The notes below the pieces were generated by a model, which had not been told where the DNA came from, made no database searches, and was given only the letters and a program-made list of their open reading frames with translations. From Natroniella sulfidigena (GTDB lineage Bacteria > Bacillota > Halanaerobiia > Halobacteroidales > Halobacteroidaceae), in contig NZ_JALKBY010000018.1 in the NCBI RefSeq assembly GCF_023223645.1, positions 1 through 47,837 of the forward strand: a stretch of 47,837 nucleotides of DNA. The letters run 5' to 3'. Positions 1 to 47,837 of this stretch are shown piece after piece; positions within the stretch are counted from its first letter, which is position 1, and each line of letters starts with the position of its first letter. The translations under genes and the position numbers were made by a program.

Positions 1-165
1 GGAGTACGTATCCATTTAATCAAAGGAGTTTTATTTTTTCAAGAACTTTTTATAAAAAACGATGCAACGCTAGTGATATTAATAGAACCTTTAACTTGTA
101 CAATTAACTTTTTTAATCCCTCTATTAAGATCCAATTACTACATATAATATACTATGCATTACTA

Positions 166-3100
166 CTAAAAAGAGTGTTTTACTTTTAATTCACTCAACT
201 TCTGTCTTAGTTTAGGCGTTACATTTAAATTATATTTAGCTGCGAGCCTAATACTTACTCGATAGCCTTCAATTATTAAATGTAAATAGACTGGATTCAT
301 CCCAGAAAAATCAATTAACAGATCTTTTAATTCTACTAGCTTTTGCTGATCAAACTCCTTTAATTGTAAATGGAATGGCTCCTTTTTACTAGAAGAAGAA
401 AAATCACCTGTTGTTAAACTTCCTATCTTATCAGCTATAACCTTACCTTCTTGATTGACTCTGCCTGTTACTAAAATTGGTTCATCCTCTAGTAAAAATT
501 CTTGATACCGTTGATAAGTATCTGGAAAGACAATCACCTCAAAATCACCAACTTCATCTTCTACAGTCAAAAAAGACATCTGACGTTGGTTCTTAGTTAT
601 TATTTCTCGATTATTAGTAATTAATCCTCCTAGGATTGCTCTTTCTTTACCTTCTTTAATCTCTTGGCTGGTTTTATTTCTCTTTTCTTCCAACTTATCC
701 AAGTGTTGTTCTAGTGGATGCCCTGATAGATAAAGCCCCAACATCTCCTTTTCTAAAGCCAACAGCTTCTGTTGATCAAACTCTTCTATCTCAGGTAGTT
801 CAACTTGATCAACCATGAAATCATCAGTCTGCTCAAATAAATCTAGAAAGCTAGTCTGACCATTACTTCTTTCTTGTTGAATTCTTTGGGCTTGTGCAAA
901 AGCATCAGGCAATACCTTCAATAATTGAGAACGGTAATTACCTAAAGAATCAAAAGCTCCAGCTTTAATTAAACTTTCTACTACTCTTTTATTAACCTTA
1001 CTTAAATCAACCCGTTGACAGAAATCAAATAAATCGCTAAACTTCTCTTCCTCCCGGACAGCAATGATCTCCTCAATCGCCTTCTGTCCTACATTTTTGA
1101 TCCCTTTTAAACCGAATCTAATCTTTCCTCCTTCCACCGTAAAAGCGATCCGACTGTGATTGACATCTGGTGGTAAGATCTCAATCTCCATTCGTTCTGC
1201 TTCAAGAATATACTCAGCTACTTTATCACTATTACCAATAATACTGGTCAATAAAGCTGCCATAAATTCCACTGGATAGTGTGCTTTTAAGTAAGCAGTC
1301 TGATAAGAGACATAGGCATAGGCCGTACTATGAGCCTTATTAAAGCCATACCCACTAAAATATTCAATTAATTCGAATAACTCCTCAGCCAACTCTTGGC
1401 TATAGCCATTATTGACTGCTCCTGGAATATCTCCATTACCATTAATGAAGATAGAACGATGTTTCTTCATCACTTCAGGCTTTTTCTTCCCCATGGATCG
1501 ACGTAAAATATCGGCCTCACCAAGCGAATAACCTGCTATTTGCTGCACAATCTGCATTACTTGCTCTTGATAAAGAATCACCCCATAAGTCGGCTCTAAA
1601 ATCTCCTTTAAGTCAGGATGAGGGTATTCAACCTCCTGCTCCCCATGACGGCGAGCAATAAAGTCATCAACCATCCCACTGCCTAATGGCCCTGGACGAT
1701 ATAAAGCAAGTAAAGCAATAATATCCTCAATATTCTCTGGCTTTAGCTGCTTAATCAACCTTCTCATACCATCACTTTCTAACTGAAAGACTCCTAAGCT
1801 TAACCCTTGGCCCAATAACTCAAAGACTGCTGGATCATCAAAAGAAAGATCTCCTGGCGTTAAATCGTTGGCCCGATTTTCATTGATTAAACTCAATGCT
1901 TTATCAATCACTGTTAAAGTTCTCAAACCTAAAAAGTCCATCTTTAATAACCCTAACTGTTCTAGGGTATCCATATCATATTGAGTCGTAACCTCACCTT
2001 TACTCTGGTATAAAGGCGTATAATTGGTCAACTCCTCTTTAGTAATCACCACTCCAGCTGCATGGGTTGAGGCATGGCGTTTTAATCCTTCAATCCTTTG
2101 CGAGTAGTCAATTAACTCCTTAACCTCACTATCAGAGTTATACAATTTCTGTAACTCATCTGACTCCTCTAGAGCATCTTTTAAGGTAATTCCTAGTGAA
2201 TTAGGAATAGCCTTAGCTACCTTATCAGTCTTATCATAACTGATCCCTAATACTCGTCCTACATCACGAACAGCCCCTTTAGCAGCCATTGTACCAAAGG
2301 TAATTATCTGGGCTACCTTATCAGCACCATATTTTTCGGTTACATAATCTATTACTTCATCCCGTCGCTCATAACAAAAATCAATATCGATATCAGGCAT
2401 CGACACACGAGCAGGATTTAAAAATCTTTCAAATAATAGATTATACTCTAATGGATCAATCTCTGTAATATCCAATAGATAGGAAACAATACTTGAAGCT
2501 GCACTACCTCGCCCCGGGCCAACAATAATCTCTTCATCCTTAGCATACTTAATAAAATCCCTCACGATTAAAAAGTAAGCTGGATAACCCATCTGATTAA
2601 TTATCCCTAGTTCATGTTCAATCCTCTCTTCAACCTCAGAAGTTAACTCTCCATACTTCCTCTCAACACCTTGATAAGTCAACTTCCTTAGATAAGATTC
2701 AACCGTTTCTCCTGCTGGCACTTCATAATGCGGCAATAAGATCTGCTCAAAGTCTAAATCAACCTCACATCTATCAGCAATTTCAACAGTATTGGCAATC
2801 GCTTGCGGATAATCAGCAAATAACTGTTCCATCTCCTGTGAGCTCTTAAAATAAAATTGATCATTAGGAAATTGTAATCGATCTTGATCATTGACATCCT
2901 TACCAGTTTGAATACAGAGTAAAATATCATGTACCTTAGCATCATCTTGGGTCAGATAATGAACATCATTAGTTGCTACTAAAGGAATCTCTAGTCTTTT
3001 ACTTAACTGCACTAAGCCATCATTGACCCTCTTTTCTTCTTTTAAACCATGATCTTGTAATTCCAAAAAGAAATTGCCTGGGCCAAAAATATCTTGATAA

Positions 3101-3576
3101 GCTAAAGCTATCTCTTCTGCTTGCTCAGTCTGCTCATTAGCTAATAATGTAGAAATCTCCCCCGCTAAGCAACTACTTAAACAGATCAATCCTTCACTAT
3201 TTTCTCTTAATAATTCCTGATCGATTCGTGGTTTATAATAAAAACCCTCTGTATAACCTTGAGAGACCAATTTTAATAAGTTTCGATAACCTACATTATT
3301 CTCAGCTAATAAGACCAGATGGGCCAACTTCTTATTATTAACATCCTTTTGTAAGCGATTATCAGTAATATAGACCTCACAACCAATAATCGGCTTGACC
3401 CCTGCTGCTTTAGCCTGCCGATAAAACTCAACTGCTCCATACATCACCCCATGATCGGTCATCGCTACCGCTGGCATACCTTCCTTTTTAGCCTGAGCAA
3501 TCAATTCTTCAGTTTTGACCGCTCCATCTAAGAGACTATATTCTGTATGAACATGAAGATGTACAAATTGGCTCAT
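166..3576 (-). CDS. dnaE: DNA polymerase III subunit alpha (DnaE)
   Basis: Replicative C-family DNA polymerase, about 1136 residues, normal length for DnaE. The N-terminal PHP domain begins HLHVHTEYSLLDG, and the polymerase core carries GPGRGSAASS and the catalytic PDIDIDF motif near residue 395. An OB-fold region lies near the C-terminus. The start was set at MSQFVHLHVH because GGAGGTGAG lies just upstream; an in-frame extension of 15 codons has no ribosome site. The PHP histidines look intact, so the domain may retain metal binding. It is divergent from ytrH-ytrI, the same neighbourhood as in Bacillus. The gene ends with three consecutive stops, TAG TAG TAA, notable in a genome that decodes UAG as pyrrolysine. 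Confidence 0.97.
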   Translation of the reverse strand: MSQFVHLHVHTEYSLLDGAVKTEELIAQAKKEGMPAVAMTDHGVMYGAVEFYRQAKAAGVKPIIGCEVYITDNRLQKDVNNKKLAHLVLLAENNVGYRNLLKLVSQGYTEGFYYKPRIDQELLRENSEGLICLSSCLAGEISTLLANEQTEQAEEIALAYQDIFGPGNFFLELQDHGLKEEKRVNDGLVQLSKRLEIPLVATNDVHYLTQDDAKVHDILLCIQTGKDVNDQDRLQFPNDQFYFKSSQEMEQLFADYPQAIANTVEIADRCEVDLDFEQILLPHYEVPAGETVESYLRKLTYQGVERKYGELTSEVEERIEHELGIINQMGYPAYFLIVRDFIKYAKDEEIIVGPGRGSAASSIVSYLLDITEIDPLEYNLLFERFLNPARVSMPDIDIDFCYERRDEVIDYVTEKYGADKVAQIITFGTMAAKGAVRDVGRVLGISYDKTDKVAKAIPNSLGITLKDALEESDELQKLYNSDSEVKELIDYSQRIEGLKRHASTHAAGVVITKEELTNYTPLYQSKGEVTTQYDMDTLEQLGLLKMDFLGLRTLTVIDKALSLINENRANDLTPGDLSFDDPAVFELLGQGLSLGVFQLESDGMRRLIKQLKPENIEDIIALLALYRPGPLGSGMVDDFIARRHGEQEVEYPHPDLKEILEPTYGVILYQEQVMQIVQQIAGYSLGEADILRRSMGKKKPEVMKKHRSIFINGNGDIPGAVNNGYSQELAEELFELIEYFSGYGFNKAHSTAYAYVSYQTAYLKAHYPVEFMAALLTSIIGNSDKVAEYILEAERMEIEILPPDVNHSRIAFTVEGGKIRFGLKGIKNVGQKAIEEIIAVREEEKFSDLFDFCQRVDLSKVNKRVVESLIKAGAFDSLGNYRSQLLKVLPDAFAQAQRIQQERSNGQTSFLDLFEQTDDFMVDQVELPEIEEFDQQKLLALEKEMLGLYLSGHPLEQHLDKLEEKRNKTSQEIKEGKERAILGGLITNNREIITKNQRQMSFLTVEDEVGDFEVIVFPDTYQRYQEFLLEDEPILVTGRVNQEGKVIADKIGSLTTGDFSSSSKKEPFHLQLKEFDQQKLVELKDLLIDFSGMNPVYLHLIIEGYRVSIRLAAKYNLNVTPKLRQKLSELKVKHSF

Positions 3577-3721
3577 ATTCTCACCTCCTGACACTTTAAA
3601 TTTACAGTTTACAATGTACAATTAAAAAGATAAAAACCATCAACAATATCTTTCATATTTTTCCCAATTAATTAGCAACTTATCCTACCTTTATAATATA
3701 GCTATTCAAGTTTAAAATCAA

Positions 3722-3842
3722 AGAAATTTAAGCTTAATTGATAAATAGCTTAAGTTTAAGGCTGAGGTTGAGTTTAAGTCAATCACTAGAAACATAAGGG
3801 CTTAGCTCTTACTTAGACTTAGACTCAAACTTAAACTTAATT
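3722..3842. repeat. AT-rich dispersed palindrome (AAGTTTAAG type)
   Basis: Intergenic DNA between dnaE and ytrH. It carries several copies of AAGTTTAAG-like words on the left and their complements (CTTAGACTTAGACTCAAAC) on the right, so it can fold into a loose hairpin. Similar words occur near 7830-7895, 21195-21300, 24325-24350 and 25860-25890. Nothing coding is seen in this 341-base gap. Confidence 0.5.
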
Positions 3843-3917
3843 GTGATTAAATTAGACATAATTCCATCATACAAACAATACAGATACTCGTATAAACTTA
3901 ATCTGGTAGGTGATTGT

Positions 3918-4229
3918 ATGAACCGACTGATTTTAGTCTTTTTTATCGCCCTAGGAGTAGTCTTAGGAGGGGCAATTATTGGTAGTGTAGGAGCAACCCT
4001 GACTGGGGAATCACCACTTAAAGCAATGACTCAATTAAGCCAGGAGATTAAATTATGGGCCGTAGTCACCGCCATTGGTGGAACATTTAGTACTTTAAGG
4101 ATTATTGAAGGAGGAGTCTTTGAAGGAAAAGTTGGTGTCTTAATCAGACAGTTTGTCCTCTTAACCGCTGCTTTTATAGGAGCCCAACTTGGTATCTGGC
4201 TAATTACCATCCTCACTGGAGGAAATTAA
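3918..4229 (+). CDS. ytrH: Sporulation protein YtrH
   Basis: Small membrane protein of 103 residues starting MNRLILVFFIALGVVLGG. It has three hydrophobic segments: residues 3-25, a middle one around 48-62, and 78-98. Sequence and context match YtrH, a sigma-E dependent forespore/mother-cell membrane protein needed for spore resistance in Bacillus. The start at 3918 is preferred over an upstream in-frame ATG because GGTAGGTGAT precedes it and hydrophobicity starts there. The next gene, ytrI-like, begins one base after its stop, so the two are cotranscribed. It lies divergent from dnaE as in Bacillus. No sigma-E promoter was confidently identified. Confidence 0.85.
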   Translation: MNRLILVFFIALGVVLGGAIIGSVGATLTGESPLKAMTQLSQEIKLWAVVTAIGGTFSTLRIIEGGVFEGKVGVLIRQFVLLTAAFIGAQLGIWLITILTGGN

Positions 4230-4230
4230 G

Positions 4231-4701
4231 ATGGGATTTAACTTTTTAACCTTGACCAAAACTGAACTAACACGCCTAATAGCCAGCTTTATCTTGGGAG
4301 TTATTATTGGAGCTACCTTACTTAACCTCTTTGTAGGGCACCAAATTGATCAGCTAATCTACGAAAAAGAAGAATTAAAGAGCAACCTAAAAAACCAGAC
4401 AGCTCAATTAGAACAATTAGAAGAAAGCTTAGCTGAAGAAAGAAAGAAGATCATCCAAAAGCTACAAGTCAAAATTGAAACAGATTTAGACAAACATATC
4501 ACCCAAGAATTAAAACAGAAGATCTTCAATCTCCTTAAAAGTCTAATCGGTCGTGAAATAGATACAATCGACGGTAACTTAATAGCTGAAACCCTTGACG
4601 GAAGAATTATAATCATCGAGGGTAATGAATATCAACTAGATCTACTCTGGTTTATGATCCAGCCTGAAGCTATAGTCTCTTTTGAAATCAAAAAAGAATA
4701 A
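4231..4701 (+). CDS. ytrI: YtrI-like sporulation membrane protein
   Basis: 156 residues: one N-terminal membrane segment (about residues 14-34), then a charged coiled-coil stretch (about 40-90), then a small globular tail. This matches the architecture of YtrI, the partner encoded with YtrH in Bacillus. It begins directly after ytrH with GGAGGAAATTAAG as ribosome site. The sequence itself is poorly conserved, so the name rests mainly on operon position and architecture. The role is inferred to be spore envelope assembly; no catalytic motif is seen. A symmetrical terminator follows. Confidence 0.65.
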   Translation: MGFNFLTLTKTELTRLIASFILGVIIGATLLNLFVGHQIDQLIYEKEELKSNLKNQTAQLEQLEESLAEERKKIIQKLQVKIETDLDKHITQELKQKIFNLLKSLIGREIDTIDGNLIAETLDGRIIIIEGNEYQLDLLWFMIQPEAIVSFEIKKE

Positions 4702-4727
4702 AGTTGCCAGCTGGCAACTTTATTCAA
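4700..4727. terminator. Bidirectional terminator
   Basis: Perfect hairpin GTTGCCAGCTGGCAAC flanked by AAA on one side and TTT on the other. It can end both the ytrHI transcript and the convergent aminotransferase transcript. Confidence 0.75.
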
Positions 4728-4742
4728 CTCTCAAAGATTATT

Positions 4743-5930
4743 TTAATTATTTAGTAAGCTATTAATCCGCTTAATTGCTTCTGTTATCTGCTCTTCACTA
4801 GCAGCATAAGATAACCGCAAATATCCTGGCTGACCAAAAGCAGAGCCTGGTATCGTAGCCACTCCTGCTTCTTGTAATAATAACTCTGCTAACTTTTGAT
4901 CATCAGTCACTTCTTGACCTGCTATTGTCTTCCCTACTAATCCTGTGATATTAACAAAGAGATAAAAAGCCCCTGCAGGCTTAATTGCTTTTAACCCTGA
5001 AATCTGATTTAAACCCTCAATTATAATTTCTCTCCGTTGATCAAAGGCTTCTTTCATCTCAAGAGTCGGCTCTTGAGTGCCCAATAAAGCTGCTATACTT
5101 GCCCTTTGAGCAATTGAATTGGCATTAGAAGTACTGTGACTTTGCAATCTTCCCATAGCTGCAATAATTTCTTGCGGGCCAACAGCATAACCAATCCTCC
5201 ATCCTGTCATCGCATAAGCTTTAGAAACACCATCAATCACAACTGTTCGCTCTTTAATCTTTGGCCCTAAAGCAGCAATACTGATAGCATCCTGTTCATA
5301 ACTTATCTTTTGATAGATCTCATCAGCAATCACTAAGATATCCTCTTCAACTATCACCTCAGCAAGCTCAACTAACTCCTGTTTAGTATAAACTGCTCCA
5401 GTCGGATTATTAGGACTATTAATAATTATAGCCTTAGTCTGAGGTGTAATTGCTTCTTTAAGCTGCTGAGCAGTTAATTTAAAACCATCTTCTTCAGCAG
5501 TCTTAACCTTGACAGGTCTGCCCCCTGCAAACTTGATCTGCTCTGGATAACTGACCCAATAAGGGACAGGTAAGATTACCTCATCACCAGGATTTATTAT
5601 AGCCTGTAAAGCATTAAATAAAGATTGTTTAGCACCAGTAGAAATAATCACCTGGTCAGTCTGATACTCTAACCCTTTATCTTCCTTGAATCTAGTACAG
5701 ACAGCTCCCTGCAATTTCTTAATTCCCACCGTAGCAGTATAAGTAGTAAAACCTTCTTGAATTGCTTCTATACCTGCTTGCTTTACATGTTGGGGAGTCT
5801 CAAAATCTGGCTCACCAGCCCCCAAACCAATTATATCTCTCCCCTCTTCTTTTAACCGCTTAGCCTCAGCACTGATTGCTAATGTCGGCGAAGCTTGAAT
5901 TTGACTAATTCGTGTTGATAACTCTACCAT
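4743..5930 (-). CDS. Pyridoxal-phosphate aspartate/aromatic aminotransferase (class I)
   Basis: 395-residue PLP-dependent transaminase of the AspB/Ib-gamma type, transferring amino groups between aspartate (or a similar amino acid) and 2-oxoglutarate. Landmarks: GLGAGEPDFETP at the N-terminus, NSPNNPTGAVY in the cofactor domain, DEIYQK (Asp and Tyr contacting PLP), and SKAYAMTGWRIGY with the Schiff-base lysine. The C-terminal arginine motif PGYLRLSYA matches the carboxylate-binding Arg. Length is standard. The start is preceded by GGAGGGAGAAGAAAGG. Substrate cannot be settled from sequence: Asp, Ala and aromatic preferences overlap in this family. It lies upstream of dnaE on the same strand, with ytrHI between them on the opposite strand. 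Confidence 0.92.
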   Translation of the reverse strand: MVELSTRISQIQASPTLAISAEAKRLKEEGRDIIGLGAGEPDFETPQHVKQAGIEAIQEGFTTYTATVGIKKLQGAVCTRFKEDKGLEYQTDQVIISTGAKQSLFNALQAIINPGDEVILPVPYWVSYPEQIKFAGGRPVKVKTAEEDGFKLTAQQLKEAITPQTKAIIINSPNNPTGAVYTKQELVELAEVIVEEDILVIADEIYQKISYEQDAISIAALGPKIKERTVVIDGVSKAYAMTGWRIGYAVGPQEIIAAMGRLQSHSTSNANSIAQRASIAALLGTQEPTLEMKEAFDQRREIIIEGLNQISGLKAIKPAGAFYLFVNITGLVGKTIAGQEVTDDQKLAELLLQEAGVATIPGSAFGQPGYLRLSYAASEEQITEAIKRINSLLNN

Positions 5931-5952
5931 CCTTTCTTCTCCCTCCTCTATT

Positions 5953-5997
5953 TACCAGTGACTAGTCACTAATCACTAGTTACTAATCACTAATCTC
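5953..5997. repeat. Short tandem repeat (TAGTCACTAATCAC type)
   Basis: Tandem 7-8 base units such as AGTCACT, AATCACT and AGTTACT, overlapping the typA stop codon. The same family recurs at 7962-8000, 9285-9333, 27140-27184 and 27843-27872, usually at gene ends. On the minus strand it reads as a run of TAG, TGA and TAA triplets. Confidence 0.7.
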
Positions 5998-7801
5998 TAT
6001 TCTTCTTAATCCTCTGCTTCTTATTTAATATCTTTTTGCGTAATCTAATATTTTTAGGCGTTACCTCTACTAACTCATCTTCAGTAATATATTCTAAAGC
6101 TTCCTCTAAGCTCAATTCAGTTGCTGGAGTCAAAATCATTGCCTCATCAGCAGAACCTGATCTCATATTATCTAGCTTCTTTTGTTTACAGATGTTAATA
6201 TCTAGATCCTGCTCTCTAGAATTAGAACCAACGATCATTCCTGCATAGACCTTTACCCCAGGTTCAACAAATATAGTCCCTCTTTCTTGAGCATTAAAGA
6301 TACCATACCTACTAACCTCTCCTTGCCGATCAGCTACTATTGATCCCGTCTTTCTAGTAAAGATCTCTCCTCGATAGTCATCATAACAAGAGAAGTTATG
6401 ATTTAAAATTCCTTCTCCTTTAGTCTTGGTTAGAAACTCAGATCTAAATCCAATCAAACCTCTAGCTGGTACCTCAAAAACCAATCTAACTCTAGTTTCA
6501 CTCAAATGAGTCATTTCTTGCATTTGGCCTTTCCGTTGTCCTAACTGTTCAATTACTGTCCCCATAAATTCCTCTGGAACATCAATAGTAACTTCTTCAA
6601 TCGGTTCTAGCTTCTGACCATCTTCTTCCTTAATAATTGCTTCTGGCTTAGAAACTTGAAGTTCATACCCTTCCCGACGCATCGTTTCGATTAAGATGGA
6701 TAAGTGTAACTCACCTCTACCTGAAACCTTAAAAGTATCAGGGGCCAACTCCTCAACTTGTAAGGCAACATTTCTTTCTAGTTCATCCAATAACCGCTCC
6801 TTTAACTTACGAGAAGTAACATAATCACCTTCTTGACCTGCAAAGGGACTATCATTGGTTGTAAAGGTCATTGCTACTGTCGGCTCCTCAATCTTAACAA
6901 AAGGCAAAGCTTCTGGCTCTTCTAAATCAGCAACCGTCTCTCCAATATTAATCCCTTCCAAACCTGCTACAGCTACAATTTCTCCTACCTTAGCTTCAGC
7001 TACTTCCTTCCTCTCCAAACCATGATATGTAAATAATTTCGAGATCTTCTTGGAATCAACTTCACCATCTCGCTTACAGATAGCTACTTGCTCACCTTCT
7101 GTTAGTTGACCACGATTGATCTTACCTAGAGCCATCCGTCCTACATAATCATTATATTCAATAGTAGTCACAATCATTTGTAAAGGAGCATCCAATTCTC
7201 CCTCTGGACCTGGGATATACTCTTGGATCGCTTCAAATAACGGCTCCAAATTATCATTTTCAACAGCTAAATCTTCTTGAGCAAATCCTTCTAAAGCTGA
7301 AGCATAGATCACTGGGAATTCAATCTGCTCCTCTGTCGCCCCCAAATCAATAAATAGATCCAATACCTCATCTACAACAGCTTCCGGTCTAGCTTTCGGT
7401 CGATCGATCTTATTAATCACTACAATTGGGGTTAGATCCAACTCCAAAGCTTTAGTCAAAACAAACTTGGTCTGGGGCATTGGCCCTTCAAAAGCATCAA
7501 CAACCAATAAAACACCATCAACCATCTTCAAAATCCGCTCTACCTCTCCTCCAAAATCTGCATGACCAGGTGTGTCAATAATATTGATCTTAGTCCCTTG
7601 ATAATCAACAGCTGTATTCTTAGATAAGATTGTAATCCCTCGTTCTTTTTCTAAATCATTATCATCCATAACCCGCTCTTCAACTTCCTGCTTAGCGTGA
7701 AAAATACCACTCTCTTTCAACATTCCATCAACTAAAGTCGTCTTCCCATGATCAACATGAGCTATAATTGCTATATTTCTAATATCTTCTCTTACTGTCA
7801 T
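5990..7801 (-). CDS. typA: Translational GTPase TypA/BipA
   Basis: 603-residue ribosome-binding GTPase implicated in stress adaptation and late ribosome assembly. G1 motif AHVDHGKTT lies at residues 14-22, effector region ERGITI follows, then DTPGHADF (G3) and NKIDRP (G4). EF-G-like domains II, III and V and the unique C-terminal domain follow, giving the usual length. Ribosome site AAAGGAGGATAAA precedes the ATG. The stop is TAG, immediately followed in frame by TGA, so suppression of the amber would add only one residue. The stop lies inside a TAGT/TAAT tandem repeat. Confidence 0.97.
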
Positions 7802-7814
7802 TTTATCCTCCTTT

Positions 7815-7897
7815 TAAAGTAAACAAATTCAAGTTCAAGACTGAGGTTCAGATTTTACTTAGACTTAAACTTAAATTTAGACTTAAGCTTAACATAT
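7815..7897. repeat. AAGTTTAAG-type intergenic palindrome
   Basis: Words such as TTCAAGTTCAAG on the left face ACTTAGACTTAAACTTAA on the right; same family as 3722-3842. It sits between hisJ-like and typA genes and may lie on the typA 5' leader, upstream of the GGAGG site. Confidence 0.45.
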
Positions 7898-7997
7898 AGT
7901 CTAGATTATAATATTTAACATTGCTTGTCAACAAAATTAAGTTTTCTAAAATTTGACTTAAGCTACTAATCACCAGTCACTAGTCACTAATTACTAG

Positions 7998-8759
7998 TTA
8001 CAACTCAACCATCTTTCGCTCCCTACTTTTAAAAGTAGCAACTTCTCTATAACCAATCCCTCTTAATAAATCTCTGACCTCAGTTAAATTCTCCCCTACT
8101 CGCTGAGCAATATGAGCATCAGAGCTTAAGGTTACTGGAATCTCTAATTGATAAGCTCTTTCTAGAATCTTCTTACTAGGATAGAATTCCCCGACAGGCT
8201 TATTTAATCCATTAGTATTGATCTCAATCGCTAGATCATTTTCTGCAATTACCTCTAATACAGGAGCTACAATCTCTAAAATATTACCCTCAGGCTTAAA
8301 ATTAAAGATCTTAATTAGATCTAAATGACCTAAGAAATCAAATAAACCAGACTGGGCTGCTTGTTTAATATAATTGAAATAAGTTTGATACAACTCAGCT
8401 AGATCCCAATTTTGATATTCAGCTTTATAATCTGGATGATCAAACATCCACCCATCTAGATAATGGATTGAACCTATTACATAGTCTAATTCAAACTGCT
8501 CCAAAAAATCCTTGATTTCTAATTCTTCTCCTGGAGTATAATCCATCTCTATTCCAGCCCTAACCTTTAACTCAGAAAAATCTTCTGCTACCTGACGAAT
8601 TAATTCAAAATCAAACTGCTGATAATAACGATTATGATCAGCAAATCCTATCTCTGCTATGCCTTTTTTAACTGCTTCCTCCATAAATCCCTTCAGATTC
8701 TTTGCTGTCATAGCTCTATCTTGATGCCCTAATGGATGAATATGATAATCTACTAACAT
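7998..8759 (-). CDS. PHP-domain phosphoesterase, histidinol-phosphatase (HisJ/HisK) family
   Basis: 253-residue PHP metal-dependent phosphoesterase. N-terminal DYHIHPLGH and FADHNRYY supply metal-binding His and Asp residues, GIEMDY and GSIHY continue the site, and LGHLDLIK and SSDAH complete it. This is the arrangement of PHP-type histidinol phosphatases, which remove phosphate from histidinol phosphate. There are no his genes nearby, so a different phosphate ester is possible. The ATG lies nine bases after the yjbQ stop in the same reading frame, so the two are cotranscribed. The ribosome site, AGGGGATTAAG, overlaps the yjbQ stop. Ends TAA within a stop-rich tandem repeat. Confidence 0.8.
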   Translation of the reverse strand: MLVDYHIHPLGHQDRAMTAKNLKGFMEEAVKKGIAEIGFADHNRYYQQFDFELIRQVAEDFSELKVRAGIEMDYTPGEELEIKDFLEQFELDYVIGSIHYLDGWMFDHPDYKAEYQNWDLAELYQTYFNYIKQAAQSGLFDFLGHLDLIKIFNFKPEGNILEIVAPVLEVIAENDLAIEINTNGLNKPVGEFYPSKKILERAYQLEIPVTLSSDAHIAQRVGENLTEVRDLLRGIGYREVATFKSRERKMVEL

Positions 8760-8768
8760 CTTAATCCC

Positions 8769-9167
8769 CTACCCTTCTATTAATTTAATATGTACTTTCC
8801 TCGTTCTTGGCCCATCAAACTCAGCAAAATAAATCCCTTGCCAAGTTCCCAGTAACAAATCTCCTTGCTCTATAATAATCTGTTCCGATGAACCAAATAA
8901 TGTCGCCTTAATATGAGCAGCTGAATTCCCTTCTAAATGTTGATAATTATCTTCAAAGGGAATTACCGTATTTACTTGTTTTAAGATATCCTCTTTAACA
9001 GTAGGATCAGCATTTTCATTAATTGTAATCCCAGCAGTAGTATGAGGTATATAAATAGTACATAATCCACTTTTAATACCTACTTCTTTAACTATCTTCT
9101 TCACTCTAGCAGTTAAATCAACCAACTCAGTCTTTTGAGTACTCTTAACTGAAAATTGCTTTAACAC
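8769..9167 (-). CDS. YjbQ family protein (UPF0047)
   Basis: 132 residues, typical for the YjbQ/UPF0047 family. Conserved IYIPHTTAGITINENAD supplies family His, Thr and Asn residues, followed by HLEGNSAAHIKATLFGSS and LGTWQGIYFAEFDGPR. Members show weak thiamine-phosphate synthase activity; the physiological role is unclear. Translation starts at GTG, with AAGGAGGGG seven bases upstream. The stop is TAG, and the next gene's ATG is in frame three codons later, so amber readthrough would fuse the two proteins. Confidence 0.88.
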   Translation of the reverse strand: MLKQFSVKSTQKTELVDLTARVKKIVKEVGIKSGLCTIYIPHTTAGITINENADPTVKEDILKQVNTVIPFEDNYQHLEGNSAAHIKATLFGSSEQIIIEQGDLLLGTWQGIYFAEFDGPRTRKVHIKLIEG

Positions 9168-9284
9168 TTCTAACCCCTCCTTGTCATGATATAAACCACA
9201 AGCTTAAAATTAAAATAAAGATTGAAGAAATTATACTTCTAACTATTTTTATTATCTAGTGTTTTTGTCCGCATTTGACTTTTA

Positions 9285-9333
9285 CTAATTACTAGTTACT
9301 AATTACTAATTACTAATCATTAGTCATTAATTC
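9285..9333. repeat. TTACTAATTACTAG tandem repeat
   Basis: Six or so 7-8 base units (TTACTAA, TTACTAG, TCATTAG) in the 606-base gap between yjbQ and the small plus-strand gene at 9774. Same family as 5953-5997. The rest of the gap up to 9560 is AT-rich and shows no gene. Confidence 0.6.
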
Positions 9334-9560
9334 TCAATTTAATTAATTATTCCTGCAGAGCATTGTTTTAAATAGCATACTATTTGTCTTTTTACATAAG
9401 TATAAGCTATATTAGATTTTAAGATTCTCAAAAAAGAAATAAAAAGTTTGAACAGTTTATTACTTGCTCGCATAAATATAAATATAGCTAATGACCATAT
9501 AATACTATAACATAATTATTTCAATTTTAATATTAATTTAAATCTTTTTCAATTTACCCT

Positions 9561-9589
9561 TGACATCTAAACCTTAATGCTATATAATA
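9561..9589 (+). promoter_or_regulatory. Sigma-A promoter
   Basis: TTGACA at 9561-9566 and TATAAT at 9584-9589 with an exact 17-base spacer. It points to the gene at 9774 and implies a leader of about 180 bases. The leader has no obvious riboswitch that I recognise. Confidence 0.75.
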
Positions 9590-9773
9590 ATTAGTACACT
9601 TATCCTAAAATAAATTAAATCTTATTTCTCCAATTGCTCCAAACGTTTTTTAATTACAGTTAATTTTCAGAATATTATGAATATATTGGAATTAATTGAT
9701 AATTTTAAGTATAATATCATTGTTTTTACAAATAATACTTATAAACATCTTACTACTTAAGGAGGACTCCATC

Positions 9774-10130
9774 ATGAATGAGACATTAGAAGAATTCCTA
9801 CTAGCAGCTTATCAAACAAATCAAAATGGAATTATGTCATTTGAACAAATAGAAAAGTTAGGCTACTCTAAAAAAGAAATCTTTACTGCAATAGAAAAAT
9901 GTACAGAAAAAGGATTGATCCAAGCTATTAACCAAATTGATGAAATTTACTTGGAACAAAGATTTACTTTTACTCATAAAGGAAGATTTTTCTTAAAGGC
10001 ATTATTAGAAAATGATGACTTTTCATTAGTTGAAGATGAAGATAACACCAACTGTATAGATTCATATGGAAATGTAGAACAAATTTGCTTAGGTTTATAT
10101 GGTTACGTTGAACGAAAAAAAGTTGAATAA
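9774..10130 (+). CDS. Small acidic protein, winged-helix-like, unknown
   Basis: 118 residues starting MNETLEEFLLAAYQ. I do not recognise a family. Residues about 5-70 could form a winged-helix fold: helices, then FEQIEKLGYSKKEIFTAIEKC (the pattern of a recognition helix), then a beta wing around FTFTHKGRFF. The C-terminal 40 residues are very acidic and contain two Cys. The start was chosen because AAGGAGGACTCCATC precedes this ATG; an upstream in-frame start would add a hydrophobic stretch and has no ribosome site. A strong promoter lies 180 bases upstream and a terminator follows, so it is a single-gene unit. DNA-binding is only a guess. Confidence 0.6.
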   Translation: MNETLEEFLLAAYQTNQNGIMSFEQIEKLGYSKKEIFTAIEKCTEKGLIQAINQIDEIYLEQRFTFTHKGRFFLKALLENDDFSLVEDEDNTNCIDSYGNVEQICLGLYGYVERKKVE

Positions 10131-10176
10131 CTCCCTATAGAACTTTAGCCTACTTATTATATAAAATCTTAAATTC

Positions 10177-10230
10177 AACTCCCCTACTGGATCTTCTATA
10201 TACTTTTTGCTTGATCGGGAGTTCTATTTT
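10177..10230 (+). terminator. Terminator after the 118-residue protein gene
   Basis: ACTCCC and GATC on the left pair with GATC and GGGAGT on the right across a long loop, followed by TCTATTTTTAA. Confidence 0.55.
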
Positions 10231-10273
10231 TAATATTTTAAATATTCTGAATATTTAAAATATTAACTAAACT

Positions 10274-10291
10274 AAGGAGGTGATACCTCGG
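10274..10291 (+). other. Orphan ribosome-binding-like sequence
   Basis: AAGGAGGTGAT is a nearly perfect match to the 16S rRNA tail, but no start codon follows at a usable distance. GAGG and CCTC around it can pair. It lies 70 bases before the true AAAGGAGG site of the small protein gene at 10357. Confidence 0.4.
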
Positions 10292-10356
10292 TTATATTAC
10301 AGTTTGTTCGTTAATTAGAGTTAACTAAAATCAATTATAAAAAGGAGGCATTTCAA

Positions 10357-10581
10357 ATGACTGAATTACCACTTTTATCTATTGGATTGGTAGCTACTGT
10401 GTTTGTTTATGCTATCAGTACCTGGATCCTTTCTTTCTCCCACGCTAAAAACTTGCTTGAAACGGAAGAAAAAAGTTTATTACCTGAAGTATCTACATCT
10501 TATGAAACAATTGAAGAAGAATATCTTCAATATCCTATTGAAGAATCTATCAATAGAAAACGAGCAATGGAGGGATATTAA
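10357..10581 (+). CDS. Symporter small accessory protein
   Basis: 74 residues with one N-terminal membrane helix (about residues 5-30) and an acidic, soluble tail. The first residues, MTELPLLSIGLVAT, mirror those of the downstream symporter, MTELPILAIVLVAA, and the DNA is alike too, so it looks like a partial duplication of the symporter's first helix. It ends TAA directly abutting the symporter's ATG, with GGAGG inside its own 3' end serving as that gene's ribosome site. Short proteins in this position accompany sodium/solute symporters in several anaerobes. A role as accessory subunit is inferred from position. Its own ribosome site is AAAAAGGAGGC. Confidence 0.75.
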   Translation: MTELPLLSIGLVATVFVYAISTWILSFSHAKNLLETEEKSLLPEVSTSYETIEEEYLQYPIEESINRKRAMEGY

Positions 10582-12144
10582 ATGACTGAATTACCGATTT
10601 TAGCTATCGTCCTGGTAGCTGCTATGGTTTTATTTTCTGTTGGTGTTACTATCTTTACGACTAGAATGACTCGAACGAGTTCGGATTATTATATTGCTGG
10701 TGAAGGAGTTAGTGTATTCCAGAACTCTGCTGCTATCTCTGGTAACTATTTAAGTGCAGCTTCATTTTTAGGTGTAGCTGGAGCAACCTTTTTACATGGT
10801 TATGATGGAGTGCTCTATGCTTATGGATTCTTCTTAGGTTATGTTTTATTATTAGCATTTATCGCTGGCCCACTCAAGAAGTTTGGTCAGTATACGATTC
10901 CAGATTTCGTTGCTGCTCGTTTCCATTCAAAGCGAGCTAGAATCATGGGAATCATTTGTGTAATTACAATCTCTATGTTCTATACTGCTCCACAGATGGT
11001 AGGAGCCGGTGATGTATTGAGCTTATTACTTGGTATTCCTTATAATACAGGAGTAATAGCCTCTGGAATTATAATTACTATTTACGTTGCCTTTGGTGGT
11101 ATGAAAGGAACTACTCTAAATCAGGTGGTTCAGTTCTTCGTTCTATTCGGTGCTATCATTGTTTTAGCAGCATTAGCTATGGGAAGAGGTGTTGGCTATG
11201 GAGAAATGTTAGATACCCTCGCTGCTGCTGAAGGTTCATTTGCACTCCCTGGTGGTGAATCCTTCGATTTTGCTGGAGGTGCCTGGACTGCCCCACATAA
11301 CTGGTTAGACTTTACAGATACCATGTCCTTATTGGTTGGACTCTGCTTTGGAACTGCTGGATTACCTCATATCTTAGCTAGATTCTATACCAATCCAACC
11401 AGTGCTAAAGCAAAATGGTCAGTAATGGGCGTATTGATATTCATTGGTCTATTCTATATCGCAGCACCATATGTTGGTACAGTAGCTCGTTATACCATGA
11501 TTGAACATGGTGAGGCTCTGACACCATATATGTCTAGTTCATTAGTAGAAAGAGGAAATAACTTGGCCGTTCCAATTATGGGTGATTTCTATGGCGGGCA
11601 AGCAATGCTAGGGCTTACAATTGCTGGAGCAGTTGCTGCAATCTTAGCTACAGTTAGTGGTTTATTAATCACTTTGACTTCAGCATTAGCTCATGATTTA
11701 TATATAAGCTTAATCAATCCTAACGCTTCAGAAGAACAACAGGTATTAACAGGTAAGATTGTTACTTTGATCATCGGTGTTTTAGTAACTATAATTGGTA
11801 TAATGGCAGAAGGAGCTCAGGTTGCTTTTCTGGTAGGTTTAGGATTTGCCGTTGCAGCTAGTACCTTCTTCCCTGTCTTAGCTTTAGGTATTTGGTGGAA
11901 GCGAGCCACTGCTAACGGAGCTATTGCCGGTATGCTTGTTGGTCTAATAACTTCTGTTGGCTTAATCTTCTTTGCTGACTTTCTCCCATCATTCTTACAC
12001 CTTCAGAATCCTGGTTTAGTCAGCTTACCGTTAGCAGTTATTGCTAATGTAGTAGTTTCATTAATTGATGATAAGATTCCAGCTGATGTAAATGAATTCA
12101 TGGAATTGGTTCATGGGCCTGAAGAAAAAGCACTTAATGGTTAA
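10582..12144 (+). CDS. Sodium/solute symporter (SSS family, ActP/PutP-like)
   Basis: 520-residue membrane transporter with about 13 hydrophobic segments. SSS features are SDYYIAGEGV after helix 1, SGNYLSAASFLGVAGATF in helix 2, and GGMKGTTLNQVVQFFVLF in the middle. GLPHILARFYTNPTSAKAKWS matches the acetate/pyruvate (ActP) branch. It probably imports a monocarboxylate with Na+, suited to a halophile, but the substrate is not fixed by sequence. Translationally coupled to the small protein before it. Two nearly identical hairpins follow the stop. Confidence 0.9.
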   Translation: MTELPILAIVLVAAMVLFSVGVTIFTTRMTRTSSDYYIAGEGVSVFQNSAAISGNYLSAASFLGVAGATFLHGYDGVLYAYGFFLGYVLLLAFIAGPLKKFGQYTIPDFVAARFHSKRARIMGIICVITISMFYTAPQMVGAGDVLSLLLGIPYNTGVIASGIIITIYVAFGGMKGTTLNQVVQFFVLFGAIIVLAALAMGRGVGYGEMLDTLAAAEGSFALPGGESFDFAGGAWTAPHNWLDFTDTMSLLVGLCFGTAGLPHILARFYTNPTSAKAKWSVMGVLIFIGLFYIAAPYVGTVARYTMIEHGEALTPYMSSSLVERGNNLAVPIMGDFYGGQAMLGLTIAGAVAAILATVSGLLITLTSALAHDLYISLINPNASEEQQVLTGKIVTLIIGVLVTIIGIMAEGAQVAFLVGLGFAVAASTFFPVLALGIWWKRATANGAIAGMLVGLITSVGLIFFADFLPSFLHLQNPGLVSLPLAVIANVVVSLIDDKIPADVNEFMELVHGPEEKALNG

Positions 12145-12160
12145 ACTTAGCCCACTCTAC

Positions 12161-12201
12161 TAGGAGAGCAGTATCCCTGAAATACTGCCCTCCTACCTTT
12201 T
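12161..12201 (+). terminator. Terminator hairpin 1 after symporter
   Basis: Stem TAGGAGAGCAGTATC with a CTGA-type loop and the complement GATACTGC-like arm AATACTGCCCTCCTA, then CCTTTTC. Preceded by CCCACTCTAC, as is the second copy at 12298. Confidence 0.65.
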
Positions 12202-12297
12202 CAAATAGATAAACCAAGTTCCAGTCAAAAGCTGGTTCATGGAATGATTCATAGTCTTTAAGAAATATTGTTACAACTAAATAGTGACCCACTCTAC

Positions 12298-12338
12298 AGA
12301 GAAAGTAGTATCCCTGAAATACTGCTTTCTCTTTTTTA
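12298..12338 (+). terminator. Terminator hairpin 2 (duplicate of hairpin 1)
   Basis: AGAGAAAGTAGTATC pairs with AATACTGCTTTCTCT, followed by TTTTTTA. It shares CCCACTCTAC and the central GTATCCCTGAAATACTGC with hairpin 1, about 137 bases upstream. It faces the end of hydA. Confidence 0.7.
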
Positions 12339-12352
12339 TTATTCTACTTTGC

Positions 12353-14149
12353 TTACTCTTTTTCCTTCTTTTCTTGCTTTTTTTCTTCTGCCTGCTCCTG
12401 ATAAGTATACAATTTCCGATCTACATACCCTGTATGTAACAATTTTTGTGATTTTTCACCATGCGGTTGACCTAAAAATCTGTCATATAATCTCTGGACA
12501 AATGGATTTTCATGGGCTTTGCGATGTTCTTTGTTGCGATCAGCAGTAAATAACCCCTCTGCTCTACTAACATAGGCCTCCCCCATTCTAGTCCAATTAT
12601 CATATCCTGCATAAACTGGCTGGCCTCCCCCTCCAACACACCCTCCATTCGGACAAGCCATCACCTCTACAAAATCATAATCACGTTCTCCAGTCTGTAA
12701 CCGATGAATCAACCTTCTGGCATTACCTGTTCCTCGTGCTACTGCTGCTTTGATAGTTCTACCATCATCTAATTCAAGCTCCCCTTCTTTAAAATCCTTC
12801 CCTCTGACCTCTTTTAATTCCAGTTTGTCAAGCTCTCTTCCCGTTAACTTTTCATAAACTGTCCGCAGTGCTGCTTCACAGACACCTCCAGTCGAGCCAA
12901 AGATGACCCCTGCTCCTGAAGCATAACCCATTGGCTCATCATACTCTTCCTCTTCTAATGTAGTCAAGTCCAATCCAGCTTCTTTGATCATTTCAGCTAA
13001 CTCCCGAGTCGTTAAGTTAAGATCTACATCTCGGTCTTGTCCACTGTCATTCATTTCGGGTCGAGCAGCTTCATACTTTTTAGCTACACAAGGCATTACT
13101 GACACAGAATATATATCTTCAGGGTCTATTCCTGCTTCTTGAGCATAATAAGTTTTAACCAAAGCTCCAAAAACCTGTTGAGGAGATTTACAAGAGGATA
13201 AATTAGGAATTAATTCTGGATAAAAGCTTTCACAGAATTTAACCCACCCTGGACAACAGGAAGTAAACTGTGGTAGATCTTGATCACTTTCTAATCGCTC
13301 CATCAATTCATGTCCTTCTTCCATAACTACAACATCGGCTCCAAAGCAATCATCAAAGACCTTATCAAAGCCTAGCCTCTTTAATGCTGCTACTAATTGA
13401 CCAGTTACTAGACTCCCTGTCTCCATTCCAAATAATTCACCGATTGTAACTCTAATTGCTGGGGCTGTTTGAATGACAACATGTTTATCAGGATCCTTTA
13501 AAGCTTGCCACGCTTCTCCTTTATTATCTTTGCCATGTAAAGCCCCTGTCGGGCAGACTAAAATACATTGTCCACAAGTAATACATGGGGTATCTAAGTA
13601 ACTATCATTAAAAGCAGGGCCAGCAACTGTTGGGAATCCTCTTTCCAGTACATCATAAATATGAACTTCTTGAATTTTAGAACAGACATTGATACATCTG
13701 CGACACATAATACATTTACTTGGCTCTCGTACTAATGATGGAGATAGATCATCCACTGGATATTCATTCTTCTTACCTTGATAACTTACCTGTCTAACCC
13801 CAAACTGGTCAGCTAAAGCTTGCAATTCACAATTTAAATTAGCAGCACAGGTTAAACAGTCAAAGGGATGATCAGATAATAACAGCTCCAAAACTGTCTT
13901 TCTATAATCTAAAATCTCTGGAGTATTACTCCTAACTACTAATCCATCCCTCACCTGATATGTACAAGCTGGCTGTAAATTCCGCTCTCCTTCTATCTCT
14001 ACAACACAAATTCTACAGGCTGCTGGCTCATTTACCCCTTCTAAATAACATAATGTAGGGATATCTATATTGGCTTTATTGGCAGCATCAATTAGACTTT
14101 TTCCTTCTTCAATCTCAACTTCCTGTCCATCTATTGTCAAAGTTACCAT
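12353..14149 (-). CDS. hydA: NADH-dependent [FeFe] hydrogenase, catalytic subunit (HydA)
   Basis: About 598 residues; catalytic subunit of a cytoplasmic multimeric hydrogenase making or using H2. In order: a plant-type [2Fe-2S] domain (PTLCYLEGVNEPAACRIC), a His-Cys [4Fe-4S] site (HPFDCLTCAANLNC), two [4Fe-4S] ferredoxin sites (CIMCRRCINVC and CITCGQCILVCP), then the H-cluster domain with TSCCPGW near residue 296, MPCVAKK near 350 and ACPNGGCVGGGGQP near 496. All H-cluster cysteines are present. The start at 14149 is chosen over the ATG six bases earlier, which would directly touch the AAGGAGGA ribosome site. Last gene of hydCBA; with HydB and HydC it resembles electron-bifurcating hydrogenases coupling NADH and ferredoxin to H2. 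Confidence 0.95.
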   Translation of the reverse strand: MVTLTIDGQEVEIEEGKSLIDAANKANIDIPTLCYLEGVNEPAACRICVVEIEGERNLQPACTYQVRDGLVVRSNTPEILDYRKTVLELLLSDHPFDCLTCAANLNCELQALADQFGVRQVSYQGKKNEYPVDDLSPSLVREPSKCIMCRRCINVCSKIQEVHIYDVLERGFPTVAGPAFNDSYLDTPCITCGQCILVCPTGALHGKDNKGEAWQALKDPDKHVVIQTAPAIRVTIGELFGMETGSLVTGQLVAALKRLGFDKVFDDCFGADVVVMEEGHELMERLESDQDLPQFTSCCPGWVKFCESFYPELIPNLSSCKSPQQVFGALVKTYYAQEAGIDPEDIYSVSVMPCVAKKYEAARPEMNDSGQDRDVDLNLTTRELAEMIKEAGLDLTTLEEEEYDEPMGYASGAGVIFGSTGGVCEAALRTVYEKLTGRELDKLELKEVRGKDFKEGELELDDGRTIKAAVARGTGNARRLIHRLQTGERDYDFVEVMACPNGGCVGGGGQPVYAGYDNWTRMGEAYVSRAEGLFTADRNKEHRKAHENPFVQRLYDRFLGQPHGEKSQKLLHTGYVDRKLYTYQEQAEEKKQEKKEKE

Positions 14150-14171
14150 CAACATTCCTCCTTAACAAATT

Positions 14172-15974
14172 CTACCCTTTAGAAATAACCTCAAAAGGAC
14201 ATTCTTCTTCACAAACACCACAGGCTGTACAAGCTTCAGGATCTATCTCGTAGGTTTCACCGACTTCTCCTTTGATTGCTTGAGCAGGACAAGCAGTTTC
14301 ACACTTACCACAAGCTTTACATAACTCTGAATCGATTTTGTATTTTTGTAATCCTTTACAGACCCCTGTTGGACAATATTTATCTTCTGCATGGGCCAAA
14401 TATTCACCCTCAAAATGCTCAATAGCACTTAAGACTGGATTAGGAGCAGATTTACAGAGACCACACAAAGCAGTCCGTTTAATTGTATGTGAGAGATGCT
14501 TTAATCGCTCTAAATCCTCTCTTCTCCCCTCTCCTTCTACTATCTGATCCATAATCTCTAATAATCGCTTAGTCCCAATCCTTCCTGGAGCACACTTGCC
14601 ACAGGCTTCATCTTGAGTAAAATCCAAATAGAATCGAGCTACATCAACCATACAGCTTGTCTCATCTAGAATGATTAAGCCACCTGAACCCATCATTGAA
14701 CCTACTTCTAATAATGCATCATACTCTAATGGGGTATCTAAATAGTCTGCTGGCAAACAGCCTCCTGATGGCCCACCAGTTTGAACTGCTTTAAACTCTT
14801 TTTGATCTGGAATTCCTCCACCAAGTTTAAAGATTACATCACCTATACTGATTCCAATTGGTACTTCAATTAATCCTGTATTATTAATATCCCCAGCTAG
14901 GGCAAATACTTTAGTTCCTGTACTATCTTCAGTACCGAGCTTTTTATACCATGCCCCCCCTTCCCTAATAACAATTGGAACATTAGCTAAAGTCTCTACA
15001 TTATTAATTAAGGTTGGTTGGCCCCATAGACCATCCTGGGCTGGATAAGGAGGTTTAGATTGTGGATCACCACGATAGCCTTCTACCGAAGTAATCAAAG
15101 CCGTCTCTTCACCACAGACAAAGGCTCCTGCTCCAATTCTAACCTCGACATCAAAGCTAAACTGGCTACCATGAATATTATCACCTAACAGCCCCTCTTC
15201 TCTAGCTGATTTGATTGCTCTTTCTAACCGCTCTACTGCTAATGGATATTCAGCCCGGACATAGACAAAACCCTGTTCAGCCCCAATTGCATAAGCACCT
15301 AGGGCCAACCCCTCTAGTACACTATGGGGATCTCCTTCTAAGATACTACGATCCATAAAGGCACCAGGATCACCTTCATCTGCGTTACAGATTATATACT
15401 TAGGAGTTTCTTGATTGTCATGGGTGATTTCCCATTTGATACCGGTTGGAAATCCACCGCCCCCTCTCCCTCGTAGACCTGATTCTTTAACCTCTGCAAT
15501 TACTTCTTCAGGCTCTAACTCTGTTACAGCCTTCTTGAGAGCTTGATACCCTCCTTGTTCCATATATTCTTCTATTTCTAGAGGATCTATCTTCCCACAA
15601 TTATCTAAGACAATCCTCTTTTGATACTTATAAAAATCCATATCTTCCTTTTTAGCAATCTTCTCTTCAGTCTCCGGATCTATATAAAGCAGATCATCTA
15701 TAATTTCACCATTCAATAAATGTTGTTGTACAATCTGTCGGACATCATCTGCTTCAACCTGACAATAAAATACTTCATCTGCTTCATTTTGAGTATGGAT
15801 AGTGATAATTGGCCCTAATTCACAAAAACCAAAGCAACCTGTTTGAGTTACTTTAGTTTCGGCAAAGAGATCATGCTCTTTCAATTCAGCTATTAGATTC
15901 TGATAAATCGTTGGCCCGCCTGAGGAATTGCAACTCGTTCCAGCACAAAGCAGTATTTCATATTTATTCTGCAT
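14172..15974 (-). CDS. hydB: [FeFe] hydrogenase flavoprotein subunit (HydB, NuoF-like)
   Basis: 600 residues; NADH-oxidising subunit of HydABC. Residues 1-100 form a thioredoxin-like [2Fe-2S] domain with Cys in CAGTSC and GCFGFC. The NuoF core has FMN motif GRGGGGFPTG, NADH motif CNADEGDPGAF and GAFVCGEETAL. The C-terminus holds two [4Fe-4S] ferredoxin sites (CKACGKCETACP, CTACGVCEEECP). The NuoF cluster motif reads CGKCAPGR near residue 454: the usual third Cys is Gly. About 45 residues on, LCGLCKSAPNP has an extra Cys where Gly is usual, perhaps compensating. Ends TAG, 22 bases before hydA's ATG. Ribosome site GGGGAGGGATAAA. Confidence 0.94.
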   Translation of the reverse strand: MQNKYEILLCAGTSCNSSGGPTIYQNLIAELKEHDLFAETKVTQTGCFGFCELGPIITIHTQNEADEVFYCQVEADDVRQIVQQHLLNGEIIDDLLYIDPETEEKIAKKEDMDFYKYQKRIVLDNCGKIDPLEIEEYMEQGGYQALKKAVTELEPEEVIAEVKESGLRGRGGGGFPTGIKWEITHDNQETPKYIICNADEGDPGAFMDRSILEGDPHSVLEGLALGAYAIGAEQGFVYVRAEYPLAVERLERAIKSAREEGLLGDNIHGSQFSFDVEVRIGAGAFVCGEETALITSVEGYRGDPQSKPPYPAQDGLWGQPTLINNVETLANVPIVIREGGAWYKKLGTEDSTGTKVFALAGDINNTGLIEVPIGISIGDVIFKLGGGIPDQKEFKAVQTGGPSGGCLPADYLDTPLEYDALLEVGSMMGSGGLIILDETSCMVDVARFYLDFTQDEACGKCAPGRIGTKRLLEIMDQIVEGEGRREDLERLKHLSHTIKRTALCGLCKSAPNPVLSAIEHFEGEYLAHAEDKYCPTGVCKGLQKYKIDSELCKACGKCETACPAQAIKGEVGETYEIDPEACTACGVCEEECPFEVISKG

Positions 15975-16048
15975 TTTATCCCTCCCCGTTCTAATTAGTG
16001 TACAATTTACAGTTGACGGTTGACAGTTAAAATCAAAATATTGCTTAC

Positions 16049-16268
16049 TTGATATTAAGTGTCACTCCCTGACACTAGCTATGAGTCGTGTGCTATGAGC
16101 TGTGAGCCAGTTCAAAATCTTTAAAACCAAAACCTAAAATCACTTAACTCCTTGAAATCAAAAGCTTAAAGCTTGTTTTGAATTTGATTTTATGCTTTTG
16201 ATTTTAGCTCACGACACACAACTCATAGCTCACAGCTTTGTGGCACAAAAGTGCCACAATATTGTAAT
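16049..16268. repeat. MITE-like palindromic element A (between hydC and hydB)
   Basis: Left end GATATTAAGTGTCACT, right end AAAAGTGCCACAATATTG. Inside, GCTATGAGTCGTGTGCTATG on the left faces CACGACACACAACTCATAGC on the right, giving a long hairpin. It fills the hydC-hydB gap inside the operon, its right end touching the hydC stop codon. Related ends are seen at 21590-21795, 31745-31956 and 44892-45020. No reading frame is seen in it. Confidence 0.6.
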
Positions 16269-16777
16269 CACTCATATTGCCTCAACAACTCCGGCAGTTG
16301 CTCAGGCTTGACTCGGCCATGAACATCATCACCAATAATCACAACTGGAGCCATTCCACAAGCTCCAACACAGCGTGTATCCTGTAAAGTAAACCTATCA
16401 TCTTCACTTGTTTGGCCGGGTTCAATATCCAACTCATCATTTATTTTATCTAATATATCCTGGCTGCCCTTAACATAGCAAGCAGTTCCTGTACAGACTT
16501 CGATTGTATATTTGCCCCTTTTAGTTGTCGAGAATAGTGAGTAAAAACTGACCACACTATAAACTTTACTAAAAGGAATTTCTAATCGTTCCGCTATCCT
16601 GACTTGAACTCTCCGTGGTAGATAGCCAAATATATTTTGTGCTTGATGTAGGATGGCAATTAAATTCAAATTACCCTCTTCAGCAGCTTCCAATAAATCT
16701 TCTAACTGCTGATGTTGCTCCTCTTCTCCTCGATTAATAAATATCTCTTCAATTGTTTCAGTCGGTTGCTGATTCAT
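16268..16777 (-). CDS. hydC: [FeFe] hydrogenase subunit (HydC, NuoE-like)
   Basis: 169 residues; thioredoxin-like [2Fe-2S] subunit of the HydABC complex, passing electrons from HydB flavin. The cluster cysteines are in CTGTACYVKG and DTRCVGACGMAP, the classical NuoE pattern. The N-terminal half is helical as in the family. First gene of the operon; ribosome site AGGAGGCTC. A palindromic repeat element separates it from hydB by about 290 bases, which could change relative expression within the operon. Stop is TGA. Confidence 0.95.
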   Translation of the reverse strand: MNQQPTETIEEIFINRGEEEQHQQLEDLLEAAEEGNLNLIAILHQAQNIFGYLPRRVQVRIAERLEIPFSKVYSVVSFYSLFSTTKRGKYTIEVCTGTACYVKGSQDILDKINDELDIEPGQTSEDDRFTLQDTRCVGACGMAPVVIIGDDVHGRVKPEQLPELLRQYE

Positions 16778-16897
16778 AAAGAGCCTCCTGACTATTATTT
16801 ATCCCTAAATTCAATTTTATACCTTATTAATCTATAAGCTTCCTTGAATTTGATTTTAAAATTAACTATAATATAATTACATCTTGATTTAACATTT

Positions 16898-16935
16898 AAC
16901 CACTATTATTAATACTAGTATTAACAAAAGTGGTT
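16898..16935. promoter_or_regulatory. Nested palindrome upstream of sulP (candidate operator)
   Basis: Perfect 16-base palindrome TTAATACTAGTATTAA at 16909-16924, inside outer arms AACCACT and AGTGGTT. It lies between divergent hydC and sulP. The half site TTGTTAATACTA recurs before ldh (21818) and TTGTTAGTACTAA before the ABC permease (28201). Confidence 0.5.
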
Positions 16936-16983
16936 GATAAAATTAAATAAAATTCTTCCTAGGAGGGAGTTAAGCTAAGAGCA

Positions 16984-18654
16984 ATGTTTACAAGTTTTTT
17001 TAAGATGATTAAGAATTATAATTTTAAGGTTTTTAAGGATGACTTATCAGCCGGTTTATCTGTTGCAAGTGTTGCTTTGCCACAAAGTATGGCTTATGCT
17101 TTAATTGCTGGAGTCAACCCAATTTATGGTCTTTACACTTCAATAGTAGCTATGATTACTGCTACATTTGTAGGAGTTTCTAATTATATGATCGCCGGGC
17201 CAACCAACATGATGTCACTTGCGATTGCCAGTAACTTAACTTCATTAGAGGAGGTTAGTTATCTTGAAGGCGTATTATTATTAACTTTTCTGGTAGGAGT
17301 CATTCAAGTCTTATTAGGGATGCTTCGTTTAGGTGATTTAGTAACTTACGTCTCACACCCTGTAATTACTGGATTAACCTTTGGAGTAGCTTTAATTATT
17401 GGAATTGGTCAATTAGACAACTTATTAGGTCTAGAAATTGAAATGGGAGCTAATATCTTCTCAACATTCTATAATATAATTATTAATTTAGAGCAGACCA
17501 ACCTTTACTCTTTCTTAATAGGAGCTTTAACTATAGCTATAATCGCGATTATTAAAAAGAGTAATTTAGGACTTCCTTCCTACTTGGTGGGAGTCATAAT
17601 CTCTATCTGTATAGTTTATATTTTTAATCTTAGGGAATCACTAGCTGTCGTTGGTAATTTTACTGCTTCTTTACCTGAATTTAGACCTATTAAACTCAAC
17701 TTTAATCTGGTGCAACAGTTATTCAGTTCAGCCTTGTCAATAGCAATCTTAGGGTTTATTCAAGTTATTTCTATAGTCAAATCTTTAGAAAAAAAGAGTG
17801 AACAACAAGTTAAATTAAATCAAGAGTTTATTGGACAGGGATTGATCAATATCTGCTGTTCATTATTCAGTGGATTTGTTATTTCTGGATCTTTTACCAA
17901 GTCATTCATCAACTATAGTGCTGGGGCCAAAACAAGAATTTCACAATTAATTACTGGTCTTTCTTTCATTCTTGTGATCTTATTATTCAATCCAGTAGTC
18001 AGATATATTCCTATTTCTAGTTTAGCTGCCCTAGTGATTGTAGTAGCCTGTTCAATGATTGAGCGAAAAGAGATAGTACAGAGTTTTAAAACTACTACCG
18101 CTGATGCTATCATGTTCTCGGTAACATTTATCACTACAATTCTAGCTCCTCGCTTAGATTATGCAATTTATGTAGGAGTTATAGTTTCAATCATCATCCT
18201 TTTAAAAAATGCAAGTGGTGTCCAATATTCTCATATGAGTTATGGACAGCAAGGAAAAGGAGATTTTTCAAATCAAGAACAGCTTACTAACATCAAAGAG
18301 GATGATTATATTTTGATCAATCTAGCTGGAAATTTACAGTTTAATTCCGCAGAAAACTTAAAGGATAAATTAAATCAAAGTTTCACTGAAAATAAAGCTT
18401 TCGTAATTAGAACTAGATACCTTGATCATATTGATATTACTTCAATCCAAGAGCTAGAAAAATTTATTGATAAAGTCTATGATCATGGAGGAAAAGTCTT
18501 ACTCTGTGGAGTTGATGAAGAATTATTGAAAGCATTACAACAGGCAGGAACCCTTGATAAAGTCAACAAGGAGAATGTCTTTTTAGCTGACCAACAGATC
18601 TTCTCTTCTACTAAGCAGGCAATTAAAAAAGTCGCCTCCGGCAACTCAATTTAA
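16984..18654 (+). CDS. SulP family anion transporter with STAS domain
   Basis: 556 residues. Residues 15-420 are a SLC26/SulP membrane domain: DLSAGLSVASVALPQSMAYA, AGVNPIYGLYTS, and the GPTNMMSLAIAS segment where substrates bind. Residues about 435-545 form a STAS domain (NLQFNSAENLKDKL ... IDITSIQELEKF). Such proteins carry sulfate, bicarbonate or other anions; the substrate is unknown. The GGAGGG ribosome site is unusually far from the ATG (about 17 bases) and no nearer start codon is in frame. The last nine codons coincide with a dispersed repeat also found at 24301-24331. A nested palindrome upstream may be an operator. Confidence 0.88.
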   Translation: MFTSFFKMIKNYNFKVFKDDLSAGLSVASVALPQSMAYALIAGVNPIYGLYTSIVAMITATFVGVSNYMIAGPTNMMSLAIASNLTSLEEVSYLEGVLLLTFLVGVIQVLLGMLRLGDLVTYVSHPVITGLTFGVALIIGIGQLDNLLGLEIEMGANIFSTFYNIIINLEQTNLYSFLIGALTIAIIAIIKKSNLGLPSYLVGVIISICIVYIFNLRESLAVVGNFTASLPEFRPIKLNFNLVQQLFSSALSIAILGFIQVISIVKSLEKKSEQQVKLNQEFIGQGLINICCSLFSGFVISGSFTKSFINYSAGAKTRISQLITGLSFILVILLFNPVVRYIPISSLAALVIVVACSMIERKEIVQSFKTTTADAIMFSVTFITTILAPRLDYAIYVGVIVSIIILLKNASGVQYSHMSYGQQGKGDFSNQEQLTNIKEDDYILINLAGNLQFNSAENLKDKLNQSFTENKAFVIRTRYLDHIDITSIQELEKFIDKVYDHGGKVLLCGVDEELLKALQQAGTLDKVNKENVFLADQQIFSSTKQAIKKVASGNSI

Positions 18655-18717
18655 GGTTAAGCAAACAATCAAAAAAACAACTTTAACAAACAGTTGTTCC
18701 AAAAAGGAGGGATATAA

Positions 18718-20679
18718 TTGATATTTATTTCACGAAAGAAACTGCTTTATCTTGCTATTTTATTAGTTATATCAACTTTAATTATTGGTTGGATTGCACC
18801 ACAAGCTAATGCAGTTGAATTAGAAATTGATCAAGAAGGTGAAATAGAGACTACTTTTGCTGACAATCAAGAGTTTAATATTAATATGTTAATTGTTAGT
18901 AGTTTAGTTATCTTAGCTATTTTGTTATTTTTATGGGAACCTATTAGGGCAGATATCATTGCTCTTACAATTCCAATAATTCTAGTCTTATTAGAACCTT
19001 GGAGTCAGATTAATATTGACCAAGCACTATCAGGGTTTGCTAATCCAGCTACAATCACTGTATTAGCTATGTTTATTCTAAGTGAAGGAATTCAACGTAG
19101 TGGTTTAGTTCAAATCCTTGGAGATAAAATAGTTCAATTAACATCTGGAAAAGAATCACGCCAATTAGGTATTATTGTTGGGCTAGCAGGGCCAATCGCT
19201 GGTATTATCAATAATACCCCAGTAGTTGCCATCTTTATTCCAATGATTAAAAATTTGGCCCGTAAGACCAAAACCTCCCCTTCTAAACTATTAATTCCCC
19301 TCTCATATGCCTCAATGATGGGTGGAATGCTAACTTTAGTTGGTACCTCAACCAACTTATTGGCCAGTGATATCTCTGCTCGCTTGATTGGTCATTCTTT
19401 TTCAATGTTTGAATTTACACAGTTAGGTATAGTAATCTTGGTAATTGGTTCACTTTATTTAGTTACTTTAGGTCGCCATCTAATCCCAGAACGGATCAAA
19501 CCGGAACAATATGATGATCTGATTGAAGAGTATGAAATGATAGATTATCTAACGGAAGTAGTAATTGAAGAAAATTCCCCTCTAGCTGGAAAAATTGTTG
19601 GCCCAGCCCTTGAAGAACTTGACTTTGAGTTTGATTTAGTCCAAATTATTCGCTCTGGAAAGCAATTTATGGAACCATTAGATGCCAAAAGCCTTCAACC
19701 AGGAGATCATTTGATAATTAGAACTAATCGTGAAACCTTACTTAAAATGATTGAAACTGAAGGGTTAAAGTTAATTCCAGATAAAGCTAAAGTTACTGAG
19801 GAAAAATTAGAGAGTCCAACCCAAGGTCAAAATTTAGTAGAAACAGTCATCACCAATGGCTCCTTTCTCGAGGGCCAAACCTTGGCTGAAATTAACTTTT
19901 TGGCCCGTTATGACGCCACGGTCCTAGCAATCAGAAGGGGTAGTACGTTGGCCCATAGCAGAATGGAAGATATCACCCTTAAGGCTGGAGATGTATTATT
20001 ACTATTAGTTACCGAAAAGACCCTAGAAAGATTACGCCACAATCGCAACTTTATTATTGCTTATGAGATAAATCCTACTGATTATCGTCAATCCAAAATT
20101 CCAATCGCCCTAGGTATTATTAGTACTGTAGTTGCCCTAGCCGTCTTTGAAATTATTCCAATCGTTATTTCGGCCATTGCTGGTGTAATCGCAATGGTAC
20201 TTACTGATTGTGTAAAACCAAATGAAATGTATGAAGCAGTTAATTGGGAAGTTATTTTCCTATTAGCAAGCCTAATACCTTTAGGAATTGCTTTAGAAGA
20301 AACTGGAACAGCTCAATATATTGCTCAGCACTTAATCAACATGATTGACTCCTTCCCTCCAATTATCGCCTTGGGAGTCTTTTATATACTTACTGCTCTC
20401 TTAACTAATATCATCAGTAATAATGCCAGTGTAATCCTAATGACTCCCATAGCAGTAGACGCCGCTTTGCAATTAGGAGCAAATCCTTTTTCCTTTATTT
20501 TAGTAGTAACTTTTGCTGCTAGTACAGCTTTTCTTACGCCGATAGGTTATCAAACCAACCTGATGGTCTATGGCCCAGGAGGTTATAAATTCAAAGATTT
20601 TATGATTGCTGGAGCTCCATTGCAATTATTATTAGCCATTGCCACTCCTCTATTTATCTACTTGTTTTGGGGTGTTTAA
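18718..20679 (+). CDS. SLC13-type permease with two TrkA-C domains
   Basis: 653 residues; divalent anion/Na+ symporter-like (CitT/DASS, ArsB-NhaD superfamily). An N-terminal extension with a membrane segment (residues 5-28) is followed by helices from about 50. The family features GIINNTPVVAIFIPM and, in the C-terminal half, TNIISNNASVILMTPIA are clear. Two RCK-C (TrkA-C) regulatory domains, around residues 275-365 and 375-450, split the membrane halves, as in many bacterial members. The start codon is TTG, with AAAGGAGGGATATAA immediately upstream. It follows sulP closely, so the two anion transporters probably share a transcript. Sulfate or a dicarboxylate are plausible substrates. Confidence 0.87.
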   Translation: MIFISRKKLLYLAILLVISTLIIGWIAPQANAVELEIDQEGEIETTFADNQEFNINMLIVSSLVILAILLFLWEPIRADIIALTIPIILVLLEPWSQINIDQALSGFANPATITVLAMFILSEGIQRSGLVQILGDKIVQLTSGKESRQLGIIVGLAGPIAGIINNTPVVAIFIPMIKNLARKTKTSPSKLLIPLSYASMMGGMLTLVGTSTNLLASDISARLIGHSFSMFEFTQLGIVILVIGSLYLVTLGRHLIPERIKPEQYDDLIEEYEMIDYLTEVVIEENSPLAGKIVGPALEELDFEFDLVQIIRSGKQFMEPLDAKSLQPGDHLIIRTNRETLLKMIETEGLKLIPDKAKVTEEKLESPTQGQNLVETVITNGSFLEGQTLAEINFLARYDATVLAIRRGSTLAHSRMEDITLKAGDVLLLLVTEKTLERLRHNRNFIIAYEINPTDYRQSKIPIALGIISTVVALAVFEIIPIVISAIAGVIAMVLTDCVKPNEMYEAVNWEVIFLLASLIPLGIALEETGTAQYIAQHLINMIDSFPPIIALGVFYILTALLTNIISNNASVILMTPIAVDAALQLGANPFSFILVVTFAASTAFLTPIGYQTNLMVYGPGGYKFKDFMIAGAPLQLLLAIATPLFIYLFWGV

Positions 20680-20687
20680 AACAACAA

Positions 20688-20731
20688 AAAAGGTATAAGC
20701 TAGCTTACTACAAAGCTAGCTTATACCTTTT
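20688..20731. terminator. Bidirectional terminator between SLC13 gene and fur-like gene
   Basis: AAAAGGTATAAGCTAGCTT pairs with AAGCTAGCTTATACCTTTT across a 6-base loop, with A and T runs on either side. It serves both convergent genes. Confidence 0.85.
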
Positions 20732-20741
20732 ATAACCAAAA

Positions 20742-21134
20742 CTATTTACAATCCGAGCAATACCCAAAAAACTCGCTCCGATGATACTCAACCTCTCCTT
20801 CAATTACGTTAGCCACTTTTTGGTTCATCTCTTTCTTAACATCTATATCTACATCCATCACCTTACCACAGTCCAAACAACTAAAATGATAATGATTCTC
20901 AGGATTGCCATCAAAACGACTATAACTACTCCCATAATTTAATTCCATAAGCTCGCCCATTTCTCGCAATACATTTAAATTACGATAAATAGTTCCTAAA
21001 CTAATATTAGGAATCTCTTTCTTTACTTGTTCATAAATCCAATCTGCCGTTGGATGAGAAGTAGTACTCCTTAATACTTCTAAGATCTTCTTCCTCTGTT
21101 TAGTCATCCTTCTCTTTTTAGTCATTTCACTCAT
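20742..21134 (-). CDS. Fur-family transcriptional regulator (PerR/Fur-like)
   Basis: 130 residues. The winged helix spans residues 8-80 (TSHPTADWIYEQVKKEIPN, then ISLGTIYRNLNVLREMGEL). The metal region has HYHFSCLDCGKVMD with a first CxxC, and the C-terminus ends FGYCSDCK with a second, so the structural Zn(Cys)4 site is complete. PerR and Fur cannot be separated with confidence; the short length and the HYHFSCLDCGKVMD pattern suit PerR. ATG at 21134 touches the AAAGG motif; the ATG at 21125 has better spacing and may be the real start. The stop is TAG; an in-frame TAA follows after three codons. A sigma-A promoter and a 15-base palindrome lie directly upstream. Confidence 0.88.
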   Translation of the reverse strand: MSEMTKKRRMTKQRKKILEVLRSTTSHPTADWIYEQVKKEIPNISLGTIYRNLNVLREMGELMELNYGSSYSRFDGNPENHYHFSCLDCGKVMDVDIDVKKEMNQKVANVIEGEVEYHRSEFFGYCSDCK

Positions 21135-21143
21135 CCTTTATAG

Positions 21144-21158
21144 TAATAATAGTTATTA
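21144..21158. promoter_or_regulatory. Palindrome near fur-like transcription start
   Basis: TAATAATAGTTATTA is a 6-3-6 perfect inverted repeat just downstream of the -10 box, resembling AT-rich Fur/Per boxes. Autoregulation is inferred. Confidence 0.45.
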
Positions 21159-21163
21159 GTTAC

Positions 21164-21192
21164 ATTATAGCAATAATTCTGACAACTGTCAA
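21164..21192 (-). promoter_or_regulatory. Sigma-A promoter of the fur-like gene
   Basis: On the minus strand TTGACA (21192-21187) and TATAAT (21169-21164) are separated by 17 bases, a consensus promoter about 30 bases before the ribosome site. Confidence 0.8.
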
Positions 21193-21194
21193 TC

Positions 21195-21300
21195 TGAATT
21201 CAGTTAAGTTTAAGTTCAAATCTAAGTTTAAGTAAGACCTAAGACCTTATACTTTTAACGGTTGGCTTAGACTTAAACTCAACCTTAGACTTAAATTATT
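21195..21300. repeat. AAGTTTAAG-type intergenic palindrome
   Basis: TTAAGTTTAAGTTCAAATC on the left and CTTAGACTTAAACTCAAC on the right can pair across about 50 bases. Same family as 3722-3842. It lies in the 714-base gap between the fur-like gene and ldh; 21300-21575 is AT-rich with a small hairpin at 21401-21425 and no gene. Confidence 0.45.
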
Positions 21301-21589
21301 TTGATATTAAGCTTAACTTTTAAAATTAAAAAATTACAATTTAAACCTTAAAACCAAAATCATTTTACGGAAAAGTTAAAAACCAAACTTTCTTCCGTGC
21401 TACCTTTTTTCTTGATAAAAAAGTAGCCAAAAAATCAATAAGAATTTGAATTTTTGCAATCACCAAAATCAAATTATTCTCATTTGAGGTATTAAAATCA
21501 CGTATAAACTCCTCTACTTCCACCGCAATCGCATAAATTCTTCGGGTAAATCAAAACATTACAATCTAAACATTTAAAATGAAGGGTGT

Positions 21590-21795
21590 TTCGCAGTGAC
21601 ATCTAGATTTTTTCGTCTAGCTTCTTGATAAGTCGAGAAATAAATAAGAGTATGCATTAGCTAATTTTCCTACTTTTAAATTAGCTTGCTCTTATTTATT
21701 CGCAGACGAATCTTAGAAGCTCAGAAAAAATTTTTCCAAACGAGAAATACCCCTCATGCTTCACATCAAAAGTGACACATAATTGTAATTAAATT
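21590..21795. repeat. MITE-like palindromic element B (before ldh)
   Basis: Left arm GAAGGGTGTTTCG pairs imperfectly with the right arm CGAGAAATACCCC. The core has AATAAATAAGAG facing CTCTTATTTATTCG. The right end, AAAAGTGACACATAATTG, matches the right ends of elements A and C. The outer left boundary is unclear. Confidence 0.5.
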
Positions 21796-21848
21796 TAAAT
21801 TAGTAATATTAAATTATTTGTTAATACTAACTAGTAGGAGGGATATTT

Positions 21849-22808
21849 ATGAGTCCACAACAAAGCAATGACCCAAATAAAATTGCAATTATTGGTGCTG
21901 GCGGAGTAGGAGCTACTACAGCTTATGCACTAATGATCAAAGGTATAGGTTCCGAAATAGTCTTAGTTGATATCAACAAGCAAAAAGCTGAAGGCGAAGC
22001 AATGGATTTAAATCATGGTTCTTCTTTTGTAAATCCGGTTAAAATTTATGCCGGAGATTATTCAGATTGTAAAGATGCCGAAATCATTATTATTACAGCA
22101 GGAGCCAAACAGAAACCTGATGAAAGCAGACTTGATTTAGTCGAGAAAAATGTTGAAATTTTCAAAGAAATGATTCCACAAATCACTGAATATAATGACA
22201 ATTGTATTCTGCTAGTAGTCAGTAATCCAGTCGATATCTTAACATATATCACCCTAAAATTATCAGGTTTTCCTAAAGAAAGAGTCTTCGGCTCTGGCAC
22301 TGTCTTGGATAGTTCACGTTTTAGATCACTGCTTAGTGAAAGTTGTAATATAGCTGCTAATAACGTACATGGCTATATTATCGGTGAGCATGGAGACAGC
22401 AAGGTTGCTGCATGGAGTCTAACTAATATAGCAGGAACTAATTTGGATGATTATTGTCCTGTCTGTGAAGAAACTTGCTCTAGAGATAGCCAAGAACAAA
22501 TAGCCACTCAAGTTAAAGAAGCTGCCTATAAGATCATTGAAAAGAAAGGTTCTACCTTCTATGCAATAGCTTTAGCAATTTCTAAAATTGTTCGTAGTAT
22601 ATTGCGAGATGAAAATTCCGTCTTAACTGTTTCAACTTTGCTCCAAGGAGAATATGGAGTAGAAGATATCTGTTTGAGTCTTCCTACTGTTGTTAATTCG
22701 TCAGGTATTGATCGCGTCCTAAATTTAGATTTACAACCTCAAGAAAGAGATGCTTTCTTTGAATCGGCAGAAACTTTACAAGAAATTACTAAAAATTTAA
22801 ATCTATAA
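21849..22808 (+). CDS. ldh: L-lactate dehydrogenase
   Basis: 319-residue NAD-dependent 2-hydroxyacid dehydrogenase reducing pyruvate to L-lactate. The Rossmann motif [15 protein letters not shown] lies at residues 14-28. [16 protein letters not shown] has Gln before Lys-Pro, the residue that marks lactate over malate dehydrogenase, plus the catalytic Arg. [10 protein letters not shown] follows, and [14 protein letters not shown] carries the catalytic His. A region around residues 200-215 has three Cys (CPVCEETC), unusual for LDH. Ribosome site TAGGAGGGATATTT. Monocistronic or followed by nfu. The motif TTGTTAATACTAA, shared with two other promoter regions, lies about 20-30 bases before the ATG. 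Confidence 0.92.
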
Positions 22809-22864
22809 AGGAATCTTAAATTTAATCTAGAAGTAATAAGTGTGGTTAAAGGAGGTGACAATTT

Positions 22865-23086
22865 ATGAACGAAAAAGTCGAAGAAGTTCTAGATAAAATC
22901 AGACCATCCCTCCAAGCAGATGGTGGTGATGTTGATTTAGTAGATGTTACTGATGAGGGAATTGTTAAAGTAGAACTAAAGGGAGCTTGTGCTGGATGTC
23001 CAATGTCACAGATGACTCTTAAAATGGGAATCGAAAAAAGACTTAAAAAAGAGATTCCAGAAGTTAAGGAAGTACAAGCTGTTTAA
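22865..23086 (+). CDS. NifU C-terminal domain (Nfu) Fe-S carrier
   Basis: 73 residues, a stand-alone Nfu domain. It opens with [24 protein letters not shown] and holds the CxxC motif [18 protein letters not shown], which binds a labile [4Fe-4S] cluster between two subunits for delivery to apoproteins. Ribosome site AAAGGAGGTGACAATTT. A strong terminator directly follows. In a cell with a large hydrogenase and other Fe-S enzymes the job fits, but the partner proteins are unknown. Confidence 0.93.
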
Positions 23087-23091
23087 CATAC

Positions 23092-23133
23092 AAAATTTTT
23101 ATGGATGAGATGGTTCTCATCCATAAAAATTTT
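23092..23133 (+). terminator. Terminator after nfu
   Basis: Perfect 19-base stem AAAATTTTTATGGATGAGA with a TGGT loop and complementary arm, ending in ATTTTAATTTTC. Confidence 0.85.
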
Positions 23134-23142
23134 AATTTTCGT

Positions 23143-23171
23143 TTGACAAATAAGATAAATAATGATATATT
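23143..23171 (+). promoter_or_regulatory. Upstream promoter of tRNA cluster (P1)
   Basis: TTGACA at 23143-23148, 17-base spacer, TATATT at 23166-23171. Confidence 0.65.
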
Positions 23172-23220
23172 ACTAAGTGTTGCGTCGATTGAGAGAGAAA
23201 AATCTTTTTTTATTTTTTTC

Positions 23221-23249
23221 TTGACATCTTCAAAGAGATTAGTTATAAT
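23221..23249 (+). promoter_or_regulatory. Main promoter of tRNA cluster (P2)
   Basis: TTGACA at 23221-23226 and TATAAT at 23244-23249, 17-base spacer, about 30 bases before tRNA-Pro. The tandem arrangement resembles stable-RNA promoters. A similar box precedes the tRNA at 27895. Confidence 0.85.
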
Positions 23250-23284
23250 ATCAATTGTTGAACAAATGAATAACTTGCATACGT

Positions 23285-23361
23285 CGGAGCATGGCGCAGT
23301 TTGGTAGCGCACCTGGTTTGGGACCAGGGGGTCGCAGGTTCAAATCCTGCTGCTCCGACCA
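23285..23361 (+). tRNA. tRNA-Pro (TGG)
   Basis: Full cloverleaf: acceptor CGGAGCA/TGCTCCG, anticodon loop TTTGGGA with TGG, TTCAAAT T loop, A73 and encoded CCA. Confidence 0.97.
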
Positions 23362-23367
23362 TTTTAT

Positions 23368-23444
23368 GCGCCTGTAGCTCAACTGGATAGAGTGACAGAC
23401 TTCGAATCTGGAGGTTGGGGGTTCGATTCCTCCCGGGCGCGCCA
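23368..23444 (+). tRNA. tRNA-Arg (TCG)
   Basis: Acceptor GCGCCTG/CGGGCGC, anticodon loop CTTCGAA with TCG, T arm TTCGATT, G73 and encoded CCA. The first anticodon-stem pair looks mismatched (A-G). Confidence 0.94.
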
Positions 23445-23553
23445 TTAAAATCAGATAATAGTGAATAGAGAACAGTAAATAGTTGTAATTCAAGAACTTG
23501 AGCTTAAGATTTTAACTATACACTATCAACTATTATCTATTAACTGAATTCAT
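23445..23553. repeat. Palindromic tRNA spacer, copy 1
   Basis: Begins with a form of CAGATAATAGTGAATAGAGA and ends with a form of CAACTATTATCTATTAACTG; the two ends are complementary, so the spacer folds into a hairpin. The middle carries TAATTCAAGAACTT. Three more copies follow in this cluster. Confidence 0.75.
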
Positions 23554-23629
23554 GGGCCATTAGCTCAGCTGGTAGAGCACCTGACTTTTAATCAGGGTGT
23601 CGGAGGTTCGACTCCTCCATGGCTCACCA
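23554..23629 (+). tRNA. tRNA-Lys (TTT)
   Basis: Acceptor GGGCCAT/ATGGCTC (one G-T pair), anticodon loop CTTTTAA, A73, encoded CCA. Confidence 0.97.
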
Positions 23630-23746
23630 ATTAAAACAGATAACAGTGAATAAAGAATAGAGAATAGTTGTAATTCAAAAACTTAAAATAATTGATTTTA
23701 AGGTCTCAACTATCATTATTAACTATTATCTATTAATTGAACTTAG
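23630..23746. repeat. Palindromic tRNA spacer, copy 2
   Basis: Same unit as copy 1 with about 20 percent changes: CAGATAACAGTGAATAAAGA at the left, AACTATTATCTATTAATTG at the right. Confidence 0.75.
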
Positions 23747-23822
23747 GCCCCCATCGTCTAGTGGCCTAGGATACCAGGTTTTCATCCTGGCGACAGGGGT
23801 TCGAATCCCCTTGGGGGTACCA
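23747..23822 (+). tRNA. tRNA-Glu (TTC)
   Basis: Acceptor GCCCCCA/TGGGGGT, anticodon loop TTTTCAT with TTC, A73, encoded CCA. Confidence 0.95.
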
Positions 23823-23921
23823 ATCTTTAAATCAGATAATAATGAATAGAGAACAGAGAATAGTTAAATTCAAGAACTTAAAACTATTCACTATTAATTA
23901 TTATCTATCAACTGCTTTTCT
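23823..23921. repeat. Palindromic tRNA spacer, copy 3
   Basis: CAGATAATAATGAATAGAG at the left, CTATTCACTATTAATTATTA then TCTATCAACTG at the right, with CAAGAACTTAAA in the middle. Confidence 0.75.
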
Positions 23922-23998
23922 GGGGACGTGGTGTAATTGGTTAACACGCCGGCCTGTCACGCCGGAGAGTGCGAGTTCAAGTCTCGTCGTCCTCGCCA
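23922..23998 (+). tRNA. tRNA-Asp (GTC)
   Basis: Acceptor GGGGACG/CGTCCTC, anticodon loop CTGTCAC, G73, encoded CCA. Only four bases separate it from tRNA-Thr, the one gap (with Pro-Arg) lacking the palindromic spacer. Confidence 0.97.
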
Positions 23999-24002
23999 TT
24001 GT

Positions 24003-24078
24003 GCTAGCGTAGCTCAGCTGGTAGAGCAGCTGACTTGTAATCAGCAGGTCACCGGTTCGACTCCGGTCGCTAGCTCCA
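24003..24078 (+). tRNA. tRNA-Thr (TGT)
   Basis: Acceptor GCTAGCG/CGCTAGC, anticodon loop CTTGTAA, T73, encoded CCA. Confidence 0.97.
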
Positions 24079-24168
24079 TTTAAAAGCAATGAATAATGAA
24101 TAACTAATAGTTGAATTCAAGAACTTAAAACTATTCACTATTAATTATTATCTATTAACTGAATATAT
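24079..24168. repeat. Palindromic tRNA spacer, copy 4
   Basis: AATGAATAATGAATAACTAA at the left, then the right half nearly identical to copy 3 (CAAGAACTTAAAACTATTCA and TATTATCTATTAACTGAAT). Confidence 0.75.
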
Positions 24169-24253
<85 letters not shown>

Positions 24254-24263
24254 TTTATTACAA

Positions 24264-24289
24264 ACTGGTTATTAAACCAGTCTTTTTTT
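24264..24289 (+). terminator. Terminator of the tRNA cluster
   Basis: ACTGGTT-ATTA-AACCAGT followed by CTTTTTTTATT, 10 bases after tRNA-Tyr. Confidence 0.88.
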
Positions 24290-24417
24290 ATTGGATACAT
24301 AAAAAAGTTGCCTCCGGCAACTCAGTTTAAGTCTAAGATTGAGTTTAAGTAAAACCAACAAATACAAACTAGTAAAAGTTATCTACAACCTCTAAAAAGC
24401 ATAGTTTCCTTAATAAT

Positions 24418-24446
24418 AAAAAAGCTAGAGCCTAAAAGCCCTAGCC
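24418..24446 (-). terminator. Terminator of trmL operon
   Basis: On the minus strand GGCTAGGGC-TTTT-AGGCTCTAGC followed by TTTTTTA, just past the trmL stop. Confidence 0.75.
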
Positions 24447-24453
24447 AATCTGA

Positions 24454-24912
24454 TTAAACTAAATTATTAAAGCCAGTTTGTCGTAATGCTTCATATAACA
24501 CGATTGCTACAGAGTTAGCCAGATTAAGAGATCTAATATCTTCTTTCATAGGAATCCTAACACAATTTTCGGCATGCTCTTCTAGAAACCCCTCCGGAAA
24601 ACCAGCAGTCTCTTTCCCAAAAACCAAAAAATCATCCTCACTATACTCTACATCAGTATAATGTCGCTCAGTAAAATTAGTAGCAAAATAAAAGTTATGT
24701 TCAGGATATTTAGCAAACAACTCTTCTAAGCTATCATAATAATAAATATTCAACTTATCCCAATAATCTAATCCTGCTCTTCGGACAGCCTTCTCATCTG
24801 TAGAAAACCCTAATGGTCTAATTAAGTGCAAATCAACTGCTGTACAAGCACAAGTCCGTGCAATATTACCTGTGTTAGGTGGGATCTCTGGTTGAAATAA
24901 AACTACATTCAT
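24454..24912 (-). CDS. trmL: tRNA (cytidine(34)-2'-O)-methyltransferase TrmL
   Basis: 152-residue SPOUT methyltransferase modifying the wobble nucleotide of tRNA-Leu. Landmarks: NVVLFQPEIPPNTGNIARTC (motif 1), HLIRPLGF, FGKETAGFPEGFLEEH (motif 2) and RSLNLANSVAIVLYEALRQ (motif 3, SAM-binding knot). Length normal. It sits beside the tRNA cluster but points toward it. It is the third of three tightly spaced minus-strand genes, after the small acidic protein gene at 25418 and the DUF523 gene. Confidence 0.95.
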   Translation of the reverse strand: MNVVLFQPEIPPNTGNIARTCACTAVDLHLIRPLGFSTDEKAVRRAGLDYWDKLNIYYYDSLEELFAKYPEHNFYFATNFTERHYTDVEYSEDDFLVFGKETAGFPEGFLEEHAENCVRIPMKEDIRSLNLANSVAIVLYEALRQTGFNNLV

Positions 24913-24940
24913 AACTTTTCCCCCTCCATCTTATCCAATA

Positions 24941-25405
24941 TTAAATTATATTTTTAAGCTGATTAATATCTTCTTCACTGTAGACTTTAATTCCTGCTTT
25001 TTCTAAGATTGCTGTCGTAACCCCTACTCCCTGTTGCTTAGTACCGCTAAAGGTTCCATCATAAATTGACCTACTCCCACAAGAAGGACTTCGCTCCTTT
25101 AAAATTGCCAGTCGACACTCATCCTTTTTAGCAATAGTAAGTACTCTGTTAGCTCCAAGAAGAAAATTAGAAGTAATATCATCCCCTTCTTGATTGATCA
25201 CCTTAGCTTGCCTATTTAGAACATCTCTTCCATCACCACCGACAATCTCTGCTGGAATACGAGGTGTTCCTAAATCACCAAGCTCTTCTGGACAGACAGT
25301 AATTACCTCATGGCCCTGTAATAGACTAGATAATCTTTGGTGATAATTATTACTACCATTATATTTACAATTTTCTCCTAATAAGCAAGCACTGACTAAA
25401 ATCAT
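24941..25405 (-). CDS. DUF523 family protein (YbbK-like)
   Basis: 154 residues of the DUF523 family. Typical segments: VSACLLGENCKYNG at the N-terminus with two Cys, VCPEELGDLGTPRIPAEIVGGDG, and ILKERSPSCGSRSIYDGTFSG with a conserved Cys. No biochemical role is established; the conserved Cys suggest metal or redox chemistry. It overlaps no neighbour and lies 12 bases after the gene at 25418. Confidence 0.88.
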   Translation of the reverse strand: MILVSACLLGENCKYNGSNNYHQRLSSLLQGHEVITVCPEELGDLGTPRIPAEIVGGDGRDVLNRQAKVINQEGDDITSNFLLGANRVLTIAKKDECRLAILKERSPSCGSRSIYDGTFSGTKQQGVGVTTAILEKAGIKVYSEEDINQLKNII

Positions 25406-25417
25406 TTACTTAACTCC

Positions 25418-25759
25418 TTACTTCAGCCATTTTTTTGCCTCTTCTAGATTATCAAACTGCTCTAGTTGAACATAATGCCGATACCTTCTACTCCATAATT
25501 TAAACTTGAATTTAGAGATCAACTCTTCTAAGACTAAAGCAATCTTCTCTACCTCAATTTTAGTTAAATATTGAATAAAGGTATCAAACTGACTTTCTTC
25601 TAAGTCAACCTCTCTCAGATCTAATAATAATTTCTGTTTATCAGCCCTTCGCTCTAATAGCTTTTCTACCTTAGCACAAATATCCTTTGCTTCACTCCCG
25701 TTTATAATTTCACCTCCCTCAATAACTATCAGATCAGCTTCAGAGTATAACTTATGCAT
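25418..25759 (-). CDS. Small STAS-like protein, unknown
   Basis: 113 residues, not recognised with certainty. The pattern of an N-terminal strand (LIVIEGGEI), helix, LLLDLREVDL strand, helix, then a VEKIALVLEE strand resembles the SpoIIAA/STAS-like fold. The end contains YVQLEQFDNLEEAKKWL, the usual last helix of SpoIIAA-like (DUF3478) proteins. A ribosome site GGAGAGGAG lies before the ATG. First gene of a three-gene run with DUF523 and trmL. Confidence 0.6.
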   Translation of the reverse strand: MHKLYSEADLIVIEGGEIINGSEAKDICAKVEKLLERRADKQKLLLDLREVDLEESQFDTFIQYLTKIEVEKIALVLEELISKFKFKLWSRRYRHYVQLEQFDNLEEAKKWLK

Positions 25760-26036
25760 TTCTACTCCTCTCCTTTATCTTCCTCCCTTTATATTTATTC
25801 TTAATTGATTAACTTCGTGCTATCTAATCTACAAGAATAAAATGGGCGATTGCCCATTTTAGGTTAAGGTTAAGTCTGAGTCTAAGTAACCAATTCAAAA
25901 ATGATAAAATTAAAAAATCATCCACAACCTCTAAAAAGCATAATCTCCTAAATAAAAACAAAATAAACTTTAATCATAGCTAAATCTAAGTTTAAGAATA
26001 AGTGAAACAATCATCAATGATAAAAAAGAGTAGCTA

Positions 26037-26981
26037 TTAACTACTCTTGGCCCTCAAATGAAGAGGTAATAATTTATCCTTATCGATTACAATCTCATGC
26101 CCATAAGCTGCTTGACTGAATTTTTTCTCGGCTTGATTTAAGGGCAGCCCTTTTAATTCCATCTGTTGAAGATCACCTTCCCCTACTTCTTCTTTAATTA
26201 GATTATGTAAATAATGTACTGCTTGTTGTCTAAAGCCTAGTAATCTTGCTCCTACTACATCAGTTGCTACTGGATCAGTCCCTGCTACAACCAAATCAGC
26301 ATTGACCGGTTTTCCTTTAGACGGGCCAGTCCCTACCATTCCCTGATCTCCACTTAAAATTGTCAGATCAATTGGAATTAATTTACCCATTGCAGTGATA
26401 AATTGATGTAAATCTTCATGAATCCCTTGGCCTGCCTTAGGAAAACCATGCAGCTCAGCAGGGGGCCAAGATAATGCTACATTCTTAATTCCTAACGAAA
26501 CAGTAGCTTCCTCATGATGCTTAATTTGAGTATAAGAGATCAAAAAATCTGTTTCAGCTAGTAGTTTATTCAGTTTGATAGTCTCAATTCGATCATGTTC
26601 AAGCTCAAACTCTAAATAGGGTCCATAATTAAGATCAATAAATTCTACCTCTTCTTGTTCAATAATATCTTGATATCCAGTCTGTTCTAATACATCAGTC
26701 GTCTCTGCTCCCCCTGAGCCAGCTGCCACTACGATTCGAGCTGTCGTTTGCTCTTTAACATATTGAATCAACTTCTGTAAAGAAGCAGGGCCAACAACCG
26801 TCCCTGTCTCTGGAGCATTAGTATTGACCCAATTTGGTATTATCGTCACCGTCTCCTGCTGCCCAAACTGTCCTAACTGTTGATCCATCTCTAATAGATC
26901 GAGTAAATTATAGATTACATCTCCTTCTAGCCCCTCACCTAAAGCAACCTGTGGTTGATCAACTTTTCTATTCCTTAACAC
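26037..26981 (-). CDS. DUF362 domain protein
   Basis: 314 residues. DUF362 features: VTIIPNWVNTNAPETGTVVGP at the N-terminus, VVAAGSGGAETTDVLEQTG, FLISYTQIKHHEEATVSLGIKN, and SGDQGMVGTGPSKGKP with ADLVVAGTDPVATDVVGARLLGF. Some relatives carry ferredoxin domains; this one has none. Function unknown. The 277-base gap after the gene at 25418 holds AAGTTTAAG-like words and no gene. It appears monocistronic; ribosome site GGAGGGG. Confidence 0.82.
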   Translation of the reverse strand: MLRNRKVDQPQVALGEGLEGDVIYNLLDLLEMDQQLGQFGQQETVTIIPNWVNTNAPETGTVVGPASLQKLIQYVKEQTTARIVVAAGSGGAETTDVLEQTGYQDIIEQEEVEFIDLNYGPYLEFELEHDRIETIKLNKLLAETDFLISYTQIKHHEEATVSLGIKNVALSWPPAELHGFPKAGQGIHEDLHQFITAMGKLIPIDLTILSGDQGMVGTGPSKGKPVNADLVVAGTDPVATDVVGARLLGFRQQAVHYLHNLIKEEVGEGDLQQMELKGLPLNQAEKKFSQAAYGHEIVIDKDKLLPLHLRAKSS

Positions 26982-27139
26982 TTTAACCCCTCCATAAAAA
27001 GATTTTAATGATCTCAGTTAAATTAAAAAACATAAAATTGAAACCTTAAAACCATTACTACTCAATATTTAATGATTAACAATTAATAGTATATCCTAAA
27101 CTGTAAGATTTAAAACTGAGATTTAGTGATTATAACTTA

Positions 27140-27184
27140 CAACTAATTACTAATCACTAATCACCAATTACTAGTCACTAATTT
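27140..27184. repeat. TTACTAATCACTAA tandem repeat
   Basis: Units TTACTAA, TCACTAA, TCACCAA, TTACTAG, TCACTAA overlap the stop codon of the SOD-like gene. Same family as 5953-5997; a further copy on the other strand lies at 27843-27872. Confidence 0.65.
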
Positions 27185-27674
27185 AAATGTATTTTATCAC
27201 TCCACAGGCCAGCCTTGGCCCTGCTGCTCCTGCTGGTTGGGTACGAAAGTCATTAGGATGCTTATGGATAATAACTGCTCTACCCACTACTTCATCAACT
27301 ATAAAACGATTAGTAAAGACTGTCATTTTAGCATAACCATTATTAGAAAAGAGATTTGGTAGATCCCCGGCATGATTACCATGGGGTTGATCATCTGGAT
27401 CATAATGCCCTCCTGCTTCTTGAAAGGGATCATCTGGATCAGTGACTGTACAATCTCCAATTTCATGAACATGAAAAGCATGCGGGCCAACAGGAGGTCT
27501 GTCATTTGTGGCTGGTTGATAATCTGGTAATCCTCTAACCTCAACTGAAACCATAGTTCCTCCTATTACTGGCCTAAAGTAAGCAACCCCTCTAATCTGT
27601 GGTGCTAATGGACCTCCTTTAATGTTGGCCCGAGCTACTCTTCTTCGTCTCCAAGCTCCTCTCATTCTACCCAT
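27183..27674 (-). CDS. Cu/Zn superoxide dismutase-like protein
   Basis: 163 residues of the SodC/YojM family. All metal ligands are present: His68 and His70 in AFHVHE, bridging His90 in GGHYDP, His98 and His101 with Asp104 in PHGNHAGDLPN, and His137 in VIIHKHPND. The disulfide Cys75 and Cys157 and the active-site Arg154 (GPRLACGVI) are also in place. It would convert superoxide to peroxide and oxygen. The N-terminus (MGRMRGAWRRRRVARANIKG) is strongly basic with no signal peptide, unusual for this normally exported enzyme. An odd find in an anaerobe. Ribosome site AGGAGGAG. Confidence 0.87.
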   Translation of the reverse strand: MGRMRGAWRRRRVARANIKGGPLAPQIRGVAYFRPVIGGTMVSVEVRGLPDYQPATNDRPPVGPHAFHVHEIGDCTVTDPDDPFQEAGGHYDPDDQPHGNHAGDLPNLFSNNGYAKMTVFTNRFIVDEVVGRAVIIHKHPNDFRTQPAGAAGPRLACGVIKYI

Positions 27675-27782
27675 TACTTCTCCTCCTTTCTTCTATTAAG
27701 CTATTAATATTTATATTCCAACTCAAACTAAAAAGTGTCCGAAGCGTAACTAAAAAAACTTTTAATTTTTTTGATTTTTTCA

Positions 27783-27811
27783 TTGACATTCTTAATTATT
27801 TTAGTTATACT
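27783..27811 (+). promoter_or_regulatory. Promoter of the CAU tRNA
   Basis: TTGACA at 27783-27788 and TATACT at 27806-27811, 17-base spacer. About 80 bases separate it from the tRNA, and a TAGTGACTAGTGATTAG repeat lies in between. Confidence 0.75.
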
Positions 27812-27894
27812 AATAAATGTCGTCAGAAATCAAAGCACTTATTAGTGACTAGTGATTAGTGACTGCCGATTAGTAAAACTGCTTAATATAATGT

Positions 27895-27971
27895 GGACCC
27901 GTAGCTCAGTTGGTCAGAGCCACCGGCTCATAACCGGTTAGTCGGGGGTTCAAATCCCTCCGGGTCCACCA
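27895..27971 (+). tRNA. tRNA with CAT anticodon (Ile2 or elongator Met)
   Basis: Acceptor GGACCCG/CGGGTCC, anticodon loop CTCATAA, A73, encoded CCA. G1-C72 excludes the initiator type. The overall form, GGACC start and GGCTCATAACC stem-loop, fits tRNA-Ile2 read after lysidine modification, but Met is not excluded. Confidence 0.92.
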
Positions 27972-28024
27972 ATAAAATTTGACAATTAAATTCTTTTATC
28001 CTATAATTATTAATGGATTGTTAC

Positions 28025-28052
28025 CCACTATTTTCCAACAATAGTGGTCTTT
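28025..28052 (+). terminator. Terminator after CAU tRNA
   Basis: CCACTATT-TTCCAAC-AATAGTGG followed by TCTTTCTG; a weak U tract. Confidence 0.55.
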
Positions 28053-28236
28053 CTGATTATACATATTCATTTCATAATTAACTCATCCTCTGAGTTTAAT
28101 TCATCCCTTAATTAATCTTAATCTATTTTTTTAATTTAATAGTCAGTAATAGTCAAATAAATAAATTTGACTTAATAACTTAATTAACTCATAGAATGTT
28201 TTGTTAGTACTAATTTTAAAAAAGGAGGGTTTAAAA

Positions 28237-29040
28237 ATGAACCAATCTTTTTTGAAGTATAAACAAAATATTTTGCGAGGAACATCTATTGTCTGTTTAT
28301 TTATAATTTGGTGGCTATTAGCTGAAGTTGGTCTTAAAAGTGATTTATTAGGCTTTGATACCACACGCTGGCCAACAGCTTGGCAAGTAATTCAAGCTGG
28401 CCATAACCTACTTACTGAACAACTCTCAACTATGATTAGGCATATTGGGAGTTCTTTATATCGAGTCTTAGTTGGCTTTATTTTAGCTGCAATTCTAGGC
28501 GTTCCTTTAGGTTTAGGTATTGGCTGGAATCAAATCATTAGAGATTTAACATTTCCTATTATTGAAATCCTAAGACCTATTCCACCCTTAGCTTGGATTC
28601 CAGTAATTTTAATTGCTTTTGGAACCAATACTACTATGATCTTTATTACTTTCATTGGTGCTTTCTTTCCAATCGTTTTAAATTCAATTTTAGGAGTTCA
28701 CTCTGTCGAAGAAGTTGAAGTTCGAGCTGCTGAAAGTTTAGGTGCTGATGGAATGATGGTTTTCAAAGAAGTTGTAATCCCTAAAGCCCTTCCGTCTATT
28801 TTTACTGGCTTAAGTGTTGGGATGGGAATTGCTTGGATTTCAATCGTCGCTGCCGAAATGATTGCAGGAAATTATGGATTAGGATATTTCATCTGGTCAA
28901 TGTATAATACCTTAAATTATTCCCAAGTTGTAATTGGTATGATCTTATTAGGAATCTTGGGTTATTTGTGTAGTACAATCATCCGTTATTTAGGAGTTAA
29001 ATTAACCCCTTGGACCAAATTTCAGGGAGGTGACAAATAA
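28237..29040 (+). CDS. ABC transporter permease (NitT/TauT, SsuC-like)
   Basis: 267 residues with about six membrane helices. The cytoplasmic EAA loop reads EVRAAESLGADGMMVFKEVVIPKALPSIFTG. The family segment PIIEILRPIPPLAWIPVILIAFG is typical of SsuC/TauC/NrtB. It forms the membrane channel for an anion such as a sulfonate, taurine or nitrate. The ATG at 28237 has AAAGGAGGG before it; an upstream in-frame start lacks one. First of three importer genes. TTGTTAGTACTAA lies about 25-35 bases before the ATG. Confidence 0.9.
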   Translation: MNQSFLKYKQNILRGTSIVCLFIIWWLLAEVGLKSDLLGFDTTRWPTAWQVIQAGHNLLTEQLSTMIRHIGSSLYRVLVGFILAAILGVPLGLGIGWNQIIRDLTFPIIEILRPIPPLAWIPVILIAFGTNTTMIFITFIGAFFPIVLNSILGVHSVEEVEVRAAESLGADGMMVFKEVVIPKALPSIFTGLSVGMGIAWISIVAAEMIAGNYGLGYFIWSMYNTLNYSQVVIGMILLGILGYLCSTIIRYLGVKLTPWTKFQGGDK

Positions 29041-29042
29041 CT

Positions 29043-29837
29043 ATGATTGAGTTTAAAAATGTAGATAAAATCTATCAAACACCTGAAGGTGAGCCATTTC
29101 CAGCAGTCAAAAACATCTCTTTGACAATCAATGAAGGAGAATTTGTTACTATACTTGGCCCTAGTGGTTGTGGTAAATCTACCTCTTTAAGAATGTTAGC
29201 TGGATTTGAAAAACCTACTAGTGGAGAGGTTCTAATTGACGATTCTCCAGTTGGCGAACCTAATAGCAATCGTGCTGTAGTATTTCAAGATAACAGTGCT
29301 CTGTTTGAATGGAAAACGGTTAAAGAAAATGTAATGTTTGGCCCTTTAGCCTGTGGTAAGGATCCTGCAGAAGCTAAAGAGATTGCTGAAAAAAATCTTG
29401 CTTTAGTAGGCTTGTTAGATCACTTAGAACAATATCCTGCCCAACTTTCTGGAGGGATGCAGCAAAGGGTCTTGATTGCTCGTGCTTTAGCTAATAATCC
29501 CGATATATTATTAATGGATGAACCATTTGGAGCTCTTGATGCTTTAACTAAGACATTATTACAAGAGAAATTACTTGAGATTTGGCAAGAATCGGATATA
29601 ACCATCTATTTTATTACTCATGATGTAGAGGAAGCTGTATTTTTAAGCCAATCAATTCATGTTATGACAGCACACCCTGGTTCTATTAAACAGAGCTGGG
29701 AAAATAATTTGCCTTATCCCCGTGATCTTGAATTAAGAGAATCCGAAGAATTTAGAAACCTCAAAAATGAAGTCTTAGAAGCAATTTATGAAGAATCAGT
29801 AACTGCTGCTCAGCAAAAGATAGCTCAAATTATTTAA
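29043..29837 (+). CDS. ABC transporter ATP-binding protein (SsuB/TauB-like)
   Basis: 264 residues. Walker A GPSGCGKST, Q-loop VVFQDNSALF, signature LSGGMQQRV, Walker B LLMDEPFGALD and the switch His in FITHDVEEA are all present, so it should be an active ATPase. Starts three bases after the permease stop, with GGAGGTGAC in the end of that gene as ribosome site. Powers uptake through the preceding permease. Confidence 0.94.
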   Translation: MIEFKNVDKIYQTPEGEPFPAVKNISLTINEGEFVTILGPSGCGKSTSLRMLAGFEKPTSGEVLIDDSPVGEPNSNRAVVFQDNSALFEWKTVKENVMFGPLACGKDPAEAKEIAEKNLALVGLLDHLEQYPAQLSGGMQQRVLIARALANNPDILLMDEPFGALDALTKTLLQEKLLEIWQESDITIYFITHDVEEAVFLSQSIHVMTAHPGSIKQSWENNLPYPRDLELRESEEFRNLKNEVLEAIYEESVTAAQQKIAQII

Positions 29838-29892
29838 GTTATTCTTTTCTTCTTTTAGCTGGTTAAGACTACTATCTAAAGGAGGGAGCATA

Positions 29893-30918
29893 ATGTTTAA
29901 TTCATTTAATAAATCAAGTTTGTTGTGGAGTTTAATCTTAATTGTAGGATTATTGCTTGCTGCTGGGTGTGGAGCACCTGCTGAAGATGAGCTAGGAGTT
30001 GCTTTTCAACCTCACTACTATCCTGCTGCAAGTGGGATTTTAAGTAATAGTCAGGATATCGACCATTTAAATGATGAACTAGAGGTTAATTACAGCAGTT
30101 ATTTATCCGGTTCTGATATGATCAGTAGTATGATTGCCCAGGATCAAACAATCGGTTATATGGGAGATATGCCTGGATTAGTAGCTGCAGATAATGAGCA
30201 ATTAGAAGGGGTAATTGTTGCTAAAGATGTTTGGTCTCCAGGAGCAACAACTTCAATTGTCACTCGTAAAGGAGAGTTCGACTCTGTCAAAGATTTAGAT
30301 AATTCAGATACAGAAATCAGAGTTAATCATTACAGTTATTCACATCGTTTTATGCTCCATGTCATGGAAGATGAAGGGTTTGAAGTTCTAAACCCCGATG
30401 ACTTATTAGATGGTTCTCCTAATACCATGTTAACTCAATTAGAAAATGGTGATATTGATGCTGCAGTTGTGTGGGAGCCATTCGTATCTGAAATACTAGA
30501 ACGTAGCAAGGAAGTTTCTGATTTCGAGGCAGAAGTTTTATCCACTGGAAAAGATTATCCAAATTTTGAAGATCTATCAGTAGTAGTCGCTCATCCAGAT
30601 ACTTTAGATAATAATCCAGAAACTGTCGTTGCTTGGTTAAAGAATCATTTAAAGATGCAAGAAATTGTTAATAATGAGCCAGAAAAAGCTATTGAATTAC
30701 TATCTAAGCCACATACTTCTTACTCTAATTGGATTGCTGAAAGAAGTTTAGAGACTTTTGGTGAAGTTGATGCTTATTTATCTGATAGAGACAGAGAAGT
30801 TTTAGAGGATGGTACTGCCTTCTTACAAGAACATGACATCATTTCAGATGATTTCAATTTAGAAGAACAGATTGATATGTCCTACTTAGAACAGGCACTT
30901 GCAGAATTAGAAGAATAA
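29893..30918 (+). CDS. ABC substrate-binding lipoprotein (NitT/TauT type)
   Basis: 341 residues. N-terminal signal (about residues 10-25) ends in lipobox LLAAGC, so Cys26 should be lipidated and the protein anchored outside the membrane. Two lobes follow with GYMGDMPGLVAADN, AKDVWSPGATTSIV and DAAVVWEPFVSEI typical of SsuA/TauA/NrtA binding proteins. The ligand cannot be told from sequence. The mature part is very acidic, as expected for an extracellular protein of a halophile. Ribosome site AAAGGAGGGAGCATA. Confidence 0.9.
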   Translation: MFNSFNKSSLLWSLILIVGLLLAAGCGAPAEDELGVAFQPHYYPAASGILSNSQDIDHLNDELEVNYSSYLSGSDMISSMIAQDQTIGYMGDMPGLVAADNEQLEGVIVAKDVWSPGATTSIVTRKGEFDSVKDLDNSDTEIRVNHYSYSHRFMLHVMEDEGFEVLNPDDLLDGSPNTMLTQLENGDIDAAVVWEPFVSEILERSKEVSDFEAEVLSTGKDYPNFEDLSVVVAHPDTLDNNPETVVAWLKNHLKMQEIVNNEPEKAIELLSKPHTSYSNWIAERSLETFGEVDAYLSDRDREVLEDGTAFLQEHDIISDDFNLEEQIDMSYLEQALAELEE

Positions 30919-30991
30919 ATTAACTTTTATTTAAAACCCCATAATTTTCTTTCTATTTACAGGCTAAGTAAAATCTCTAGGAGGGATCAAA

Positions 30992-31732
30992 ATGCTAGTC
31001 ATCCTATTTATCTGTTCAATCTTGATTGGTTTATCAATTGGCATGATAGGTATGGGTGGGGTATTTTTAACTCCAACATTAATCTTGTTACTTGAGTTAC
31101 CAATCTCAACTGCTATGGGAACCTCTTTAGCCACTTTTATCGGCACTGGGTTATTGGGAAGTTATATCTATCATCAAGAAGGAAATATTAACTGGTCTGC
31201 TGCTTTATTATTGGGGAGTACTAGCATCATTGGAGCAATAATTGGATCTCAACTCAATTTAGCTATTTCCGAAAAAGTATTACAGTCAATTTTAGCTATT
31301 TTTCTAGCTTTAGTTGGTCTTAGTATACTTTCAAGAGAAAAATTTCCTATCCTAAATTCTAATTACTCATCTCAACTAACTACTAAGCTAAATAAAGTAA
31401 CCTTTTCTCTACTTGGAGTCAGCGTTGGTATCACCTCTGGATTATTAGGAGTAGGAGGGCCTGTTTTATTGGTTCCCATTCTAGTTTTATTAGGTTGGCC
31501 GATGTTAACAGCAGTAGGAGTCAGCCAAGTAGTCAGCGTTTTTGCTGCAGTTTCTGGAACAACTAACTACTTGCTAGCAGACAACGTTAAAATTAGATTA
31601 GCAATCTTACTCTTAACTGGAGAATTAATCGGCGTCTTGAACGGTGGTTATTTGGCCCATCGACTCAATAATAAATACCTTAAACTGATTTTGAGTTGTT
31701 CTTTAATTGGTCTCAGTATTTACTTTTTATAA
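30992..31732 (+). CDS. TauE/SafE family membrane protein
   Basis: 246 residues with eight hydrophobic segments in two repeated halves. Each half has the family glycine-rich motif: GMIGMGGVFLTPTLILL near the N-terminus and GLLGVGGPVLLVPILVLLG in the second half. Such proteins are proposed exporters of sulfite, sulfoacetate or other organosulfur anions. Position after a NitT/TauT-type importer suggests sulfonate use, with the C1/C2 sulfonate's sulfite as the exported product, but no desulfonating enzyme is seen here. Ribosome site TAGGAGGGATCAAA. Confidence 0.87.
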   Translation: MLVILFICSILIGLSIGMIGMGGVFLTPTLILLLELPISTAMGTSLATFIGTGLLGSYIYHQEGNINWSAALLLGSTSIIGAIIGSQLNLAISEKVLQSILAIFLALVGLSILSREKFPILNSNYSSQLTTKLNKVTFSLLGVSVGITSGLLGVGGPVLLVPILVLLGWPMLTAVGVSQVVSVFAAVSGTTNYLLADNVKIRLAILLLTGELIGVLNGGYLAHRLNNKYLKLILSCSLIGLSIYFL

Positions 31733-31744
31733 ATTTTTAAGCTA

Positions 31745-31956
31745 TATTGATATAAAGTGTCACTTTTTAAATTGAAATGTAGTGTCAGACCCATGTGTCT
31801 GACCACGGGTTAACAAGGGCGAACACACGGGTTCGCCCCTACGAGAAAGGCAAGATCTCATGTAAGGACAGGTCTCTGTGCCTGTCCCTACGGTCGACCA
31901 CGGAGAGTCGACCTTACGTTTTCACAATATCAAAAGTGCCACATTATCGTAATAAA
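31745..31956. repeat. MITE-like element C with four inner hairpins
   Basis: Ends GATATAAAGTGTCACTTTTT and AAAAGTGCCACATTATCG match those of element A. Inside are four hairpins in a row: CAGACCCATGTGTCTG, GGGCGAACACACGGGTTCGC, GGACAGGTCTCTGTGCCTGT and GGTCGACCACGGAGAGTCGA. GC content is well above its surroundings. It fills the gap between the convergent TauE and 267-residue protein genes. No convincing gene. Confidence 0.6.
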
Positions 31957-31964
31957 ACATGCAT

Positions 31965-32768
31965 TCACTCTATATTTAATACTCGATTACACTGATCATC
32001 ACAGGAATTACAAATCCTTTTATTATCCTTTAATGCTGGCTCCCCTTTGAGCCCTTTAATTAAAGCCAGAGTTTCTTTGACTTCTTCTTCTGAACCTTCA
32101 ACAGCTAAAGTCACTGCTCCAGTTGAACCTCCCACTCCTCCTGCAGCAATCTGCTCTGCCTTAACTCCAGTCAAGACCTCCAATGCTTCTAATTCAGTAA
32201 TAATCTTACCACTACTGATTGGAATTAAACCTGCTTTCATTCCTAACGAATAGTCAACCTGCTCAATCCCTACCATTTTACTGGCTCGTTGGACTGAATC
32301 TATCCTCTTCTCTAAACCAACTGGGATAATTAACTGAGCACCTCTAGCTACTAAAGTCCCTAGTGAAAAACCAACTGTTCCCCCTTCAGGATGAGCTGCT
32401 AATACTCCTGCTACTCCTTGATCATCAAAGGCGTTAGCCCCTTTGATAAAGACATCTTGACTCCCAAAAGAATCTAATAAATCTAACCAATCTTCTTCTC
32501 CCGCTTGACCTGCTTCTAGAGTAAGAGGCTTAACTCTTTGTTCAGGATCAGTAACACAAGAAAGACCTTGATTTATAGTCCCTGCTGTATAATACTCTTT
32601 TCTTAACTTCTTGCCTGTTAGCTCTTCTGCTACATAACCATTAGTTGTTCCTCCAGCTACAATAATTTTATGACTCTTTAAAGCTTTCTTTACCTCTGGC
32701 AATTCCTTAACTGCCTTGGCAATCAATCGCTTCGATTCTGGAACTGTCAAAGTAAATGTCGCTAGCAT
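31965..32768 (-). CDS. Conserved protein of unknown function, 267 residues
   Basis: I do not recognise a named family. The N-terminal half has AVKELPEVKKALKSHKIIVAGGTTNGYVAEEL, then QDVFIKGANAFDDQGVAGVLAAHPEGGTVGF, a glycine-rich stretch suggesting a nucleotide or metabolite pocket. A second region, QIAAGGVGGSTGAVTLAVEGSEEEVKETL, looks like a compact alpha/beta repeat. The extreme C-terminus carries three Cys in ICNSCDDQCNR (C-x2-C-x3-C), a possible metal or Fe-S site. The ATG has AAAGGAGATAAG. Downstream of yccF on the same strand; stop TGA. Cytoplasmic, no membrane segment. Confidence 0.75.
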   Translation of the reverse strand: MLATFTLTVPESKRLIAKAVKELPEVKKALKSHKIIVAGGTTNGYVAEELTGKKLRKEYYTAGTINQGLSCVTDPEQRVKPLTLEAGQAGEEDWLDLLDSFGSQDVFIKGANAFDDQGVAGVLAAHPEGGTVGFSLGTLVARGAQLIIPVGLEKRIDSVQRASKMVGIEQVDYSLGMKAGLIPISSGKIITELEALEVLTGVKAEQIAAGGVGGSTGAVTLAVEGSEEEVKETLALIKGLKGEPALKDNKRICNSCDDQCNRVLNIE

Positions 32769-32796
32769 AACTTATCTCCTTTCCTTTATAGTTAAA

Positions 32797-33171
32797 TTAA
32801 TACCTTTTATAACTTTTACTAAATGGGGTAAAAGCCAAAGAAGCAAGCTTTAAATGTTGCTTGGCAAAAGGCAAACCAATGATAGTAATTCCAAATACAA
32901 CTGCTAATATTAAATGGGTCAAAGCAGTCCAAATCCCTCCAAATAATAACCAGACCAAATTCATCAATAATGGTAAAAAGCCTGTAGTATGACTAGTCGG
33001 AACAATTCGTTTTCCAAAAGGCCAAGCAGCTACCAATGATAATTTAATAACTTGAATCCCAAATGGAATACCTACTACCGTCAAGCATAAAGCAATTCCC
33101 CCTATTAAATATTCAAGTAAGATTGCCCAACCACCCAATATAAACCAGATTAGATTCCCTACAAGTTTCAT
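32797..33171 (-). CDS. YccF domain membrane protein
   Basis: 124 residues with four hydrophobic segments arranged as two similar halves (GGIALCLTVVGIPFGIQVIKLS and VFGITIIGLPFAKQHLKL), the duplicated YccF (DUF307) domain. Function of the family is unknown. Ribosome site AGGAGAAATAG. Probably cotranscribed with the 267-residue gene that follows, separated by 28 bases. Confidence 0.85.
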   Translation of the reverse strand: MKLVGNLIWFILGGWAILLEYLIGGIALCLTVVGIPFGIQVIKLSLVAAWPFGKRIVPTSHTTGFLPLLMNLVWLLFGGIWTALTHLILAVVFGITIIGLPFAKQHLKLASLAFTPFSKSYKRY

Positions 33172-33257
33172 CTATTTCTCCTTTCTATCCAATAATTAAT
33201 TACTAAATATTATAGTTTGTTTTAAAACCCTTACTATTATTATAACATAATTAAATC

Positions 33258-33291
33258 AAAAAAGTAGAGGTAATCAATCCCTCTACTTTTA
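33258..33291 (-). terminator. Terminator of the methylamine operon
   Basis: On the minus strand AAAAGTAGAGG pairs with CCTCTACTTTT, running into TTTTTTGA, after the flavoprotein gene stop. Confidence 0.8.
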
Positions 33292-33340
33292 ACTGCTATT
33301 CCAATTATTATATATTTTCTTCTTTTGAAAATTAACTTAA

Positions 33341-33937
33341 TCAGTTCAAAATTTCATTGCCTAATAAAACTAATCTCTGCCCTAAATTTTTAGCTAAATT
33401 AATCGCTTTATGATCATCTTTAATTTGTCTCCAGCCATCTTCTATCTCAGCAGTTCCAATTACCAGATTAGATTCTGTTTGAGCTTGACCAGTCGGGCCA
33501 ACAATTATCATCCCATGCAATAAGCCAAAACGATGAATTGTCTCAATTGTACTTTGAGCACCACCATGATTTAAACCTGAAGTTGCAAGTGCTCCTAATA
33601 AGGTATTCTTTAAAGTATGAGCATCCATCTTTAAACAACGGCTTCGATCCATAAAATTCTTTAAAATAGCAGTTACCGTTCCAAAATAAGATGGTGAAGC
33701 AATCAACAATCCATCAGCCTCAATAACGTTTTGTGATAACTCTTCTAAATCATCTTCTAATATACACTCCTTCTTTTGCAAACAATGATTACACCCCTGA
33801 CAATCTTCTAAATTATAATCAGCCAAATGAATTATATCTGTTTCTACTCCTTGGTTATTTGCAGCTTGCAGTGCCTCTTCTAATAAATAATGAGTTCCTC
33901 TCTTGACAGGACTTCCTGAAATCCCTAAAACCTTCAT
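33341..33937 (-). CDS. Iron-sulfur flavoprotein (Isf-like) NAD(P)H:FMN-type reductase
   Basis: 198 residues. A flavodoxin-like FMN fold opens with VLGISGSPVKRGTHYLLEEAL and includes SPSYFGTVTAILKNFMDRS. Between them is a compact cysteine motif, Cys46, Cys49, Cys52 and Cys58 (DCQGCNHCLQKKEC, C-x2-C-x2-C-x5-C), which in archaeal Isf binds a [4Fe-4S] cluster. Isf passes electrons from ferredoxin. Last gene of the mtbB-mtbC-methyltransferase run, 19 bases after it, so a redox job in methyl transfer or corrinoid reactivation is an inference from position. Stop TGA, followed by a terminator. Confidence 0.82.
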   Translation of the reverse strand: MKVLGISGSPVKRGTHYLLEEALQAANNQGVETDIIHLADYNLEDCQGCNHCLQKKECILEDDLEELSQNVIEADGLLIASPSYFGTVTAILKNFMDRSRCLKMDAHTLKNTLLGALATSGLNHGGAQSTIETIHRFGLLHGMIIVGPTGQAQTESNLVIGTAEIEDGWRQIKDDHKAINLAKNLGQRLVLLGNEILN

Positions 33938-33956
33938 CTCATTCCTCCCTTATTTA

Positions 33957-34745
33957 CTATTCCTTACTTTTAACAGTTTGAATATAATTAGCACAATACT
34001 GATCATTACCTAATAAAGTATCAGCGGCAGTTAATAATGCCATAATCTTTGGATCTAATGGATCTATAATAGCACTATCTAGCCCTCTACTCATTGCTAA
34101 TATTAAAAAAGTTCTATTTAATAATTGTCTTTCAGGCAATCCATGGGAAATATTACTCAATCCACAAGTAATATGAACCTCCTCATAATCTTTTTTAATC
34201 TCTTCAACAGCATCTAAAATATGCTGTCCTACTTCTTGATCAGTACCAATTGGCTGAATAATTGGATCTACAAAAATATCTTCTTCAGCAATTCCAGAAG
34301 TCGTTAAATCTTCAATTAGCTTGCTACCTACTTTAATTCTATCTTCTGCTCCCTTAGGCATTCCATCATCATCCATTACTAAAGCAACTACTCTTGCATC
34401 ATGCTCCTTAATTATTTCTAAAGTTTCAGCAAATCTTTCCTCTTCAGCAGTAATAGAGTTAACTAAAGCTCTACCTTCATGGGCTGCTAATCCTCTTTTT
34501 AATGCTTTAGTGTTAGGTGTATCTACACATAATGGCACATCCACTACTTCTTGTACTATATTTACTAACCATTCTAATGCTTCAGGCTCCTCCTTAAGTA
34601 AAGTACCACAGTTAACATCAATATAATCTGCTCCTGCTTCTTCTTGCTTCTTAGCTAAATCTTGAATCAGTTCTACATCTCGCCCTTTAACTGCTGACTC
34701 TAATCCATCTCTACTAGTGTTGATTAATTCTCCAATAATTATCAT
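33957..34745 (-). CDS. Methyltetrahydrofolate:corrinoid methyltransferase (MtgA/AcsE type)
   Basis: 262 residues, a pterin-binding TIM barrel. N-terminal IIIGELINTSRDGLESAV, then AGADYIDVNCGTLLKEEPE, DTPNTKALKRGL, NSITAEEERF, and THITCGLSNISHGLPERQLLNRTF-like ending segment with the Asn and Asp positions of AcsE/MtgA. In bacteria lacking coenzyme M it would take the methyl group from MtbC's cobalamin and pass it to tetrahydrofolate, feeding the Wood-Ljungdahl route. Ribosome site AAGGAGGGAGAATA. Stop is TAG followed at once by TAA. Confidence 0.88.
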   Translation of the reverse strand: MIIIGELINTSRDGLESAVKGRDVELIQDLAKKQEEAGADYIDVNCGTLLKEEPEALEWLVNIVQEVVDVPLCVDTPNTKALKRGLAAHEGRALVNSITAEEERFAETLEIIKEHDARVVALVMDDDGMPKGAEDRIKVGSKLIEDLTTSGIAEEDIFVDPIIQPIGTDQEVGQHILDAVEEIKKDYEEVHITCGLSNISHGLPERQLLNRTFLILAMSRGLDSAIIDPLDPKIMALLTAADTLLGNDQYCANYIQTVKSKE

Positions 34746-34778
34746 TATTCTCCCTCCTTAAAGTTTGTTATTATAGAA

Positions 34779-34813
34779 CAAGTAGTGCCAATATTTAATA
34801 TTAGCACTACTTG
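34779..34813 (-). promoter_or_regulatory. Intercistronic hairpin between mtbC and methyltransferase gene
   Basis: CAAGTAGTGC and GCACTACTTG form a perfect 10-base stem; inner AATATT words extend it. No U tract on the minus side, so it may stabilise or process mRNA, or attenuate. Confidence 0.6.
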
Positions 34814-34847
34814 AATTTTTCACTGAATCTTTTAAATAAATTAAATT

Positions 34848-35492
34848 TTAATCTACTAATTCTTTAATCTTACTAACTGCTTCATTTGCATTTTCTGCAT
34901 AGCCATCTGCTCCAATCTTATCAGCCCAACGTTTTGTAACTGGACCACCGCCAACCATTACTTTAAATTCCCCTCTTAAATCCTCTTCATCTAAGGTCTT
35001 TAATAACTCTTCACTAACACCCATAGTTGTAGTTAATAGGGCACTAGTTCCAATAATATCTGCATCAACTTCCTTGGCTGTTTCAATAAAATCTTCTACA
35101 GCAACATCAGTTCCCAAATCATGAACCTCAATTCCATTTGCCTCTAAAATAGAAGCAACAATTCCCTTTCCAATATCATGTACATCACCTTGAACTGTTC
35201 CTAATACAACCTTAATACTCTCTTCAGATTCTGAACCTTGTTCTGCAGCTGCTTCTTTTAAGATAGCAGTAGCTGACTTCATTGCTTCAGCACAGCCCAT
35301 TAACTGTGGTAAAAATAACTCACCCCTATCAAATAACCTACCAACTTCATTTATTCCAGCAGTATATCCCTTTTCTATCATTTCTAAAGGAGCAATTCCC
35401 TCATCAAGTGCAATCTGAGCAAGTTCCTCTGCTCGCTCTACATCAGCATCACAAATAGCATCTGCCGCTTTCTCAAACAACTCATTACTCAT
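34848..35492 (-). CDS. mtbC: Dimethylamine corrinoid protein MtbC
   Basis: 214 residues from MSNELFEKAA, chosen because AGGAGGGATTTTA precedes it. Residues 1-85 are the helical cap domain of B12-binding methyl carriers; residues 93-214 are the Rossmann B12-binding domain with Asp103, His105 and Gly108 in DVHDIG, the lower axial cobalt ligand motif. TSALLTTTMGV and VMVGGGPVTKRWADKIGADGYA complete the cobalamin site. It accepts a methyl group from MtbB and hands it to the next enzyme. 83 bases downstream of mtbB. Confidence 0.92.
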   Translation of the reverse strand: MSNELFEKAADAICDADVERAEELAQIALDEGIAPLEMIEKGYTAGINEVGRLFDRGELFLPQLMGCAEAMKSATAILKEAAAEQGSESEESIKVVLGTVQGDVHDIGKGIVASILEANGIEVHDLGTDVAVEDFIETAKEVDADIIGTSALLTTTMGVSEELLKTLDEEDLRGEFKVMVGGGPVTKRWADKIGADGYAENANEAVSKIKELVD

Positions 35493-35575
35493 TAAAATCC
35501 CTCCTAACATTTATTTGTAATTATCAGTTTTTTCAGAAAATTAAAGCCGAAAGAGTACTTAACTCTATTTATCAT

Positions 35576-36952
35576 TTAAGATGTCTTGCTTTTGAATTTT
35601 TCTACAGAATTAATCTTAATATCAAGTAATTTAGCAATATTAAACTTAGCTTCCATCCCTTTAGCATTACCAGCACCAGGCTGAACTCGCCCAATATTTA
35701 ACTCTTCTCTTACTTCATCCATAATTACAGGATCGGTAAGCTCTTTTACATCTACTCCTAATTTACCAGCAACATATTCCTTAGCTTCATCTAAACGCAT
35801 ATTTCGGGTCATTTGCATGCGTGCTACCAGATCTCCGGCAGTACGTACTCCGCCCATGCCCGAAGCTAATGCGTGACTGATGACCATTCCGTTAGGGTCA
35901 CCTACGCCTACCTACAACCCATCTTGTTTACCAATTTCAGCTAGTGCAGCAGAAGCCCTACTCAAAGAGTCAACTGGAGGGGTTTCAACAATAGGTACAC
36001 CCCCTACACCCATCCCTACATTAGCGTGTACTGGAATATCAGATGCTTCAGCACAAGCCTTCATCATGGTTACGGTTCTACCTATATTCCAAGGGATGGT
36101 TTCACTACTATTAATGTTAACTACCGGGCCAAAGACATCAACCCCAGCTTTTTCAGCCATCTTCACCTGCTGATGAGGATAAAGACCTGCTAAATTAGTT
36201 CCATCATACTCAAGATCACCATGCATTCCTAAAACAAACTCCCCAGACATTCCCATTTCAATACTGATATCTGGATACTTTTCCTTCAACTTTTCAGTTG
36301 CCTTTAATGTAGCTAAAAAGTCAGGCTCACCTGCCGAGCCAGTCGTATCAAAGTTAATCCCATCTGCTCCTGCTTCATACATCTTACTTCCTACATAAAC
36401 CATATCCTTAATTGCATGCTCCATCATACCTTCATAAGCTTCTCGCGCTTCTTTAATTTTTCCCTTTGGCAACAACTCTGCTGGATTTGGAAATGCTCCA
36501 TCTGGCTGACTATATAATGACAGATTGGGCATTGCCCCATAATATATTGGTAAGACAGTACTCAATAAGGCCTGTTCCATCTCTATTTGTTCTTCAGCAA
36601 CAATCGGCTTTACTGGCTTAAAACTATAATCAACATGGGCCAACTCTGCAGTATCAGAACAAAAAACCCTTTCATAAATTTGTAAATCAGGAATTCTACC
36701 AATTGAAACAGCCAATCGTTTTAACTTTACAGAACCTTCATCAAAGGTTAAAACTAACTCATTACCAGTCTCAACACTGACAAATTTACTAGGTCTTGTA
36801 TATATATCTGTCAACTTCTCAATTTCATCTTCAGAAAGAGGATCGACTTTGGCACGATCAACAGCATCCTCAATTCCTCTTTCTATATCAGCCTTAATCT
36901 CTTCTTCAGTCATCTCTATCGTTGAACCATCTCCAAGCCTTGTTTGAACCAT
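35576..36952 (-). CDS. mtbB: Dimethylamine methyltransferase MtbB, with in-frame UAG (pyrrolysine)
   Basis: 458 residues if the UAG at 35914-35912 is read as pyrrolysine (position 347). Without it the reading frame would split into 346 and about 103 residues. The sequence on both sides is continuous and of MtbB type: [29 protein letters not shown], matching the known MtbB position (about 356 of 467). The upstream part is a TIM barrel with [16 protein letters not shown] and [15 protein letters not shown]. It demethylates dimethylamine, transferring the methyl to MtbC. The pyrrolysine machinery lies just upstream on the same strand, and mtbC follows. Ribosome site AAAGGAGTG; stop TAA. Confidence 0.93.
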
Positions 36953-37079
36953 CTTATTTCACTCCTTTACTTAATTTTTTAATCTTACTTTTAAAACCGA
37001 AGTTCATCAGCCTTAAAAAGTACCTCCAATCTACTTATCACCCCCTTTCAATAAACCAATTTAAAATCCCATTCTATCC

Positions 37080-39050
37080 TTAAATCACATCACCAACTAC
37101 TTTACAAATTACTTTGGCTGCTACTAAACTACCAAGTCCTTCTCGTTGTACTTGACAACTAAATTCCATTCTTTTTGCTCCAGAAATCTCTGCTTGCTCA
37201 AGTACTTTTTTCTTTCCTAACTCTTGAGCAGCTGTAAGTGCCTCATTTAAACCACTAAACTTCTCTCGTCCCTGACTATAATAAAGAATATAACTTCCTT
37301 CTACCTTCTTAATCAACAGTTCTTCATTTACAATGACTTTAGCAACTGCAGCTCCAACTGCATTAGCTACTTCATAATCCTGGGGCACTATAATTTCAGC
37401 TGTTAAATACTGAGATAAGTGCTGCAAGTATGCTTGGGCTGGAGCACCAATAGTTACTATTGGTATCTCTAATTGAAAATCCCAATTAAATCTTTCAAAT
37501 TTATCAAAAGAATGCTCTATCACCTCTCCCAAATTATCGTACTGAGACACTTTAGAATTTTGTCTAACTAATTGTAATCCAACTTCTCGGGCTACCTTCT
37601 TGACTACTTTATTTTTGAGCTCAATAGCAAATCTTTCTGCTTCTAAATTAGCTTCCCCTACTGCTAACCTATAACGCAGTTTATTTTTAAGTTCTAAAAA
37701 CAGTAATTCATACCCTAACTGAGCTGCTTCTTGGCTCCAGTGAGTATACTCTCCTAAGACATGTAAAATATCAGTCGGGGTCAAACCAATTCTCTTAATT
37801 ACTTCTAGTCTCTCTAAGCGCTCAACCCCCAAAAATTGCAGATTAATTAATTCTAATTCTTTCTTTAGTTGAGCTAACGATTTAGGGCCAGACTCTAATA
37901 ATTCAATAACTTCTCTTTCCCGCTGATTTAAGTCCAAATACTCTGCATCTCTATTTAATATTAAAAATTGACCCTGCTTAAACTCTAACTTCTTTTCTAC
38001 TATATCTTCTAATTCAGTTATGATACAGCCATAATTTGTAGCAGCTACTGCATAAGGAATCAGCCTTTGAGGCCCTAACTTTATTTCACATTCTCGATTT
38101 AAGCTAATTTCACTGTCTCCACCTAAACCAATTGTTCTAAATTTAATCGACTCAACACATGTCTGCCAGTCTTCCACTTCAGCACCATCAGTAGCTAATT
38201 GAGGAGAACCATCATCTATTAAAGCAATATCTGTAGTAGTCCCTCCCATATCAACAACTACTAAGTCATCAATTCTACTCAAATGCTTAGCACCAATGAT
38301 ACTAGCAGCTGGCCCAGATAAAATAGTCTCAATCGGCTTAGTCAAAATTACCTCATCTTTAACTACTGAACCATCCCCTTTAACTATCATTAACGGTGCA
38401 TCAATCCCCTTAGCAGTTAAAACCTGCTTTACTTTCTGACACAACTCTTTAATTAAGGGAATTAAACTAGCATTTAAGACTACTGTAGTTGCTCGTTTAA
38501 TTAAATTAAGTTTACTACTTAAACGATGTCCACAAACTAACGGTAAGTCAACCAATCCACTTAAAATCTCTTCCGCTCTTAATTCATGAGCAGGATTTCT
38601 AACACTCATATAACCTGCAATAGCTATAGCATCAACTTTATCCTGCCAATCAATTCCTGCTTGTTTAATCTTTTCTTCAGCAAGTGGCTCTGTCTCAATC
38701 CCTTTAATATCAAACTTACCCTCTATTACCCTAATCTCTTTAGTTGGAATTTGCTGATCAAACTTAAACTTCTCTAAATATTCTTGCTCATAACCTAACA
38801 ATAACAGACCCACCCTAGCTCCTTGACCCTCAACAAGTGCATTAGTAGCTAAAGTAGTGGACAAAGCTACCAGTTCTATTTCTGACAATAACTCTTGCTT
38901 TAAACTTGTAATTACTTCAGTAATACCTTCTAACAAATCATAGTGGGTCGTAATCGCTTTATTTTTATCAATTAACTGCTCAGTCTGATAATCATAAATC
39001 ACAGCATCTGTATAGGTCCCACCTGTATCAATTCCTAATACTTTTTTCAT
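37080..39050 (-). CDS. HyuA-like ASKHA ATPase (hydantoinase/oxoprolinase family)
   Basis: 656 residues. N-terminal GIDTGGTYTDAVIYD is the phosphate-1 loop of the actin-like ATPase fold; VVDMGGTTTDIALIDDG is the second. LSGPAASIIGAKHL lies between. About residues 365-435 form an inserted stretch with NQREREVIELLESGPKSLAQL, resembling a winged helix. There is no partner HyuB gene. Family members hydrolyse hydantoins or 5-oxoproline, but the place between pylD and mtbB, where methylamine clusters need an ATP-driven corrinoid reductant, suggests a different job. That is an inference. Ribosome site GAGGACTGATAAT. Confidence 0.75.
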   Translation of the reverse strand: MKKVLGIDTGGTYTDAVIYDYQTEQLIDKNKAITTHYDLLEGITEVITSLKQELLSEIELVALSTTLATNALVEGQGARVGLLLLGYEQEYLEKFKFDQQIPTKEIRVIEGKFDIKGIETEPLAEEKIKQAGIDWQDKVDAIAIAGYMSVRNPAHELRAEEILSGLVDLPLVCGHRLSSKLNLIKRATTVVLNASLIPLIKELCQKVKQVLTAKGIDAPLMIVKGDGSVVKDEVILTKPIETILSGPAASIIGAKHLSRIDDLVVVDMGGTTTDIALIDDGSPQLATDGAEVEDWQTCVESIKFRTIGLGGDSEISLNRECEIKLGPQRLIPYAVAATNYGCIITELEDIVEKKLEFKQGQFLILNRDAEYLDLNQREREVIELLESGPKSLAQLKKELELINLQFLGVERLERLEVIKRIGLTPTDILHVLGEYTHWSQEAAQLGYELLFLELKNKLRYRLAVGEANLEAERFAIELKNKVVKKVAREVGLQLVRQNSKVSQYDNLGEVIEHSFDKFERFNWDFQLEIPIVTIGAPAQAYLQHLSQYLTAEIIVPQDYEVANAVGAAVAKVIVNEELLIKKVEGSYILYYSQGREKFSGLNEALTAAQELGKKKVLEQAEISGAKRMEFSCQVQREGLGSLVAAKVICKVVGDVI

Positions 39051-39117
39051 TATTATCAGTCCTCATCTGTGCTTTCTTTTTGAATTTTCTGATAATTTAA
39101 CAAAGCATAACATCTGC

Positions 39118-39930
39118 TTATAAAACCTCAAGCCCCATTACTGCTACCCCCAGCTGCAAAGGGTCATGAATTAACCCCTGCTCTATTTTAGTAACAGCTC
39201 TAGCTGATAAGCCCAATGGAATACCAGGTGCTGCAATAACCGTCTTCTGATCTACATCATCTGCTCTAATGATCTCAGCTGCTGGAGTAGCTTCAATTAT
39301 CAAATCATACTTTTGCAAACCATAAGTTAAATCTTTAATTAACTCTATTGAAGGGCCAAACTCTTTTTTTATTCTCTCCATCTTTTCAACATTTAGATCG
39401 CAGACCCCAATGCTAGAAACCCCTTGTTCATTTAAAGCTTTCACACTCTCTACTCCAACTGATCCCAGACCTAAGACTAAGACTGATTTAGCAGTTAAAC
39501 CACCACTAGTCTTATTTAAAGCAGCAACATATCCTTTAGCAGTTGCTCGGTCATTGTTGGCCCACTTTCTGTTAGCTAAATTCCAAGCTAAAAAAGTATC
39601 ATCATCAGCCATCAAGGCAATATCAGCTCCTAGCTGATAAGCCTGATCAAGACCACCAAGATCAGGCTGGTCAGTAATTAAAGCCTCAAATCCTATAAAC
39701 TCTAAAATTGCCATTACTGCCTCACTAAAGCCTTCAATCAACCCCTCTCCCGCAGTTACTGGAATCACAGCAGCCTTCTTAGCAGCCAAATCCTGCTGTT
39801 GATAACTTGCTTCAACTGCATAATTCGCCAGTTCAAATAAACTACATCCTGTTATCTGTTGTAATTGCTGATCGTAATCTTTCATTGTAGTTGGTATATC
39901 CTTTATCTGAGCAGTTACTAATCGAGTCAC
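39118..39930 (-). CDS. pylD: Pyrrolysine biosynthesis protein PylD
   Basis: 270 residues; NAD-dependent dehydrogenase that oxidises L-lysyl-(3R)-methyl-D-ornithine and lets it cyclise to pyrrolysine. N-terminal helical domain, then a Rossmann domain with VLVLGLGSVGVESVKAL near residue 155. Catalytic segments EALITDQPDLGGLDQAYQLGADIALMAD fit PylD. Translation starts at GTG with GGGGAGGCG six bases upstream. Follows pylC after 30 bases. Confidence 0.93.
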   Translation of the reverse strand: MTRLVTAQIKDIPTTMKDYDQQLQQITGCSLFELANYAVEASYQQQDLAAKKAAVIPVTAGEGLIEGFSEAVMAILEFIGFEALITDQPDLGGLDQAYQLGADIALMADDDTFLAWNLANRKWANNDRATAKGYVAALNKTSGGLTAKSVLVLGLGSVGVESVKALNEQGVSSIGVCDLNVEKMERIKKEFGPSIELIKDLTYGLQKYDLIIEATPAAEIIRADDVDQKTVIAAPGIPLGLSARAVTKIEQGLIHDPLQLGVAVMGLEVL

Positions 39931-39960
39931 ATTTATCGCCTCCCCAACTTAAACTCTTAC

Positions 39961-41109
39961 TTAATCAAAGATCGTTGGATCTGAAAACTCTTCTAACTGA
40001 TGTTGGTTGAAAATTTCAGTTAAAGTCTGATTTCTCTTTCTAAATACTTCATTAAGAGAATCGGCTACAAAGATCAACGTAGCAATCCACTCTCCACCCT
40101 CAGGGTCATAATTAGTTAACACCTTAGTAGCACCAAAAAAGTCATCTTTGATTATTAAGTTATCAGCCTCAGCCATAATATGTTCACCACAGACAGTCAA
40201 TCTGTTATCTTGAACCTCAATATGTTCATAAATCACAGCTCGTTCAGAATTAGTAAGATTAACTTCCTCATATTGACCTACAGTTAATTCCACTAACATC
40301 TCTACCATATTTAAACCTGTTCCATAAAAGACAGTAATCGGCGTCTGACTAGGAAAACGAGCATCAATTTCTAATACTTTTATCCCTTCCTTACTAACAA
40401 TCACCTCTAAATCCATAATCCCTTCTAAAGAAAGTCTTTGAGCAATTTTAGTACATATGTTAGCCAGTTCATCTTCAAGCCATTCTTCTATCTGTCCTGA
40501 ATAAATAACCCTCTTACAATCAAAGATTTGATCAAAATCAAGATAAGTAACTGCTAAAGGAAAAACTTGTCCCCTAATAGCTATCACTTCTATCGAATAG
40601 GAAGGGCCAACTAAATACTCCTCAATAATCGGTTCTTCTAAGGTAGATAAAACCTCAGTTAACTGCTGTTGATTATCTACTTGATAAACCCCTTCACTAC
40701 CACTAGCTTGCGAAGGTTTAATAATTACTGGAAAATCTGCTTCAGGCCACGACTTACTTTGAGGAATATTATTCTCTATAAAAAATTGCTTAGATCGCTC
40801 CTTAGAACTTGAAATCTGATAAGCTTGCCAATCAAATAAAACAGGTAGATCAATTTTAGAGCAAATTCTTCTTAAAGTTGCTAACGCAGCATCGTTCTCC
40901 GTAGCTGGAAAAATTAAATCAACATCTTTAACCCCTTCTAAAAACTGACCTTCCTCTTCCACTAGATTACAGATCAAATATTCTGTAACCAAATTCAATG
41001 CTGGAGCAGATTTATCTTTATCAACTAGTAGGACTTCATACCCAGCCTGCTGAGCTAAATAAACAATTTCAATTCCTTGTAAACCTCCACCAACTATAGC
41101 AATCTTCAC
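39961..41109 (-). CDS. pylC: Pyrrolysine biosynthesis protein PylC
   Basis: 382 residues; ATP-grasp ligase joining L-lysine to (3R)-3-methyl-D-ornithine. N-terminal Rossmann-like VKIAIVGGGLQGIEIVYLAQQ, then the ATP-grasp core with DFPVIIKPSQASGSEGVYQV and EIDARFPSQTPITVFYGTGLNM. The start is a GTG at 41109 with AAAGGAGG seven bases before; an ATG and TTG farther upstream overlap pylB and lack a ribosome site. The 3' end abuts pylD by 30 bases. PylB, C and D together make pyrrolysine. Confidence 0.92.
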   Translation of the reverse strand: MKIAIVGGGLQGIEIVYLAQQAGYEVLLVDKDKSAPALNLVTEYLICNLVEEEGQFLEGVKDVDLIFPATENDAALATLRRICSKIDLPVLFDWQAYQISSSKERSKQFFIENNIPQSKSWPEADFPVIIKPSQASGSEGVYQVDNQQQLTEVLSTLEEPIIEEYLVGPSYSIEVIAIRGQVFPLAVTYLDFDQIFDCKRVIYSGQIEEWLEDELANICTKIAQRLSLEGIMDLEVIVSKEGIKVLEIDARFPSQTPITVFYGTGLNMVEMLVELTVGQYEEVNLTNSERAVIYEHIEVQDNRLTVCGEHIMAEADNLIIKDDFFGATKVLTNYDPEGGEWIATLIFVADSLNEVFRKRNQTLTEIFNQHQLEEFSDPTIFD

Positions 41110-41138
41110 AGACTGACCTCCTTTCCCAACCAAATTCA

Positions 41139-42233
41139 TTAACAACTCGAACTTCTAATATATCTTTCAGTGGTCTGCTCTTTAGCTATCCACTGTTGAT
41201 AGTCATCCTTACTAGCAACCTCTAACTCTAAGTCCTCAATAATCTGCTTAACTCCTGTTACTGTACGATATCCTTCTTCTATATCCAAAGTTGAATTAGA
41301 GACACCAGCTAATCCAGCTTGAGGGGGAATAATTGAAGTAATTACATTTGCCCCAGCCATTAATCTATCCTTTAATCCTTTAATTCCATCTACATCCAAG
41401 GAAGCTGGGATTAATCTGTCCTGTAACACTAATCTTAAAACAGCAATTACTAATAATTCATTGATTCGAGAAGGAGTCTGATGATCCTCCATTGGTGTAC
41501 CTTCTTGCGAAACAAAGCTCATTACTCGTCCTTGATGAACACCTAACTCTTTCATCGTTAAGATTGAGTTAACTCGATCTGCAATCCCTTCTCCAACTCC
41601 CAGTAAGATTCCATCTTCAATCAACATCCCTTCTTGTTGAGCAAACTTCTTAATCTCTAATCTTTGTTGATAATCCTGCCCAACCCTTAACTGCTTAAAT
41701 AGTTCAGGACTATGTGTTTCTTGATAACAGGCATATAGATCTGCACCTGCTTCAGTCAATCTTAATACTTCATCACGAGGCAACAAGCCAGGTGAGATCA
41801 TTACCGGTAATCCTGTTGCAACTTTAATCTCTCGAACAAGCTGAGATAAATCTTCAAATTTATCTTTCTGGTAAAAGATAGGATCTTCGCCCATCGTCAA
41901 ATCAATCAGATGAACTCCCGACTCAGCTAGTAATTTAGAGATTTCAACTGTTTCTGCTATACTTTTACGATAACGAGGACTCTGTTGATTCGAATTACGA
42001 TAATAACAAAAACTACATTCATTTTGGCAATAAGTTGAAAAGTAAACAAATCCATACAGGAATAATTTATTACCAAAATAACTGCTTCTGATCTTTCTAG
42101 CTGTTGCAAATACCTGCTCAATCAGATTTTGATCTTTAAGATTCAAAATCTGATAAATCTCATCCTGCTTTAACTCAACTCGATTTAGAGCTTTATTTAA
42201 AATTCTTTTGATCTCTAAATTATTTGTAGTCAT
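41139..42233 (-). CDS. pylB: Pyrrolysine biosynthesis radical SAM enzyme PylB
   Basis: 364 residues; lysine-2,3-type mutase making (3R)-3-methyl-D-ornithine from L-lysine. The radical-SAM cluster Cys are Cys69, Cys73 and Cys76 in YCQNECSFCYYRNSN. GEDPIFYQKDKF and SQEGTPMEDHQTP are typical of the PylB/BioB-like group. The ATG at 42233 with AAGGTG seven bases before is preferred over the GTG two codons upstream. 18 bases separate it from pylSc. Confidence 0.94.
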   Translation of the reverse strand: MTTNNLEIKRILNKALNRVELKQDEIYQILNLKDQNLIEQVFATARKIRSSYFGNKLFLYGFVYFSTYCQNECSFCYYRNSNQQSPRYRKSIAETVEISKLLAESGVHLIDLTMGEDPIFYQKDKFEDLSQLVREIKVATGLPVMISPGLLPRDEVLRLTEAGADLYACYQETHSPELFKQLRVGQDYQQRLEIKKFAQQEGMLIEDGILLGVGEGIADRVNSILTMKELGVHQGRVMSFVSQEGTPMEDHQTPSRINELLVIAVLRLVLQDRLIPASLDVDGIKGLKDRLMAGANVITSIIPPQAGLAGVSNSTLDIEEGYRTVTGVKQIIEDLELEVASKDDYQQWIAKEQTTERYIRSSSC

Positions 42234-42251
42234 TTTCACACACCTTCATCA

Positions 42252-43094
42252 CTAAATATTTAATCGTGCTCCATCTTGATAAATTAAACTCCTTCCAATC
42301 CGTTTAATATTATTAAATTCTTCCTTACACATAACCAACCGCTCAACTCCAAAACCAACCCCTACCCAAGGATCACTAATATTCCACGCTCGATCTAACG
42401 TATGAGGGCCAATTGCAGCTGAACCAACTTCAACTCCATCGACCAGTACATCTATCGTCTTGTTATAAACAGTTGATTCTTCTTCTTCTAACTCATAATC
42501 CAACTCCAACAATGACATTATCTGCTCAATTAAAGACTCTAATCTAGCAGTCAAATCTTCAGTTGTTGGCCCTAATTCTACCAGATTAAGCATTGTAAAT
42601 TCAGATAGATGCTTACTCCCCTTTGACTCTTTTCTAAAGCAAGGGCCAATTTCAAAAATTCTAATAGGTTTATCTAAAGAATTAGCAAAATAACCTAATA
42701 GATAATATAAATTAGGGGCCAACATCGGTCGCAGACAGTACTTCCCTTCATCAATCCAATAAACCTGCTTCCATAATGGATCTTCTTGCTCAATCCCCAT
42801 CTTCTTTAAATGACCTTGAGCTAATTTAATTGGTGTCGTAACTTCTGTAAAATCAAGTTGGTTTAATAATTCAACCAATGAAGTTTCAGTCCTTCTCAAA
42901 CTAGAACGACCTCTTTGTTTAACAAAGTCCATTAGACGTTCCTGATTAATTGCAATCAGCTTCTGCTCTACTTTCTGAAAAAATTCTTCTCGCTTTTCTA
43001 CAGAAGTAAATTCTCGCTCTTTAGCTTCAGGTACATATTCACCTGTTAAATCCAATTCAATTATTCTTTGTTGTTGAGTTTGAGTAAATTTCAT
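42252..43094 (-). CDS. pylSc: Pyrrolysyl-tRNA synthetase catalytic domain (PylSc)
   Basis: 280 residues: the class II aminoacyl-tRNA synthetase core as a separate protein, charging tRNA-Pyl. Motif 2 CLRPMLAPNLYYLLGY, IFEIGPCFRKES and SEFTMLNLVELGP with Asn170, the counterpart of the amide-binding Asn346. Tyr210 (STVYNKTID) matches the Tyr of the pyrrolysine cap loop. Motif 3 GFGVERLVMC is present. The N-terminal tRNA-binding part is encoded separately by pylSn 19 bases upstream, the bacterial arrangement. The ribosome site is GGAGG. Confidence 0.95.
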   Translation of the reverse strand: MKFTQTQQQRIIELDLTGEYVPEAKEREFTSVEKREEFFQKVEQKLIAINQERLMDFVKQRGRSSLRRTETSLVELLNQLDFTEVTTPIKLAQGHLKKMGIEQEDPLWKQVYWIDEGKYCLRPMLAPNLYYLLGYFANSLDKPIRIFEIGPCFRKESKGSKHLSEFTMLNLVELGPTTEDLTARLESLIEQIMSLLELDYELEEEESTVYNKTIDVLVDGVEVGSAAIGPHTLDRAWNISDPWVGVGFGVERLVMCKEEFNNIKRIGRSLIYQDGARLNI

Positions 43095-43113
43095 TCATTC
43101 TGCCTCCAGTAAA

Positions 43114-43437
43114 TTATTTGAAATTCGTATTAGCATACTTATCTAATTTCCAATCAGGAACAGCACACTGCTGACACGCTTCAACCATCCATTTATTTCT
43201 TAACCACCGTGCTGCTCGACTATTCTTAGAATTTTTAACGCTCAACCGATGACCACAATGTAATAAAATATCAGCATAATTACCATTAATATTAATTGAT
43301 TTAATTCCATGTAATAGTCCAGTACGTGAAGGCCACAATTTAATCTTCTTTAATAGAACAAATAGATCAGATTTCTTATAAAATACATATTTCACCTGAT
43401 TAGAATTTGGCTGTTGAAATTTTTTATTTGGACTCAT
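43114..43437 (-). CDS. pylSn: Pyrrolysyl-tRNA synthetase N-terminal domain (PylSn)
   Basis: 107 residues; small basic protein binding the tRNA-Pyl variable loop and T arm. LWPSRTGLLHGIKSININ and CGHRLSVKNSKNSRAARWLR match the PylSn core, with Cys in WMVEACQQCAVPDW completing its zinc site. ATG at 43437 with AAAGGGG nine bases before; the GTG 12 bases earlier overlaps the ribosome site. First gene of the pyl run, upstream of pylSc. Confidence 0.93.
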   Translation of the reverse strand: MSPNKKFQQPNSNQVKYVFYKKSDLFVLLKKIKLWPSRTGLLHGIKSININGNYADILLHCGHRLSVKNSKNSRAARWLRNKWMVEACQQCAVPDWKLDKYANTNFK

Positions 43438-43500
43438 ATTTGTAAGCACCCCTTTATCTCAACCCTCCATAAAGATCTATTATCTTATTTAAATTAATCT

Positions 43501-43755
43501 CTAATTTACAAACTCTCTAGCTAAATCAGTAGCAGCACTTCCATCTGCAGCATAACCATCTGCACCAATCTCATCAGCAAAATCTTGACTGACTGGAGCT
43601 CCACCAATCATTACTTTTACTTGTTCTCTAATCCCTGCTTCTTCTAAAGACTTAACTGTATCTTCCATAACAGGCATAGTTGTAGTTAATGCGGATAGTG
43701 ACATCTTGAGTTTCTTATTGTCATTTGATTTCTCCCCTTTCTTTTTATTTATCAA
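43501..43755 (-). pseudogene. Corrinoid protein remnant (MtmC/MttC/MtbC type)
   Basis: The last 66 residues match the end of a B12-binding methyl carrier: SLSALTTTMPVMEDTVKSL and KVMIGGAPVSQDFADEIGADGY. The N-terminal cap and the DxHxxG cobalt ligand are missing; instead a lysine-rich stretch (MINKKKGEKSNDNKKLKM) precedes it. It lies between pylT and pylSn, so a methylamine-operon gene seems to have been deleted here. It cannot bind cobalamin as is. It could not be assigned to one of the three methylamine carriers. Confidence 0.75.
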
Positions 43756-43931
43756 TTGTAATTTAAAACTTATTGATTAATTATCTAGGCTTATAATCTC
43801 ACCACCTTTCTAAAACTTAAGTACTTGTACAGTTACAGTTAGTGATATTTTAAACTAATTTGAAATATATATTATTCTGATTATTCTGAAAATTTAAAAT
43901 ATGAAAAGTGACTCAGACCATCTAATAACTT

Positions 43932-44003
43932 TGGAGGAGGATCCGGGTGTTACACCCGGCTGCATGGGGTTAGAGCCCACGCGGTCCTTCCGACCAATCC
44001 TCC
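43932..44003 (-). tRNA. pylT: tRNA-Pyl (CTA anticodon), pylT
   Basis: 72 bases folding exactly as tRNA-Pyl: acceptor GGAGGAT/ATCCTCC, a single base before the D stem, D stem GGTC/GACC with a 5-base loop, 6-base anticodon stem CGTGGG/CCCATG, loop CTCTAAC with anticodon CTA, a 3-base variable loop CAG, and T arm CCGGG/CCCGG. Encoded CCA. Base 73 is T, whereas known tRNA-Pyl have G73, an identity element for PylRS. Same strand as the pyl genes. Confidence 0.93.
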
Positions 44004-44072
44004 ATAATTTTATTGTATTACACGTTATTCTGTACTCTTTCTATAATTCCTGCAATAAAATCAAATTTTTCT

Positions 44073-44117
44073 AAAAAAATTAGGTAAAGGCTTAATTTGG
44101 ACTAAACCTTTACCTTT
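44073..44117 (-). terminator. Terminator after tautomerase gene
   Basis: On the minus strand AAGGTAAAGG pairs with CCTTTACCT, followed by AATTTTTTTAG. It separates the tautomerase pair from pylT. Confidence 0.75.
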
Positions 44118-44131
44118 TGTGAAAAATTTCT

Positions 44132-44329
44132 TCAATTTTTATTATCTTCTCGCTCTGAAATTAGCTTACCTCCTACCCCAACATTGTCAGGATCAGTCTC
44201 TTTTAATAAAACTATGATACTTTCTTCTGGAAAATCAAGAATCTGACTGGCAGTCTTAGTTAACGAATTTACCAACTCTTTTTTCTGCTTTTTAGTTACC
44301 TTTGGCCCGTCAACTGTTATAATCGGCAT
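44132..44329 (-). CDS. 4-oxalocrotonate tautomerase family protein
   Basis: 65 residues starting MPIITVDGPKVTKKQKKELV. The amino-terminal Pro, exposed after Met removal, is the catalytic base of the family. VGVGGKLISER at the end is a typical oligomer segment. Catalyses keto-enol shifts of small acids; the substrate is unknown. 34 bases after the flavin reductase-like gene and probably cotranscribed. Ribosome site AAAGGGGTA. Confidence 0.88.
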   Translation of the reverse strand: MPIITVDGPKVTKKQKKELVNSLTKTASQILDFPEESIIVLLKETDPDNVGVGGKLISEREDNKN

Positions 44330-44363
44330 TTTTTACCCCTTTCTACAAATTAATTAATTAATC

Positions 44364-44873
44364 TTAATCTAGATAAGTAGCTAAAATTTCTCCAAAATAG
44401 AGCATATGATAATCATCTTGATTATCATCAGAATACCATTTGGTTTGATAATCTTGCACTAAATCATCTTCATCCATCTGCTGTCTAAATTTAATCTGAC
44501 ATTCATAATGTAATTGACAACCTTTAATCAATGGAACCTTCACCTTATTAGCAGGTATAATTTCTAAATTACACTCTTTAAATTTATCATAATCACGCCC
44601 TGATTTTGTACCACAAAAATTAATCTCTTGCTTCATCTTCTCTCCTAATGGAATACTGACTGTAAATTGCTCACTTTCTGCAAGTAGTTGATAGGTATAA
44701 CGTGATTTCCTCACTAATACTGTGAAGACAGGTTTGCCCCAGATATAACCAATACTTCCCCAACCAATGGTCATTGTATTTAATTCATCTCCAGACTTAA
44801 CTGTTAAGAAAGCTCCTTTAGCCAAACCATCCATAGCTTCTTCTAAATACTCATTATAACTTATTTCTCGCAA
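44364..44873 (-). CDS. Flavin reductase-like / FMN-binding split-barrel protein
   Basis: 169 residues. KGAFLTVKSGDELNTMTIGWGSIGYIWGKPVFTVLVRKSRYT is the FMN-binding split barrel, with KSRYTYQLL typical of the family. SIPLGEKMKQEINFCGTKSGRDYDKF follows. May reduce FMN or act as an oxidoreductase. Ribosome site AAGGAGGAG. Together with the tautomerase it is separate from the pyl genes by a terminator. Confidence 0.85.
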   Translation of the reverse strand: MREISYNEYLEEAMDGLAKGAFLTVKSGDELNTMTIGWGSIGYIWGKPVFTVLVRKSRYTYQLLAESEQFTVSIPLGEKMKQEINFCGTKSGRDYDKFKECNLEIIPANKVKVPLIKGCQLHYECQIKFRQQMDEDDLVQDYQTKWYSDDNQDDYHMLYFGEILATYLD

Positions 44874-44891
44874 AATACTCCTCCTTTATTG

Positions 44892-45020
44892 ATATACAGT
44901 GTCAGTGTGAGTAGTGTGTGTGAGTAAAAAAAACCTTAAGTGTGTGTGAGTAAAAAAAACCTTATCCTTTATGACTTTGATCTCACTCACACTCCCACAC
45001 ATAACTGACACATTATTATA
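44892..45020. repeat. MITE-like palindromic element D
   Basis: TTGATATACAGTGTCAGTGTGAG at the left (partly shared with element A) faces CACACATAACTGACACATTA at the right. Inside, GTGTGTGTGAGTAAAAAAAACCTTA-like units occur twice in tandem (24-base period, 44917-44965). No gene. Confidence 0.55.
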
Positions 45021-45056
45021 GCTGATCTTTATTCATTACCCCTGATGGTTAGTACC

Positions 45057-45872
45057 TTACCCAACCAATTTTCTATCAATAGCCTGTGCAACCCTCTTTA
45101 ATCCTCCAACTAAATCACCGAAATCTTGTGGTAATAAAGACTGTTGTCCATCACATAAAGCCTCTTCAGGATGAGGATGAATCTCCACAATAATTCCATC
45201 TGCTCCAGCAGTAATCCCTGCTTTAGCTAAAGGACTTACTAAACTTCTCTTACCAGTTCCATGACTTGGATCAATAATAATCGGTAAATTAGTAACTTCT
45301 TTAATTAAAGCAATCGCATTTAAATCAAGAGTATTTCTCGTGGCAGTTTCAAAAGTTCTAATCCCCCGTTCACATAAGATTACTCTCGGATTGCCGTGAG
45401 TGATGATATATTCGGCTGCTAATAACCACTCTTTAATCGTAGCAGCATAACCCCGCTTTAACATCACAGGTGTATCTACCTGCCCTAATTTCTTTAATAA
45501 GCCATAATTTTGCATATTACGAGAACCAATCTGTAAAATATCAGCATACGCATCAACTAATTCTAAATCCTCTGAATCCATAACCTCCGTAACAATCTTA
45601 AGCCCTGTCTTCTCTCTAGCCTCTGCTAATAATTTTAAACCTTCTTCACCTAATCCTTGAAAACTATGTGGTGAAGTACGAGGTTTAAAAGCACCACCTC
45701 GTAAGATCTGTCCTCCATTCTTTTTGACCTCCTCTGCCGTCTCTAATAACTGTTTTCTACCCTCTACAGCACACGGGCCAGCCATAACTACCAACTCTTT
45801 ACCACCAATCTCCAAATCATTGCCTATCTTAACCACATCATATTTATTCTCGACTTCTAAATTACTCAACAT
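45057..45872 (-). CDS. aroF: 3-deoxy-7-phosphoheptulonate synthase (DAHP synthase, AroF type)
   Basis: 271 residues, class I-beta type. [20 protein letters not shown] at the N-terminus, [65 protein letters not shown] with metal-binding His, and [18 protein letters not shown]. Condenses PEP and erythrose-4-phosphate, first step of aromatic amino-acid synthesis. The native start is ATG at 45872 with AAAGGGGAG; the reading frame runs on 53 codons upstream through a repeat and the T-box terminator. A T-box leader regulates it by uncharged tRNA. No other aro genes nearby. Confidence 0.94.
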
Positions 45873-45894
45873 TTTTAATCCACTCCCCTTTACT

Positions 45895-45935
45895 AGTTTA
45901 CAGTTTATAATTGACAGTTTACAATTTACAATTAA
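45895..45935. repeat. TTTACAGTTTACAATT repeat
   Basis: Units TTTACAGTTTATAATTGACAG and TTTACAATTTACAATTAAA between the T-box and aroF. Similar text occurs at 3600-3625 before dnaE and at 16003-16030 before hydB. Confidence 0.55.
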
Positions 45936-45967
45936 AGAACACCCCAGTCTTAATTCAGAGCTAAATA

Positions 45968-46219
45968 CAAAAAACCTATCTTGCCATCCGTATAGGACGA
46001 AACAAGATAGGTTTAAGTTCCGTGGTACCACCCTAATTGATCAATAATTATTGATCCACTAGTTTAAGTAACGATTTGATTACCGGTATAACTTACTAAT
46101 AATTTCAGTTATACAGCTCCAGAGCGAAATTTCAATCAAAGTTTCTTAGAGATGCTCCCAGCCGATGACATCTCCTCTCTACAAGAAAAACCTTTAATCT
46201 ACTTAACCCCTTCTTCGCT
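45968..46219 (-). promoter_or_regulatory. T-box leader of aroF
   Basis: Contains the T-box AGGGTGGTACCACGGA at 46034-46019 and a terminator whose arms AAACCTATCTTG and CAAGATAGGTTT lie at 45971-46014. Stem I has AGCGAA/TTCGCT at its base, an AGTAG motif, and AGAGATG/CATCTCT apical parts. The acceptor-binding UGGU predicts a tRNA with A73, so Tyr or Phe rather than Trp. A likely specifier is UUC in GAAATTTCGC, tentative. Uncharged tRNA would allow readthrough into aroF. Confidence 0.92.
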
Positions 46220-46373
46220 TTTAAATTATTTATTTGTTCGCTCAATCATTATCATTTATGTTGCTATTTATTTTAACAGTTAAATTTTAGTTTGTCAAGA
46301 CTGATTTTCTATTTATAATATACATTATTCAGCTAAATCGTGTCTAATTTATGATGATTTTTTGAATCATACC

Positions 46374-46609
46374 TCACCCACTAGTGACTAATCCAAAATG
46401 TTCTGCTCCACTCTCTTCCATCTTCTTAGCTCGCTCTAACACCTCATCTTCTTCTAATAAAGGATAAGTAGTTGCTGTAGTATCATAATGAACAGATTGT
46501 GAGCAGAAGATACAATCCTCTGAACAGTTACCTGATTTAGCATTGACTATTGAACATAAGTCTACCTTCTGACCAATAAATTGATTCTTAATTCGATTAG
46601 CTGCTGCTA
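46374..46609 (-). pseudogene. bioB: bioB fragment (biotin synthase), cut by an insertion element
   Basis: About 78 codons from the N-terminal third of biotin synthase: AANRIKNQFIGQKVDLCSIV and the radical-SAM Cys in NAKSGNCSEDCIFCSQSVHY, then HFGLVTSG and a stop. The 5' side runs straight into the IS right end at 46610. The 3' side is also truncated: nothing after LVTSG resembles the remaining 230 residues. Cannot be functional. Confidence 0.85.
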
Positions 46610-46748
46610 TTGACGCTCTGCGGGGCAAGCCCACGCAGATTCCTTATTCGTAGAGAATTGCCCACTTAAAGCATACCCAATGGTAGATTAAGCAGGTCTT
46701 ATGCTCTCTCCAAAGGCGTAAATTCCTGTCCGCCCGACAGTATATAGA
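46610..46748 (-). ncRNA. IS605/IS1341-type right end and likely omega-RNA
   Basis: Region after the tnpB stop with a 3' end hairpin GCGTGGGCTTGCCCCGC and final TCAA at 46613-46610, the usual right-end signature of these elements. Upstream stem GGGCGGACAGGAATTTACGCC-like text fits the guide RNA of TnpB nucleases, whose scaffold overlaps the end of tnpB and whose guide is the flanking DNA, here bioB. Confidence 0.7.
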
Positions 46749-46980
46749 CTATCTTATACCTAATTCTAATTTGCCTTGCTTTAAAAGGTTTAAACTAGCA
46801 TTTTCATCCCGATCGTGGATTGCACCACACTCACAACTCCAAGTACGAACTGATAGGTCTTTAACTTCTGGATTTTTAGTACCACACTCATTACAAATTT
46901 GACTACTACCAAAAAACCTATCTACTTTATGTATGATACAATCGTACCATTTCCCTTTATACTCAAGCATTGTAATAGAG
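46749..46980 (-). pseudogene. TnpB C-terminal part (IS605/IS1341 family)
   Basis: About 73 residues or a few more: MLEYKGKWYDCIIHKVDRFF, then the zinc finger SSQICNECGTKNPEV ... CECGAIHDRDENASLNLL. In TnpB the segment VDRFFGSSQICNECG leads into the RuvC-III Asp in DRDENA, which is present. The upstream part of the gene lies beyond a group II intron inserted just before MLEYK; in frame S-I-T-M-L-E-Y runs up to the intron boundary. Confidence 0.88.
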
Positions 46981-47072
46981 ATAGGTAAGCCTTCAATAGT
47001 AATATTACCTATTTCCAGCCTTTCCCCCTCTTCACACCTAACGTGAGATTTTCAAACTCACTAGGCGTTCCA
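46981..47072 (-). ncRNA. Group II intron 3' end: domains V and VI
   Basis: Domain V: ACGCCTA/TAGGTGT lower stem, two-base bulge (GT), GTGAG/CTCAC upper stem with a GAAA-containing loop, and CGC as the catalytic triad. Domain VI follows with ATAGGTAA/TTACCTAT arms. The 3' splice site is near 46981, immediately before the tnpB exon. Confidence 0.82.
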
Positions 47073-47079
47073 TCATAGT

Positions 47080-47748
47080 CTAAGTTAGTTCGATACAATC
47101 ATTTCCTGCCTTAGCTCGAAGTTTGTTGAGTTTACTCAGGGCATCTTCATCAAGAATCCCTTTCACCTTATCATAGTAGAGTTTAATTGTTTCTTCTTTA
47201 GTAGCGTGGATTAACTTGTGTATATCTTTCTTAACTAGACACAAGTTTCTATAAGTGTCCTTACCACCTAATTTTCGTGGTTTCTTGTGATGACACTCTA
47301 TATCTCCAATAAACAAAGGAAATCTAGTAATAAAACAACAACCATTTTGACCAGAGTATCTGGCAATTCGGTTATCATTGTATTTAGTAGTTTCACCTCT
47401 TACTGGATTCTCTACTAAGTATTTTTGTACTACTGGTGATACACTTTTAAGTTTCTTGTGTATCTTTTCCCTTCCTTCTTTGGTGTAATCACATATTCTC
47501 TGTGAAAAGTGCATAGGAATATTAAAGGTTACACCTGTAATTGGAAATATTCTGATTCCTGCTACATAATAAGGTTTATAGTTATACTTTCCATAAAACT
47601 TTTTGAAAGCTCTTGATTCAATACCTTTTTCACTTAAATCCGAGCTAAGTCGGTTCTCGATATTTTTATTAACTAAGAAGGCTATATCTCTAAAATCATG
47701 TGAAACCATTGTAGCCATAGAATAATAGTTCTGCATTCCAAGTATCAT
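47080..47748 (-). CDS. Group II intron-encoded protein, maturase X and HNH domains (partial)
   Basis: 222 residues corresponding to the end of a group II intron reverse transcriptase/maturase. MILGMQNYYSMATMVSHDF belongs to the maturase (X) domain; the C-terminal IECHHKKPRKLGGKDTYRNLCLV is an HNH nuclease core used in target-site cleavage. Upstream in frame there is a TGA at 47772-47770, eight codons before the first Met, while another frame is open up to the window edge, so the protein may be frameshifted. Stop TAG, next to domain V. Confidence 0.85.
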   Translation of the reverse strand: MILGMQNYYSMATMVSHDFRDIAFLVNKNIENRLSSDLSEKGIESRAFKKFYGKYNYKPYYVAGIRIFPITGVTFNIPMHFSQRICDYTKEGREKIHKKLKSVSPVVQKYLVENPVRGETTKYNDNRIARYSGQNGCCFITRFPLFIGDIECHHKKPRKLGGKDTYRNLCLVKKDIHKLIHATKEETIKLYYDKVKGILDEDALSKLNKLRAKAGNDCIELT

Positions 47749-47837
47749 TGAATTTAGTTTCGGTGTTTGTCAAGTAAGTTGTCGCATTTAATTAAAAATT
47801 TCTTTGAATACTTTTCATTCAGAACTCCAGTTAGGAG

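Follow-up and report, generated by a model that had tools for sequence, protein, structure and literature searches.

The tRNA-Pyl of Natroniella sulfidigena, encoded in a 47,837-nucleotide stretch of its genome (the window), carries U at the discriminator position, base 73. Judged by comparison with other genomes, this U73 is a recurring, already reported variant and no peculiarity of the genome in which it was found. The gene probably specifies a functional amber-decoding tRNA-Pyl of U73 type that is charged by its own split synthetase and serves mtbB, a dimethylamine methyltransferase gene. According to this reading, the PylSn/PylSc pair of the window would accept and charge the U73 tRNA-Pyl, and the charged tRNA would then decode the UAG codon within mtbB.

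The pylT gene and its neighbourhood

The features that bear on this reading are listed below in coordinates of the window, with the evidence for each.

43932..44003 (-), pylT, tRNA-Pyl(CUA); ARAGORN, fold, covariance model R1
43501..43755 (-), C-terminal remnant of mttC, a corrinoid protein gene, between pylT and pylSn; an 84-aa frame that matches only the end of corrinoid profiles
43114..43449 (-), pylSn, tRNA-binding small subunit of the split PylRS, 111 aa; TIGR03912, E 9.7e-37
42252..43094 (-), pylSc, catalytic subunit of the split PylRS, 280 aa; TIGR02367, E 1.1e-85; alignments, trees
41139..42239 (-), pylB, methylornithine synthase; TIGR03910, E 9e-143
39961..41145 (-), pylC; TIGR03909, E 1e-118
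39118..39930 (-), pylD; TIGR03911, E 2.5e-77
35576..36952 (-), mtbB, dimethylamine methyltransferase, 458 aa on readthrough; TIGR02368, E 1.8e-113
35815..35914 (-), PYLIS_2 element in mtbB, starting at the UAG; Rfam RF02509, 75.5 bits
34848..35510 (-), corrinoid protein gene adjoining mtbB, mtbC-like by position and sequence; intact 220-aa frame

On the minus strand, ARAGORN calls a tRNA-Pyl at 43932-44003 whose anticodon is CTA. The ends of the gene read GGAGGAT...ATCCTCC-T-CCA, so that base 73 is U (template A at 43935 of the plus strand), and the CCA is itself encoded (43932-43934). Because a T precedes G1, there is no eighth acceptor pair to shift the register, and the G1-C72 pair is present. 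The predicted fold has an energy of -40 kcal/mol compared with -25.2 kcal/mol for shuffled sequences (z -4.6), and the gene scores 82 bits with covariance model R1, which was trained on bacterial pylT with the window gene among them. The original prediction, that a perfectly folded tRNA-Pyl carries T at its discriminator, is confirmed by these results. A covariance-model search of the 2.6 Mb genome returned the window gene as its sole match, with no second pylT and hence no G73 copy.

Several traits place this RNA among known tRNA-Pyl. It has the short D loop (3-5 nt), the anticodon stem of at least six pairs and the very short variable loop that serve as criteria for tRNA-Pyl (PMC9499178), and profile matches show PylRS, PylB, PylC and PylD in the same genome. 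Like the tRNA-Pyl of Desulfitobacterium hafniense (structure 2ZNI) and Methanosarcina barkeri, it combines CUA and G1-C72 with a short D loop and a long anticodon stem, and its PylRS is split as in D. hafniense. Unlike these G73 tRNAs it has U73, A3-U70 and U8, which fits the set of the U73 branch described below; its discriminator departs from the canonical G73 identity set. The closest sequence is the pylT of Natroniella acetigena, with three differences in addition to base 73, and lateral acquisition of the gene is unsupported for that reason. Between the two species, pairing in the anticodon stem is preserved by a two-sided change. N. acetigena has a second, broken pylT (L080, 9696-9764) about 570 bp from its intact copy; several T-arm bases are missing, CTA replaces CCA, and the copy sits in a tandem duplication that takes in upstream sequence.

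Downstream of pylT and on the same strand, pylSn, pylSc, pylB, pylC and pylD are intact, and all exceed the curated cut-offs. One in-frame UAG interrupts mtbB at codon 347 (35912-35914), and the frame is open when TAG is read as Pyl; this is the only UAG-containing Pyl gene found in the window genome. The pylSc frame closes with TAG followed immediately by TGA (42249-42254), two stops in tandem, which restrict readthrough in a cell that decodes UAG. A 656-aa hydantoinase/caprolactamase-like protein is encoded between pylD and mtbB (37080-39050), and no such protein was seen beside pylD of N. acetigena. Elsewhere in the window, a T-box leader (45990-46224) lies upstream of a DAHP synthase-like gene, and positions 46374-46634 hold a bioB fragment of 86 codons. 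Its neighbours, in 46644-47748, are a transposase-like zinc-finger fragment, a match to a group II intron (46975-47070) and a protein of the HNH type; a complete set of biotin genes occupies this place in N. acetigena.

Distribution and history of base 73

In the systems studied, G73 is the main identity base for PylRS (PMC9071458, PMC9976931), as the original prediction held, and it has been called universal in tRNA-Pyl (PMC7609411, PMC9499178). A passage of a 2023 review (PMC9976931, citing Guo et al. 2022) records U73 in some bacterial tRNA-Pyl. The 24 other pylT genes collected first, all beside PylSc homologues and obtained from a contig scan with patterns taken from a single protein, had G73 throughout. 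This uniformity was a sampling effect, because the scan patterns derived from that one protein. A covariance model built from the same 24 genes was then run on whole genomes, where U73 was found to recur, and the view of U73 as a unique anomaly was rejected.

PylSc was found in six of the 59 genomes of the class to which the window belongs. Four of the six have U73 (the window, G057, G059 and G060), and the other two, N. acetigena and G002, have G73. The G002 genome (2,469,596 bp) is similar to Acetohalobium, and we take it to be Acetohalobium arabaticum. Both G73 species share the A3-U70, U8 scaffold of the window pylT; unlike the window they have G73, Arg at PylSc position 158 and an mttB gene with UAG. 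Across a sample of the phylum, pylT was present in 24 of 398 genomes, about a third of which (8/24) have U73. Altogether, ten further Bacillota genomes share the base with the window (G057, G059, G060, G082, G166, G193, G199, G252, G257 and G323), all on the same U8 scaffold and most with A3-U70. U73 also appears on another tRNA scaffold in G532, a Desulfobacterota-type genome, and A3-U70 and U8 occur together in 10 of the 12 distinct U73 genes. The rarity that the original prediction had implied for U73 does not survive this survey; it had itself named U73 in many related pylT genes as evidence to the contrary, and many related genes have it.

Within the order to which G014, a Desulfobacterales record, belongs, pylT was found in 32 of 291 genomes, and the genes read there include one with U73 (G532) and three with A73. 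The latter lie on L090 and L190 (G014 and G560) and on L199 (G554), the G554 gene being without an encoded CCA; A73 was known to PMC9071458 from two archaea only. One apparent C73 gene (L066) was discarded as not being a tRNA-Pyl. Several bacteria have two to four pylT genes per genome, namely G334 (L131, L148, L151 and L152), G060, G166, G252, G739 and G024; one G252 copy (L150) looks degenerate, and G334 gives two PylSc hits. On the minus strand of L090 (G014) there is, besides the full gene, an apparent separate copy of the 5' half of pylT, which might be the scar of an insertion or rearrangement.

Two PylSc trees were built, a careful one from 60 sequences and a quick one from 84. In the careful tree all 11 Bacillota U73 systems, window included, group on a single branch (support 98/93). 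The same branch also holds split-type archaeal enzymes with G73 and the bacterial G73 systems of N. acetigena and G002, whose PylSc proteins are the nearest relatives of that of the window (77% and 68%, respectively). Base 73 changed at least three to four times on the careful tree and six times on the quick tree. Whether the window lineage retained U73 or regained it, two changes are required. The proposal that G73 gave way to U73 in the window lineage was withdrawn, since family f8 has U73 and both polarities come at equal cost. The window and most of family f8 are separated from N. acetigena and G002 by the same split at one anticodon-stem pair and at PylSc residue 158.

The motif 2 loop and PylSc residue 158

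Motif 2 was examined first because of a precedent in HMET1, where the motif 2 loop lies near base 73 and its length decides between the use of G73 and A73 (PMC9071458). The HMET1 PylRS2/tRNA-Pyl2 pair resembles the window in its non-G discriminator and in having motif 2 as the suspected reader; it differs in that the base is A73 and the loop is one residue shorter. In the window PylSc the loop reads RKESKGSKHLSEF, with Lys at position 158 (K158), and is of the usual length, so a shortened loop of the HMET1 PylRS2 kind was rejected. The A73 genomes G014, G560 and G554 likewise have a motif 2 loop of normal length, with Gln or Gly at the position of K158. The exchange of K158 for Arg is the sole motif 2 loop difference between the window and N. 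acetigena. G002 also has Arg, and in D. hafniense the residue aligned with it is Gln (Q164).

Position 158 is usually Gln. Lys or Ser occupies it in all 12 U73 systems compared with 10 of 66 G73 systems; in G532, where U73 is independent, it is Ser. As Lys or Ser is also found alongside G73 (e.g. in Hydrothermarchaeum, Thermoleophilia and G251), the residue can only be permissive. When all alignment columns were scanned by independent pairs, column 158 ranked first, favoured by 3.4 of 4 pairs and opposed by none, although four pairs are too few for significance in a sign test. Further, among 25 neutral traits simulated on the tree, some column scored as high in seven, so that the rank of column 158 alone is not unusual and amounts to a lead, not proof. 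It is the location of the residue in motif 2 that makes it worth testing. Tentatively, then, position 158 (Lys/Ser, with Arg in both G73 neighbours) may set the tolerance of U73, although we hold this to be less likely than not. The proposal that the split PylSn/PylSc reads its tRNA in a different way thus gains some comparative support from this residue; the suggestion that such reading is special to this genome does not stand.

Competing explanations and their consequences

The main rival to a synthetase that accepts U73 in its own right is that PylSc enzymes of this branch read base 73 only weakly, with U73 and G73 interchanging freely and no residue tracking the base. Neutral tolerance of this kind would agree with the different base 73 in near relatives with almost identical tRNA, with the single-residue difference in the motif 2 loop between the window and N. 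acetigena, with a minimum of four to six changes of base 73 on the PylSc tree, and with a column association no better than that of many simulations. However, the branch as a whole keeps U73, with few cases of C or A, and a passage of PMC9071458 quotes a roughly 100-fold loss of catalytic efficiency for G73A in D. hafniense and a loss of about 70% of suppression in M. barkeri. We regard free interchange as possible but doubtful. It is unlikely that the U73 branch forms a distinct identity class, in which PylSc would read U73 via motif 2 (Lys/Ser 158) and reject G73, and the two Natroniella species (U73/Lys and G73/Arg) would differ by an identity switch and might be orthogonal to each other.

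U73 could also be a harmful change in a species that is losing its Pyl system. N. acetigena (G001) has a UAG-containing mttB and an intact 210-aa mttC between pylT and pylSn. In the window, mttB and most of mttC are missing from this interval, where the mttC remnant suggests a deletion, and the sole MttB-family gene of the genome is without UAG. By this comparison mttB appears to have been lost in the window lineage and mtbB kept, which would mean that the Pyl system may be shrinking. The broken second pylT of N. acetigena would also suit decay, as would the faster divergence of the Pyl genes between the two species (dN 0.10-0.31) than of aroF (0.04). Against this, the Pyl genes are all open and their dN/dS of about 0.15-0.35 relative to N. 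acetigena (pylSn, dN 0.10 and dS 0.67; pylSc, dN 0.16 and dS 1.04) is well below 1, indicating purifying selection. Further, the tRNA folds perfectly, both the UAG-containing mtbB and the corrinoid gene beside it are intact, and U73 is common to many genomes with intact PylSc, all of which makes decay improbable. A sequencing or assembly error at 43935 would involve a single base, but the remaining gene is intact and U73 is found again in the more distant G532 and in ten other members of the Bacillota, so an error there is very improbable indeed.

A functional U73 tRNA-Pyl, charged by its own PylSn/PylSc and serving mtbB, is therefore the reading that we favour. To what was already reported, the present analysis adds the survey, the contrast of U73 and G73 within Natroniella, the bacterial cases of A73 and one testable candidate residue. 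Although G73 is often described as universal, a whole bacterial branch has U73, and the base turns up a second time in a genome of Desulfobacterota type. In close U73/G73 pairs, nature supplies a clean test of the way PylRS recognises base 73, one that would be useful for building orthogonal tRNA/synthetase pairs. If the U73 branch were a distinct identity class, the two Natroniella species would constitute a near-isogenic natural pair; if the variation is neutral, the identity rule for base 73 would be looser than taught.
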